Below the pieces are notes generated by a model. The model worked only from the letters and a program-made list of their open reading frames with translations. It did no database searches and was not told the DNA's origin. The position numbers and the translations under genes were made by a program. A DNA stretch of 46,236 nucleotides from a virus. The stretch lies in IMG/VR virus record IMGVR_UViG_3300005253_000040, positions 1-46,236 of that record; one strand, written 5' to 3'. This document shows, piece by piece, positions 1 to 46,236 of this stretch (positions within the stretch are counted from its first letter, which is position 1; the number at the start of each line of letters is the position of its first letter).

Positions 1-50
1 GATTTGAAGTGAAAACCATTCTTCAATCAATACTAGGAGAGCAGAAATGA
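1..50 (+). CDS. 3' end of small helical protein (wraps from 45908)
   Basis: This is the end of the gene that starts at 45908, carried over by the terminal repeat. The frame stops with TGA at 48-50, overlapping the ATG of the next gene at 47 as ATGA. It is not a separate gene. Confidence 0.8.
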   Translation, partial: FEVKTILQSILGEQK

Positions 51-121
51 CTTGTCCTTGTATTGGTTGTGCTGATGGTCTTGATGAAGTTTGTGCTGAA
101 TGTAGGTTTCTAAAAGATATA
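1..121. repeat. Direct terminal repeat, left copy
   Basis: These 121 bases are identical to bases 46116-46236. The reading frame of the gene at 45908 continues through the repeat and stops at 48-50 here, so the repeat joins the two ends into one coherent gene order. This is what a circular genome assembled as a linear contig looks like; a true short terminal redundancy is the alternative. Confidence 0.97.
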
Positions 122-148
122 AAAAAAGAGGTGTTAGGAAATGACTAA
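47..148 (+). CDS. 33-residue zinc-binding protein
   Basis: A very short frame beginning MTCPCIGCADG and containing a second CxxC pair (CAEC), so four to five cysteines fit a small zinc ribbon. It overlaps the upstream gene by ATGA and the next start at 141, which supports translation within an operon. The function is unknown. The 5' part of the same gene is repeated at 46162-46236. Confidence 0.65.
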   Translation: MTCPCIGCADGLDEVCAECRFLKDIKKEVLGND

Positions 149-794
149 CAAAGACCTAGACAGATTAGATGAATTATCTAGTAGAGAGATTACTGATGAA
201 GAAGGCATTGAACACTTTGAATTAAGAAACAAAATAGAGGGAGAATTAGAGAAAGCAGAATTATGGAATTTAGAATGCAATTTATCCTGTTCTAATGGAA
301 CATCTGCTGAATATGCTACTAGATTGGAGAAAGAGAAAATGGAACAATCTTTCAAAATTATAGATTTAGAACAAGAAAACAAACAACTCAAAGAGGATAA
401 CAGCAAATATAATCACATACTTGCTCAAGCACTTTATAAAGAGTGTATTAATTGCAATCATGATATAAATTCACATTATGGAAAAAATGAGTCTGCCAAA
501 ATTCAACAATGTCATAATAGTGATGAAAGATATAATCAGTGTAAATGTGTCAACCCATTAACAGAGCGTGATAATCTCAAACAGATACTAGAGAAGATAA
601 AGGATAATAAACATCTTGATAAATTATACATTGAATCTTTAAAAGAAGACATTAAAAATTGTAATAGTGAATCAAAACGATTTAGAGAAGTTTATGTAAA
701 TATTAAAGAATTAAGAGATGAAGAACCTAGACATTTTGGAATTTATTATCTAGACAAACTCAAAGAAATACTAGACTCACAGGAGAAGGAATAA
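141..794 (+). CDS. Coiled-coil protein with central Cys/His cluster
   Basis: This 217-residue, strongly charged protein has long helical, heptad-like stretches at both ends. Its middle (about residues 98-140) holds the Cys/His series ECINCNHD, QQCHN and QCKC, which could bind zinc. The start overlaps the preceding stop codon. It belongs to the run of small plus-strand genes beginning at 45631, driven from the divergent promoter there. The shape resembles an adaptor or dimerising scaffold, but no family is recognised and no enzymatic motif is visible. Confidence 0.8.
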   Translation: MTNKDLDRLDELSSREITDEEGIEHFELRNKIEGELEKAELWNLECNLSCSNGTSAEYATRLEKEKMEQSFKIIDLEQENKQLKEDNSKYNHILAQALYKECINCNHDINSHYGKNESAKIQQCHNSDERYNQCKCVNPLTERDNLKQILEKIKDNKHLDKLYIESLKEDIKNCNSESKRFREVYVNIKELRDEEPRHFGIYYLDKLKEILDSQEKE

Positions 795-916
795 TGGAAC
801 GAGATGAATTTGGGCTTGTCAAATGTAAATATTGTGGAAGTACAGATGGTGCAGCAGATGAGGTTTGTAATTATTGCTTTATGATTCATCAAGATGATAA
901 AAAGGAGGATGAATAA
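794..916 (+). CDS. 40-residue zinc-ribbon protein
   Basis: The frame reads MERDEFGLVKCKYCGS, then a second pair CNYC, then an acidic tail. CxxCG plus CxxC spaced by about 13 residues is a compact zinc ribbon. The stop of the previous gene and this ATG share bases (TAATG), and its own stop overlaps the next ATG the same way, so it is translated as part of the operon. The role is unknown. Confidence 0.7.
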   Translation: MERDEFGLVKCKYCGSTDGAADEVCNYCFMIHQDDKKEDE

Positions 917-1275
917 TGCCTGAATTTAATCTAAAAGACTGGCCTGATGATGGCACAGACTGGGATGGAGTCCACGATCCAACAATGAAAGTCATTCTAG
1001 ATAACAAAGAAAAACTTGATAAAATTACTGCATTTGCAAAGAACCTAGTCTACTCAAATCCACATGTATCATGGCAACTCAAGCAACTCCTACTAGATAC
1101 ACCACCAAAGATTCTAACCTATCTAGTTACTTGTTCCAAATGTCCATGGGAGATAAGTCACGAGGAAGTATCATTAGAAAAAATTAAGCAAATCCATGAA
1201 GACTGGAACGATAACAACAAAGCCAAGATGACTTGTATCCATGACTATCAGTACAAATTGATGGACCAAACATGA
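916..1275 (+). CDS. Acidic protein with putative zinc site
   Basis: A 119-residue protein with an acidic, Trp-rich start (DWPDDGTDWDG) and a C-terminal Cys/His group: C73, C76, H82, H94, C107 and H109. This could form a metal site. It is preceded by a purine-rich ribosome-binding stretch (aaaaaggaggatg) and overlaps the next gene by ATGA. No family is recognised. Confidence 0.8.
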   Translation: MPEFNLKDWPDDGTDWDGVHDPTMKVILDNKEKLDKITAFAKNLVYSNPHVSWQLKQLLLDTPPKILTYLVTCSKCPWEISHEEVSLEKIKQIHEDWNDNNKAKMTCIHDYQYKLMDQT

Positions 1276-1412
1276 GTTCAATACATCTACTGATCTGCAA
1301 GCAATGTGGAGATTCATTTGAGTGCATCCATAAAGATCAAGATACGTGCTCTTGGAGATGTGGCAAATTATATCAACGGGCACGTAAAATGGGCATCACC
1401 GTAACTCTTTAA
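1272..1412 (+). CDS. 46-residue zinc-finger protein
   Basis: Starts MSSIHLLICKQCG and continues with C18 and a CSWRC motif followed by a basic tail (KLYQRARK). The pattern CxxC plus CxxxC with basic residues resembles small DNA- or RNA-binding zinc fingers. It is the last gene of the plus-strand small-gene operon, and its end overlaps the promoter of the portal gene. Confidence 0.7.
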   Translation: MSSIHLLICKQCGDSFECIHKDQDTCSWRCGKLYQRARKMGITVTL

Positions 1413-1437
1413 ATGTAGACTAGAGTAGACAATTTGC
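1406..1437 (+). promoter_or_regulatory. Promoter of the portal operon
   Basis: A TATA-like CTTTAAATG at 1406-1414 lies about 25 bases before the TTG start at 1438, as expected for a leaderless archaeal message. Between them is TAGAGTAGACAATTT (1421-1435), which recurs with one change at 41401-41415. Confidence 0.55.
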
Positions 1438-3279
1438 TTGGCTGCCAAGAAAAAGACTGTATCTAAAAAAAAGTCAGTTGCTAAAAAATCAACTACCAAA
1501 CCATGGATTAAGACTCAGAAACGCAAGTCTACCATTGAGGAGATAGATCCCAAAGGACCTCACATTAACATCATGTCTCTGGGAGAGGCCAAAGAACTAG
1601 AGTTTGATTATTTCCCAAATCTGAATTCCGCCAACCTTTCAGGAACTAGAAAAACTATGATAAACAGTCTGAAGGATGGAACCTATCAGCCAAACATGGC
1701 AACAGTTCCCTACACTGCTGAAGTAGAAAAGAAAAACAATTATCTCATCAAAGCAGAACCTTCCAATGATGATTTTCTTACAACTGACAAAGACAGATTT
1801 GAATTCTCTGGTGAAGTGTATCAAAAACAGAGAGAGCAAACTTACACTAGACTTGAGACTTTACTGAAACAATACAGACGTTCTAACATTCCACTACTCC
1901 CCAGATATTATCACAACCCACTTCAATACTATGACCACATTTTACTTGCAGATGGATATGTCAACTCATTCCAGGGAACAGTAATTGATGCTTATGGTGA
2001 TTTTATTATGCCAAAGACTCTCAAACCTGTACTCCGATTACGTAATCCAAAGAAGCATGGAGACTCTCAAGCACAACAAAAACTAATTGAGGATAATCAA
2101 AACATTATTGATGATTTAATCCAAGTTGATGACTGGTACTCTGACATGGGACCAAAGGAAATTGACCCATACATGGACATGCCACTACAACTTAAATTCA
2201 AAGCACTAATCATTCAGCATCTTACATTTGGTAGAGATGCAATTGTGTATGAGCACTGGGATCATCTCCCACATGTTACAGTTAATGGCAAAGAGTACAA
2301 AGACATTCCAAATGCACTGAAATTGGTTCATCCAATCGACATGGGAATGATAGAGCTAGACGAGTACACTTGGAAACTTGGTGGCATGTACATCTACAAC
2401 CAACCTGCATTCATTCCATCTCAGGACATGTTGTATCTTGTTAACCGTTATGCTTCTCCATTGATTGGTTCATTCTACTATGGATTTGCAGTAGGACAGC
2501 GCTCTATAGATCCTGTCAGAGTGTATAGAAGAATACTTGCACAAAACTATCAACAGTTCATTAGAAGTTCTCATAGTGGTATGGGAGCATTCATCTTTGA
2601 TTCCACAGGATATAATGAGGAAGTAAGAAAGAAAATCAGAACCACAATTATCAATTCCTACAAGGCAGGTGAAGTTGCAGTAATTGATTATGCAAACATC
2701 AAGGACTTTGACTTTAAGGAGATGAAGATTAATGCAAACATAGAAGGTTTAGTAAAAGTACAGGAAGCAATGGTGAAAATAATGATTGGTATTACTGGAA
2801 TGCCACAGAGCCTCATCTATGGAGAAGGAGATGCAAATAGAAGTACAATGGTCGGAAGAATTGTTTCATTCATCAATAATCAGGTTGCAGGACTTCGGAC
2901 ATCCATTGGTCAACAAATTGCATCCCAACATTACATGCCAAACTTTAGAATTCTCTACAAAGACAAGCAAGAATTAGAGATGTTCTACATAGATGTAGAG
3001 TTTGAGGAAGCAGAATTAGAAACTAGAGCAGAGAAAGTTGAGAGACTATTAGCAGAAATAGAACTATTCCCATACAAACCAGAGCACATTGGAGAAGAAC
3101 TTGGCGATAAGGACTACATGGCTAACATTGATGAAGATGCAATCAAACAAAAGAAGGAAATGCAAGAACAAGGTCCACAAGACAAAGGTCCATTTGGTCA
3201 ATCTAAACCATCAGCTAAAGGAGTCTTTACTGTCAAAGGTCCTGGAGGAGAAACCGCCAAAGTAACACAGCGTAACTGA
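1438..3279 (+). CDS. Portal protein
   Basis: The portal forms the dodecameric ring at one capsid vertex through which DNA is packaged and ejected and to which the neck attaches. This 613-residue protein fits by length and by position, immediately before a MuF-like protein and a protease. A Lys-rich start (AAKKKTVSKKK) precedes the body. Around residues 450-500 a segment of the type GMPQSLIYGEGDANRST, followed by FINNQVAGLRTSIGQQI, resembles the portal stem and crown region where a Gly/Pro loop precedes long helices. The C-terminus is Pro/Gly/Lys-rich and probably disordered. The start codon is TTG. The assignment rests on pattern and synteny, not on a search. Confidence 0.82.
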   Translation: MAAKKKTVSKKKSVAKKSTTKPWIKTQKRKSTIEEIDPKGPHINIMSLGEAKELEFDYFPNLNSANLSGTRKTMINSLKDGTYQPNMATVPYTAEVEKKNNYLIKAEPSNDDFLTTDKDRFEFSGEVYQKQREQTYTRLETLLKQYRRSNIPLLPRYYHNPLQYYDHILLADGYVNSFQGTVIDAYGDFIMPKTLKPVLRLRNPKKHGDSQAQQKLIEDNQNIIDDLIQVDDWYSDMGPKEIDPYMDMPLQLKFKALIIQHLTFGRDAIVYEHWDHLPHVTVNGKEYKDIPNALKLVHPIDMGMIELDEYTWKLGGMYIYNQPAFIPSQDMLYLVNRYASPLIGSFYYGFAVGQRSIDPVRVYRRILAQNYQQFIRSSHSGMGAFIFDSTGYNEEVRKKIRTTIINSYKAGEVAVIDYANIKDFDFKEMKINANIEGLVKVQEAMVKIMIGITGMPQSLIYGEGDANRSTMVGRIVSFINNQVAGLRTSIGQQIASQHYMPNFRILYKDKQELEMFYIDVEFEEAELETRAEKVERLLAEIELFPYKPEHIGEELGDKDYMANIDEDAIKQKKEMQEQGPQDKGPFGQSKPSAKGVFTVKGPGGETAKVTQRN

Positions 3280-4007
3280 TGGCTCAAGAGTTCCTACCCC
3301 TGATTAATGTAATAGCATCTCCCACCAAAGTCTCTAGGGGACAGATGATTAGCATCTCTGTGAATGTTGTGGAACGAACCACACTGGTACCGATGCCATT
3401 TGACAAGCTCTACATGGAGATACTGGATTCCAAAGGAGTTCCTGTATGGCCTCTCTCAGTAATCGAAAAGGATTCTGCTACAATATCAAAACTAATCTCA
3501 ACAGCAGAGATGAAGAAAGGAAAGTACACTGTTAGAATTACTCCATCTGTGTACAGAAGACCAATTGGTGCTACAGAATTTGAGATTGAAGACACTGACA
3601 TGACCTTGATCCCACTAATACCCCTAGCTTTATTGGCCATTCCTTCATCAACTTCACGAGAAAAAGTTGAAAAAGAGGTTGTAGAACCACCACCTACACC
3701 TAAAATTACTTGGTTAATCTACAGAACTGAAAAAGATTCCAGAGTTTGTCCTATCTGCAGACCACATGAAGGAAAGTTGTTCCGACCCGATGACCCTAAA
3801 CTGATTCGTATTGGTCCACCAGAACTTGGAGGAGATACACACTACAGATGCAGATGTCATTACGATTACATTACACAACAGCAAGAGCAAAAACGACTAC
3901 AAGGAAATTTTGAGAGGCAGGCAGCACAAGCCTACAATGCGTACTTGGTAGCAAAAGCATTCTGGCAAACCTTAAAGATTACAAATCCCTCTAGGAGACA
4001 GAAATGA
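3279..4007 (+). CDS. MuF-like minor head protein
   Basis: The C-terminal part carries TEKDSRVCPICRPHEGKLF followed after about 22 residues by GGDTHYRCRCHYDYI. This is the CxxC...H..CRC signature of the MuF/SPP1 gp7-type head morphogenesis domain. These minor capsid proteins bind the portal and are often carried in the head or ejected. The N-terminal 110 residues are predicted beta-rich, with ISVNVVERTT-like strands of an Ig-type fold, followed by a hydrophobic stretch (IPLIPLALLAIP). The ATG overlaps the portal stop (TGATG), showing tight coupling. The N-terminal Ig-like domain is an unusual addition. Confidence 0.75.
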   Translation: MAQEFLPLINVIASPTKVSRGQMISISVNVVERTTLVPMPFDKLYMEILDSKGVPVWPLSVIEKDSATISKLISTAEMKKGKYTVRITPSVYRRPIGATEFEIEDTDMTLIPLIPLALLAIPSSTSREKVEKEVVEPPPTPKITWLIYRTEKDSRVCPICRPHEGKLFRPDDPKLIRIGPPELGGDTHYRCRCHYDYITQQQEQKRLQGNFERQAAQAYNAYLVAKAFWQTLKITNPSRRQK

Positions 4008-4177
4008 AAACATTCACTGATAAATGGTTCACAGTATATTATGGATTAATGACCAAACTAACACACATATCTAGAAGAAATTTGGTATTATTAGAATATA
4101 GTGTAGGCATCCCAAAAGAATGTCATATTACAAATGAGATAATAGATGAAGTGGATAGAAGGTTGGAGAAGAAATGA
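4004..4177 (+). CDS. 57-residue helical protein
   Basis: A short basic frame (MKTFTDKWFTVYYG...) overlapping both neighbours by ATGA, between the MuF-like gene and the protease. The overlaps support translation. No motif is recognised. Confidence 0.6.
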   Translation: MKTFTDKWFTVYYGLMTKLTHISRRNLVLLEYSVGIPKECHITNEIIDEVDRRLEKK

Positions 4178-5133
4178 AAACACTATCATCCTGTCAGTTA
4201 ATGGCTTCCTATGTAATTAAGAACAAGATTCAACACTACCATGGAGTAGTAGAAATAGACTCCAAAGCAGATCTTGAAATCCTAAAAAAGTTCCAAGGAA
4301 AAGAAGGATTCTTCATCAAAAAATTCCTAATCAGTGACAAGTTCAATGCAAATCGTTGGAGAGTAACTTGGGATGCAATCCTGCAGGATGTCAAGGGATT
4401 TGAAGGCCAGCCAATTGTACTGACTCCTGACAAAGACCATCCACCAGTTGCAATACAGAACGACTACAAGGTGGGAGAGATTCTAAAAGTTGAGATTGAT
4501 GAGATGTTCCATAAGGTGTACCAGTACTCCGAAATCACTGATCCTGTTGCACAACAAATGATACTTGATGAAGAAATAGAGTTTGGAAGTCCAACAGTTG
4601 TGATATACAATGAAGAGACAAGAGATGAAGTAGAACTGGGAGACGGTAGGATAGAAACAACTCTACACAGATTCATTGCAGCACAAGATGCACTGGTTGG
4701 AAATCCTGCATATGGTAAGGAAACCGATAACATTCCAGCAGTATGTACTGGAGATGGTCCTGGATGTGCAATGAAACTACTTTCAGTTAGTGCAGCAATC
4801 AACGATGACAATACCAACCAACTCACCATAGTTCCATTTGTAAAGAAGACAGTAAACAGCAGATACTCCTCTCAAGACTTGGCAATCATTGTTGGAAAGA
4901 TACACAACGCCCCTGAAGCAGACTTGGATTCCTGTGTGGAAAGAAAAATCAAGATCTTACATGATGAGCATCCTGACTGGGATAATGACCAAATTGTTGC
5001 AGTTGCATTCTCTTACTGTAGGGAGTCAGCAATGGAAGCTGAGTTCTGTACAACTGACCTTGACAACTTAACCAACAAGGAAAACGAGTTCAAGCTAAAC
5101 TTGGAGAATCTATCCAACAAGCTAAAAAATTAA
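4174..5133 (+). CDS. Putative capsid maturation (prohead) protease
   Basis: HK97-type viruses place a serine protease between portal and major capsid genes; it trims scaffold and capsid propeptides. This 319-residue protein is in that place. Features that fit the fold are N-x-N-x-WRVTWDAI (about residues 58-69), DKDHPP with H89 as candidate catalytic histidine, and EEIEFGSPTVVIY with S139 as candidate nucleophile in the usual SP context. Residues 212-223 read DNTNQLTIVPFV; the major capsid protein has the same motif at 119-130, which suggests a shared cleavage site and self-cleavage here. The last 100 residues hold a Cys-containing helical segment (LDSCVERKIKIL...) and a coiled tail. The family call is tentative. 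Confidence 0.68.
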   Translation: MKTLSSCQLMASYVIKNKIQHYHGVVEIDSKADLEILKKFQGKEGFFIKKFLISDKFNANRWRVTWDAILQDVKGFEGQPIVLTPDKDHPPVAIQNDYKVGEILKVEIDEMFHKVYQYSEITDPVAQQMILDEEIEFGSPTVVIYNEETRDEVELGDGRIETTLHRFIAAQDALVGNPAYGKETDNIPAVCTGDGPGCAMKLLSVSAAINDDNTNQLTIVPFVKKTVNSRYSSQDLAIIVGKIHNAPEADLDSCVERKIKILHDEHPDWDNDQIVAVAFSYCRESAMEAEFCTTDLDNLTNKENEFKLNLENLSNKLKN

Positions 5134-5153
5134 TTGAATAGAATGTTCGTTAC

Positions 5154-5312
5154 TCAATTTTCTATTATCTCCTGAAATTTTCTCTTAGGATTGGCACAAT
5201 TACCACAAATCGTAGATTGAGTTCCTTTGAATGTTGCACATAAAGTAAAACTACCACAAAAATCACATTCCGCTTTTATCATTCTTAGATTACATTCTGT
5301 TGTTTTTGTCAA
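5154..5312 (-). CDS. Small zinc-ribbon protein
   Basis: 52 residues from a TTG start that overlaps the upstream TGA; an internal ATG gives 42. Two CxxC pairs (CDFC and CGNC) spaced by about 16 residues form a classic zinc ribbon followed by a basic helix. It is the last gene of the minus-strand operon that begins near 7688. Probably nucleic-acid or protein binding. Confidence 0.65.
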   Translation of the reverse strand: MTKTTECNLRMIKAECDFCGSFTLCATFKGTQSTICGNCANPKRKFQEIIEN

Positions 5313-5461
5313 TTAATCAACCCCATCTCTTCACCGTTAAAGATAACCATGTTACATTCTCTACAAACTTCAAAATCGGCATAGATAATTTCGCCTTTCT
5401 CATCTTCAAATTCATCATACATTGTTGTACTTTGATGATAACACTTTGTGGATTCGATCAT
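5309..5461 (-). CDS. 50-residue acidic zinc-binding protein
   Basis: Has C7 and H9, then a CREC pair near residue 33, with an acidic middle (YDEFEDEKGE). Starts with a TAATG overlap on the previous gene and ends inside the next start. The function is unknown; the Cys pattern suggests a metal-stabilised mini-domain. Confidence 0.65.
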   Translation of the reverse strand: MIESTKCYHQSTTMYDEFEDEKGEIIYADFEVCRECNMVIFNGEEMGLIN

Positions 5462-5637
5462 TAGACGAATGGGCTCCCACAATCAAATTTAATCATAAAG
5501 CCTTCAAGTTTAGAACAATCACAAGCAGTTCTTTTTCCTTTAACAAAATAGGAATATTGTCTTTTAGTTAATTCAGTTCGATTAGTTAAAAGTAATGCTT
5601 GACTTTCAGTTAAGTTACTCTTTAGATTAGGAGTCAT
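5461..5637 (-). CDS. 58-residue hypothetical protein
   Basis: The N-terminal half is helical (NLTESQALLLTNRTELTKRQYSYF), followed by CDCSKLEGFMIKFDCG, with three cysteines. The ATG overlaps the stop of the gene upstream (ATGA). The TNRTELTKRQ segment has the feel of a helix-turn-helix, but it is too short to assign. Confidence 0.62.
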   Translation of the reverse strand: MTPNLKSNLTESQALLLTNRTELTKRQYSYFVKGKRTACDCSKLEGFMIKFDCGSPFV

Positions 5638-5834
5638 TCCATCTTTCCTTGATGAGATTTTGATCTAAGAGGAGTGGTACAACATGAACAGATACTCAGA
5701 GTAGTAAATAAAAATAGACAACATACAGAGCAATACTTGTATCCATCTGCATAGGCATTTCTATTGTGAGTGGTTTCAACAGTCTCACAGATTCCTAAAC
5801 AACCTCTACCCAAAATTCTTCCCCATAATCTCAT
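5634..5834 (-). CDS. Thaumarchaeal-type GYKxC zinc-ribbon protein
   Basis: Contains GYKYCSVCC followed by CSCCTTPLRSK. This is the arrangement GYKxCxxC...CxCCxxxLR, which I know from many short thaumarchaeal proteins. A second member is at 39489-39671. The frame overlaps the upstream gene by 29 bases if the ATG at 5834 is used; a TTG about seven codons later would shorten the overlap. The role is unknown; such ribbons may bind nucleic acid or transcription factors. Confidence 0.68.
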   Translation of the reverse strand: MRLWGRILGRGCLGICETVETTHNRNAYADGYKYCSVCCLFLFTTLSICSCCTTPLRSKSHQGKME

Positions 5835-6177
5835 AAACTTCTGGAATTGAATAGCAAAATCCTATGTGCATACAACTGTTTGAATCACACAACATACATT
5901 TCAACTTTGGTTTTATTATAATCTCTGCAACTCGGTTTTTGATATTGTCTTTGAGAAGGACTCTATCATAATTGACAGTTAATTTTTGTAACCAAGGGCG
6001 GTATTTTATTGCAATATTCTGATTCTTTAATTGTAATTCCAAGCAATGAGTTACATATCCTGAGAAACTATTGACTCCAATTGTCTGTAACTCTTTTTGG
6101 TTTGCTTCGTAAACTGCAAAGAGTCTATTGTACACATTTTCTGTTACTGTGATAGACTTGAATCCAGCTTTGGGCAT
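5806..6177 (-). CDS. RHH transcription regulator with C-terminal zinc site
   Basis: Residues 4-50 (GFKSITVTENVYNRLF...GVNSFSGYVTHCL) match the ribbon-helix-helix pattern: one beta strand that inserts in the DNA major groove and two helices that dimerise. The C-terminus holds C94, C97, C102 and H104 followed by SIPEVYEIM, an arrangement I associate with thaumarchaeal RHH proteins. It is therefore a likely viral repressor or host-type regulator. It sits in the small-gene operon, overlapping the next gene by one base. It is a candidate for binding the GTGCCC operator, but nothing shows that directly. Confidence 0.78.
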   Translation of the reverse strand: MPKAGFKSITVTENVYNRLFAVYEANQKELQTIGVNSFSGYVTHCLELQLKNQNIAIKYRPWLQKLTVNYDRVLLKDNIKNRVAEIIIKPKLKCMLCDSNSCMHIGFCYSIPEVYEIMGKNFG

Positions 6178-6485
6178 TACTTTACCAACTCCAAGAACAG
6201 TGCTCCCTTTGCAGTTACATGATACACCATTAAGAGAACAGGTCTCTTGTTGATACCTCTTCCATTATTTATTAACAAAGATTCTTCTTTACCGATAATG
6301 AATCCTTTATCCTTACATATGTTGAAATATCTGAGAGATGCATTTTTGAGTTGTACTTTACTCTCTCTAAACATTTGGTTGAAGTACATGGGTTTTTTTA
6401 ATAAAATAGTGAGAACCTCAGTGATTCCATCTAATGCAGGGCTGAGGTCTAGGAAGCTGGTACTTCTGGTTCTAACTACCGTCAT
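6177..6485 (-). CDS. Winged-helix DNA-binding protein
   Basis: In this 102-residue protein, GITEVLTILLKKPMYFNQMF, then LKNASLRYFNICKDKGFI, then YHVTAKGALFLELV, read as helix, recognition helix, wing and C-terminal helix of a small winged-helix fold. The final Y.vT.kG..fL motif is typical of archaeal winged-helix regulators. Overlaps the upstream gene by ATGA. Probably a transcription factor acting on viral or host promoters; the target is unknown. Confidence 0.7.
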   Translation of the reverse strand: MTVVRTRSTSFLDLSPALDGITEVLTILLKKPMYFNQMFRESKVQLKNASLRYFNICKDKGFIIGKEESLLINNGRGINKRPVLLMVYHVTAKGALFLELVK

Positions 6486-6799
6486 TTTTTCTTCGCCTTT
6501 TCTATTGCTGCTAGAGTATCAACTGCAAACGCAATTCCCAAGTTTGCATACATCTGCTTCTCTTGTCTGATCATAGTAGTGAGATCGCTATTAGACGGTG
6601 CTATAATTTCTTGATGTGCTCTCAAAAAAGTCTGCTGAATCATAATACATGTTCTCTGCATCTCTGTCTGCTCTGTTTTTGTAAACTCTACACGAAGTGG
6701 AGGTTTGTTGTCATCTAAAGGCATTCTAATTTTTCCTCCACATAACCAAGAAGAGAAAGTGAATACATCACCAAACTCTCTCCCTCCTTGGGCAAGCAC
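6482..6799 (-). CDS. Helical hypothetical protein (105 aa)
   Basis: Starts with GTG at 6799; an internal ATG at the MPLDDNKPP segment would give a shorter form. The central and C-terminal parts are helical (TKTEQTEMQRTCIMIQQTFL and MYANLGIAFAVDTLAAIEKAKKK) with a Lys-rich end. No cysteine cluster or catalytic motif was noticed. It lies between regulators in the operon. Confidence 0.65.
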   Translation of the reverse strand: MLAQGGREFGDVFTFSSWLCGGKIRMPLDDNKPPLRVEFTKTEQTEMQRTCIMIQQTFLRAHQEIIAPSNSDLTTMIRQEKQMYANLGIAFAVDTLAAIEKAKKK

Positions 6800-6818
6800 A
6801 TAACACGCTTACTGTAAT

Positions 6819-7031
6819 TCATAAGTCCTGAGCCTTCAAACTTTGCTGTGCATCATTTACTACACGATCTATTGTATCATTAAACCATTTTTTCATTTCG
6901 GTTTTTGTTAATGAACCATTCTTAGAATATTCTTTTAAACAAGCAAGAATAAAATTATCTAAGTTTGCCATCAATTCTTCTTCATTCTCAACTTCTCTAG
7001 TTACTAAAATAGAGTTGTTAGTATTGGACAT
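6819..7031 (-). CDS. 70-residue helical protein
   Basis: The ATG at 7031 overlaps the stop of the upstream gene (TAATG), which makes it a better start than the TTG six bases earlier. The protein is mainly helical and acidic at the N-terminus (VENEEELMANLDNFILACL). No domain is recognised. Confidence 0.68.
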   Translation of the reverse strand: MSNTNNSILVTREVENEEELMANLDNFILACLKEYSKNGSLTKTEMKKWFNDTIDRVVNDAQQSLKAQDL

Positions 7032-7228
7032 TAGCAACCCTCCTCTTCAGGTGCAAGGTCAGCTTGTCTTTCTGCCAATGTTGCAACAACACTAAACTCT
7101 TCCTCATTTGCTTCTCTCAACATCTTGGCATCTTGTTCTGATAATCCAATTGCACAACATGTCTGGTTGACATGAATTGCATATGCTGCATCTTGAACAT
7201 CGTCATTACAGCGTGGGCAGATAGCCAT
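7031..7228 (-). CDS. Zinc-binding protein, CPRC N-terminus
   Basis: Starts MAICPRCNDDVQDAAYAIHVNQTCC, giving C4, C7, H19 and C24/C25 as ligands, followed by a long acidic helix. The start overlaps the previous stop. It is similar in style to other short zinc proteins of this genome. Function unknown. Confidence 0.7.
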   Translation of the reverse strand: MAICPRCNDDVQDAAYAIHVNQTCCAIGLSEQDAKMLREANEEEFSVVATLAERQADLAPEEEGC

Positions 7229-7536
7229 CAGTGAGTCATCCCCTTGATTGTTACTTCGGTGTCATAGAGCTGGAAGAGCTTGTCTAGTGCAATTCTTCCA
7301 GATTCACTAAGTCTTAATTTCTGCTGTTTCGTTTTGGAGTCTATTGTATGTTCTACATATCCTTCAGCAATCAATCTCTCTCCCATAAAATTAGAGAACT
7401 CCATTGATGCTCCAGATGGAATCTCATAGGCTCTTTTCAAAGTAGCTCTGCCTCTTCCTTCAACTGAGTCTTTTGATGCAACAAAGAATTGTCCTTCTTT
7501 GATTTTGTCAGCATCTCTGAAAACTGTAATTTCCAT
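7228..7536 (-). CDS. Putative winged-helix protein
   Basis: 102 residues from the ATG at 7536; a TTG one codon earlier is less likely because the ATG overlaps the upstream TGA. The segments ASMEFSNFMGERLIAEGYV, HTIDSKTKQQKLRLSESGRIALDKLFQLY look like a recognition helix, a basic wing and a final helix. This layout (y.lt..G...l) is usual for archaeal winged-helix regulators. Tentative. Confidence 0.66.
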   Translation of the reverse strand: MEITVFRDADKIKEGQFFVASKDSVEGRGRATLKRAYEIPSGASMEFSNFMGERLIAEGYVEHTIDSKTKQQKLRLSESGRIALDKLFQLYDTEVTIKGMTH

Positions 7537-7688
7537 CAAATCTCAACCTCACATTGAGCTAGATGGTTATCTTTTTGGTGTACATAGTGATAATACACTT
7601 TGTTGTCACATGAAGGACAAATAAAATTTGGAGTGTATTTCGCAACGAATTGGTCACCAATTACTATTGTTTTTTGTGATGTATTCAT
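7536..7688 (-). CDS. 50-residue zinc-ribbon protein
   Basis: Contains CPSCDNKVYYHYVH, and then a later cysteine in AQCEVE, fitting a small Cys/His metal site. It is the first gene after the operator and TATA box at 7724-7753, so it likely leads the minus-strand operon. The stop overlaps the next ATG (TGATG). Confidence 0.7.
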   Translation of the reverse strand: MNTSQKTIVIGDQFVAKYTPNFICPSCDNKVYYHYVHQKDNHLAQCEVEI

Positions 7689-7698
7689 ACTCTAAGTA

Positions 7699-7753
7699 GG
7701 GGCACATGCACTATATTAATATTGTGCCCAATGGGTACATTTATTATAAATAA
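7699..7753 (-). promoter_or_regulatory. Early promoter with GTGCCC operator
   Basis: GTGCCCAATGGGTAC at 7724-7738 is an almost perfect palindrome. On the minus strand a TATA-like TTTATAAT (about 7742-7749) precedes it, placing the operator between TATA box and start site of the operon that begins at 7688. A second half-site, GGGGCAC, is at 7699-7705. The same 15 bases recur exactly at 45586-45600. Confidence 0.8.
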
Positions 7754-7996
7754 CTAGGCTTTTCCGTTAAGATTTAGAGATTGGACACAGTGCTGTCTCA
7801 GGTAGGGACTAATCTTCAGAACATCTTTTCCAGCCTTCTTTCTGATCTCTTTGAACTCGGACTTTGTAAAATACACGGCTACATGAAGCATTTTTTCTTT
7901 TTTAGCTCTTTTGGCCACTATCAATAACTCCCCATTACTCTCAGTTTCTAAAAGTAATAAAACATTTTGGTTAAATAGATACACAGGTTTAGTCAA
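7754..7996 (-). CDS. Putative RHH DNA-binding protein
   Basis: The second half, LHVAVYFTKSEFKEIRKKAG then LKISPYLRQHCVQSL, fits a ribbon-helix-helix: strand, helix, turn, helix ending in ylR. The start is TTG at 7996, only nine bases from the divergent scaffold gene, and the scaffold promoter lies inside this frame on the other strand. That crowding makes the start less certain, though the protein pattern argues for a real gene. A possible viral repressor. Confidence 0.6.
   Translation of the reverse strand: MTKPVYLFNQNVLLLLETESNGELLIVAKRAKKEKMLHVAVYFTKSEFKEIRKKAGKDVLKISPYLRQHCVQSLNLNGKA
7971..7978 (+). promoter_or_regulatory. TATA box of the scaffold/capsid operon
   Basis: TTAAATAG ends 28 bases before the ATG at 8006, the spacing of a leaderless archaeal promoter. 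No GTGCCC operator is next to it, unlike the small-gene promoters. Confidence 0.6.
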
Positions 7997-8005
7997 AGTA
8001 AGAAT

Positions 8006-8719
8006 ATGCCTTCATCACTGCTAGAGTTATCTGCTAAATTAGACGAAATGAATGCAAAGGCAGATGAGAACGACCAAAAGTACAAAGATGCTATGGAGAA
8101 AAAAGACAAAGATCATAAAGAAGCCATGGATGACATGGAAAAGAAAAATCATGATGCTATGGAAGACGAGCACAAAAAAACTGAAGATGCTAATAAAGCC
8201 ATGGAAGATGACAAAGAGCATCATGACGCAGTTCTAAAAGCAGTTTTGAAAGCTATGGAAGAACCAGATGAAGAGAAGAGAGCAACATTACTCAAAGCAG
8301 CAATGGAGATTCCACACAAAGATGATGAACACACTCAAACTGCAAAGAATGGAGATCATGAAATGAAAGAAATGAAAGAAGAAAACAAATCAATGAAAGC
8401 ACAATTAGATTATCAAAATACTATTATCAAGAAACCTAAATTACAAATTTTGGAAGCAGCTTATGAATCTCATGTTGATAAAAAAACACTTGCGGAATAT
8501 ACAGCAGATTGGAATAAAATGACTCCTGAACAATTAGATGGTGCTATTGAAAAAGCAAAACCAATTATAGAATTATCTGGAAGAACAATTGAAACCACAC
8601 CAACACCATTGGGTCTAAGTCAGGGACTCTCAGAATTTACAGGTTCTGCTAAATCAGGTAATGGAGAATATTCTGCTAAAGTCGATAAAATGACACCAGA
8701 GGAGTTGTTCGCTAGATAA
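8006..8719 (+). CDS. Putative capsid scaffolding protein
   Basis: Scaffolding proteins guide assembly of capsid shells and leave or are cleaved later. This 237-residue protein lies directly upstream of decoration and major capsid genes. It is extremely charged and Met-rich, with repeated units such as KDKDHKEAMDDMEKKNHDAME in a long coiled coil (about residues 5-150). A less charged C-terminal part ends in KVDKMTPEELFAR; a similar phrase (KMTPEQLDGAIE) occurs near residue 172. A short basic/hydrophobic C-terminus is typical of the capsid-binding end of scaffolds. Assigned from composition and position. Confidence 0.7.
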   Translation: MPSSLLELSAKLDEMNAKADENDQKYKDAMEKKDKDHKEAMDDMEKKNHDAMEDEHKKTEDANKAMEDDKEHHDAVLKAVLKAMEEPDEEKRATLLKAAMEIPHKDDEHTQTAKNGDHEMKEMKEENKSMKAQLDYQNTIIKKPKLQILEAAYESHVDKKTLAEYTADWNKMTPEQLDGAIEKAKPIIELSGRTIETTPTPLGLSQGLSEFTGSAKSGNGEYSAKVDKMTPEELFAR

Positions 8720-9174
8720 TGCCTGTACTTCTCGAAGGAGCAGTTAGGTTCCCAACATCCTACGAACCATGGTATGTCTACCAAGCAACTTTGGTTGCAG
8801 CACCAACTGCATACCAATTTTTGGATGTATTATTTCCAGATGCAGCAGGAAACTTTGACAGACTAGAAACTAATGATGCAGTAGTTGACACTGGTTATGT
8901 TTTTGCTTTAGAGAAATTTACAACTGGAGATCTTACAGTTCAAGTTGCTGTCCCTGGAAGTGCCGTACCAATTATTATTGGTGCAAGTGTTAGACCTACT
9001 CAATTAGTTAAATTCGCTTTTGCAGCAACTGTACAATCTTTTGTTGCTGCATTAGCTGCTGACATTCCACTAGGAAGAGTGTTTGGTAGACTACGTAATC
9101 ATCATGAAGATCATGAAACACTACGAGTTACTGTTGCAAATGACATCGGGATATTATTAACAGGAGTAATCTAA
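8719..9174 (+). CDS. Putative capsid decoration or head protein
   Basis: 151 residues, rich in beta-prone Val, Ala, Thr and Ile, with few charges until a short basic segment near the end (GRVFGRLRNHHEDHE). Lies between scaffold and major capsid protein and overlaps the scaffold stop (TAATG). This is the usual place of decoration or stabilising proteins. No specific family is recognised. Confidence 0.65.
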   Translation: MPVLLEGAVRFPTSYEPWYVYQATLVAAPTAYQFLDVLFPDAAGNFDRLETNDAVVDTGYVFALEKFTTGDLTVQVAVPGSAVPIIIGASVRPTQLVKFAFAATVQSFVAALAADIPLGRVFGRLRNHHEDHETLRVTVANDIGILLTGVI

Positions 9175-9175
9175 A

Positions 9176-10456
9176 ATGTCTGGCCAAACTTATACCTTCT
9201 TGCCAAAAATAGGTGCAGTCTATACTGGTAACATCGAAGATGAAGAGATTGGATTCCAAAATGAATATCTTGCATCCTTTGACCCAGTTGAAAAACAAGT
9301 AGAATTCAAAGCAGGAAACAAAATTGATGCTGAGTATCTACAAGCAGCATTGGATGGAGTTAACAAAACATATTACAAATTAACTGACATTAAACCAGAA
9401 CTAAGTGCACAAAGAAAAATTGAACTTAAAGTAAAGAACCTCAAGAGAAAAAATAGATGCAGATATGACGGTTCTCTTAATAGAGAAATGTCCCAACTCT
9501 ACCAAGAGTATCAAGCAGTTGTCAATGGTGATAACACCAATCAATTAACTATCGTTCAATTTGTAAATGAAATTGTTGGCAAACTAGAACAACCATCTTT
9601 CATTACTACAGCATTCAGACACATTGGTTTAGATAAATTACGAGGAAAGATTCCAGAAATGGGATGGCCAGCAGTTAACATCCAAGTTCAGAGACTATCT
9701 GAACCAGAGATTAACTACACAGAATATGGTCAGAATGAATTTAGAATCTTCAGAAATGATGTACACACCTATTCTAGCCGAGAAGACCGACTAGAAGCAA
9801 CCATTGATCCTTTCACTACCTCAATTGCTCAAGGTCAAATCCAGATGCAAAGAGCAAGAGAACTCTTGGCACTCAAGGAATCTTCAAATCTCATTAAAGA
9901 TGCAGTATTTGGTGACTTGCCAGACTTTACTGCAACTGGTACTGAAGGAGTACCACATGCAACCAACGATGCACCAAAAGAGTTTGTAAACGTCTATCTT
10001 GGTCACTTTAACAAATTCTTTAACTATATTAAATATTGGATTTTCAACCCATTAGATTACAGAGATTATCTATCCAACTGGTTCTCATTCGCATATGCAC
10101 AACAGAATGCACCAAAAGGATTTGGAGTAGTACCATTCAAAGGAATGGAAGAATATGGCGGTGTTGCAATTATCAGTCCTTATGTACCACGCAAGTTTGT
10201 CTACGCTCTCACTAACGAAGGAGCCTATGAACTAGACGGACCTTATGTAGTGGATTCAGAATATGATGCTAAGAAATTTGCAGACTATAACATTATTCAC
10301 GACTTCATTGGCTATCTAATCATGAACCCAAAGAGATTTGGTGAGAAACTTCTCATTGCTGGCGGAACTCCAGGAACCGAGATTACCACCAACAAACAGG
10401 TCTATGACCTGCTCAAGCCACCTACCGACCTCGTAGAGAAGAACGCTACCGCTTAG
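9176..10456 (+). CDS. Major capsid protein, HK97-type (putative)
   Basis: This 426-residue protein would form the capsid shell. Residues 1-118 are charged and partly helical (KPELSAQRKIELKVKNLKRK), like the delta domain that acts as internal scaffold and is cut off. The motif DNTNQLTIVQFV at 119-130 repeats that of the putative protease. After it come segments expected of the fold: a long helix rich in LLALKESSNLIKDAVFG (spine helix) and a C-terminal beta-rich part with GVAIISPYVPRKFVYALTNEGAYE. Position after scaffold and size fit the role. The fold itself needs structure prediction. Confidence 0.8.
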   Translation: MSGQTYTFLPKIGAVYTGNIEDEEIGFQNEYLASFDPVEKQVEFKAGNKIDAEYLQAALDGVNKTYYKLTDIKPELSAQRKIELKVKNLKRKNRCRYDGSLNREMSQLYQEYQAVVNGDNTNQLTIVQFVNEIVGKLEQPSFITTAFRHIGLDKLRGKIPEMGWPAVNIQVQRLSEPEINYTEYGQNEFRIFRNDVHTYSSREDRLEATIDPFTTSIAQGQIQMQRARELLALKESSNLIKDAVFGDLPDFTATGTEGVPHATNDAPKEFVNVYLGHFNKFFNYIKYWIFNPLDYRDYLSNWFSFAYAQQNAPKGFGVVPFKGMEEYGGVAIISPYVPRKFVYALTNEGAYELDGPYVVDSEYDAKKFADYNIIHDFIGYLIMNPKRFGEKLLIAGGTPGTEITTNKQVYDLLKPPTDLVEKNATA

Positions 10457-10458
10457 AT

Positions 10459-10908
10459 ATGGCAGCAAGTCCTAAAGGCTCTATAAATGTCTGGCCAGAA
10501 CTCGCTACAGGTGTAGTTCCTGTTGTAGCAGTTGACCCAACTATCACAGTCCCAGCATTAGAAGCATGGGACTTGGAAAGTTTAGAAGCTGAACTTGACA
10601 CAGATGCAAATGCTGCAAACAGACTCATTCAAGTTATTATTACTGATTCTTCAGGTGTAGAAATCTCAAGAGGTCCAATTGATGGGACAGCAATAATTGC
10701 TGACAAAGTTGTAAATTACCACTTGGCACAATTTGGTACTATTCCAGCAGATACGGCTACTGATCACTATGACCAGATTGCCACAGCACCAAAGATTAGG
10801 GTTCCTCCAGGTGGAATCATAAAGTTTGTAACAGCAGCCTTGCAAGCAGGAGATCAATTCACTGCTCTTAAGGTCATGGCTACAAAGTATTCACTGCCTG
10901 AAGATTAG
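10459..10908 (+). CDS. Putative capsid-associated beta protein
   Basis: 149 residues, low in Lys and Cys, with alternating Val/Ile/Thr strands and a jelly-roll or Ig-like look (LIQVIITDSSGVEISRGPID, IRVPPGGIIKFVTAALQ). Three bases separate it from the major capsid gene, so both are co-transcribed. Likely a decoration or head fibre protein; the exact role is unknown. Confidence 0.65.
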   Translation: MAASPKGSINVWPELATGVVPVVAVDPTITVPALEAWDLESLEAELDTDANAANRLIQVIITDSSGVEISRGPIDGTAIIADKVVNYHLAQFGTIPADTATDHYDQIATAPKIRVPPGGIIKFVTAALQAGDQFTALKVMATKYSLPED

Positions 10909-11034
10909 TCATAATTTTTTCACAACAATCTTTTTATGCCCAATGTTCCCATTTCTTTTCATTAGTGTTAGGGCAAAAATCAAGGAGAAAGACCAAGTGC
11001 ACTGTCCAACGCTATTTTAATTAAAAAAAAGTGA
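10909..11034. terminator. T-rich intergenic region between convergent genes
   Basis: Two gene ends face each other here. T-rich runs such as ATTTTTTC and TCTTTTTAT follow the plus-strand gene, consistent with archaeal oligo-T termination. A degenerate operator-like ATGCCCAATGTTCCC is also present at about 10937, with no gene start nearby. Confidence 0.45.
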
Positions 11035-11733
11035 TTACTCTATTATCACGTAATAGAGTTCTGCACCATCTGCAATTATAGATACACATGATACTGTGAA
11101 CGAACCAGCATCCACATTAGTCACAAAGCAACCAAAACTAGCTCCTATTTGTCCATCAACATGTGCAAGAATAAATGATGAATCACTTACTGCTACATCT
11201 GTAATCTTGAATGAGTTCAGACTTAATCCATTAGGACACCAACCATCTACAGGTGCACTTGATTGCTCACAAGGTAGACTGTCAGTATCTGTCTGTATAG
11301 TGAAGGCGAAGGCAGGTAGTGCTGCAACGGCAGTTTCAACAGTAGCCAGATCATCTTGTAAGATTCCAACATCTGTTTGAAGATCTGTCACAGCCACTTC
11401 AAAGTGATGATCTGCTATCAGAGAATTGATAGATATAACATTTCCTTGTAGAGTGCCAATATTTGTTTGGGCTACAGTCACATCTCCTTCCAAGTCATCA
11501 ATCTGAACTTGTTGTAGAATCTGAGTTGCATTTAGAGAGGCAATGCTTGTTTCAAGATCATGTGTAAAGTCATGGATATCATTAACTACATTACAAATAG
11601 CAGCCAGAATTCCCATACCACCAAGACAAGGCTCATCAAAGTCTCCACTTAACTCAAATGCTTGTGCAGGAAGAATGCTTACTAAAGCAATCAGTGTTAC
11701 CACTAACGCTCCATAGAGTATTTTTCTAGTCAT
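11035..11733 (-). CDS. Secreted coiled-coil protein
   Basis: From the ATG at 11733, residues 1-25 form a signal peptide (basic MTRK, hydrophobic LYGALVVTLIALVSIL, then PAQA-F). About residues 45-140 are heptad-like coiled coil (IDDLEGDVTVAQTNIGTLQG). The last 85 residues are beta-rich with cysteines (LPCEQ, GWCPNG, FGCF, VSCVS) that could form disulfides. It is the only minus-strand gene inside the capsid-tail cluster and has its own promoter. It may act outside the host membrane, for example in adhesion, superinfection exclusion or egress. An ATG at 11754 lies inside the TATA box and is unlikely. Confidence 0.75.
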   Translation of the reverse strand: MTRKILYGALVVTLIALVSILPAQAFELSGDFDEPCLGGMGILAAICNVVNDIHDFTHDLETSIASLNATQILQQVQIDDLEGDVTVAQTNIGTLQGNVISINSLIADHHFEVAVTDLQTDVGILQDDLATVETAVAALPAFAFTIQTDTDSLPCEQSSAPVDGWCPNGLSLNSFKITDVAVSDSSFILAHVDGQIGASFGCFVTNVDAGSFTVSCVSIIADGAELYYVIIE

Positions 11734-11753
11734 TAACAGATCGAACTCTGCCA

Positions 11754-11765
11754 AAATATTTAAAG
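11754..11765. promoter_or_regulatory. Bidirectional TATA box
   Basis: AAATATTTAAAG is nearly self-complementary. It lies about 26 bases from the ATG at 11733 on the minus strand and about 27 bases from the ATG at 11788 on the plus strand, the leaderless spacing in both directions. Confidence 0.6.
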
Positions 11766-11787
11766 AGTTGTTGGAACATTATAGTTC

Positions 11788-12006
11788 ATGGCTGTAACTC
11801 CGAAACTTCAAACTATAAGTCCAAAACTCAGTACCACTGGCGTTATCTGTGCTACCAAACAGAGAAAGGCAGGCATTCTAATCCCTCAATGTCCACCTAA
11901 AAACACCATTGAAATCAATGGTCCACAGGACTATTACCTTTGGGCGTGGTATTCTAGAGAACCTCAGAAAGCAACTTATGATCTACTGTTTCGTGAGGAT
12001 ATCTGA
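11788..12006 (+). CDS. 72-residue neck-region hypothetical protein
   Basis: A short protein with CATKQRKAGILIPQCPP and a Trp/Tyr-rich end (QDYYLWAWYSREPQK). Begins the neck/tail gene set and overlaps the next start. It could be a small head-tail connector; there is no recognised motif. Confidence 0.62.
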   Translation: MAVTPKLQTISPKLSTTGVICATKQRKAGILIPQCPPKNTIEINGPQDYYLWAWYSREPQKATYDLLFREDI

Positions 12007-12458
12007 TGTCTGTACAAGATTATGTACCAGAGAAGTACGTCACTTTAGATGATGCACTCAAGCATTTTGGATGGAGTCAGCAACAGATCAATGATATTGA
12101 CGCAGTTACCAAACAAAGATACGAGCGTTGGGTAAGAGAAGCCAACAACATTGTAGAAGGTTTTCTATTCCAATTCTCAGACAGTATTCCATTATCAGAT
12201 GGTTCCAAGGAACTCACTTTTGTAAAGTCTGCAGCACTCAACTGGGTAGTCTACAAGAAACGTGACAAAGACGGTTCAAAGAATGCAAGTGCTGCACGCA
12301 AAGATCACGACAGCGACTTGAAGATGGTTGCAAATCTCATAGCAAAAACACCTTCCAAAAGATACGATCCCATTGAAGCAATCACAACTGATAGTACGGC
12401 AGACATTATTGTACCCTACAGTCAAACGCAGGGATATCCACCTGACCTCTTATATTAA
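12006..12458 (+). CDS. Putative head-tail connector (adaptor)
   Basis: 150 residues, mostly helical (VTLDDALKHFGWSQQQINDIDAVTKQRYERWVREANNIVEGFL), in the place of the adaptor that docks under the portal. The long N-terminal helices and the short C-terminal extended tail match the gp6/gp15-type adaptor shape. Overlaps the previous stop (TGATG). The assignment is mainly by synteny. Confidence 0.6.
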   Translation: MSVQDYVPEKYVTLDDALKHFGWSQQQINDIDAVTKQRYERWVREANNIVEGFLFQFSDSIPLSDGSKELTFVKSAALNWVVYKKRDKDGSKNASAARKDHDSDLKMVANLIAKTPSKRYDPIEAITTDSTADIIVPYSQTQGYPPDLLY

Positions 12459-12483
12459 AATAGTAGACATTCATGAATAATTT
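12455..12483 (+). promoter_or_regulatory. Internal promoter before 12484
   Basis: TTAAAATAG at 12455-12463 lies about 21-25 bases before the GTG at 12484. AGTAGACATT follows directly, similar to the AGTAGACAATTT element before the portal gene. Confidence 0.5.
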
Positions 12484-12831
12484 GTGGCAGTCGTACTAGA
12501 AACTAATCTAGCTTTGGTGAGGGGAGCACCTCAGATAATCTTCACTGCCATAGCTCTTCAACTCCCTGGAGTTTTTTCTGGAAAACTTGATCTGAATGCT
12601 CTGTCCAATGCTGCTGATGAGATAAAAATTTCTCTTAAAACAAAATACACTAGTATAGGTTCCTTCATCGCAGCAGAGGAAAATATAACTTTCCAACAAG
12701 TTGACAAGATAGCAAGAATTACACCAACGGTTGAACAATATGGATATGAATTAACTGTTGAACTACTTGCAGCATCACCATCTGCCACTGCAACTTTGGC
12801 AGTATTATTATTGAGGACACCAGCAGCATGA
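12484..12831 (+). CDS. Beta-rich virion-type protein (115 aa)
   Basis: Low-charge protein of Leu/Ala/Thr-rich strands (IIFTAIALQLPGVFSGKLD, YGYELTVELLAASPSATATLAVLLL). Starts with GTG and ends overlapping the next ATG. It lies between connector and tail genes and is probably structural; no family is recognised. Confidence 0.62.
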   Translation: MAVVLETNLALVRGAPQIIFTAIALQLPGVFSGKLDLNALSNAADEIKISLKTKYTSIGSFIAAEENITFQQVDKIARITPTVEQYGYELTVELLAASPSATATLAVLLLRTPAA

Positions 12832-12995
12832 CATTACTACGATTCCTAAGTGTTACAACTTATCGTTATTACCTAGAACAGTTTATAGATTCTCTTGTCC
12901 CCACACAAAGAAAGTCTGCAATTAGTTTGATTGCTGATTTCAGAGATCCCAAGACAATTAATGATGTAGACTTTATCAACATACAGGAGATTTAA
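12828..12995 (+). CDS. 55-residue helical protein
   Basis: Starts with ATG overlapping the previous TGA and ends directly before the TTG of the next gene. The sequence (SVTTYRYYLEQFIDSLVPTQRKSAISLIADF) is helical. The role is unknown; coupled translation within the neck operon is clear. Confidence 0.6.
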   Translation: MTLLRFLSVTTYRYYLEQFIDSLVPTQRKSAISLIADFRDPKTINDVDFINIQEI

Positions 12996-13352
12996 TTGGT
13001 TGAAGTCCAGAAGGGAGCTAAGATTACTCCAATTACAATTAGGCCAAGAATAGACGGAAACATTGTAACGCAGACACAAATCAAGAATGATTTCTCGAAC
13101 CAGTTTGTAGATGACATCACAACACCGATTAACTTTTTTATGGAATCAAAGGTTCGTGGACAGTCATTAGTAGATCTTGCATGGGATCCTGCACTATCTA
13201 CTGACAGTCTTATCCACTTTCTACCTGCTGATGCTTTTTATGCTAATGAAATAAAATACACTTTGCTGTTCTTCTGGACTATTGCTAATGAGAAGGTGTA
13301 CACTAAGATTCCAATTACTCTTGAAGTAAAGGACTATCACAATGAGCCTTAG
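12996..13352 (+). CDS. Beta-sandwich-like virion protein (118 aa)
   Basis: Alternating hydrophobic strands (KITPITIRPRIDGNIVTQTQI, IKYTLLFFWTIANEKVYTKIPITLEV) suggest an Ig- or jelly-roll-like domain. The TTG start directly follows the previous stop, and the 3' end overlaps the next gene by 11 bases. Probably a neck or tail component. Confidence 0.62.
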   Translation: MVEVQKGAKITPITIRPRIDGNIVTQTQIKNDFSNQFVDDITTPINFFMESKVRGQSLVDLAWDPALSTDSLIHFLPADAFYANEIKYTLLFFWTIANEKVYTKIPITLEVKDYHNEP

Positions 13353-13881
13353 TGCTGAACCAGACTTTGGAGACTACATCGTAAGAATCTCCAACATACT
13401 TTCCGTAAACGCTACATTGTTTCCAAGAACTGTTGGTGGTTCTACAACAGAGGATGACTTGGTTACACAAGTAATTGAATTTGCGTTGCCATTACCATCT
13501 GATCCAAGAGAAGGTCCAGACCCACCACACATCTTCATTACAACTCCACCAAGTCCAATAGTAAGAAGAGAAGAACTTGGCAGAGATACACGAGATGTAC
13601 AAGGCTCCTATTCTCTAGAGATGGAGTATTGGATAGTTGTTGTATCACAAGATAGATCCGACCCAATCTTGGCAGAGCAAAAACTCTACAAAATAATTTC
13701 AGTAATTACAAACATCCTGTCAAAAAACAAGAGACTGATAGATCCTACAACACTACTCAATCCACTAGCAACATTTTCTCACTGGGAAGTCTTCCCATAT
13801 GTAATGGGTGATATGACTCAGCAGGATATCAAAGCTAAAAACATTGTACTAAAACCAACAGTGGGGATCAGCCTACGTTGA
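13342..13881 (+). CDS. Putative tail terminator/completion protein
   Basis: 179 residues with an alpha/beta pattern. It has an N-terminal helix, Pro-rich loop (PSDPREGPDPPHIFITTPP), a strand-rich middle (SYSLEMEYWIVVVSQD) and a helix (AEQKLYKIISVITNILSKN). Tail terminators that cap the tube and bind the neck have this size and layout and lie just before the tube gene. Assigned by shape and order only. Confidence 0.55.
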   Translation: MSLSAEPDFGDYIVRISNILSVNATLFPRTVGGSTTEDDLVTQVIEFALPLPSDPREGPDPPHIFITTPPSPIVRREELGRDTRDVQGSYSLEMEYWIVVVSQDRSDPILAEQKLYKIISVITNILSKNKRLIDPTTLLNPLATFSHWEVFPYVMGDMTQQDIKAKNIVLKPTVGISLR

Positions 13882-13919
13882 TAATAAAGCAAAAATACCT
13901 GTGGGAGATACAGTAGATA

Positions 13920-14354
13920 ATGCCATTCAATAATCTATCCAAAGCATTCAGTGGGAATGATGTAAGTCTACTCATGACAGACAGTGGTTTGGATGAGATT
14001 GTCAACGTGTACAATATGCGTAAGAGAAAAATCACTCCACGAAACAGGGTGGATACCCGAGGCGGAGTTGCTGACTTTTGGACTAATCAGCTTTTGGAAA
14101 TTACCTTTGAATCAGTTGTAACAAAAGACCTGTATGAATACCTCGATACTAATTCTGACCTGAACGCCCGAACAGTTCTTCCATTAATTGTAATGCAGAT
14201 CCTAGCACTCAGTCAAAGTGGATTGGTTCCAGATGATGTCACTGAAAATTTTAGTGCTCAAATTTATGATTATGATGCTCTTTCCATCAATGGTTCCTAC
14301 TGGTGGATTGGAGTTAAAATGATAGTCAGGAACGACACTGTAGTAATATCCTAA
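13920..14354 (+). CDS. Candidate tail tube protein
   Basis: 144 residues. It begins MPFNNLSKAFSGNDVSLLMTDSGLD and holds strands such as LLEITFESVVTK and GSYWWIGVKMIVRNDTVVIS. Tail tube proteins are beta-barrels of this length and follow the terminator gene. No signature sequence is known to me that proves it, and the gene at 15440 is an alternative. Confidence 0.5.
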   Translation: MPFNNLSKAFSGNDVSLLMTDSGLDEIVNVYNMRKRKITPRNRVDTRGGVADFWTNQLLEITFESVVTKDLYEYLDTNSDLNARTVLPLIVMQILALSQSGLVPDDVTENFSAQIYDYDALSINGSYWWIGVKMIVRNDTVVIS

Positions 14355-14362
14355 CATGTCTC

Positions 14363-14833
14363 ATGTCTTCTGTCCAACAAGCAATAGATGATATTATCCA
14401 ATTAGAACCACAAACCAAACAATACATCCAAGAGAACTTGGAGGATTTGATGGAAGAGTACGTAGTGAGTGAGATAAAGTCAGTATCTAGAGCCATGAAT
14501 CTTCCTCAACATTTTATCGATGGAGTCAAGGCTGTCAAAGTGGGACCATTACACATCAAGATAATCAATACATGGGGAACCCCACAGGTTCCTTTGGCAA
14601 AATTCTTCAATGATGGAACCAACGACCATTTTATTGCACCGCTAGGAGACTGGCTTCTTCACTGGATAACTCCACTAGGAAGAGATGCTTGGTCTAGAGG
14701 GCACATGGTCAGGGGCATCCAAAAGACAGAGGCTATGGAGATCGGAATCAGACTTGGAATGAAAAAATTTCAAACAGCAGTCTTAAAAAACACCAAAGAG
14801 AATGTAAGTAAGGAGTTGGAATCAGTTGAGTAG
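14363..14833 (+). CDS. HK97 gp10-like neck/tail-completion protein
   Basis: 156 residues with a helical N-terminal half (YIQENLEDLMEEYVVSEIKSVSR). Then come PLAKFFNDGTNDHFI and GRDAWSRGHMVRGIQKTEAMEIGIRLGMKKFQ. The middle pattern (ly..GT..h.I, then G.....v.gi..t) is common in HK97 gp10-type proteins that join head and tail. Ends overlapping the next TTG. Confidence 0.62.
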   Translation: MSSVQQAIDDIIQLEPQTKQYIQENLEDLMEEYVVSEIKSVSRAMNLPQHFIDGVKAVKVGPLHIKIINTWGTPQVPLAKFFNDGTNDHFIAPLGDWLLHWITPLGRDAWSRGHMVRGIQKTEAMEIGIRLGMKKFQTAVLKNTKENVSKELESVE

Positions 14834-15437
14834 TACAGAAAATGCAATATTAGAATTTGATATCGTCATTGATGCTAAACTAAGTGAAGATACAGAAGCA
14901 GAGATAGAGAAACTAAAGGAACTCAAATCATTACAAGAAGAGACAGGCCAAGCTGAAACCACAGAAGAGGAAGCAGGAAAAGATGGTGGAGAGGAAGATG
15001 AGACTCTCACAGAATTTGGAGATACAGCAGAAGGAGAAAAGTTTCTGCACGACCCTCAGAAATACATCTTTGAGAAAGTAAAAGCTGAATTTATGGATCA
15101 ATTTGAAGACACGTTAGAAGCTATTCCACCAATTGCACTGGCAATCTTAGCTATCAAACTTGTACCAATGATACTACAAACTCTCAATATGAAAGGTGGA
15201 CCATTGAACAGAGACTGGAGAAGATTCATTGCAGATGAAGTTGAAGTCGGCCTGAGCAGAGTACAACAAAAAGAAAAAGAACTGGGTGTATCTCAAGTCA
15301 TACTGACACAAGTAGTTGGATTCCATCCAAACAACGAGAACTGGACATTCAACAGTCTATTCAATAGAAACGATCTACGCCTTTCAAGAATTGGACTCAG
15401 TGACCGTGAAGCTGGAGTGACGATGATTAGGAGTTAA
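14826..15437 (+). CDS. Candidate very short tape-measure-like protein
   Basis: 203 residues from a TTG start. An acidic coiled N-terminal part (AEIEKLKELKSLQEETG, then a Glu/Asp-rich stretch) is followed by a strongly hydrophobic segment AIPPIALAILAIKLVPMIL at about residues 99-118 and a helical C-terminal part. Tape-measure proteins are helical, carry a hydrophobic segment and sit after the tube gene. No long tape-measure gene exists in this genome, so this is the best candidate and would imply a very short tail. It could instead be a neck or membrane-interacting protein. Confidence 0.45.
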   Translation: MSSTENAILEFDIVIDAKLSEDTEAEIEKLKELKSLQEETGQAETTEEEAGKDGGEEDETLTEFGDTAEGEKFLHDPQKYIFEKVKAEFMDQFEDTLEAIPPIALAILAIKLVPMILQTLNMKGGPLNRDWRRFIADEVEVGLSRVQQKEKELGVSQVILTQVVGFHPNNENWTFNSLFNRNDLRLSRIGLSDREAGVTMIRS

Positions 15438-15439
15438 TA

Positions 15440-15982
15440 ATGGCTGATTCAACAACTTTCCCCTTTGCAATTTTTAGATTTACTGGTGCAGGAGACACAG
15501 AATTATCCATTGGAAATAATGAAGCAGTTGGAATGGATATTGGATTAGATGACAATTCCAACAAAAAAATAGGACTCTTATCATATCGACCTGTCTTTGA
15601 TTCAAGAAGAACTGACGTCCCAAATCCAGATCAAGAGTCCACTACAGTACCAGATACGGGTCTGATACCCACGGGTTTTGAGCTAGATATCATTGTAAAC
15701 GAGAAGGTTGATGACAATATAGATCTTGCCAAACTGTCAAAGTTTTCTCTGCAACCAAAAGCGATAAGAGACTTTTATTCCGAAGGAAGATTTGGAATAA
15801 GATATGATGCAAAGAGCTATCTGAATGTCACACCGACCAACGTGCTTGGTTTGAAACTGATACATTATGATTTCATAGATGATTTTGTGTGGGGAGGACT
15901 CGACCATGTAAAACTAACTTTTGCATTAGGAGGAGTTCCTGCAGCAATAATAACTGCGATTGATGTGTTCTTGCCACCATAG
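15440..15982 (+). CDS. Tail protein, putative distal tail or tube
   Basis: 180 residues, beta-rich with acidic loops (MADSTTFPFAIFRFTGAGDTELSIGNN). It lies directly before the tail hub gene (two bases apart), the usual place of a distal tail protein or of a second tube-like protein. The last part, VWGGLDHVKLTFALGG, contains hydrophobic strands. No exact family. Confidence 0.55.
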   Translation: MADSTTFPFAIFRFTGAGDTELSIGNNEAVGMDIGLDDNSNKKIGLLSYRPVFDSRRTDVPNPDQESTTVPDTGLIPTGFELDIIVNEKVDDNIDLAKLSKFSLQPKAIRDFYSEGRFGIRYDAKSYLNVTPTNVLGLKLIHYDFIDDFVWGGLDHVKLTFALGGVPAAIITAIDVFLPP

Positions 15983-15984
15983 AG

Positions 15985-18864
15985 ATGTCCTTAGATCCCC
16001 TTCCATACAAAGTTGAAAATATTGTAGGTGCTGCTAAAGACATTACCCAATATGTTGTGCAGATAGACTCCTGCAAATTCCAAGGAAGCGGAAAGATACG
16101 CAGTGCCAGTGTGATGTTTAAGGCTACAGATGGCGCATTCATCACAAACAAAGATTTTCAAGGAACTGATAACACACCAATCTTCAATCAGTTTGATCCG
16201 ATACAAATAACATGGATTGACGATAATTCTAATTTCAAAGCTCTGATAGTTGAAGTAGATCAAGAGTTTGGACAGAAGGATCCAAATGGAATATTGCTTC
16301 CTCTAGAATTCAAGGGAAGAGAGGCTGCACTCCAAAGAAGAAAAACTACTGCATTCTACCAGTTCAAGACACCAAATTTTGTAATTAATGATCTTGTTCT
16401 GCGGTACAACGCTGACCGTGGAACCGATGAACCAGAAATTTTTACAACTCTGCTAGGTGCAAATACAAACCAAGCACCCGACAATATTGTTAACATCTAT
16501 GATTTTACCAGAGAAATCACTTACTATGATGCAATAATGCTGGTCATCACTAGACTGAATCAACCCATAGGTACTGGCGGTGCAGGAGACTTCTTTACAC
16601 TCTTCTTTGATGACAGAGACATTCTTGATCCACCCAACACAGGATTGATATTATTTATCCACATCCAAGGTGGCCTTGGCACTGATACCATACAATCTAC
16701 ACCAAACGACCCTCTCCATTCCCTAACATATCAGATACATTCCGAAAGTGGAAACCAAGTATTTGTCAGAGGCCAAGAGGGAACAGGTTACATGCCAGTT
16801 GAATTCCATGAATTTATTTCATTTGTTGAAGAGATTAACAACTATCCATTCTACAATACAGCAGTAACCTATCTTTCAGGAATGTTTGTACGTGGAGATG
16901 ATGGAAATATCTACAAAGCAAACACTGCTGTTCCAGTATCTACTCCACCACCTAATGTATCATTTTGGGATTTGGAAACTCCATCATCAATAATTCCATC
17001 CAGTAATTATTCACCATTCACCAACAACCAAGCTGTAGTAACTAAGAACAGTTGTGGAAACGCAACCACAGTATTTGCAAATGGAACATTCAACGCACCA
17101 ACATTCCCAGATGGCAACATGGTTATTCGAGAAGGATTCAACTCTGCCGATGGTAGTTTCTCTTTCTTTAGAGACTTTGCTATGGCCAGAACCAATGACT
17201 CTGCAACCATTCCAAACTTTTACTTTGACTTTGCAGGAGTAGACGGGTTCTACAACGGACTCAGAATATTGGTTGACTTGACTCTTGGTGCAGCAGGAGG
17301 AGCCTTTGTTGGAACCGACAAGTTCGGAAGAACTTTTGGCAATGCCCTTGTAATATTTGATGGTTTTGAATGGATAGTAATAAGAGAATTCAACATATCT
17401 ACTGACAACCAGATTGGAGATCAAGTTGTAGTGCTAGAAGAGGGACTAACCTACGAGTGGAACGTCCCTATACAAGATCAGAATGACTTTGCAAATGCCC
17501 ACACTCATGCAGGCTTTACACGAAAATTCCGTGGCACTGGTGCATTCTCAACTGCACAGTGGAGAGATGTATCTGATACAGCAGGTGGTAATGATGTATT
17601 CCATCATCCAAAAAATATTGAAGTTACTACAGGACTGTTTCCTGATGATATCAATGGTGATGACTATTCCAGTTTTGTCACAAACTCTGCAATCAAGATA
17701 ACATTTGAGTACACAATAGGAGATGAGATTAACAAGTTCCTCTGTAAGTTCACATCCTTCTTTGACAACATATACAACCGACTCATTGATTTATCGCAGG
17801 ATACATCCGATATCTTCCAAACTTTGTTTGAGCCAACAACTGCAGCAGTAAATGAAACAAAAGTTGCTGAATACTATGACTTTGGTTGGTGGTACATGCT
17901 GCCTTTCCCCTATCCCTTCACTAAACAAAATAGTAGTCCTGTAAGTGTAGGAGACTTGTATGGTGCAGCCCCTGGTCTGAACCAGAAAGAACAGTTTGCA
18001 GTGTTGGATTTGCAAAATGCAAACTACTCCCACAGTGGATTGGTGGGACTCAATCATACAGAAGTGGAAGACATGGGAGCACCATTTACAGGAATTCATT
18101 TCTACTTTAATTTTGACATACAAGTCGGTGGCGGTTCCCAACCATTTACAGGAGATTTAGAATTTATTGTAACAGCATATGATGACTTGAGCCAAGTATG
18201 GAGAACAACATTCACTTACCGACTTCTGAGAGATACGCAAGAGATTAACATCCCATTTAGTACATTCACTGTAGACAGACCAAGCAGAACTCCATGGGGA
18301 CTCAGGACTGCACTACAAAACATTGTCATACCAGAGATTGAAATTCGTTCCATCTTTGAGCCAAAGCGTGTAAGATTCATCACATTTCAATTAGCACAAT
18401 CATACGATAGCGACCTAAGATTTTTAGCTGTCAACCTTGACAATCTCATCTCTCTTGGATATGGTTTAGGAGTAGTAACATTTGTTGGAATCATTGATGC
18501 ACTAACTCTTACAAAACAACCATTCACTTCTAGCGGAGTAATCACCACCAGAATAATCAATCCTGATACCATCCAACAGAACAATGTAAGGAATCTTAGA
18601 CAACTGCGTTCCGTTGCTGTTGCTGCAAAAGACTTGGGAGGATTACAATTTGAAGAATATACAGTAGTCCAGAAGGGAAGAAGCGACCTGACTACAGAGC
18701 AGACCATTATACTTGACGATATTGATATGATAAAGTTTGCAGATGTTGGTGCTCACACCAGAAAATTAATACTAATGGAAGAGGATCTATCATTCAATGC
18801 AAATGGAACAAAGAGTGGTTTTATTTCCACCGAAGTTCTCATCAGGAGGTTGAACCCTGCATAG
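15985..18864 (+). CDS. Tail hub / baseplate protein
   Basis: 959 residues. The first 160 residues (VVQIDSCKFQGSGKIRSASV..., PIQITWIDDN, FKALIVEVDQEF, LPLEFKGREAALQRR) look like the hub fold of gp27/Tal-type proteins that cap the tail tube. A long middle and C-terminal part is beta-rich with many Phe/Tyr/Asn residues, suited to carbohydrate- or surface-binding domains. It is the largest protein in the genome and directly precedes the fibre gene, which fits a central tip protein to which fibres attach. No enzymatic motif was noticed. Confidence 0.7.
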   Translation: MSLDPLPYKVENIVGAAKDITQYVVQIDSCKFQGSGKIRSASVMFKATDGAFITNKDFQGTDNTPIFNQFDPIQITWIDDNSNFKALIVEVDQEFGQKDPNGILLPLEFKGREAALQRRKTTAFYQFKTPNFVINDLVLRYNADRGTDEPEIFTTLLGANTNQAPDNIVNIYDFTREITYYDAIMLVITRLNQPIGTGGAGDFFTLFFDDRDILDPPNTGLILFIHIQGGLGTDTIQSTPNDPLHSLTYQIHSESGNQVFVRGQEGTGYMPVEFHEFISFVEEINNYPFYNTAVTYLSGMFVRGDDGNIYKANTAVPVSTPPPNVSFWDLETPSSIIPSSNYSPFTNNQAVVTKNSCGNATTVFANGTFNAPTFPDGNMVIREGFNSADGSFSFFRDFAMARTNDSATIPNFYFDFAGVDGFYNGLRILVDLTLGAAGGAFVGTDKFGRTFGNALVIFDGFEWIVIREFNISTDNQIGDQVVVLEEGLTYEWNVPIQDQNDFANAHTHAGFTRKFRGTGAFSTAQWRDVSDTAGGNDVFHHPKNIEVTTGLFPDDINGDDYSSFVTNSAIKITFEYTIGDEINKFLCKFTSFFDNIYNRLIDLSQDTSDIFQTLFEPTTAAVNETKVAEYYDFGWWYMLPFPYPFTKQNSSPVSVGDLYGAAPGLNQKEQFAVLDLQNANYSHSGLVGLNHTEVEDMGAPFTGIHFYFNFDIQVGGGSQPFTGDLEFIVTAYDDLSQVWRTTFTYRLLRDTQEINIPFSTFTVDRPSRTPWGLRTALQNIVIPEIEIRSIFEPKRVRFITFQLAQSYDSDLRFLAVNLDNLISLGYGLGVVTFVGIIDALTLTKQPFTSSGVITTRIINPDTIQQNNVRNLRQLRSVAVAAKDLGGLQFEEYTVVQKGRSDLTTEQTIILDDIDMIKFADVGAHTRKLILMEEDLSFNANGTKSGFISTEVLIRRLNPA

Positions 18865-18873
18865 GGTAACATA

Positions 18874-21441
18874 ATGGGTGCTCAACACGGTCTTACTCTG
18901 GGAAGTAAAATTCAGCATGTAGGTGAAGACACTGTAGGACTGAATAGAAATGCTACGAAAATTAATGTAGTACAACCACCAGCAGGTCCCAATCAGCATA
19001 ATGTGTGGGGACGTGGCATATCAGGAACTGGTACAACCTATCCAATAAATGCACCAATAGATGAGAGAGGAACAGTATCAGATGCAAGCATTGACGTTGT
19101 GATACCTAGTCCTTTACACCACTATACTAAGATGTCCCTGTCTAATGCAAACCCGACCATCAATCTAATTGACTTGATAGTAGGACTCACTAGTACATTT
19201 ACACTAGACTTGACAAACGGTGTTGCATTATCTTCTCTTACATTTTCACCTACTCTAGTTAATGCTCCAACTCTTAATCTAGGAAATGGACAAAGAAACG
19301 TACTAACTATTGTTGGGCACAGAACCTCTACTGAAACACGTTATGAAGTAATCAATGGAGCTGGTGGAGGCGGAATATCATTTCCAATCATTCCACCTGT
19401 ATCTGTTAGAGGAAATGTAAGCACCACTCAAGACATTGACCTGTCTGCTACGACTGCTCATTCAACTACAATGACATTGACTGGGGATATTTCTATTACA
19501 TTCTCAAGTTTTCCAGCAACTGCCAACCAAATAGAATGGGAGATTGAAATTACACAAGATGGAACTGGAGGACATGATGTTACCAGCTGGCCAGCTGCTG
19601 TATCACCAATACCAGTAATTAACCAAACTGCTGGCACAACCACAATCGTTGTCCTAAGAACAAACGACAACGGAACAATAATAACTACTCTTACCAGTGC
19701 AGGAGGCGCAGCAGATGCTTCCCAATGGGCAACATTTGCAGCAGTTCAAGATGTTAATTTTGCAACATTTGACGGAATAAATATTGACAGATTATTATTT
19801 GACCAAGCAGCAGGAAGCAGTCTAGCTGGCACCGATGCAGGAATAACAAGTGATGCTTCGGGAAATCTTAACTTTAACTCGCTTGATGAATATAATCTTT
19901 CAATAGATGGTACTCCTGCAATAAAAATTGAGGATGTTGGAAGTGCAGTTCTAGAATTAAACATGCTTGATCACTCTATAATCGATGCAAAAGATATTAG
20001 ATTTGATGTAAATGCCACGTTTGCCATCGCTAATAGCGAAGCAGGAATCGGAACTTCTGGTGGGGGTATTGATGAGCTAATATATAATGTTCCTTCATCA
20101 TGGGAACAAAAATGGAATGTTAATGGTGTTACCAAAGTTACATTAAATGTGTCAAGCTTGAGTTTGGCAACTGGATTTCGACTAATACTAAGTCCTGATG
20201 CAACCAACGCAGGTCTTAGACTTGGTACAGTAGCAGGTGATCCTTCTGTTCTTGCAACTTCTGATATGTGGTATGATTCTACTGCTAACCAATTCAAAGG
20301 AAGAACTAATGTTGCAACTATTGTTTTAGGTGGTGTTCAAAATAGTATTTCCCAACTAGACTCTAATGTCACTGTCACAGATGTTGGAAGTGGAGTTGTA
20401 ACTACTACTGTGGATGGCTCTGTTAGATTTCAAGTTCAAGCAGCACGAATAGACCTTTTCAGTGTTGATATTTTTGGAATAGAAACTTTGACTTTTGACT
20501 CTACAGTAGGAACTTCAACCATTACACCTAGCACATCAGGCGTTATATGGAATTTCCCAGATGCTACGGATGATTTTGCAATCCACTTTAACGGCACTGT
20601 AGGATTTATTGTTGATGAATTTCTCACAAGAGTATCAGCAACAACTCCTAATACTACAGCAGCAATATTTGAATTATTTAGAGATGACGCAAGTCCAGCA
20701 AATGATGATATATTGGGTATAGTTAAGTTTAGAGGACGAAATGCTAGTGCAGGTAATATTGTATATGGAGAAGTTCATGTTGAAATTGAAGATGTACTAG
20801 CTGTATCATCAGGTGGTTCTTTCCACTGGACTTTAAGACAAAATGCACTGTTCCAAGACCAAATGAATCTTAAAGACGGTGTGTTGGCTGTATCTCGACA
20901 CTTGCCAGTTCCTGCTGCATCTGGGGCTGCTTTGGTTCTTAACAGAGTTGATTCAGGTTCAGCTGTTGGCGATGAAGCTGGAGAAATTAGTTTTAACATT
21001 ACAGATGTCTCAGAAAGAAATTATGGTGTCATAAACGTTGCTTGGGATAATACTACTGTGGGTGATGATAGTTCTCGAATGGACATTAAGCTTCTAACTG
21101 ATGACAATTTACAAAATGTGCTCACTATACGAGGTAGTGCTATTACAGATAATTTAATTGCAATAGAAGTTACTGGTGAATCATACATTAAAGCCAAAAC
21201 AGGAGTAATGGGATATTTTGTTACAAGTGACCCTGACATTACCGATTCTGGTATCATAGGAGATTCAGGGACTATACAGATACCTCAATTCAGTAATGGA
21301 ACTCCAACTCTGGCACAACTTAATGCTGCGTTTGGTGCATTTGACGGAGCAATAGGGCAAGATATATCAGATGGTAAACTCTATGTGAGAAAGTCATCTA
21401 CTGTGTGGTCATTTTATTCTGAAAGTGGCACTGTAACATAA
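18874..21441 (+). CDS. Tail fibre / receptor-binding protein
   Basis: 855 residues, Thr/Ser/Asn/Gly-rich with short beta repeats, as in trimeric fibres. The N-terminus (residues 1-100) probably binds the hub. Around residues 451-487 is a module of the form GTVAGDPSVLATSDMWYDST...FKGR; a related module occurs in the fibre at 23150. The C-terminus (TLAQLNAAFGAFDGAIGQDISDGKLYVRKSSTVWSFYSESG) looks like a tip domain that closes with a Trp/Tyr strand. Likely determines host recognition. Confidence 0.75.
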   Translation: MGAQHGLTLGSKIQHVGEDTVGLNRNATKINVVQPPAGPNQHNVWGRGISGTGTTYPINAPIDERGTVSDASIDVVIPSPLHHYTKMSLSNANPTINLIDLIVGLTSTFTLDLTNGVALSSLTFSPTLVNAPTLNLGNGQRNVLTIVGHRTSTETRYEVINGAGGGGISFPIIPPVSVRGNVSTTQDIDLSATTAHSTTMTLTGDISITFSSFPATANQIEWEIEITQDGTGGHDVTSWPAAVSPIPVINQTAGTTTIVVLRTNDNGTIITTLTSAGGAADASQWATFAAVQDVNFATFDGINIDRLLFDQAAGSSLAGTDAGITSDASGNLNFNSLDEYNLSIDGTPAIKIEDVGSAVLELNMLDHSIIDAKDIRFDVNATFAIANSEAGIGTSGGGIDELIYNVPSSWEQKWNVNGVTKVTLNVSSLSLATGFRLILSPDATNAGLRLGTVAGDPSVLATSDMWYDSTANQFKGRTNVATIVLGGVQNSISQLDSNVTVTDVGSGVVTTTVDGSVRFQVQAARIDLFSVDIFGIETLTFDSTVGTSTITPSTSGVIWNFPDATDDFAIHFNGTVGFIVDEFLTRVSATTPNTTAAIFELFRDDASPANDDILGIVKFRGRNASAGNIVYGEVHVEIEDVLAVSSGGSFHWTLRQNALFQDQMNLKDGVLAVSRHLPVPAASGAALVLNRVDSGSAVGDEAGEISFNITDVSERNYGVINVAWDNTTVGDDSSRMDIKLLTDDNLQNVLTIRGSAITDNLIAIEVTGESYIKAKTGVMGYFVTSDPDITDSGIIGDSGTIQIPQFSNGTPTLAQLNAAFGAFDGAIGQDISDGKLYVRKSSTVWSFYSESGTVT

Positions 21442-21522
21442 AATGGTGCATTTGACAATGGAACTGTAAACGGTATTGCTAATGTTACATAATCTTAAAT
21501 ATGCCGTGAGAGGTTCAAGAAT
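21442..21522 (+). promoter_or_regulatory. Intergenic region with TATA box for 21523
   Basis: CTTAAATA at 21494-21501 lies 22 bases before the ATG at 21523. Nothing else is recognised in this short gap. Confidence 0.5.
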
Positions 21523-21777
21523 ATGGCAGTAGATGATGACAATATTACTTCTCTTATTGAAAAGACAAATTTAGAATTGACAATCATTGGAAGTAAGAGA
21601 GATGATTTAAGACAATTATTAAATAATCTCAATAAAATCAACAAGCCAGTTGATCCAAATGACGACACTAAAAGAATTATGCCCAAAGACAAAGGTGTTG
21701 GTGGAGATATGACTCTTGGAAGAAGACAAGGAATGTATGATAAAGCAGTAGCCGATGCAGCAACACTCGGTCTATGA
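21523..21777 (+). CDS. 84-residue charged protein after the fibre gene
   Basis: A helical N-terminal half (DDNITSLIEKTNLELTIIGSKRDDLRQLLNNLNKI) followed by a Gly/Lys-rich part (PKDKGVGGDMTLGRRQGMYDKAVADAATLGL). It has its own leaderless promoter. It could be a fibre chaperone or small virion protein. Confidence 0.6.
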   Translation: MAVDDDNITSLIEKTNLELTIIGSKRDDLRQLLNNLNKINKPVDPNDDTKRIMPKDKGVGGDMTLGRRQGMYDKAVADAATLGL

Positions 21778-21780
21778 TGA

Positions 21781-22275
21781 ATGTTTCCTTGGACTTGGTT
21801 CACTCCCGAATTAGTAGAGGAGGAAGACGAAGTGGTTAATCTCATAAATGTTATACAATATGATGGCTCAATTTTCAAAAATATATCTAATACGCCTCAA
21901 AGTTTTCAAAGCATAAAGATAGAAGATACTGAGACATTAAATAAAGCCAAACATGGAAGCATTCTCCCTAACACAAGCCGTTCCCTTCATCAAATTGATA
22001 ATGGTTCGACAGCATTTCAAACAACCAATGCTGCCAAAGTCATTTTAATTATCGAAGGAAACAGCACCGACCAATTATCTGCTTTTGATATTATAGAGGA
22101 TGCTAGTGCCGATGCAGGAACTGGAACAGTGAAACAGGCTGTAACTGGAGTAAATATGGTTGACAATGAATTTTTTACAAGTAAGATTTTATCCTTTGCT
22201 GCAAGTAAATTTATCACAATTAAAGTGCCTGTATCAGTACGTTCAAGTGGAGTGTTTGCATTCATAATTGAATGA
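21781..22275 (+). CDS. Beta-rich virion-associated protein (164 aa)
   Basis: Starts MFPWTWFTPELVEEEDEV and continues with strands typical of a beta-sandwich (FQTTNAAKVILIIEGNSTDQL, FITIKVPVSVRSSGVFAFIIE). Three bases after the previous stop, so probably the same transcript. The C-terminus resembles small adhesin or decoration domains. Unassigned. Confidence 0.6.
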   Translation: MFPWTWFTPELVEEEDEVVNLINVIQYDGSIFKNISNTPQSFQSIKIEDTETLNKAKHGSILPNTSRSLHQIDNGSTAFQTTNAAKVILIIEGNSTDQLSAFDIIEDASADAGTGTVKQAVTGVNMVDNEFFTSKILSFAASKFITIKVPVSVRSSGVFAFIIE

Positions 22276-22318
22276 TTTTCATGTCTCCTCAAATACCATC
22301 AATATAAAAAAAATAGAA

Positions 22319-22645
22319 TTAGACTAGTTTGTAATCATAACGCTCTAGCCATTCTTGCTCTTTTTCTGTCAGTGGTGGTTCTACAAACACATCAAAGAAA
22401 TTTTTCTTATTTTGTGGTCGTACAGCCAGTGACATAAAGAAGATTCCATGCCTTGATCTGTTATAGATGATCTCTGTTGTACCAACAATGTGATACACGT
22501 AGTTAGTTCTCTTTCTTTTTTTGAGTCTTCTGGATTTTTGTATTGCTACAAGTCTCACAGCATTTCCTGCTATGGTCTTATTTTCCAGTCTACGTGTTTC
22601 TCTGTCTGCTATAAATTGCATTTTGTTGGGGTCGATGTTGGGCAT
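22319..22645 (-). CDS. Basic protein co-transcribed with holin-like gene
   Basis: 108 residues, with a basic segment (RLVAIQKSRRLKKRKRTNYVYHIVGTTEIIYNRSRHG) and an acidic end. Three bases downstream of the membrane-protein gene at 22649. The pairing suggests a role in lysis or membrane processes, but nothing in the sequence proves it. Confidence 0.6.
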   Translation of the reverse strand: MPNIDPNKMQFIADRETRRLENKTIAGNAVRLVAIQKSRRLKKRKRTNYVYHIVGTTEIIYNRSRHGIFFMSLAVRPQNKKNFFDVFVEPPLTEKEQEWLERYDYKLV

Positions 22646-22648
22646 TAT

Positions 22649-23044
22649 TCAACCCTTCCCAGGTGGAACTTCTGTAGGTCTGTCAGAGTCATCAAAGTCT
22701 CCTTCGTTGTTATCAAAGAATCCATCTTGAGGTTCTTTTTTGTTGCGACCTTTTAGTACAGCCTTTATTCCATTCTTACCGAGTGCGTCTATTCCTGCAA
22801 TACTAGCTATTGCAACTATCAATATCTGGAACTTTGCAATCTGTTCAATGTCTTCAGGAATATTCTCTATAACTGGTATCACCATTTGCAGTGAGATGAC
22901 GAATGCTATCAGTGCAGAAGATGCTACCAGTCTGGGATCAAAACCATCTTGGTTTTTCAACCAGCCAAGAACATTTTGAAGAGTGACACCAACAGTTGTA
23001 ATTAGAACTGCTGCTACTATTGGGTCAAGTCCAAAAACTTGCAT
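22649..23044 (-). CDS. Three-helix membrane protein (holin-like)
   Basis: 131 residues with hydrophobic segments at about 9-28, 40-58 and 72-88, followed by a charged tail (KGRNKKEPQDGFFDNNEGDFDDSDRPTEVPPGKG). Three membrane spans plus a charged cytoplasmic tail is the class I holin layout. The ATG lies four bases from an operator-like site, so the message is leaderless. It stands alone between tail fibre genes on the opposite strand. A holin is one reading; another membrane role is possible. Confidence 0.65.
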   Translation of the reverse strand: MQVFGLDPIVAAVLITTVGVTLQNVLGWLKNQDGFDPRLVASSALIAFVISLQMVIPVIENIPEDIEQIAKFQILIVAIASIAGIDALGKNGIKAVLKGRNKKEPQDGFFDNNEGDFDDSDRPTEVPPGKG

Positions 23045-23047
23045 ACT

Positions 23048-23075
23048 GTACCAATGTGCCCCTTGGTTTAATAGT
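23048..23075 (-). promoter_or_regulatory. Promoter with operator variant for 23044
   Basis: On the minus strand CTATTAAACC (about 23066-23075) is followed by GGGGCACATTGGTAC (23048-23062), a variant of the GTGCCC operator, then the ATG at 23044. Confidence 0.6.
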
Positions 23076-23107
23076 TTGTGGAATTGATAGAGCCTGACTG
23101 TGGGTAG

Positions 23108-23115
23108 TTAAATAG
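23108..23115 (+). promoter_or_regulatory. TATA box of second fibre gene
   Basis: TTAAATAG lies 34 bases before the ATG at 23150. The preceding gap has no other recognised element on this strand. Confidence 0.5.
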
Positions 23116-23149
23116 TCAAACTTTTTACTAACAAAGTGAGAGTCTATCC

Positions 23150-24502
23150 ATGGCAGAATTACTTGAACCGAGTGTTGCACGTCAAAGACAACTCCTAGGA
23201 TTTCCCCTCGTAGATGCAGATATTGCTACAGGTGCGAACATCAACGCTGCCAAGATCGGTACAGGTGTAGTTAGTAACACAGAATTTGATCGTCTTAATG
23301 GAATTACCTCAGCACTAGAAGAGCAGGGGAACAAAGGTGCTGTATCAGGCTATGCAGGCTTGGATGCTTCTCAAAAATTGCTTTTAACAAACTTTCCTTC
23401 AGGAACAGGTCTGCAAGTATTAAGAAGAAATGTAGGGAATACTGCACTAGAATTTGCAACCTTAGCTGATTTGCAAGGAATTACATCTATCAATGCAGAT
23501 ACTACTGCTGCACAAGTGCTGGCAGGAACTGCAAGCAGAATCTCTGTAGTGGATGCAGGGGCAACTCACACATTTGATATTGATGCAGCCTATGTAGGAC
23601 AAGCATCAATCACAACTCTTGGTACAATTACCACTGGAGTTTGGAATGGAACTGCAATAACAGGAGCCAATATCAATGCAGCATCTACTGATCTAACTGA
23701 TAGTGCTGTCATTGTTAGAACTGACCAAGTGAATACCTACACTGCTGGTGCAAGACAAGACTTTCTTGGGTTATTAGCAGGCACAGCAGGACTCAATGTT
23801 GGAGGTATAGCAGGCAATCCTACTACTCAAGTTGATGCCGATATTTGGTATAACTCTACAAGCAACACTCTCTTTGGCAGAATCAATGGTGCAAATGTAG
23901 ACTTGGGAGCTACTGGAGGAGAAGTCTTCACTTGGACTGCAGACCACTCTATGGCTACTTTCAAACTTACTGCAAATGCAGGCAATAATGTAATACTAAA
24001 TGCACCAACAACCCAGAGTGTAGAACTACAGGTTGCTGCAACACAGGAATATTTGTTCAGTGCAACTGCACTCACTATGAACAATAATGATTTAGAAATG
24101 GGAACTGGAACAATAGAATTTGGTATAGGCGAATCCATAGGAATTGAATCTAATGACATGGTTTTTGACGTTACAGCTAGTGATTTCTTTAAACTTGATA
24201 TTGGAGGAAGTACAGAATATCTCTTTTCATCTGGTAATCTTAATGTTTTTGGAAATGGTTTTATCAATGTTGGAGACATGAGTTTTGATGACGCAAAAAA
24301 TATTAGTTTTAATACTACTACTGGAACAAAAATAGGAACTGCTACAACACAAAAGATAGGATTTTGGAATGCCACCCCTGTAGTTCAACAGGCACACATC
24401 GCAGATCCTACAGGTGGTGGAACAATAGATGCAGAAGCAAGAACAGCCATCAACTCAATATTAGGTCAGATGGCTACCACTGGAATGCAAGCAGCCTCAT
24501 AA
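23150..24502 (+). CDS. Second tail fibre protein
   Basis: 450 residues, Thr/Asn/Gly/Ala-rich. It starts with a virion-binding-type N-terminus (MAELLEPSVARQRQLLGFPL) and the phrase GVVSNTEFDRLNGITSALEEQ, frequent in phage fibres. Residues about 217-254 hold GGIAGNPTTQVDADIWYNST, a module shared with the 855-residue fibre. The end has KIGFWNATPVVQQAHI followed by a helical TAINSILGQMATTGM, a known style of fibre C-terminus. Together with 18874 this suggests two fibres, or a fibre and its partner. Confidence 0.75.
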   Translation: MAELLEPSVARQRQLLGFPLVDADIATGANINAAKIGTGVVSNTEFDRLNGITSALEEQGNKGAVSGYAGLDASQKLLLTNFPSGTGLQVLRRNVGNTALEFATLADLQGITSINADTTAAQVLAGTASRISVVDAGATHTFDIDAAYVGQASITTLGTITTGVWNGTAITGANINAASTDLTDSAVIVRTDQVNTYTAGARQDFLGLLAGTAGLNVGGIAGNPTTQVDADIWYNSTSNTLFGRINGANVDLGATGGEVFTWTADHSMATFKLTANAGNNVILNAPTTQSVELQVAATQEYLFSATALTMNNNDLEMGTGTIEFGIGESIGIESNDMVFDVTASDFFKLDIGGSTEYLFSSGNLNVFGNGFINVGDMSFDDAKNISFNTTTGTKIGTATTQKIGFWNATPVVQQAHIADPTGGGTIDAEARTAINSILGQMATTGMQAAS

Positions 24503-24508
24503 GGTACA

Positions 24509-24544
24509 CTTTAATATACTTCCTCGTGCCCAAAGTAACCATTG
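24509..24544 (+). promoter_or_regulatory. Promoter of 24545 with GTGCCC half-site
   Basis: CTTTAATATA (about 24509-24518) is followed by GTGCCCAAAGTAACC (24526-24540), half of the operator consensus, then ATG at 24545. Confidence 0.55.
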
Positions 24545-25144
24545 ATGAGTAAACTAAAAGTATTCCTCACTGAGGAATCACTAATAGAACTTGAAGACGA
24601 TTACGTTGACAAGGAAGATGAACTCCGCAATCTAATGTTTGGTTATATCAAGAATCTTGCCAAAAATGCCAAGATGATTCTGAGAAACAAACAATTTGTT
24701 GCCAATCTCAAACCCTACGAAGACAACACACAACACACCGAGACAATCAAGCTGAAAAAGTTCAAGCTGAGCAAGTACACCATAAAGTCAGATGCAGATT
24801 GGATTCCAGAAAATCTAGATGCTGATGACTGCAAACCCTATATCATAAAAGTTGGTCCTAAAACCATGGATAGACTGGTAACATACTGCCAAGTATATCA
24901 AGCTCGAGTTGTTTTGTACAACAAATCACTCACTGCTGCAGATCTCAAAATTGAGAGCAAGAAAGCAAAACCAGCCGAATGTTTTGAGCAAATTATCCAT
25001 GAGGCATTGATTACAAATGTGATGGAGAAGCTAAACAAACTTGATGACAAAGAGTTTGATGAAGAGTTTGAAGAGATTAACAAACCAAAGTCAGAGAAAG
25101 CTAAAGCCAAAGCCAAAAGGAAACAACGTTCTGGCAGAAAATAG
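24545..25144 (+). CDS. Charged hypothetical protein with basic tail
   Basis: 199 residues from the ATG at 24545 (TTG one codon before is possible). Helical and charged throughout, with a Lys/Arg-rich end (KSEKAKAKAKRKQRSGRK) that could bind nucleic acid. It is the last gene of the right-going structural region but has its own promoter with an operator half-site, so it may belong to the regulated early set. No family is recognised. Confidence 0.65.
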   Translation: MSKLKVFLTEESLIELEDDYVDKEDELRNLMFGYIKNLAKNAKMILRNKQFVANLKPYEDNTQHTETIKLKKFKLSKYTIKSDADWIPENLDADDCKPYIIKVGPKTMDRLVTYCQVYQARVVLYNKSLTAADLKIESKKAKPAECFEQIIHEALITNVMEKLNKLDDKEFDEEFEEINKPKSEKAKAKAKRKQRSGRK

Positions 25145-25157
25145 CACTCCTCTTTTT

Positions 25158-25595
25158 TTATTCAATAGAATCTGGAATTATTCCAGCAGTCTCTAACGCA
25201 TCAATAATATCTCTATAATCATCCCATGTAACAATATGCTCTTTCTTTGAGTTGAGCCAGAACAAACCTCTCTCTCTACAGTCCCAGTCGTTAACTTCCA
25301 AGTATTGATATCCTGCTTTTACTACTAATGGAATAATTACACGTCTGAGCTTGGCTGCAATCTTTTCTTTGTGCTTGTAATTAATTTCAATGACTGTATT
25401 TTTTCCCAAACTTTTACTATGGGGATACAGAACCAAATCAAAGTTGTGGTTTTTTATTTCCTGATCTAGCACTTCATAGTCTTCTGCAAGTATAATTTCT
25501 TTGATGTTTACTTGTTGTCTGTTCGAAATTCCATAGAAGAGTCTGTTGAAAATATCCAAGGAACGAATCTCACCACGTCCTATAAAATTACTCAT
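25158..25595 (-). CDS. PD-(D/E)XK nuclease-like protein
   Basis: 145 residues from the ATG that overlaps the HNH gene's TGA. FDLVLYPHS (D53) followed by TVIEINYKHKEK (E70, N72, K74) and KLRRVIIPLVVKAGYQYLEVND resembles the core of restriction-endonuclease-like folds, with Glu-x-Asn in place of Glu-x-Lys. A later CRERGLFWLN could complete the site. It may be a nuclease for viral DNA processing or host DNA breakdown, or an inactive relative. It ends the minus operon starting at 27716. Confidence 0.55.
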   Translation of the reverse strand: MSNFIGRGEIRSLDIFNRLFYGISNRQQVNIKEIILAEDYEVLDQEIKNHNFDLVLYPHSKSLGKNTVIEINYKHKEKIAAKLRRVIIPLVVKAGYQYLEVNDWDCRERGLFWLNSKKEHIVTWDDYRDIIDALETAGIIPDSIE

Positions 25596-26038
25596 ATTTG
25601 TGGCACTATTCCTTTCGATCGTCTTAATTTTGTTTGATATTCTCTGCATCTAACTCTACTACATTCAACACATCTTCTTTCATCTTTCCACACATAGAGA
25701 TTATCACCAGATAATTCATGACCTTGGGGACAATGTGTTTTTCTGGAATTGATGGCAGAGAAACTAGTTCCTCTTAAAATATTTTCTTTTAGTGTTATTT
25801 GTTCTAAATGTAATGGATTACAACAGGCTCTGTTTCTACAGAGATGATCTATTGTCAAGTCAGGACAGATGGAACCGTAATAGTATTCATAGATGAATCG
25901 ATGTGGTGGTTGAAGTTTCCCTTCATAAGTAAATCTCCCATAACCTCTATCATTTGTTCCTCCTGTCCATTTCCAACAACCATTATCTAACACTTCAATC
26001 TTCTTGAGAAATCGTCCAATGTATTTTGATTCACTCAT
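25592..26038 (-). CDS. HNH endonuclease (homing type)
   Basis: 148 residues from the ATG at 26038, which overlaps the previous stop. The core is IDHLCRNRACCNPLHLEQ, with D64/H65 as the first catalytic pair and N74/H77 completing the ββα-metal fold. N-terminal CWKWTGGTNDRGYGRF is a common lead-in of phage HNH enzymes. A C-terminal zinc-binding part THCPQGHEL...RRCVECSRVRCREYQ follows. Such free-standing HNH proteins act as mobile nicking/cutting enzymes that favour their own spread. It sits inside an operon of zinc proteins. Confidence 0.88.
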   Translation of the reverse strand: MSESKYIGRFLKKIEVLDNGCWKWTGGTNDRGYGRFTYEGKLQPPHRFIYEYYYGSICPDLTIDHLCRNRACCNPLHLEQITLKENILRGTSFSAINSRKTHCPQGHELSGDNLYVWKDERRCVECSRVRCREYQTKLRRSKGIVPQI

Positions 26039-26157
26039 TGAATATCTTCTCCACCACAAAAAACACAGAAATTAATTGGTTCATCTATGTCTTTGTCAGA
26101 TTGAATACTAAACCCAATATTACATTTGAAACAACAATAATCCCAATCGTCACTCAT
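26035..26157 (-). CDS. 40-residue zinc-ribbon protein
   Basis: Pattern CCFKC then CVFCGGED about 20 residues later, a minimal zinc ribbon. Both ends overlap neighbours as ATGA. Function unknown. Confidence 0.68.
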   Translation of the reverse strand: MSDDWDYCCFKCNIGFSIQSDKDIDEPINFCVFCGGEDIQ

Positions 26158-26276
26158 TTTTTTCTTGCTTCCTTTGTGAATAATTTATCAGGTCGTTTGA
26201 TTTCTGGATGATTCACTTTGATATGTAATCTCATCTTTGGCCAATCATCACGCCTCATATTACAAATGGGACACAT
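26154..26276 (-). CDS. 40-residue C2H2-like zinc finger
   Basis: CPICNMRRDDWPKMRLHIKVNH gives Cys2-His2 ligands with 12-residue and 4-residue spacings like a classical zinc finger, followed by a basic tail. Archaeal viruses often encode single C2H2 fingers as DNA-binding regulators. Stop and start overlap neighbours. Confidence 0.72.
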   Translation of the reverse strand: MCPICNMRRDDWPKMRLHIKVNHPEIKRPDKLFTKEARKK

Positions 26277-26746
26277 CAAGCTTCTATTGCCAACTCCATA
26301 TACGCCTGATAGATTGCGTTCTGCTTCTTGATTACTTTTGGGTCATAGGTTTTTAGTTCAGTGTTCCACTGCTTGCATCTACGCTTTTCTCTGTTGATCG
26401 AATCTGCATGTGGCATTCTTCTAAACTCAGCATCATTAACAAGCGTACTGTTCTGTTTTCTAATTTTCACCCCATACCAAATTTCTTTGTAAACTTTCTC
26501 AAAACTCTTTTCTCCTGCATTTCTCATCTGTGGAATGTTCACTAGAATATACTCACATCTATTTTTAATGGTCCTGCAAATCAGTTTCTGCTTCTCAATA
26601 TCCTGAGCAAACTGCACCAGATACGGTTCTTCAAAGTGCTCACATCTACATTCCAAGGAACCAGTGCAGATGTGATACTTTCCATCAGAACCCTCTACAG
26701 GTTTATGATTCTCTTCAGGATGGAAGCAGTTAGCACAGTCAGACAT
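26276..26746 (-). CDS. Zinc-binding hypothetical protein (156 aa)
   Basis: The first 45 residues hold MSDCANCFH...HICTGSLECRCEHF, a dense Cys/His metal site. The rest is helical and basic (REKRRCKQWNTELKTYDPKVIKKQ). Together they suggest a nucleic-acid or protein-binding adaptor. It overlaps the genes on both sides in the operon. No known family is recognised. Confidence 0.7.
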   Translation of the reverse strand: MSDCANCFHPEENHKPVEGSDGKYHICTGSLECRCEHFEEPYLVQFAQDIEKQKLICRTIKNRCEYILVNIPQMRNAGEKSFEKVYKEIWYGVKIRKQNSTLVNDAEFRRMPHADSINREKRRCKQWNTELKTYDPKVIKKQNAIYQAYMELAIEA

Positions 26747-26900
26747 TTCTCTCCAACTCTTCTAGTTTTTTTGTAAACTTGTCAACATCTGCTTGGTAAT
26801 TGAATGGATCTTCTCCACCATTCTGCATCTTTGAAATATCCCTAGCAATCATCGCCTCCGATTGCAAATTATAATAATATTGAATTTCTTCTTTAGTCAT
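26739..26900 (-). CDS. 53-residue helical protein
   Basis: MTKEEIQYYYNLQSEAMIARD followed by NYQADVDKFTKKLEELERNV forms two helices. A GAGAGA-type ribosome-binding stretch precedes it, and the stop overlaps the next gene. Function unknown. Confidence 0.62.
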   Translation of the reverse strand: MTKEEIQYYYNLQSEAMIARDISKMQNGGEDPFNYQADVDKFTKKLEELERNV

Positions 26901-26905
26901 TCTCT

Positions 26906-27193
26906 CTACAACCTACTTGCTTTCTTGAATCCTGCTCCATAGAATTTGGCAGTCTCTGGAAGTTTTTTAAATCCACAGTTAAAGCAGATGTTATTCACTG
27001 AATCAAAAGTTTTTCTCTCCTGAAGTCTATGGCTCTTTGTTCTATGTTGTGTGCATCCCCTAGGGCATTTGATTAATCTCTTTTTAGTTTGAAGATTAGT
27101 TGGAAATTTGACTTTAACTGATGTAACTCTTTGATCCTTTCTAGTAGAGGATTTTATTCTACTATCATAGTCTGATTTTCTGAAAAGACTCAT
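26906..27193 (-). CDS. Basic zinc-binding protein (95 aa)
   Basis: A strongly basic N-terminal half (RKSDYDSRIKSSTRKDQRVTSVKVKF) is followed by CPRGCTQHRTKSH and CFNCGF: a zinc site with two Cys pairs. Directly downstream of the mini-PCNA gene with a four-base overlap, so the two are co-translated; a partner role at DNA is possible but unproven. Confidence 0.7.
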   Translation of the reverse strand: MSLFRKSDYDSRIKSSTRKDQRVTSVKVKFPTNLQTKKRLIKCPRGCTQHRTKSHRLQERKTFDSVNNICFNCGFKKLPETAKFYGAGFKKASRL

Positions 27194-27489
27194 TTCACTG
27201 CAGGAGCAAGATAGTATTTTATTGTGCAGACATCAGTGACAAATGAAAGTATGATTGGTGCTCTCTCAAAATATTCAACAAAGATGTTCTTCTCAATGTA
27301 TGGTTTTAGTGATTTCAATACTGGTTCCATGAATGTAAAGTTGAAACCAATTCCTTCAGTGTGAGATGGATCCAATACAGCACACTCAATCCCTTCCTTC
27401 TTGACATGGAATACTGCTTCCTCTACTATTGGAATTAGTCCTGCTGTAACTGCTTTCCAGTTTTTAGCTTTAGTAGTTACTGTGAGCAT
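27190..27489 (-). CDS. Miniature PCNA-like sliding-clamp protein
   Basis: Full archaeal PCNA has about 245 residues in two similar domains. This protein has 99. Residues 10-50 follow the N-terminal PCNA pattern: WKAVTAGLIPIVEEAVFHV, then EGIECAVLDPSHTEGIGF with the invariant DPSH. Residues 68-97 follow the extreme C-terminus of the second domain: NIFVEYFERAPIILSF, then IKYYLAPAV, matching the usual yyLAPrvE end. The end of domain 1, the interdomain loop that binds partner proteins and the start of domain 2 are absent. It may form a one-domain ring, join host PCNA, or block it. It overlaps both neighbours, so it is expressed with them; the operon is under a GTGCCC operator. Confidence 0.78.
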   Translation of the reverse strand: MLTVTTKAKNWKAVTAGLIPIVEEAVFHVKKEGIECAVLDPSHTEGIGFNFTFMEPVLKSLKPYIEKNIFVEYFERAPIILSFVTDVCTIKYYLAPAVK

Positions 27490-27716
27490 ATCTTTAATTT
27501 TCCTACTTCACTTTCTATTTTACTGTTAATATGAGAATATAATTTTGATTTTAATTCCTCAAACTCTTCCTCAGATACTAGATGGCGTGCTGGTGTATCA
27601 TCTCTACTATTGATTTCATCTGCAATTTCTTTAATGGTATCTCGAAGTGCTTCTAATTTTTGCTCAACATCTAAATCTAACCAAGGTGTATTCCAAAGTT
27701 TGTTGGGTTCTATCAT
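27477..27716 (-). CDS. 79-residue acidic coiled protein
   Basis: Helical and acidic (LDLDVEQKLEALRDTIKEIADEINSRDD, then EEFEELKSKLYSHINSKIESEVGKL). First gene of the minus operon and overlapping the mini-PCNA start by 13 bases. It could be a partner of that protein. No domain is recognised. Confidence 0.66.
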   Translation of the reverse strand: MIEPNKLWNTPWLDLDVEQKLEALRDTIKEIADEINSRDDTPARHLVSEEEFEELKSKLYSHINSKIESEVGKLKICSQ

Positions 27717-27725
27717 AATATCATT

Positions 27726-27750
27726 GGGTACATTGTGCCCTATTTAAGTT
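27726..27750 (-). promoter_or_regulatory. Operator and TATA box of the mini-PCNA operon
   Basis: On the minus strand CTTAAATA (about 27741-27748) is followed by GGGCACAATGTACCC (27726-27740), an inverted arrangement of the GTGCCC operator, ten bases before the ATG at 27716. Confidence 0.7.
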
Positions 27751-27769
27751 TGTGCCTAAAAAATATTGG

Positions 27770-27980
27770 CTCTGACACCATGCTTAATCAACGTAGATTT
27801 GTATGATTATAGATTATTTCCATGATTTTTCTAGGCGTAAATTATCTATGTACAGTATATTATACCCTGACACCTTTATTACCAGCGTATTTTTTTTAAA
27901 ATTTATTTTTCTGAAGAAAATAGAAAATAATTATAATAAAATTTGTAAACTAACGACGAGATGAAACGATAGTGTCAGGG
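27770..27980. other. Candidate replication origin with CCTGACAC repeats
   Basis: CTCTGACACC (27770-27779), CCCTGACACC (27865-27874) and the reverse complement GTGTCAGGG (27972-27980) flank a very AT-rich stretch (about 27889-27948) containing runs of T and A. Inverted binding sites around an easily melted core, at a point where transcription diverges, are typical of origins. No initiator gene is next to it. Confidence 0.5.
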
Positions 27981-27988
27981 TTAAATAA
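27981..27988 (+). promoter_or_regulatory. TATA box for 28009
   Basis: TTAAATAA lies 20 bases before the GTG at 28009, immediately after the inverted repeat arm GTGTCAGGG, suggesting a leaderless message. Confidence 0.55.
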
Positions 27989-28008
27989 CACTGCACCTAA
28001 TTCCATAC

Positions 28009-28305
28009 GTGAGAGATCCACTAAAAATAAAAAAATTAAAGGAAACTGCAAAGTCTCTAAGAGAAGAAAATTACAAAGTAATTATACTAGATTCAAAACC
28101 TGATCTTATTACAATTAAAAATGGAAAAGTAACTGCAATAAAAATACTAAAAAAAATTAAAGGAAACAGAGTTACAATCAGTCACGGCCATTCTACATAT
28201 TGTTACTTATCTGAAAACAAAACTATTCCTAATATGGAAGAGGAATTCTTACAAATGGGATTTGATAAATTTGATTATGAAATGGTGTGGGAAGACAAAA
28301 GATAA
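28009..28305 (+). CDS. Degenerate PD-(D/E)XK-like small protein
   Basis: 98 residues from a GTG start. KPDLITIKNGKVTAIKILKK (residues 30-49) has the strand-turn-strand of restriction-like nucleases (PD...ExK), but the position of the catalytic Glu and Lys reads K-I-L. The protein is Lys-rich. The similarity suggests an inactive nuclease fold used for DNA binding, or a misleading resemblance. Next to the candidate origin, and overlaps the HNH gene by TAATG. Confidence 0.55.
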   Translation: MRDPLKIKKLKETAKSLREENYKVIILDSKPDLITIKNGKVTAIKILKKIKGNRVTISHGHSTYCYLSENKTIPNMEEEFLQMGFDKFDYEMVWEDKR

Positions 28306-28559
28306 TGAAAACCAATCTACAAAAAAGACAGAATGGTTCTAGAAAATCATGGGTGGAATTCAAAGGAAAAACAATTCAATTAGATTTTGAGCCACGAAAG
28401 GGATATTGTTCCAAATGCGGAAAGAAAGACGATCATACCGTTTTACATCACACTGCTTATCTGGAAAAAGATCCCCTCGCTTACACTGTGGAATTATGTG
28501 CAAGTTGTCATAATAAAGAACATAGTAGTGGTAAGATTTTTCCTACGGTAGATGAATAA
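28305..28559 (+). CDS. Small HNH-like zinc protein
   Basis: 84 residues from the ATG at 28305; a GTG at 28287 is possible. YCSKCGKK, then VLHHTAYLEKD, then ELCASCHNKEH give two Cys pairs (C35/C38, C65/C68), H48/H49 and H69/H73: the layout of compact HNH nucleases. Basic N-terminus (KTNLQKRQNGSRKSW) fits DNA binding. It may be a nicking enzyme or a degenerate homing endonuclease. Confidence 0.68.
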   Translation: MKTNLQKRQNGSRKSWVEFKGKTIQLDFEPRKGYCSKCGKKDDHTVLHHTAYLEKDPLAYTVELCASCHNKEHSSGKIFPTVDE

Positions 28560-28561
28560 AA

Positions 28562-29989
28562 TTATACAAACTCATCCAACCTGATAGAGTTGTATGGTGC
28601 TAATCTCTTTTTACAAATTTCAATATACTCTTCACTAAGCTCAATACCTATCCACTTTTTGTTTAGTTGTTCTGCAACCAATCCAACTGTACCACTACCA
28701 AAAAAACAATCCAAAACTGTTCCACCTTCAGGACACGCACACTTGATAATCTTTTCAGGCAACTCTGGTGGAAATGTTGCAAAGTGTGCATCGGGGAATG
28801 GCCTTGGATTAATAAAAAATACATCCCCTGGGTTCTTTCCTTTAGAATTACACCATGTAATTTCTTCTGATCTAGATACTGCCCCACCTATACCATCTTT
28901 GGAATTTTGGCTCACAGTATGTTTTGTATAATGCTCACCACATCCTAAACAATTACCATCTTTATCATAATGTCTCTGCCACTTTCCAGTTCCAAATCTT
29001 TCTATTCCATCAAAATTTTCTACTGTTCCAAGTCCCACTTCATGATCTACACCATCCAATCTCTTCTGTTTTATTCTGTCAAGAGAAGTGGAGTACTGTA
29101 GCGAGTCATGTTCCTTTCTCTTCCCAGCATAACTACCTAGTCCAGCAGCCACTCTTGATCTTCTACTTCCTTTGTCATCATTACCATACTTTTCTTCTTT
29201 CTGTTTTTGCCATCTAGCATTAAATCCCTTATAGGTTGGAATTGGTTTACCATCTGCACCAAGAGTCTCGTCCTGTTTTTTCCTTGTACCGTCTCTATTG
29301 TAACCTTTCATCTCTTCCTCTGATGCAGTCCATGCTTGGTCTCCAAGCTTGAGCTGAGCACGTCCTGTTATGTTCTCCCTGACTCTAATATTGAATGGCT
29401 CTGAGTCTGTTAGTGTTGGTATTCTAACTGCATCCAAATTAAAATAATATTTTTTTTCCTTCGCAAAGAAGAAGATTGATTCCCATTTGTTGGTGAATCT
29501 GTCTTTAATACTACTAGGCATTGAATTAGCTTTGTACCAAGGAATATGATTACGTGCAATCCACCCATCATCAATACAATGAATGTAAAATCTCTCAGGA
29601 ATCCCCATTCTGCTTTTCTCTTTCACTCCTTGACCTGTTTTGTTTACTTTCCCAGAAGCAAAAATTTCATCCATATCTCTTCCTGAAAACTCTTTTCCCC
29701 CACCATTGAATTTTCCAACTGGTCGTGCACTGTAGGTATCACCAAGATTAATCCAACACGTACCAGTCTTCTTTAGAACCCGTTTTAATTCATCCATAAT
29801 ACTATACATCTTTTTTAAATAATCTCTAAAGTCTGGTTCCAGACCAAGCTGACCTTTTACACCATAGTCTCTCAATCCCCAATAAGGCGGAGATGTTGAG
29901 ATAACATCCACAGACTCATCTGGAATATCTTTTAATCTCTCTAAGACATCACCGTGTAGGATTTTTCCATTCTGGAACTCTACATCCAT
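28562..29989 (-). CDS. DNA methyltransferase (amino-methylating, beta-class order)
   Basis: 475 residues. The catalytic motif IV STSPPYWGLRDYG is near residues 31-43 (SPPY at 33-36), and the cofactor-binding motif I VLDCFFGSGTVGL is near 425-437, so the order is catalytic first, AdoMet site last. SPPY rather than DPPY is commoner in N4-cytosine enzymes, but N6-adenine cannot be excluded. A long insert with basic, Gly-rich parts and a GNCLGCGEH segment lies between them and may be the target recognition region. It likely protects viral DNA from host restriction. No cognate endonuclease is adjacent. Part of an operon after an AbrB-like gene. Confidence 0.9.
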   Translation of the reverse strand: MDVEFQNGKILHGDVLERLKDIPDESVDVISTSPPYWGLRDYGVKGQLGLEPDFRDYLKKMYSIMDELKRVLKKTGTCWINLGDTYSARPVGKFNGGGKEFSGRDMDEIFASGKVNKTGQGVKEKSRMGIPERFYIHCIDDGWIARNHIPWYKANSMPSSIKDRFTNKWESIFFFAKEKKYYFNLDAVRIPTLTDSEPFNIRVRENITGRAQLKLGDQAWTASEEEMKGYNRDGTRKKQDETLGADGKPIPTYKGFNARWQKQKEEKYGNDDKGSRRSRVAAGLGSYAGKRKEHDSLQYSTSLDRIKQKRLDGVDHEVGLGTVENFDGIERFGTGKWQRHYDKDGNCLGCGEHYTKHTVSQNSKDGIGGAVSRSEEITWCNSKGKNPGDVFFINPRPFPDAHFATFPPELPEKIIKCACPEGGTVLDCFFGSGTVGLVAEQLNKKWIGIELSEEYIEICKKRLAPYNSIRLDEFV

Positions 29990-29993
29990 AGTG

Positions 29994-30266
29994 TCAACTC
30001 ACTGGAAATCTTTCATTCAAAAAGAAAATAATCTCATTTAGTTTGTTAGCTAGTTCAAACTCACGTAGGAAAATTGGATTTGCCTTTTCAGTCTCTGTTG
30101 TAGGTGGAATAGTAATTGGGATAATCTGCTTTCCTTTTTTCTTTAACAGATCTCTCTGCAGCAATATCAACAGGGTATCAATATCAGCAATGGTCTGAGG
30201 AACCTTATTCATCTCTAAATTTTTCTTGATCTTATCTAGGAAGATCACAATATTAGAATCATTCAT
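29994..30266 (-). CDS. 90-residue helical protein
   Basis: Helical throughout (VIFLDKIKKNLEMNKVPQTIADIDTLLILLQRDLLKKK, then FELANKLNEIIFFLNERF), four bases from the methyltransferase start and three bases from the AbrB-like stop. It may be an accessory to either; no motif is recognised. Confidence 0.66.
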   Translation of the reverse strand: MNDSNIVIFLDKIKKNLEMNKVPQTIADIDTLLILLQRDLLKKKGKQIIPITIPPTTETEKANPIFLREFELANKLNEIIFFLNERFPVS

Positions 30267-30268
30267 GG

Positions 30269-30409
30269 TTAACTTAATTTCCTAATAGTTACTTTTACAG
30301 GATCTCCTACCTTCACTTCATTTCTGACTTCAGAAGGAATCTCTATGGTCTTACGACCTTCTTGACCTCTTGACTGCACAGTACCAGTAAACTCTATAGG
30401 TTTTCCCAT
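30269..30409 (-). CDS. AbrB/SpoVT-type DNA-binding protein
   Basis: 46 residues: GTVQSRGQEGRKTIEIPSEV then VKVGDPVKVTIRKL. This fits the swapped-hairpin AbrB fold (strand, iPsevR, then Gd.v.v.i), a common small archaeal transcription regulator that acts as a dimer. It starts 33 bases from the operator at 30442-30456, in a divergent promoter, so it is a candidate for controlling itself and the ssDNA-binding gene. The gene lies below the usual length cut-off. Confidence 0.74.
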   Translation of the reverse strand: MGKPIEFTGTVQSRGQEGRKTIEIPSEVRNEVKVGDPVKVTIRKLS

Positions 30410-30430
30410 GCGTAATGGTGAACATGCCAC

Positions 30431-30486
30431 TATTTAAATTAGTGCCCTATGGGAACTTTTAATTACTCAATGTGCCCATTACTTAC
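30431..30486. promoter_or_regulatory. Divergent promoter with operator
   Basis: TATTTAAAT (30431-30439) is followed by GTGCCCTATGGGAAC (30442-30456) and, on the other side, by an opposite-facing TATA-like AATTAAAAG (minus strand, about 30456-30464). A second half-site GTGCCCATT is at 30472-30480. Serves the AbrB-like/methyltransferase operon (minus) and the OB-fold gene (plus). Confidence 0.75.
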
Positions 30487-30487
30487 C

Positions 30488-31036
30488 ATGGGAGATTTCA
30501 TGAGTCTTGCCGATGCAAGACAAGCTATGAAAGGTAGTTTTGTTGCAACAGTTATTGCAGTTGGAGATCTAAAATCTGGAACCAAAGACAATAAGGATTG
30601 GAGTTACAAAAAATTAACCCTAGAAGATGTATCTGCCAAAATTACATTAACAGTGTGGGGTGGCGAAATCAAATTATTTGAATATGGTAAAACTTACGAA
30701 TTTCACACACCTTGGTTTACTAATTATGAAGGTGAGGCAGTGTTGGCATTGGGCAAATATTGTCAAGTGAAGTTGGTAGAAAACCCAGAGGTTTCACATA
30801 CACCATCAGCACCAGAATCTACACCAGAACCATCAACTGATACTCCAAAAATTCCATTAGACCAAAAACTAGTCCATGATGAAATATGGGCATTTGCTAT
30901 ATCAGAAGCAACCAAAGTCTATCCATTAGGTACTGCTGGTGCAGATCCAAATCTAACAGGTAGATTGATTCTAGCACAAGTATTCTACAAAAAGAATATG
31001 GATTACTACATTCATAGAGAGGGAAGAGCAGGATGA
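30488..31036 (+). CDS. OB-fold ssDNA-binding protein (SSB/RPA-like)
   Basis: 182 residues if it starts at ATG 30488. Starts at 30470 and 30500 are also possible; the one at 30449 lies inside the operator. Residues 10-95 have the RPA-type OB pattern: KGSFVATVIAVGDLKSGTKDNK, WSYKKLTLEDVSAKITLTVWGGEI, YGKTYEFHTPWFTNYEGEAVLALG. A Pro/Ser/Thr linker follows, then a C-terminal helical domain. It likely coats single-stranded DNA in replication or recombination. It is the clearest replication protein in the genome besides the PCNA-like gene. Confidence 0.78.
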   Translation: MGDFMSLADARQAMKGSFVATVIAVGDLKSGTKDNKDWSYKKLTLEDVSAKITLTVWGGEIKLFEYGKTYEFHTPWFTNYEGEAVLALGKYCQVKLVENPEVSHTPSAPESTPEPSTDTPKIPLDQKLVHDEIWAFAISEATKVYPLGTAGADPNLTGRLILAQVFYKKNMDYYIHREGRAG

Positions 31037-31278
31037 AAAAATTATCTCCACAACAACTCAGAGTTAATGCAGAGAAACTACTAGCAAAAGGCTCTAAAAT
31101 TGAAAAACTTTTGATGGATGAAGAGATATGGAGACAAGACATTACTAAAATGGAGAAAGAGTGGGAGGAGCAGGATAAAATTTATAGAAAGGCATTAGTT
31201 GGATTAAGACAAAATTTAGCTAAAGCAAATAGACTAGTGAGGTACAAACGTGCCCAAATTATAGGAAAAGAAAAATGA
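31033..31278 (+). CDS. 81-residue coiled-coil protein
   Basis: Basic and helical (PQQLRVNAEKLLAKGSKIEKLL, KMEKEWEEQDKIYRKALVGLRQNLAKANRLVRYK). ATG overlaps the upstream stop and its own stop overlaps the next ATG. Could be a partner of the OB-fold protein. Function unknown. Confidence 0.68.
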   Translation: MKKLSPQQLRVNAEKLLAKGSKIEKLLMDEEIWRQDITKMEKEWEEQDKIYRKALVGLRQNLAKANRLVRYKRAQIIGKEK

Positions 31279-31502
31279 AACAAAAACAACTAGAAGATGC
31301 ATTAGCTAAAATGGAACAATCAGAATTTCTAAAAGATGAATTTTCAATAGTAGATGCTAAAGTTGATACTTTTATTAGAGAAGTAAATGATTTTTTTGGT
31401 TATAATGACGGTGAACCATTAGATCAAGATGGAATTAAATTTATAATTACTGTATTAGAACTGAAATGGAAATTAGCCAATGCCATATATGAGGAAGACT
31501 GA
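31275..31502 (+). CDS. 75-residue acidic helical protein
   Basis: MKQKQLEDALAKMEQSEFLKDEF followed by EVNDFFGYNDGEPLDQDGIKFIITVLELKWKLANAIYEED. It is acidic, with no Cys cluster. ATGA overlaps at both ends show operon translation. Unassigned. Confidence 0.68.
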   Translation: MKQKQLEDALAKMEQSEFLKDEFSIVDAKVDTFIREVNDFFGYNDGEPLDQDGIKFIITVLELKWKLANAIYEED

Positions 31503-31672
31503 TGAAATTAACACTACAAGAAGCCAAAGACAGATTTGCATCTACAGGTGAATGCAATCATGATCCTGACTTTGAGACTGAGGTTACTCCCTATGGTTGT
31601 GACAATATTCTAATCATTCAATGCACAATATGCGGTGAGATAAAGAGCAAAGCGAATCTTAATTTAACATAG
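31502..31672 (+). CDS. 56-residue Cys-containing protein
   Basis: MKLTLQEAKDRFASTGECNHD then YGCDNILIIQCTICGEIKSK: C/H and CxxC arranged as a zinc site of the thaumarchaeal small-protein style. The start overlaps the preceding stop. Function unknown. Confidence 0.66.
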   Translation: MKLTLQEAKDRFASTGECNHDPDFETEVTPYGCDNILIIQCTICGEIKSKANLNLT

Positions 31673-31725
31673 TTGTCAAACAATAGCAATCCTTAACTTG
31701 TTTAATTCAAAACCCAATTACCAGC

Positions 31726-31863
31726 ATGTCAGATGAAGTTCTGGTTGTTGAACTTACTACCATAGACAGTGAATGCATTCTACAAGATCAATTCAAAATC
31801 AGAAAGAAAGACGAGGTATTCTTACGCAAGATTTTAGTAATGCTAGAGAGTAACTGTGGTTGA
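31726..31863 (+). CDS. 45-residue protein upstream of the metalloprotease
   Basis: MSDEVLVVELTTIDSECILQDQF then basic helix KIRKKDEVFLRKILVMLES. Ends two bases before the ATG at 31865 (or overlaps the GTG at 31856), so it is translationally linked to the metalloprotease gene. A TATA-like TTTAATTC lies about 25 bases upstream. Confidence 0.6.
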   Translation: MSDEVLVVELTTIDSECILQDQFKIRKKDEVFLRKILVMLESNCG

Positions 31864-31864
31864 T

Positions 31865-32527
31865 ATGCAAATAGTTTGTGCAATGGTACATAAGCCAGAA
31901 ATTGATGCGATTACAACAGAATACATCCTTGAAAAACAAAGGGGCACATGGAATAAGAACACTATCAAGTGGTGGGTAACAAATCATCACAAGGAAGAAA
32001 TTTTTGAGCAATCCAGGGAAGTGTTTCTAAGAAAGATATTCAACTTGGCATTTACCGAAGTAGACATTGAGATTCCAATTATTTTCATTCAAGCAGAGTC
32101 AGAAGATGAAGCAGACATTGTAATAGATTTCACACCAAGAGCAGAAGCAAAACACCATTCTACTAATCCCAGAGTTCTAGCATATGCAGGCTATCCTGAC
32201 GGCGTGCTCAAAGGAATCATGGTTATTTTTACAGACTGGGATTGGAACGTAACTGGAAACCTCAACATTATCTCTGTAATAATTCACGAACTACTTCATC
32301 TACTTGGACGTCCACATTCAGAAAGGGGTCTGTGGTTGGATATGATGGATCCTGCAATCAATTCCAAAATCAGAGAACTGTCTGATTGGGATGTTCTAGG
32401 ATTGGTAACTGCATATGGAGCTAGGGTGTATAGTTCTGATACAGGACATGACAGATTAGAAAAAGCTAACCGACATGGAAAAGAGAGACTAGCATTACAA
32501 GGTTTGACACCATTTGCTAAAGAGTAA
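31865..32527 (+). CDS. Matrixin-type zinc metalloprotease
   Basis: 220 residues from ATG 31865 (GTG 31856 possible). The zinc site HELLHLLGRPH (residues 141-151) is the metzincin consensus HExxHxxGxxH with catalytic E142 and three His ligands. A Met-turn LDMMDP follows at 159-163, as in family M10 (matrixins). The domain before it has the expected strands (DIVIDFTPRAEAKHH, KGIMVIFTDWDWN). No signal peptide or propeptide is seen. Thaumarchaeal cells are covered by a protein S-layer, so a peptidase could open the envelope at exit or entry. It is followed 43 bases later by a two-helix membrane protein with its own TATA box. The link to lysis is inference. Confidence 0.88.
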   Translation: MQIVCAMVHKPEIDAITTEYILEKQRGTWNKNTIKWWVTNHHKEEIFEQSREVFLRKIFNLAFTEVDIEIPIIFIQAESEDEADIVIDFTPRAEAKHHSTNPRVLAYAGYPDGVLKGIMVIFTDWDWNVTGNLNIISVIIHELLHLLGRPHSERGLWLDMMDPAINSKIRELSDWDVLGLVTAYGARVYSSDTGHDRLEKANRHGKERLALQGLTPFAKE

Positions 32528-32540
32528 TAAATAATCTCAG

Positions 32541-32548
32541 TTAAATAA
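32541..32548 (+). promoter_or_regulatory. TATA box for 32571
   Basis: TTAAATAA, 22 bases before the ATG at 32571, fits a leaderless message. No operator is adjacent, unlike the early operons. Confidence 0.58.
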
Positions 32549-32570
32549 CTAAATTCGCATTGGTCAACGT

Positions 32571-32783
32571 ATGAAGAAATTCAACTGGAAACTAGCCCAA
32601 GTCACTTTACTCAAAACTTTTGTTACAACATTTTTTACTCCATTTGTAGGCGTAACAGTGGTATTCAATCCTGAACTAATACAGAGTGTTTATGTAGCAT
32701 TATTCACTAGTGCTGTCATGTGTGGAATAGTCTTGGGACAAATTCTAGATAGGTATAAAAAACTCTTAGAGGAAAATCCATAA
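32571..32783 (+). CDS. Two-helix membrane protein, holin candidate
   Basis: 70 residues: basic start MKKFNWK, hydrophobic segments at about 12-32 (TLLKTFVTTFFTPFVGVTVVF) and 38-58 (QSVYVALFTSAVMCGIVLGQI), then a charged end (DRYKKLLEENP). This is the class II holin layout. It directly follows the metalloprotease, so the two may form a lysis pair. Other small membrane roles cannot be excluded. Confidence 0.65.
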   Translation: MKKFNWKLAQVTLLKTFVTTFFTPFVGVTVVFNPELIQSVYVALFTSAVMCGIVLGQILDRYKKLLEENP

Positions 32784-32908
32784 TGTCCGATCAAGAATCT
32801 ATAATATCTAAAATATGCAGAGGAACTACTCCTTTTTGTATTGATTTAGACGATAAAGATTCTTACGTAATTGAAGTTCCCAACAACGATCCAAACAGTG
32901 ATGACTAA
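32783..32908 (+). CDS. 41-residue acidic protein
   Basis: MSDQESIISKICRGTTPFCIDLDDKDSYVIEVPNND...: two cysteines and an acidic tail. TAATG overlap with the membrane protein gene. Possibly a regulator of it; unassigned. Confidence 0.6.
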   Translation: MSDQESIISKICRGTTPFCIDLDDKDSYVIEVPNNDPNSDD

Positions 32909-32940
32909 AGCCTTTTAACTAATTGTTATAATAAAAAACC

Positions 32941-33231
32941 ATGGGTAAAAAGAAAACTGGATCAAAAACCCTGGAATCATCTACTACAGAATCAACCTCT
33001 ACAGAACCAATCCCAGATCCTAATGATGCAGAACCACCAAAGCCAGCAGAATCTCCCAAACCAAAATCAGCCCCAAAGTTCAATGGTCCAACAATTATAC
33101 TCAAGGATATAGATGTAAAAGGTGGTGGAGTAGTATCAGTAACTTGTCTTGATAACAAAGTCCCAGTTGGCAAAATCCAGATAATTGCAATCAAAGCAGG
33201 TGATGCAACGTACGTATATCGAAGAGTCTGA
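32941..33231 (+). CDS. Pro/Lys-rich linker plus beta domain protein
   Basis: 96 residues. Residues 1-50 are low complexity (KKKTGSK, TTESTSTEPIPDP, PPKPAESPKPKSAPK), then come strands GPTIILKDIDVKGGGVVSVTCLDNKVPVGKIQIIAIKAG. It may tether a small beta domain to another protein. No family is recognised. Confidence 0.62.
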   Translation: MGKKKTGSKTLESSTTESTSTEPIPDPNDAEPPKPAESPKPKSAPKFNGPTIILKDIDVKGGGVVSVTCLDNKVPVGKIQIIAIKAGDATYVYRRV

Positions 33232-33250
33232 TCTTGTAGAGTGCTAGTAA

Positions 33251-33281
33251 AGTTAATTAAGTGCCCTATGTACCCCTCCTT
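33251..33281 (+). promoter_or_regulatory. Promoter with operator for 33282
   Basis: AGTTAATTAA (33251-33260) is followed directly by GTGCCCTATGTACCC (33261-33275), a variant of the common operator, then ATG at 33282. Confidence 0.65.
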
Positions 33282-33458
33282 ATGAGAATTGTTGAAGATT
33301 TTGAAGATTTAGGTTGGGTTCAAGTTAGTGCTAATAATAATGAATTTGATATTTTATTAATTAAATGTAAAAAATGCGGTTGTATAATCCCTAATGATGA
33401 AACAAGAAAATTACACATGAATTGGCATCTATCACTTGGAGATAAAAGTATTGAGTAA
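33282..33458 (+). CDS. 58-residue C2H2-like zinc protein
   Basis: IKCKKCGCIIPNDETRKLHMNWH gives Cys2-His2 ligands close to a classical finger. The ATG at 33282 is chosen because a GTG at 33261 lies in the operator. Probably a small DNA-binding regulator. Confidence 0.7.
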   Translation: MRIVEDFEDLGWVQVSANNNEFDILLIKCKKCGCIIPNDETRKLHMNWHLSLGDKSIE

Positions 33459-33699
33459 GCAAGGTTGCCAGCACTACGGACTGATTCTAGCAAACAAGAA
33501 AGGTGACTTTAAAGATCCTCTAATTCTCATGTACATCTGCCTAGCATGTGGAACACCACAACTAGTCTATCCAGTGGGACATTTTGAAAACAACAAGGTA
33601 GCCAAGGCTCAACTACTCAAGATGGCAAAGGATATCAAACTACCATCACTATCAAAAAGACAAGAATCAGAGCTGTTAAAAAAATACTCTACTTCTTAG
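33451..33699 (+). CDS. 82-residue zinc-binding protein
   Basis: TTG at 33451 overlaps the previous stop (a TTG at 33436 is an alternative). KQGCQHYGLILANKKG, then CLACGTPQLVYPVGHF, give C/H and CxxC ligands. A basic C-terminal helix follows. Ends facing the minus gene at 33689 with an 11-base overlap. Function unknown. Confidence 0.65.
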   Translation: MSKQGCQHYGLILANKKGDFKDPLILMYICLACGTPQLVYPVGHFENNKVAKAQLLKMAKDIKLPSLSKRQESELLKKYSTS

Positions 33700-33901
33700 A
33701 TTTCTTTGGCTTTGGCATGTGTTTTTCTATTAGAGGGATGATCTCATCTACATACCAAACTGCTTTCTGCAGTGCACTAGCAGCACGCTCTGCACCTTCA
33801 GGATTCTCATGTTCTATGGCATAGTCTAGTCCCTTTCTATATTCAGCAATTGCAATCTCGTACTTGTCCTTCTGATCGTGTAACCATTGTTCCATTTTCA
33901 T
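33689..33901 (-). CDS. 70-residue helical protein with own promoter
   Basis: Helical: MKMEQWLHDQKDKYEIAIAEYRKGL, then PEGAERAASALQKAVWYVDEIIPLIEKH, basic end PKPKKSKK. Starts ten bases from the operator at 33913. Pattern resembles helical repeats of a small adaptor; unassigned. Confidence 0.66.
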   Translation of the reverse strand: MKMEQWLHDQKDKYEIAIAEYRKGLDYAIEHENPEGAERAASALQKAVWYVDEIIPLIEKHMPKPKKSKK

Positions 33902-33902
33902 T

Positions 33903-33932
33903 AGTGTACAATGTGCCCATTGACTTAAATAA
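33903..33932 (-). promoter_or_regulatory. Promoter with operator for 33901
   Basis: On the minus strand ACTTATTTAAG (about 33922-33932) is followed by GTCAATGGGCACATTGTACAC, an operator variant whose GTGCCC core is at 33913-33918 on the plus strand. Confidence 0.6.
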
Positions 33933-33936
33933 GTAT

Positions 33937-34974
33937 CTATGATGTATAATCAGTCAGCAAAATCCTACCATCAATTTCTTGAAGCATCATTGTCAACCTA
34001 TTCTTCTGAGACTGGGTTATCTCATTAGTTGTAAAAATGTAGTTGTCAAGTGTCTTTATAGAATTTTTCAGCCTGGGAACATCTGTCTTTGCTAGTATCT
34101 TCAGATTCTGTTTGAGCATTCCAAATCCCTCTTCAGTAGGATCTCGAGCTAAACGAGTCTCCCAATTCTTATGTGCAGGACAGGATGCACACCCCATCCT
34201 ATCAATATTGTGTACAGAATATGTTGGATTCTGAGGAATGATGTATCTATGAAAGTATTCCAACACATCAACTGCCTTCCAGAACGACAACGGAGTTACA
34301 GCTTGCATTGGATATGGACGTCTAGATTTAATCAGGTAGGAACGACATCTCTGTAGAACCCCCAGGCTACGTATCTGAGATTCCTGTGCTCTGGTTCCTA
34401 TGAAGTGACAGTCATATCTCTGATCTTTGGGGAGACTCTTGAGAAATGCGTTGATAGAGTCTTTTTTGAGTATCTTACAGCACTCAGGTATGTTACTTTC
34501 CTTGTAGGAACCTGTAACTTTTCTTGCAGTTCTGCGGAAATTAGGCAGGTGTCCAACCTTCTTTGCAACGGACCATACAGTGTACATGTGACCATTCTCA
34601 TCTTCAGGCGGATAGAATATTCTGAAACAGTTCTCAATATCGAGCCACTTGTTGAATGCATCCCAGTAGGCTTTCTCTTCTTTGTACACATTCAACGTAT
34701 GGTTCAACCACACGTCAATCATAGGTATATCTAACTCCTTACAGACTCTCCAAATCAAATGAACCAATACTATAGAATCCTTCCCATGACTAGAAGCAAC
34801 ATAACATTTAGTGTAATGTTCCAGATGACCTTTGATTAGTCTGATAGACTCTTCTTCCTTCTCTTCAAATGTACCTCTCATCTTGGCATGTAACTCATAA
34901 GGAAACAGCACAAAGGTCTTTGGCTTCTTCTCTGGTATCAGTCTCTTTTCAGGGAATATCCGTAGACTCATCAA
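33937..34974 (-). CDS. PAPS-reductase-family protein (PP-loop, iron-sulfur type)
   Basis: 345 residues. The PP-loop SSHGKDS (61-67) binds and adenylates or cleaves nucleotide substrates. GTRAQESQIRS (193-203) is the second family hallmark. C165/C166 together with C262/C265 make the CC...CxxC set that holds a 4Fe-4S cluster in APS reductases. Viral relatives are often suspected in DNA or RNA sulfur modification or other base modification (DndC belongs here) and may help evade restriction, rather than in sulfate assimilation. No other dnd genes are nearby. It lies at the end of a minus operon under a GTGCCC operator. Confidence 0.85.
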   Translation of the reverse strand: MMSLRIFPEKRLIPEKKPKTFVLFPYELHAKMRGTFEEKEEESIRLIKGHLEHYTKCYVASSHGKDSIVLVHLIWRVCKELDIPMIDVWLNHTLNVYKEEKAYWDAFNKWLDIENCFRIFYPPEDENGHMYTVWSVAKKVGHLPNFRRTARKVTGSYKESNIPECCKILKKDSINAFLKSLPKDQRYDCHFIGTRAQESQIRSLGVLQRCRSYLIKSRRPYPMQAVTPLSFWKAVDVLEYFHRYIIPQNPTYSVHNIDRMGCASCPAHKNWETRLARDPTEEGFGMLKQNLKILAKTDVPRLKNSIKTLDNYIFTTNEITQSQKNRLTMMLQEIDGRILLTDYTS

Positions 34975-34995
34975 TTACATTACACATTCTACCAA

Positions 34996-35211
34996 TTAAG
35001 TCTCTTTTACAGTAACAATAGCAATATCCTGTACATAATCAAGCATCACTTTCTCTACTATTCCCTCTTCAGCACGAAGATCTTGTCGTATCAACTGAGC
35101 ACCAATATTCCTTCTATAACACACATAATCTCCCTTTATAGGAATTCTAATGGAATCATCATAAATGTTGCAGAGAATCATATTACTTGAATCTGCTATA
35201 ATGACCTTCAT
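34996..35211 (-). CDS. 71-residue beta-rich protein
   Basis: MKVIIADSSNMILCNIYDDSIRIPIKGDYVCYRRN then VEKVMLDYVQDIAIVTVKE. Looks like a small beta-barrel (SH3/OB-like). Overlaps the upstream stop by ATGA. Unassigned. Confidence 0.66.
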   Translation of the reverse strand: MKVIIADSSNMILCNIYDDSIRIPIKGDYVCYRRNIGAQLIRQDLRAEEGIVEKVMLDYVQDIAIVTVKET

Positions 35212-35369
35212 TTCTTATCCAATCCCTCTAGAATACGCAACATCTCCACTTGAGACTCTATCAATGATATAGACTGCTCTAGAGTATTGACCGATTTATC
35301 AGTAAGGATATCATCACAGGTAAGGTGAATCACATTTACTATTCCTTTACTGCCTTCAGAACATTTCAT
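35208..35369 (-). CDS. 53-residue protein
   Basis: MKCSEGSKGIVNVIHLTCDDILTDKS, then a helical heptad-like part VNTLEQSISLIESQVEMLRILEGLDKK, likely a dimer-forming helix. Overlaps the next start. It belongs to the minus operon headed by the gene at 35828. Confidence 0.62.
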   Translation of the reverse strand: MKCSEGSKGIVNVIHLTCDDILTDKSVNTLEQSISLIESQVEMLRILEGLDKK

Positions 35370-35382
35370 GCCTTGATATCTT

Positions 35383-35598
35383 CTAAACCTCTATTTCTAA
35401 TTCGTATTCCACTTGCATATTATTAATTATAATTCTTAATGGTATGATTGTTATTCCTTTACTAACTGTAATTTTATGACAATGTTGTGCCTGTTCCAAG
35501 GCAATAGGATAAACACCTGATATTGCACCATGTTCTATAACTAGTGGTCTCACCACTTTGAGTCTATTATCATCCATTACGCTTTTTTCAGGTTTCAT
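35383..35598 (-). CDS. 71-residue beta-rich protein
   Basis: LKVVRPLVIEHGAISGVYPIALEQAQHCHKITVSKGITIIPLRIIINNMQVEYELEIEV shows many short strands. Start overlaps the upstream stop (ATGA). Unassigned. Confidence 0.63.
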   Translation of the reverse strand: MKPEKSVMDDNRLKVVRPLVIEHGAISGVYPIALEQAQHCHKITVSKGITIIPLRIIINNMQVEYELEIEV

Positions 35599-35828
35599 GC
35601 CTTGATATCCTTCTCACTCATAGGTGGAGCAGTACATTCCTTCATAGGATTAGTATCTCTAGTAGTAACAATGAATATCATCTTATCACCTTGTTTTTTG
35701 ATATGGTCTTCAAGATCATTCAGATATGACAAAGCAATGTTGCGTTCTTCAAGAGTAAGGCTTGGTTCTAGTAATCTTTGTAGATAATGTGCATACTCTG
35801 ATTTCTCTTTAGCAAATTTAGTTTTCAT
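35595..35828 (-). CDS. 77-residue helical protein, first gene of operon
   Basis: ATG at 35828 is chosen because the ATG at 35867 lies inside the operator. KFAKEKSEYAHYLQRLLEPSLTLEERNIALSYLNDLEDHIKKQ is helical, followed by MIFIVTTRDTNPMKEC. Unassigned. Confidence 0.66.
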   Translation of the reverse strand: MKTKFAKEKSEYAHYLQRLLEPSLTLEERNIALSYLNDLEDHIKKQGDKMIFIVTTRDTNPMKECTAPPMSEKDIKA

Positions 35829-35848
35829 ACAGTAGAGACAACACACTA

Positions 35849-35886
35849 TTATTAAAATGTGCCCCATGGGTACTACTTTTATATCA
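35849..35886. promoter_or_regulatory. Divergent promoter with operator
   Basis: GTGCCCCATGGGTAC at 35859-35873 lies between a plus-facing TTATTAAAAT (about 35849-35858) and a minus-facing GATATAAAAG (about 35877-35886). The arrangement repeats that at 45574-45608. Confidence 0.75.
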
Positions 35887-35906
35887 CATTAAACTACGAA
35901 TAACTA

Positions 35907-36026
35907 GTGAAAAAGAAGATTATCAGCCCTAAATTTGTAAGTCCACAAATAAACATTGTAGATGCAGTCAACGACTGGTGGCGACCTCTACATCTGGTAT
36001 TTTTAGACAATAAGGAGTATGATTAA
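35907..36026 (+). CDS. 39-residue protein leading the packaging operon
   Basis: GTG start, MKKKIISPKFVSPQINIVDAVNDWWRPLHLVFLDNKEYD, ending two bases before the next gene. Trp-rich and short. It may only be a leader; unassigned. Confidence 0.5.
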   Translation: MKKKIISPKFVSPQINIVDAVNDWWRPLHLVFLDNKEYD

Positions 36027-36028
36027 TC

Positions 36029-36724
36029 ATGGCAACAAAGAAAAAACCCACTAAGAGAAGCAGACCCCAGAAAGCAAAGACTGGTAGGAAGGACTCTAAA
36101 GCAAAGGTAGAGCAGGATATCAAACTAAGACAATTATACAGTCAAGATGGAATCACTCCCTGGAGTGCATCACAAGAAGTACACTGTGGATATGAATATG
36201 CAGTAAAGAAGTTCAAAGAGTTTGGCCAAGAACTCACAGATGCAGAGGATGAGAACTGGATTGAGAGACAAGACAAAGTACGCAAGAGATCACTAGAGGG
36301 ACTATCTATACAAATCAAAGATGCTGAAGTGCAAATCAAAGGTACAGAGAAGAGACTAGAAAAGAGCAGAGACATGCAGGAATCACTAATAGATACCATG
36401 GTAGAGAATGTTCAGAATACCGAGCTTGGTGGAATTATAGAAGATGCAATAGGCAGAGTAGCAGATGCCAAAGTAGTAATGGTAATATTCAAGCAACTCA
36501 CCAATGATATCAATATGTGGAAGAATTATGGTTATCTAGTTGAACAAGTACAGAGCACTCTGAATAGAGAGCGTGTATTCAAAGCAGAACTGCAAATGCA
36601 GTATGACGGTATAGAGATTATGCCACCACCATCAGCAGTATTGGAAGCAGAGATAGAGAAACACATTGCATCCAAAAATGATTTATTTGCACCAAAGATT
36701 CCACAACCAGAGGTAAAGCCATGA
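36029..36724 (+). CDS. Putative terminase small subunit or packaging adaptor
   Basis: 231 residues. A very basic N-terminus (TKKKPTKRSRPQKAKTGRKDSKAK) is followed by a helical region with a helix-turn-helix feel (DIKLRQLYSQDGITPWSASQEVHCGYEYAVKKF), then a long coiled coil. A DNA-binding N-terminus plus an oligomerising helix matches small terminase subunits, and it precedes the large subunit in the same operon. Assigned by position and shape only. Confidence 0.55.
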   Translation: MATKKKPTKRSRPQKAKTGRKDSKAKVEQDIKLRQLYSQDGITPWSASQEVHCGYEYAVKKFKEFGQELTDAEDENWIERQDKVRKRSLEGLSIQIKDAEVQIKGTEKRLEKSRDMQESLIDTMVENVQNTELGGIIEDAIGRVADAKVVMVIFKQLTNDINMWKNYGYLVEQVQSTLNRERVFKAELQMQYDGIEIMPPPSAVLEAEIEKHIASKNDLFAPKIPQPEVKP

Positions 36725-36915
36725 TAGAGTTTTGGCAAGTGGCATTCTTTGTGCTCTCATTATGGGTCATCTATTATTGGACTATACCAGTTGTAAGACC
36801 TTCAGTAATAGATATCCAATTCAAACATTTCATAGAGGATGAAACTATAAATGCACTTAGACGCGACAAGCAACAGAGAATTAGATTAGGATTGGAGCCA
36901 GTGATAAAGACATGA
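36721..36915 (+). CDS. 64-residue single-span membrane protein
   Basis: One hydrophobic segment at about 5-28 (WQVAFFVLSLWVIYYWTIPVV), then a charged cytoplasmic-type tail (EDETINALRRDKQQRIRLG). Overlaps its neighbours by ATGA. Could anchor packaging or lysis partners; function unknown. Confidence 0.65.
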   Translation: MIEFWQVAFFVLSLWVIYYWTIPVVRPSVIDIQFKHFIEDETINALRRDKQQRIRLGLEPVIKT

Positions 36916-37352
36916 AAAAACTACTACTCACATTATCACTTGCTTTGATGGTTGCAGTAATTCCATTGACTTATGCAATGTCATGGGATATGCCAGAGGA
37001 ACCAGAAGTACATTTCAAGGCATCAACACCAAAAATGGTACAAATATGGAATCAGTTTACTGTCAGTCTCATTGCAGTGGATGATAGAACAGCTTACTGT
37101 ACATGTGCCCCACCAATAACACCACTACATGGAGCAAATGTCACTACAATAGTGACACTATCTGATAATCCCGAAATAATAACTGAACTTCATGGAAAAA
37201 CAAATGCACATGGAAAATATGTAGTTGGAGAACTGGTACGATCTTTTGAATACACTAATGATACTCAATACAACATGACTATCTCAGTTCAGTATGGTGA
37301 TTCTACAAATACTCAAGTCTCCCAGTTTTGGACATATGTACGGGGTGGGTAG
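36912..37352 (+). CDS. Secreted Ig-like protein
   Basis: 146 residues with a signal peptide at 1-22 (MKKLLLTLSLALMVAVIPLTYA). The mature part has CTCAPPITPLHGANVTTIVTLSD and GKTNAHGKYVVGELVRSFEY, typical of a beta-sandwich of bacterial Ig-like/CNA-B style, plus N-glycosylation-type sites (NVT, NDT, NMT). Would act outside the host membrane, for example as a surface or adhesion protein. Odd to find in a terminase operon; the ATG overlaps the preceding stop. Confidence 0.7.
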   Translation: MKKLLLTLSLALMVAVIPLTYAMSWDMPEEPEVHFKASTPKMVQIWNQFTVSLIAVDDRTAYCTCAPPITPLHGANVTTIVTLSDNPEIITELHGKTNAHGKYVVGELVRSFEYTNDTQYNMTISVQYGDSTNTQVSQFWTYVRGG

Positions 37353-37439
37353 ATGAAAATAACAATAACAGAAGAGCAAATTGAATCTATTGAAGTAGAT
37401 CCTATGACTTGGAAATTAAAGAAAGTGATACTCAAATGA
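37353..37439 (+). CDS. 28-residue short frame
   Basis: MKITITEEQIESIEVDPMTWKLKKVILK directly follows the stop of the secreted protein and overlaps the next ATG. Too short to assign, kept because of the perfect operon spacing. Confidence 0.4.
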   Translation: MKITITEEQIESIEVDPMTWKLKKVILK

Positions 37440-37609
37440 CAGAAACTTGCAAATGTAGATGTCATAAAGGGAATCTTGGAATTTGCCTATGGTGTCAAGG
37501 CCAACCATGTAGTGAATTTCATCCATTATTTCCAAACATCAAATCTAATTACAAAGATACTCGTGTAATTGATACCCTTGTAACCCTAAGAAGAGATAGC
37601 AATGCCTGA
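37436..37609 (+). CDS. 57-residue Cys-rich zinc protein
   Basis: MTETCKCRCHKGNLGICLWCQGQPC has seven cysteines and a His in about 25 residues, a probable zinc cluster. The ATG at 37436 overlaps the preceding stop; the earlier TTG is less likely. Function unknown. Confidence 0.65.
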   Translation: MTETCKCRCHKGNLGICLWCQGQPCSEFHPLFPNIKSNYKDTRVIDTLVTLRRDSNA

Positions 37610-37757
37610 CGTAGCACAACAAACCAAACCATCTGTACCAATGAAGTGTCCTGAGTGTGGCAGTGAAGATTCTTTATTTAGATTGCCAAGAGATACAGGT
37701 AAGAAAGAATCTAGTTTTGCATGTCTATGTTGTGACTTTTGGATAGTGTTGCCATAA
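37602..37757 (+). CDS. 51-residue zinc-ribbon protein
   Basis: MKCPECGSEDSLFRLPRDTGKKESSFACLCCDFW has two CxxC pairs as in TFIIS/TFIIB-like ribbons. Overlaps both neighbours. Nucleic-acid binding is possible. Confidence 0.7.
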   Translation: MPDVAQQTKPSVPMKCPECGSEDSLFRLPRDTGKKESSFACLCCDFWIVLP

Positions 37758-38071
37758 TGTTTGGAAGAGTAACCATCTATGTTGACAGTGAAGTAGTAAC
37801 ATCATTCAAAGGAGACTTGGATCAATGGATGTATAGACATGAGTTTAAAGTAGCACGCCACGCTGCCTTACCACAGTATGGAGTAGGAGATATTCCAGAA
37901 CCACAACTAACTACTCACAGGACTCTTACACTAAAACTTCAAGCTCAATTACTTGGCTCCAATCCTGAACCATACATCTGCTTGTTCTTCTACAACTATG
38001 ACAACCCAACAGAGAAGCAGATGGGGTTGGACGTAGCTATGGCTCAAGGCCAGATGAGGAACATACTATGA
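37757..38071 (+). CDS. 104-residue mixed alpha/beta protein
   Basis: From the ATG at 37757 (TAATG overlap). FGRVTIYVDSEVVTSFKGDLDQWMYRHEF, then TLTLKLQAQLLGSNPEPYICLFFYNYD. No family is recognised. Lies in the packaging operon. Confidence 0.65.
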   Translation: MFGRVTIYVDSEVVTSFKGDLDQWMYRHEFKVARHAALPQYGVGDIPEPQLTTHRTLTLKLQAQLLGSNPEPYICLFFYNYDNPTEKQMGLDVAMAQGQMRNIL

Positions 38072-38148
38072 AGTGTGATGACTGTGATTTTGAATGTGCG
38101 TGCTGGGAGACAATGTCAAAACATTACTATAATCATGGAAAAAAATAA
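38068..38148 (+). CDS. 26-residue C2H2-type mini zinc finger
   Basis: MKCDDCDFECACWETMSKHYYNH has Cys2 and two His with finger-like spacing. Starts on the previous stop (ATGA). Very short but the metal pattern and overlap support it. Confidence 0.5.
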   Translation: MKCDDCDFECACWETMSKHYYNHGKK

Positions 38149-38259
38149 TTGAATAATAAAGGTTGTAAAATATGTGGGAAGCCTGAGATGTATAGAACCC
38201 TCTTGGGTTGGTTTTGTCTTAGACATTGGGAAGCACTTCGTAGCAAGGAGAGTCATTGA
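38149..38259 (+). CDS. 36-residue zinc finger
   Basis: TTG start right after the previous stop. CKICGKPEMYRTLLGWFCLRHWE gives CxxC and C..H ligands. Overlaps the terminase ATPase start by four bases. Function unknown. Confidence 0.55.
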   Translation: MNNKGCKICGKPEMYRTLLGWFCLRHWEALRSKESH

Positions 38260-39308
38260 AAAACAATAACTTCCTGCAACAGAAATTTAAGGCCAACAAT
38301 GATCTCTTAGAGAAGAAACTAGCCAAGGCCATTGCTAGAATTGCATCTCTAACATCACTATATCTCCCACTGGATGTTCCATTCAACATCCAAAAGTTCT
38401 ACAATGAGCTTGGCAATCCATTCTTCAACTCGCTAACCAAGGAGCAGATTATCCTGCTAGCACCACTACAAATCAAGATATGGAATCTGCATATCAAGTT
38501 CAAACTATTACTAATTCTAAAGTCACAGAAGATTGGCATCTCATCGCTCTGCATTCTCATTACTCTATGGCATGCACTGACTGACTGCATGGGAATGGAA
38601 CTAATCATCCAAGCTCAGTCAGATGAGCAGGCAAAGTCACATGCACAGGATTTTAGAAGAATTTTGTCTGGCTCACCAAAGTACAAAGACTATCTCATAT
38701 CAAAAGAGTTCACACAGCTAGGACTGCTTAGGGATGAAGTTACAAAGGTGCATACAATCTATCTACACAATCCAAAGAACCCCCGTTTGCCAACCAAGAT
38801 AATTATTGTAGGAATGTCTCCAGGAGCATTGCTATCTCACAAGAGAGTTGGCTTCGTCTGGTCTTCAGACCTATCTATCTCTGGCCTTACATCTGAGAGA
38901 CAGAACCTAGTCTGGGCTGCAATGCTTTCACGTAGAGCCAATTCACAAGGTCCAGTAATTGTTGAATGTCCTGCAAGAGCACCAGCAGGTCCAGTGTATG
39001 ATACTTGGGAAAAGTACGAGCAGAAACTGATTGACAAAGTAAAGCTACGTCCTGACTATGACTTTTACTGCTTCAAGTTCAAGTATGATCTTGGAATCAG
39101 AGATGGATTCTTTGATGAGGAATTCATAGAGTCTGAGAAAGACAAGTACGGCGCATTGTTTGGAACATTCTATGAAGCAGACTTTTTTGCATCAGATACA
39201 GTGTGGTATGAAGAGGGACACTTTGCCAACAAAACTGATGAAGCAACTGATTTATTCTTAGAGTTCAATCCAGTAGATGATAGTGTTAGTAACTTGAAGG
39301 ATGATTAG
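38256..39308 (+). CDS. terL: Terminase large subunit, ATPase part (split)
   Basis: 350 residues that power DNA packaging by ATP hydrolysis. LLILKSQKIGIS (85-96) is the variant Walker A of terminases (K-S-R/Q-x-G-I-S). Residues 184-209 (IVGMSPGALLSHKRVGFVWSSDLSIS) match the stretch leading to Walker B, but the usual Asp-Glu pair reads Asp-Leu (D205). VIVECPARAPAGPVYDTWEKY (234-254) matches coupling motif III. The protein ends soon after the ATPase domain, with no nuclease domain; that domain is encoded separately at 40296. Starts with TTG. Confidence 0.85.
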   Translation: MKNNNFLQQKFKANNDLLEKKLAKAIARIASLTSLYLPLDVPFNIQKFYNELGNPFFNSLTKEQIILLAPLQIKIWNLHIKFKLLLILKSQKIGISSLCILITLWHALTDCMGMELIIQAQSDEQAKSHAQDFRRILSGSPKYKDYLISKEFTQLGLLRDEVTKVHTIYLHNPKNPRLPTKIIIVGMSPGALLSHKRVGFVWSSDLSISGLTSERQNLVWAAMLSRRANSQGPVIVECPARAPAGPVYDTWEKYEQKLIDKVKLRPDYDFYCFKFKYDLGIRDGFFDEEFIESEKDKYGALFGTFYEADFFASDTVWYEEGHFANKTDEATDLFLEFNPVDDSVSNLKDD

Positions 39309-39489
39309 AATGGATATAGTAGAGAAAGATTTCAAAGAAGTGCAGTGGCCAACAGATGTATCTGACCATGAGATTATATTTTTCCTGAAAAAATTGTGTA
39401 CGTTCTCAGTTGATATCAACACCAAAGACCCCGAACTCAAGGATTGGATATACAAGCACAAAGATTGGATTAGAACAGGAAAGGAATAA
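39301..39489 (+). CDS. 62-residue protein between terminase halves
   Basis: MIRMDIVEKDFKEVQWPTDVSDHEIIFFLKKL... acidic, helical. Overlaps the end of the ATPase gene and the start of the next. It may have arrived with the HNH insertion or be older; unassigned. Confidence 0.6.
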   Translation: MIRMDIVEKDFKEVQWPTDVSDHEIIFFLKKLCTFSVDINTKDPELKDWIYKHKDWIRTGKE

Positions 39490-39671
39490 TGTTCAAGTGC
39501 AAAGCCATTTGTGAGTCTGAATCAGATTACCTACAGTCAAGCCACAGAGTAGGCAGGTTCTCCGCTAGCAACGGCTACAAGAAATGCACTCTATGTGGAA
39601 TCATCACCAACACAACTGACTTGAGATGTAGGTGCTGTGGAAGCAAGTTCAAGCTGAGGATACTAGCATGA
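39489..39671 (+). CDS. GYKxC zinc-ribbon protein (paralogue of 5634)
   Basis: 60 residues: CKAICESESDYLQSSHRVG, then NGYKKCTLCGIITN and LRCRCCGSKFKLR. The order GYKxCxxC...CxCCxxxL(R/K) equals that of the gene at 5634 and of short thaumarchaeal ribbon proteins. Lies inside the split terminase region. Confidence 0.68.
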   Translation: MFKCKAICESESDYLQSSHRVGRFSASNGYKKCTLCGIITNTTDLRCRCCGSKFKLRILA

Positions 39672-40303
39672 CAGAGCAAGGACTATTATGGAAAGAAGCA
39701 CCAGAATCACGTTTTGAATTGTACTGCACTTCACCTAATGGTTACTCTACTAGATGCAATATTCTTTTCAAAAAGTTAGAAGATTACAATAAACATAATG
39801 TTGAAGTTCATAAATATAAATTAAATATCAAAGAACTCCCACTTAGACCTAAACGTAGATTCCATACTACTCAGACAGAATTAGACAATAGGGAAAATGG
39901 ACTGTGTTGGTGTGGTAAGCCCAAAGATCAATGGAATAAAAACAAATATGGCAATCCTCAACGTAGAGGTTACTGTAGTGATGAACATTACAAAGATTGG
40001 TGGAAGAGAAATGATAATAACGCATTCCATAGAAGAAAATTTCTTAGACAATCTCCAAGAATCTGTAATGAATGTGGTGCCAAGACAAACTACAGAGAGA
40101 TGGATCACATCATTGCAATTGTATTAGGTGGACATCCTTGGGATTATAGAAACTTGCAATCTCTCTGTGAGGCATGTCACAAGAAAAAAACAGTGTTTGA
40201 TATAAAAATTCTAGCTTGGTGGAAGAGAGACTCTAATTATGATACTGGTTCTATAATACCAAATAACCAACACAGTCTGGAGGAATATGTAACCATTGAC
40301 TGA
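39668..40303 (+). CDS. HNH endonuclease between terminase halves
   Basis: 211 residues from the ATG overlapping the previous stop. The HNH core is RICNECGAKTNYREMDHIIAI...RNLQSLCEACHKKK: Cys pairs 133/136 and 167/170, catalytic D146/H147, N162 and H171. Two further Cys/His groups lie before it (C20...H48; CWCGKP...YCSDEHYKDWW). Homing endonucleases often interrupt or sit beside packaging genes. It overlaps the nuclease-half gene by eight bases. The gene may have split the terminase, or may use its intron-less position to spread. Confidence 0.85.
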   Translation: MTEQGLLWKEAPESRFELYCTSPNGYSTRCNILFKKLEDYNKHNVEVHKYKLNIKELPLRPKRRFHTTQTELDNRENGLCWCGKPKDQWNKNKYGNPQRRGYCSDEHYKDWWKRNDNNAFHRRKFLRQSPRICNECGAKTNYREMDHIIAIVLGGHPWDYRNLQSLCEACHKKKTVFDIKILAWWKRDSNYDTGSIIPNNQHSLEEYVTID

Positions 40304-41069
40304 AGGAAAAATCAATCAACCAAATCCAATTGCAGGATTCTTCCATGGAATAGATCCAGCAACAAAGGGAGACTACTATACTGATATTGTACAGGTACTG
40401 CCAGCTAAACCAAAACAAACTCTACTCCAACCTGGGCAGAAGTTCAAGTGGATTCCCTACATATGTCACATTATGAGATTAAAGAAGATGGATCCTGATG
40501 ATATCATTGACCAACAAATCAAAGTCTTCAACAGATTCCCCCCCCTTATTGCCAAGATAGATACCTCTAGAGAAGACTTTCTGACAAATGCACTGCAGAG
40601 AAAATATGGAGAGTCCAAAATAATGCCAGTAAAATTTCTAAACTCTGGTACTAGTAATACAAAGTTCCATCTCAAGCAAGTCGGTTACTCCTACATCAAT
40701 GCTGGTTATGAGTGGCCTAATGACCGTGTACTAGAGGAACGAGGTTATCTTAGATTTGCAAAACTGCTTCGCATTCTAAAGAAAGAGATGATGCACGAAT
40801 TAGTTACTTCGACAGACAGTGGCAGGATATCATTTGGACATCCTGCTGGAAAGCACAACGACTTGGTACATGGTTGGGAACTTTCCCTGGATGCTGTAAT
40901 GGAGTTCCAGCAAAAGAATCTGGGATATGAGAAACGCAAGAACGACCAGAAAGCATTTGATACCATACAGGATACAATGTATGACGATTACGATGATGTA
41001 GAGAAGAGAGCTATGGGGGATATATCAGAAATACCTTCAGGCAGTTCTGCTTTTCAGTTACCATACTAA
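40296..41069 (+). CDS. terL: Terminase large subunit, nuclease part (split)
   Basis: 257 residues forming the RNase H-like nuclease that cuts concatemers. GFFHGIDPATKGDYYTDIVQV (D20, with D30), PPLIAKIDTSRED (D89) and GKHNDLVHGWELSLDAV (D189) give the three conserved acidic positions in the right order. Starts with TTG overlapping the HNH gene. Together with the ATPase protein at 38256 it would make a complete terminase of about 600 residues; the two must associate or act separately. Ends in a charged tail. Confidence 0.85.
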   Translation: MTEGKINQPNPIAGFFHGIDPATKGDYYTDIVQVLPAKPKQTLLQPGQKFKWIPYICHIMRLKKMDPDDIIDQQIKVFNRFPPLIAKIDTSREDFLTNALQRKYGESKIMPVKFLNSGTSNTKFHLKQVGYSYINAGYEWPNDRVLEERGYLRFAKLLRILKKEMMHELVTSTDSGRISFGHPAGKHNDLVHGWELSLDAVMEFQQKNLGYEKRKNDQKAFDTIQDTMYDDYDDVEKRAMGDISEIPSGSSAFQLPY

Positions 41070-41119
41070 ACTCATTTATTCAACCTACAACCATATTACG
41101 TCTGTTGACCCTTTAACTG

Positions 41120-41217
41120 TTGCAGGCTAGAAGAGGAAATAGGATAAGCGGAGTAGAGAAAACAATATTATCTAATACCTCCAGGCTTTAGAAGTTTGAA
41201 ACCATTGATGCCTGCAA
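41120..41217 (+). ncRNA. Candidate structured RNA or packaging site
   Basis: The 8-bp perfect stem closing 41120-41217 and the inner GAGG...CCTC pairing (41133-41136 with 41178-41181), supported by TAG/CTA and ATAA/TTAT pairs, give a nested fold. It lies directly after the terminase nuclease gene. Strand and transcription are assumed. Confidence 0.4.
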
Positions 41218-41400
41218 TATTTTTATTCTAGTGTGCCCTTCTCTAATCAAGTCTCTCTGAACTGTACATATGCACGTACACTCGGAATTGTGCTTCCAAT
41301 GAGGTTGCATTGAAAGGAGGAGAGATGTCTGTAAGGGGAATCAATGTAACCTGTTGATTCTGAAGCGTGGCGTGAGGGCAGCGTGGAAACACAAACCCAA

Positions 41401-41464
41401 TAGAGTAGACAACTTACAGGCTTTCAATCATATACTTTATTTACTAATACTCTAACTCAAATTA
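41401..41464 (+). promoter_or_regulatory. Promoter region of the virion-protein pair
   Basis: TAGAGTAGACAACTT (41401-41415) repeats 14 of 15 bases of the element before the portal gene. A TATA-like CTTTATTTA follows at about 41433-41441, roughly 25-30 bases before the TTG start at 41465. Confidence 0.5.
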
Positions 41465-42229
41465 TTGACTGAACTTACTATCAGAGAGAGAGGTCCAATT
41501 AGTGGAAACTCACAATATGCTGATGCTCTACTGCAAACTGGAGCAATTGCAGTTGATCAAGACAGCTACTCCACAGATCCAGATTCTACGGTTCTCGATA
41601 GGGTGTACAACGTAAAGGGACTCGATAACATGCACTTCGAGATTGAGAACACTGGTGTAAATCCACTTACTTTTAAAATTGAAAAAGCAAGAAAAGAGTT
41701 CAAACTTCTTTCTAGCTTACTGGAGGCAGACTTTGACCAAGAAATTAAAGCAAACACAGATGTATTGGCTTTAGTAGCTGCATTTGGAACTGCAACTTTG
41801 GCATCTGTCTTAGCTGGTGATACTCTAACAATTAATGGAAATCTTTACACAGCCGTAGCTGGTGTGAAAGCAAACAATACTCAATTCTCGATTGATGGAA
41901 CTGATACTGTAGATGCAGCAGATTTGGTAGATTCTATAACTAATGATACTAGACAAGGAACGCTAGCAGATGTTACAGCAGCAAATGTGGCTGGTGTTGT
42001 TACACTTACATCCACTGCAATAGGAAGTGCTGGAAATGCAGTTACTTTAGCATCAAGTAATGGAACTAGATTGGCAGTAAGTGGAGCTACTTTTGCAGGC
42101 GGAGTAGATAATATTTCCATAGATGACATTGTTGATATTTCTCCAGAGAGTACAGCAATTAGAATTAAGGTAAGAAGGCAAACTGCTGGAATGAGTACAA
42201 CACTGGCAGGAATTGTGAGTGTTAATTAG
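41465..42229 (+). CDS. Virion protein with phage beta-sandwich module
   Basis: 254 residues. Residues 118-217 (GDTLTINGNLYTAVAGVKANNTQFSID..., TLADVTAANVAGVVTLTSTAIGSAGNAVTLASSNGTRLAVSGATFAGG) follow a module frequent in phage capsid-fibre and tail proteins. The first 100 residues look like a virion attachment domain. The start is TTG. It is followed immediately by the gene at 42230, so both are co-expressed, separated from other structural genes by the terminase operon and the structured gap. Confidence 0.7.
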   Translation: MTELTIRERGPISGNSQYADALLQTGAIAVDQDSYSTDPDSTVLDRVYNVKGLDNMHFEIENTGVNPLTFKIEKARKEFKLLSSLLEADFDQEIKANTDVLALVAAFGTATLASVLAGDTLTINGNLYTAVAGVKANNTQFSIDGTDTVDAADLVDSITNDTRQGTLADVTAANVAGVVTLTSTAIGSAGNAVTLASSNGTRLAVSGATFAGGVDNISIDDIVDISPESTAIRIKVRRQTAGMSTTLAGIVSVN

Positions 42230-43237
42230 GTGAATTGTTTGGGTGCTACTAGAATTAAAAGTGGAGATGGATTAAAATCTGTAACAGCTGGAATTACAGC
42301 TAGTACCACACAAACACAAGGACAACAACCATTAGTTTCTGATCTTAATGAAGTAAGTGTAGTAGCAAATTTAGATGATGTTGTAACTTTACCTGAGGCA
42401 GTAGCTGGTAGAGAAACTACAATAGTAAATGATGGTGCAAATACATTACAAATATTCCCAGCATCTGGTGATGATTTAGGAAATGGAATTAATATTTCAA
42501 CTCAACTTGAAACAAATGAACAGGTTGAATTTATTAGCTTTTCATCAACTACTTGGAAAATTGAAGCGTCTACTGAAATATTTCATGCAGAAATGCATGA
42601 TGAAGATAATAGTGATGCATTTGTTATAGCAGCACAGAACAATGTGCAAGGCTATCATTCTGCTGGTCTGGTGATGGGTGATGTAGCAGGCTGGGTATTT
42701 GATGCTGGAGGAGCTGGAACATCTTTCCCTATTGCTAGTATAGCAGATGCTGGAAGTGGTGACATTACAGTAACTACAACTGGAACTCATGGTCTTGCAA
42801 TAGGTGATATTGTTACTCATTCTAATTTATCTGATGCTGCATACGAAGGCGTTTTTGTAGTAAAGACAGTCCCCACTACAACAACTTATACTGTTACTGC
42901 TGTATTTACTGCAACAGACACTGGAACAATGGACCAGCCAGCAACGTTATCTGTAAATGATATTGCTGTGGGTGCTTATGCTATAGATTATTCTCTAAGT
43001 GGTACAACTGCAACTAATAACGAAACATTTGATTTTGAAATATATCGTAATGCAGATAAAGTTGTAGGTACAAAAAGAACCAGCAAATTTGGTACTGGTG
43101 GGGATTTTAGGACTGTAGCTGGTTGTAGTATTGTCGATATTGCATCAGGCGATAAAGTATGTCTGGTTTTGGAAAATCAAGATACTGCTGGTAATTTTAC
43201 AATAGAAGATATTAGTGTCAGACTAATTAGATTATAG
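42230..43237 (+). CDS. Virion fibre-like protein with C1q/TNF-like end
   Basis: 335 residues from a GTG that directly follows the previous stop. Residues 52-86 (VVTLPEAVAGRETTIVNDGANTLQIFPASGDDLGNG) match a motif common in phage fibres. The middle holds GDITVTTTGTHGLAIGDIVTHSN, a typical beta module. The last 90 residues (TFDFEIYRNADKVVGTKRTSKF..., KVCLVLENQDTAGNFTIEDISVRLIRL) resemble a C1q/TNF-like jelly roll. Probably displayed on the capsid or tail surface. Confidence 0.7.
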   Translation: MNCLGATRIKSGDGLKSVTAGITASTTQTQGQQPLVSDLNEVSVVANLDDVVTLPEAVAGRETTIVNDGANTLQIFPASGDDLGNGINISTQLETNEQVEFISFSSTTWKIEASTEIFHAEMHDEDNSDAFVIAAQNNVQGYHSAGLVMGDVAGWVFDAGGAGTSFPIASIADAGSGDITVTTTGTHGLAIGDIVTHSNLSDAAYEGVFVVKTVPTTTTYTVTAVFTATDTGTMDQPATLSVNDIAVGAYAIDYSLSGTTATNNETFDFEIYRNADKVVGTKRTSKFGTGGDFRTVAGCSIVDIASGDKVCLVLENQDTAGNFTIEDISVRLIRL

Positions 43238-43249
43238 AATATTTTATAA

Positions 43250-43369
43250 TGTTATGAAACCTACATTCAGTTTGAGGATGAGGAAACTTACCAAGATGGT
43301 GAAGACATTATTGAAAATACATTTGACAGTGCAGAGGAAGCAACAGAGTATCTATTGAAATCTCTTTAG
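43250..43369 (+). pseudogene. Acidic open frame without a start codon
   Basis: The frame translates to an acidic, gene-like string (CYETYIQFEDEETYQDGEDI...) that ends in TAG, but it is preceded by TAA and has no ATG, GTG or TTG near its beginning. The overlapping ATG frame gives only an implausible basic peptide. It could be a gene remnant or a gene with a sequencing error upstream. Confidence 0.35.
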
Positions 43370-43474
43370 TGTAAGATATGCTGCACAAATAGTTAGTTTA
43401 ACTCCTGAATGATCTGATAATCTTCTATTACATGCTCTACAAATTGATGTATCTGCAGGAAAGTAACCACTCAT
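43352..43474 (-). CDS. 40-residue CxxC protein
   Basis: MSGYFPADTSICRACNRRLSDHSGVKLTICAAYLTLKRFQ has CxxC, H and a later Cys. ATG overlaps the stop of the coiled-coil gene. Last gene of the minus operon starting at 45561. Confidence 0.58.
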   Translation of the reverse strand: MSGYFPADTSICRACNRRLSDHSGVKLTICAAYLTLKRFQ

Positions 43475-44079
43475 TTCTCTTGAGCTTCTCTAGCAAATTT
43501 TTCACCCCAAGTTTCTGTAGGCTTTGACATCTCTTCTAGTTTCTGCTTTACTGCCTCATACTTTTTTTGTACTACCTGTATTTCATCTTGGAGTACTTTC
43601 TTTTGTCTCTTGAGAATCTGATTCTCCTTTTCTATCATAATACCAGTTCCTTTGTGAGACTCTACTTCCTTTATGAGACGTTTGATTTTAGAATCTTGTT
43701 GAGCTATAGTGATTCCATTCTTACCGTTATCCTCTTCGAGTTGTTTGATTTCTGCTGCCTTTTTCACATGTAGTTTGTTTGATTCAACAAGATCTTTTCT
43801 AAAATCATCACTGGATTTTTTCCACTTCTCTACTTCCTCAAGCAGTTTCTTCTTTTTTTCATTGAGAAGATCACATGCTTGATTCAGTCCATTATTCAAC
43901 TCCTTATAGTATCTGACATCAGCTTTGATCTTGTCCATTATCTCTTTTATTTTGAGTGGTTCCTTCAAAATATCTGTCCAACCTCTGTTGTCAACGTACT
44001 TTAACCAATTCTTGTAACTGTTGGCATCCTCTTTGAGCTTCTCAAACTCTTTTTTGGTTAGTGGAATACTAATCGTCAT
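43471..44079 (-). CDS. Long coiled-coil protein (202 aa)
   Basis: After a basic start (MTISIPLTKKEFEKLKEDANSY), residues 30-190 are heptad repeats rich in Lys and Glu (KKLLEEVEKWKKSSDDF..., AEIKQLEEDNGKNGITIAQQDSKIKRLIKEVES). It likely forms a rod-shaped dimer. It could scaffold other operon products or act on host structures. No enzymatic motif. Confidence 0.75.
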   Translation of the reverse strand: MTISIPLTKKEFEKLKEDANSYKNWLKYVDNRGWTDILKEPLKIKEIMDKIKADVRYYKELNNGLNQACDLLNEKKKKLLEEVEKWKKSSDDFRKDLVESNKLHVKKAAEIKQLEEDNGKNGITIAQQDSKIKRLIKEVESHKGTGIMIEKENQILKRQKKVLQDEIQVVQKKYEAVKQKLEEMSKPTETWGEKFAREAQEK

Positions 44080-44246
44080 TAGAAACCAAACCTTTTACTA
44101 TTAATAATAATCTCAATATACTTGTACTCTTTAGGATTGATGAACTCAAATTTTTTGAGATTTAATAAATGGATTTTGCCATCTGGAATCCACTGTATGG
44201 TTCTAATTTTCTTTACACGTAGAAGACTAACCTCTAATCTAATCAT
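44079..44246 (-). CDS. 55-residue hypothetical protein
   Basis: MIRLEVSLLRVKKIRTIQWIPDGKIHLLNLKKFEFINPKEYKYIEIIINSKRFGF, basic and beta-prone. TAATG overlap with the next gene and ATGA-type overlap with the one before. Unassigned. Confidence 0.62.
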   Translation of the reverse strand: MIRLEVSLLRVKKIRTIQWIPDGKIHLLNLKKFEFINPKEYKYIEIIINSKRFGF

Positions 44247-44452
44247 TTAATCAAATTCTCCATAGTATCAATCAAATCTCTAATATCTGCTTCATCCATA
44301 AAATGTATATCCTCATTAACTACTAACACAACTACTTCCTTATCAAACATAGGTTGTAAAACCTTTTGAATCTTCTCACCAATCAGTGCTTTGAATGCTT
44401 TATCATAAGCCTGTAATCCTGGAACTCTAACTAGAACAGCTTGTTTCTTCAT
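44243..44452 (-). CDS. 69-residue alpha/beta protein
   Basis: KQAVLVRVPGLQAYDKAFKALIGEKIQKVLQPMFDKEVVVLVVNEDIHFMDEADIRDLIDTMENLIK shows strand-helix-strand-helix order. Unassigned; tightly packed in the operon. Confidence 0.66.
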   Translation of the reverse strand: MKKQAVLVRVPGLQAYDKAFKALIGEKIQKVLQPMFDKEVVVLVVNEDIHFMDEADIRDLIDTMENLIK

Positions 44453-44453
44453 T

Positions 44454-44624
44454 TTAATTTCCCTTCATTTCATTTTTTACTTCGTTGAAACATTTAGTAT
44501 GAAGAGTGGTCTCACACGGAGTTTCTACAATACAGTCTACAGGCAGTCTACAAACAAAACATGTAGGTTGAATAAAATTCTCCACATTGGAACCCTCAAT
44601 ATACCATTTTGCGTCTTTCCTCAT
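44454..44624 (-). CDS. RING/treble-clef-like zinc protein (56 aa)
   Basis: From ATG 44624 (overlapping the upstream TGA). TCFVCRLPVDCIVETPCETTLHTKCFNEV gives CxxC, C..., H and C ligands in RING-like order. An internal zinc domain for protein or DNA contacts is likely. A start at 44636 is possible. Confidence 0.65.
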   Translation of the reverse strand: MRKDAKWYIEGSNVENFIQPTCFVCRLPVDCIVETPCETTLHTKCFNEVKNEMKGN

Positions 44625-44767
44625 TCTTTCCACCATACAGAACCGCTAAAATCAGCATCATATCTTACACCTTTTTTAACAAATATTTCAAATGTTTGGC
44701 AATCTACTCCATCAGCACTCACAACTGTAAGGATTAATTTACCATCCTCGTTGGCTACAAATTCCAT
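44621..44767 (-). CDS. 48-residue beta-rich protein
   Basis: MEFVANEDGKLILTVVSADGVDCQTFEIFVKKGVRYDADFSGSVWWKE reads as four to five short strands. ATGA overlap with the next gene. Unassigned. Confidence 0.62.
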   Translation of the reverse strand: MEFVANEDGKLILTVVSADGVDCQTFEIFVKKGVRYDADFSGSVWWKE

Positions 44768-44768
44768 A

Positions 44769-45005
44769 TTATTTCACCAAACTCTCCGCAGTCCAAGTTT
44801 GGTTATATTCTTTCTTACAACCATTACACATGTAAATTCCACAATTTCTCTCTGGTTGATTAGTTACACGTATGGGATTATGACCTAGAATAATTCCATG
44901 TAGTCTCTCACCATTAGAGAAGAATCCATAGTAACTAGAATCAAACTCATCAAACTCTACATCCTTGTAGAATATTCTATAGTAGAGTTTGTGTAATCTA
45001 TTCAT
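44769..45005 (-). CDS. 78-residue zinc-binding protein
   Basis: The N-terminal part is rich in Tyr and acidic residues (VEFDEFDSSYYGFFSNGERLHG); then NCGIYMCNGCKKEYN gives C-x4-CxxC. Overlaps the previous gene by eight bases. Unassigned. Confidence 0.66.
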   Translation of the reverse strand: MNRLHKLYYRIFYKDVEFDEFDSSYYGFFSNGERLHGIILGHNPIRVTNQPERNCGIYMCNGCKKEYNQTWTAESLVK

Positions 45006-45141
45006 TTTCTATCACATTCATCTCTAATAGTTCCATCTTAAATTTAACTTCCATCTTGTTTGTTGCTTCCATAAATTCTATTACAACAGGATCCATCAAT
45101 ACACCCTTTCTAATGAACCAGTCAGTAATTGGAGTTTTCAT
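44998..45141 (-). CDS. 47-residue helical protein
   Basis: MKTPITDWFIRKGVLMDPVVIEFMEATNKMEVKFKMELLEMNVIENE, helical and Met-rich. Starts on the previous stop (ATGA). Unassigned. Confidence 0.62.
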   Translation of the reverse strand: MKTPITDWFIRKGVLMDPVVIEFMEATNKMEVKFKMELLEMNVIENE

Positions 45142-45239
45142 TTTACTAACTGTCTCCTGTAAAATTCAGCAGTAGACATTCCTTTACTAGAGCCGTACCA
45201 ACTTGCATCTACTAGTTTTAACCATTCTTGTATAGTCAT
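45138..45239 (-). CDS. 33-residue protein
   Basis: MTIQEWLKLVDASWYGSSKGMSTAEFYRRQLVK is preceded by a good ribosome site (GGAGAAG) and overlaps both neighbours. Too short to assign. Confidence 0.55.
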   Translation of the reverse strand: MTIQEWLKLVDASWYGSSKGMSTAEFYRRQLVK

Positions 45240-45370
45240 TTTTTCTTCTCCTTTTCATCCATCAAACTAATCAATACATCCTCAAAAGTATCTCCCATTT
45301 TTCCAAACGTCCTTAATCTTGTACGTGTGGATGAAGATATTGCAATTGTAGTGTCCGTAACTCTACCCAT
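45236..45370 (-). CDS. Antitoxin-like (RHH-type) small protein
   Basis: 44 residues: RVTDTTIAISSSTRTRLRTFGKMGDTFEDVLISLMDEKEKKK. The order TtI.is..tr.rLr.fG..GdtfedVl..L is that of many archaeal VapB/RHH-like small proteins. No toxin gene is next to it, so a transcription or host-toxin-neutralising role is possible. Confidence 0.66.
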   Translation of the reverse strand: MGRVTDTTIAISSSTRTRLRTFGKMGDTFEDVLISLMDEKEKKK

Positions 45371-45375
45371 TAATC

Positions 45376-45561
45376 TCACAACGCCCTTGAAAAAATTGAT
45401 TGTTCTTTTAGAATCTCACACATAGATACTCTGTCTGCAACTTCTACAAATTTGTGTTCAGCAAAGCAATTTGGATAAAAACATTGAATAAAACACGTAT
45501 CACCATCATTACATTTGCTTAATCCATTCTCTAAAAATAGTGTTTTTCCCATAGGTACCAT
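45376..45561 (-). CDS. Cys-rich zinc protein, first gene of minus operon
   Basis: 61 residues (or 58 from the second ATG). CNDGDTCFIQCFYPNCFAEHKFVEVADRVSMC has six cysteines and a His. First gene after the operator at 45586. A regulator or host-take-over factor is plausible, but no family is recognised. Confidence 0.68.
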   Translation of the reverse strand: MVPMGKTLFLENGLSKCNDGDTCFIQCFYPNCFAEHKFVEVADRVSMCEILKEQSIFSRAL

Positions 45562-45565
45562 AGGA

Positions 45566-45612
45566 ATGTGCCCTTATTAAAGATAGTGCCCAATGGGTAC
45601 TGATAAATAATA
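45566..45612. promoter_or_regulatory. Divergent early promoter with exact operator copy
   Basis: GTGCCCAATGGGTAC (45586-45600) lies between a plus-facing TTATTAAAG (45574-45582) and a minus-facing TATTATTTATC (about 45602-45612). An extra GTGCCC is at 45568-45573. The 15-base core is identical to that at 7724-7738. Drives the gene sets 45561 (minus) and 45631 (plus). Confidence 0.8.
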
Positions 45613-45630
45613 CCACTGTGACTAGAAAAC

Positions 45631-45915
45631 ATGGTAAAAATCTATGTTGGATGGAGTGAAGGATCTTACGGTTCAGGGGGCTATTTACAATCTGCTTCTT
45701 TAGATAGATTTGCTTTCATTAAGAATCTTGTACAAAGTTCAATGAGTGCTGATGATATTGAGGTTTTTGATTCTGAAACAATGGAACATCTATACGATTG
45801 TGATTGTTTACATATGTACACAGATCATCATTGGTGCAGTTGTCCTGACTGTAAAGACAATGATGAAACTGTTAGATGGTTAGTAGAAAATAAAATAGGA
45901 AATTACCATGACTGA
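45631..45915 (+). CDS. 94-residue protein with Cys/His cluster
   Basis: MVKIYVGWSEGSYGSGGYLQSASLDRFAFIKNLV, then CDCLHMYTDHHWCSCPDCKD: five Cys and three His within 20 residues, a zinc cluster. First gene of the plus-strand set that crosses the genome join. Function unknown. Confidence 0.72.
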   Translation: MVKIYVGWSEGSYGSGGYLQSASLDRFAFIKNLVQSSMSADDIEVFDSETMEHLYDCDCLHMYTDHHWCSCPDCKDNDETVRWLVENKIGNYHD

Positions 45916-46165
45916 AAGAATCAAACTAACAGAAGATGATAAGAAATTGATAGAACATTTTTGGTATGATCACAACAAAGAATTAACTCAATATGGATAT
46001 CATGATTCTATTTCAAAACTAGTACATAATATGAAACAAATCCTAGAGAATCAAGAGATAGTAGAGAGATTGAAAGAGAAGTTTGAAACTCTACAATGGA
46101 GTGAAACTTTTCAAGGATTTGAAGTGAAAACCATTCTTCAATCAATACTAGGAGAGCAGAAATGA
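45908..46165 (+). CDS. 85-residue helical protein crossing the join
   Basis: TEDDKKLIEHFWYDHNKELTQYGYHDSISKLVHNMKQILENQEIVERLKEKFETLQ is helical and charged. Ends at TGA 46163-46165, equal to 48-50 at the left end, overlapping the next ATG. Unassigned. Confidence 0.72.
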   Translation: MTERIKLTEDDKKLIEHFWYDHNKELTQYGYHDSISKLVHNMKQILENQEIVERLKEKFETLQWSETFQGFEVKTILQSILGEQK

Positions 46166-46236
46166 CTTGTCCTTGTATTGGTTGTGCTGATGGTCTTGAT
46201 GAAGTTTGTGCTGAATGTAGGTTTCTAAAAGATATA
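46116..46236. repeat. Direct terminal repeat, right copy
   Basis: Identical to bases 1-121. See the left copy; the two should be counted once in a circular map of about 46,115 bp. Confidence 0.97.
46162..46236 (+). CDS. 5' part of the 33-residue zinc protein (duplicate of 47)
   Basis: The first 25 codons of the gene complete at 47-148, repeated by the terminal redundancy and cut off by the window end. Confidence 0.6.
   Translation, partial: MTCPCIGCADGLDEVCAECRFLKDI

Follow-up and report, generated by a model that had tools for sequence, protein, structure and literature searches.

Sliding clamps form rings of six repeated domains, in two- or three-subunit arrangements, and are thought to derive from a one-domain building block; no living representative of the clamp stage before domain duplication is known to us. 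In PCNA, the C-terminal strand of domain 2 pairs with strand D of domain 1, strand D closes the ring, ring contacts form in the D/E region and helix A faces the DNA. Viruses of ammonia-oxidising-type archaea are poorly known. Archaeal PCNAs (NF002221 and its relatives, including those of Nitrososphaerota hosts) span ~247–263 amino acids, and archaeal-type clamps are likewise encoded by archaeal viruses, including phiCh1, phiH, CGphi46 and three IMG/VR records (L099, L100 and L101). Those of these viral clamps that were measured have a query coverage of 80% or more, or span 247–254 amino acids. Thaspiviridae NSV1 also encodes PCNA (PMC8491892). TIP from Thermococcales, a 64-residue, PH-like protein not derived from PCNA (PMC4929162), is a proposed PCNA inhibitor reported to prevent trimer assembly (PMC4929162; PMC10506467), a precedent indicating that small proteins are able to disturb PCNA assembly, although it is unrelated to the protein described here. 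A TIP-like inhibitor would be expected to bind PCNA and block its interaction with PolB and Fen1. We found no single-domain, truncated or hexameric PCNA in open-access papers.

Here we describe a viral gene, mini-PCNA, from IMG/VR record IMGVR_UViG_3300005253_000040, analysed over its full 46,236 nucleotides (the window). Its product, MLTVTTKAKNWKAVTAGLIPIVEEAVFHVKKEGIECAVLDPSHTEGIGFNFTFMEPVLKSLKPYIEKNIFVEYFERAPIILSFVTDVCTIKYYLAPAVK, is homologous to archaeal PCNA over the first ~46 and last ~50 residues of the clamp and shares with it the motifs DPSH and YLAP, but comprises only 99 amino acids: the remainder of domain 1, the interdomain loop and the opening half of domain 2 are all absent. 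Features of the locus and of the surrounding genome are collected in Table 1.

Table 1. Coordinates of mini-PCNA, its parts, its neighbours and other features of the viral genome.
Feature	Position	Strand	Remarks
Direct terminal repeat	1..121	.	Identical to 46116-46236
Portal protein	1438..3279	(+)	Relatives in Nitrososphaerota proviruses (host evidence)
Putative tail protein	15985..18864	(+)	G250 provirus contig E=2.7e-92; sister virus (L103) 46%
Downstream 95-aa cysteine-containing ORF	26906..27193	(-)	ATGA overlap with mini-PCNA; related to 79-aa gene of sister virus
mini-PCNA ORF	27190..27489	(-)	99 aa, ATG start
Last quarter of PCNA (residues 49-98)	27196..27345	(-)	Helix B, three strands, end YYLAPAV; HMM 199-248, 15.5 bits as domain
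Junction (residues 46-50, GIGFN)	27340..27354	(-)	148 PCNA profile positions absent here
First quarter of PCNA (residues 5-46)	27352..27477	(-)	Helix A, strands B and C, including DPSH; HMM 9-50, 25.9 bits as domain
Upstream 79-aa ORF, same operon	27477..27716	(-)	Overlaps mini-PCNA start by 13 nt
OB-fold single-stranded DNA-binding protein (SSB)	30449..31036	(+)	NCBIfam NF005050 E=7.5e-8 (members scanned); PDB SSB matches E=4e-3

The NCBIfam archaeal clamp models matched mini-PCNA unprompted (NF002221, E=2e-9, in two stretches), and PCNAs ranked first in a sequence search of the PDB. Scores fell below the cut-offs for NF002221 (37.1 bits against a curated 239) and for Pfam PCNA_N (PF00705; 11.4 against 20.3 bits), and the Pfam model for the PCNA C-terminus gave no match. 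We built a profile from 80 fetched PCNA genes, almost all of them of Nitrososphaerota origin (loci L004–L083), with numbering about 2 ahead of that of a typical host PCNA. A thaumarchaeal and a Pyrococcus PCNA (alignments A1–A3) served as search bait only; our conclusions rest on database-fetched sequences. Identity to the host consensus was 30 of 96 aligned positions (about 31%).

Separate profiles were prepared for the four quarters of PCNA, with 2,000 composition-preserving shuffles for each half of mini-PCNA. The N half (residues 1–48) scored 34.1 bits against the N-terminal quarter of domain 1 and the C half (residues 44–99) 22.0 bits against the C-terminal quarter of domain 2, in both cases with none of the 2,000 shuffles scoring as high; the remaining six half-by-quarter pairings gave no match. 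A weak phmmer alignment placing the C half in the second half of domain 1 was overruled by these quarter profiles. Because the scores are specific to the quarters and unequalled by any shuffle, we read mini-PCNA as the two outer ends of PCNA joined together, and neither as a chance resemblance nor as a truncated domain 1. A first, sequence-only reading of this DNA had proposed a 99-residue PCNA of just this kind, which the 80-gene profile and the quarter tests bear out; its matches at both ends stand, although the C-terminal one starts at about residue 49 rather than at 68.

What is absent is profile positions 51–198, interdomain connecting loop included (the earlier estimate of about 150 missing residues was close to the count of 148), so that mini-PCNA is without the usual two-domain architecture of ~240–260 amino acids; its two pieces meet at residues 46–49. 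The missing middle was not found elsewhere in the whole record (best chance match E=0.12), which contains one clamp locus; this rules out a split gene, a frameshift or an intron hiding it. The frame is open throughout, and the frameshift that the earlier reading had named as a possible undoing of its proposal was looked for and is not there.

Another way to arrive at such a gene would be an assembly artefact, a false join having shortened a normal viral PCNA gene, and the record is indeed metagenome-derived. It is also, apparently, the terminally redundant, complete genome of a tailed virus. An assembly deletion is unlikely because the genome is apparently closed and the neighbouring genes overlap mini-PCNA; it would need an in-frame join leaving no trace, within one continuous ORF and with no leftover middle. 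Among all the explanations considered here, we hold this to be much the least probable.

No close relative of mini-PCNA was found in the viral contigs, phage records and GTDB genomes searched, and none in provirus contigs. A protein search of 300 genomes of the phylum returned four matches; each lies in a frame of 253 amino acids or more, and none is a mini form. In a profile search of 398 of its genomes, 380 gave a clamp match; among the best matches, the ones listed, there were frames of full length and frames interrupted by a contig end, and no mini form. The search for homologues in other virus genomes, suggested at the outset, likewise produced no second mini-PCNA: the three IMG/VR records carry full-length archaeal-type PCNAs of 247–254 amino acids, 23–29% identical to a Nitrososphaerota query. 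The layout is unseen in any other genome searched, a sequence finding that is solid and unusual and concerns a single gene, and the initial remark that no described clamp has such a layout held in the databases searched.

Genes for the virus particle point to the host. Portal matches were found in two Nitrososphaerota genomes (E=1.1e-39 and 8.9e-27), on contigs that also match capsid-region and tail genes. Judged by these proteins, the virus is related to Nitrososphaerota proviruses and its hosts are ammonia-oxidising-type archaea, in agreement with the thaumarchaeal-type virus first suggested. A 123-amino-acid protein (5806–6177) shares 51% identity with an ORF of the Nitrososphaerota contig G179:C22 (locus L097:837-1193); that contig, which also has a broken portal gene, is a probable decayed provirus.

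A sister virus, IMGVR_UViG_3300022707_003995, is complete at 45,414 bp, with a 144-bp terminal repeat, and shares 62% identity in the protein encoded at 9176–10456 (the probable major capsid protein), 49% in the portal and 46% in the tail protein. No PCNA was detectable in it by protein, profile or ORF search, whereas the same profile, as a positive control, detected the clamp in three viral records that are unrelated and encode a PCNA of full length. The sister virus keeps the neighbour gene of mini-PCNA starting MSxFxKSDY, with a different small ORF upstream. Because no PCNA could be detected in this closest complete relative, mini-PCNA is an accessory gene, dispensable in the lineage, and was either gained in its own lineage or lost in the sister virus.

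Such a distribution would suit a relic, that is, a captured PCNA that underwent an in-frame deletion and now yields a non-functional or vestigial peptide. The single occurrence, the modest identity to hosts, the low-confidence fold described below and the deletion of essential strands and the loop all lean this way. On the other hand, the frame is fully open, key motifs are recognisable in both halves, codon usage is ordinary (rank 36 of 64), genes on both sides overlap translationally and useless genes tend to drop out of small viral genomes. We consider the relic doubtful, though the most probable of the alternatives to the reading that we prefer.

The SSB is the sole other replication protein recognised in the virus, which also encodes a DNA methylase; no polymerase, helicase or clamp loader was recognised among its genes. 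Because of this combination, the virus probably depends on the host replisome. With a probability of roughly 0.4, we favour mini-PCNA as a clamp-derived accessory protein acting on the host clamp machinery, ahead of both the relic and a stand-alone six-copy ring. As its anatomy shows, the gene descends from an archaeal PCNA in which an uninterrupted run of 148 positions was deleted without a shift of frame, and the front half of domain 1 now runs straight into the back half of domain 2. The product is about one clamp domain in size and keeps, interdomain loop aside, most of the residues assigned to the groove. The roles offered by the sequence-only reading, namely a single-domain clamp subunit, a partner of host PCNA or a decoy, are candidates. 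Since the retained pieces flank the junction between the PCNA domains and form its two sides, they may present a ready-made strand-pairing surface. An early viral protein of this kind could pair with host PCNA, or hold PIP-box clients in its partial groove, and so redirect or dampen host replication to the advantage of the virus. We would not expect it to work as a clamp by itself, since neither a polymerase nor a clamp loader was recognised alongside the viral SSB. A parallel with TIP is possible and would be functional only, by analogy and with no homology claimed.

An accessory role of this sort is in keeping with the two-ended, quarter-specific homology, the intact overlapping ORF, its typical codon usage, the presence of a clamp across the host phylum and the portal, capsid and tail proteins common to thaumarchaeal proviruses. 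Against it are the single known sequence, the low confidence of the fold, the loss of the loop and of two groove residues and the absence of PCNA from the sister virus. The groove that holds PIP-box partners is assigned from human PCNA. Among positions at least 95% conserved in hosts, mini-PCNA keeps six of eight that line the groove, compared with 16 of 42 others (Fisher p=0.12, not significant), so preferential retention of the groove is suggestive only. We take the kept residues to be, in human numbering, H44, P234, Y250, L251, A252 and P253, with DPSH and YLAP as the motifs preserved, and the losses to be V45 (replaced by T) and L47 (by G); the comparison also shows a change from M to L, and the loop covering the groove is absent. 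A PIP-box motif scan of the other viral proteins gave one weak match, QVPLAKFF, in a structural-region gene (14363–14833).

AlphaFold2 gave a mean pLDDT of 38.9 for mini-PCNA as a single sequence; with 40 host fragments as alignment, the pLDDT was 49.1 and the pTM 0.36, figures that are partly circular, the alignment itself being PCNA. The alignment-based model has a helix at residues 8–18, strands at 24–30 and 33–39, a second helix at 51–61 and strands at 65–72, 79–85 and 89–94. This predicted order, a-b-b followed by a-b-b-b, corresponds to two clamp half-repeats in which the first strand is not formed and D/E are missing or merged. The monomer prediction called for by the sequence-only reading thus yielded an arrangement compatible with one clamp domain minus a strand, but not a confident fold. 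The top PDB matches of this low-confidence model in Foldseek were PCNA fragments (E ~7e-3, TM 0.39, the input alignment being PCNA), the best of them split yeast PCNA (3l0x and 3l0w), which are fragments engineered from a normal PCNA and functional only when combined with a partner piece.

Length and predicted helix and strand order would both fit a single-domain clamp subunit, about six copies of which might ring DNA head to tail and serve the virus as a processivity clamp, offering partners at most six partial grooves. Both of the ends that are kept belong to the interdomain junction of native PCNA, which subunit contacts could therefore reuse. Helix A, predicted to lie on the inside, has a charge of +3 and is thus more basic than its host counterparts (mostly -1). 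Yet the join leaves only about seven residues, with no strand predicted there, in place of strands D and E; the loop needed by most clients is gone, pLDDT is low, no viral polymerase was recognised and the PDB sequence matches listed include no natural single-domain clamp (shortest chain 244 amino acids). We regard such a subunit as unlikely, less probable than the relic, and its stricter version, a natural subunit of fused outer PCNA halves forming a ring of about six in which every contact reuses the interdomain junction, as less likely still.

The basic helix A would equally suit a clamp-derived DNA-binding or adaptor protein that no longer has a part in the clamp system, such as a small dimer that binds DNA, and change of use is common in viral proteins. 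In such a protein one would not expect the PIP-groove residues (DPSH, P and YLAP) to have been kept; we place it below both forms of the single-domain ring and call it improbable.

Were the single-domain ring true, no smaller clamp protomer would be known, and mini-PCNA would have gone back to the ancestral one-domain building block; a folded one-domain clamp would make clamp ancestry testable in the test tube. If, as in the reading we prefer, mini-PCNA poisons or redirects host PCNA, it would represent a new route of replication takeover for an archaeal virus with ammonia-oxidising-type archaea as hosts.

Several further features of the genome deserve record. Upstream of the mini-PCNA operon, an AT-rich divergent intergenic region contains an inverted repeat, TATTATACCCTGACAC / GTGTCAGGGTTAAATA, at 27858–27873 and 27972–27987, with a further copy of CTGACACC at 27772; this is a possible operator or origin. 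Two adjacent, well-conserved genes (38256–39308 and 40296–41069; 64% and 60% identity to the sister virus) look, by position and motif and with no database match, like the putative two halves of a large terminase. Between them lie small ORFs and a gene for an HNH endonuclease (39632–40303), and in the sister virus the split falls at the same point. Another HNH endonuclease gene (25592–26059) has three separate homologues in the sister virus, at 44–48% identity, which suggests a mobile homing-type gene. This tailed archaeal virus also encodes a Matrixin-type metalloprotease (31856–32527) and a PAPS-reductase-family protein (33937–34974).
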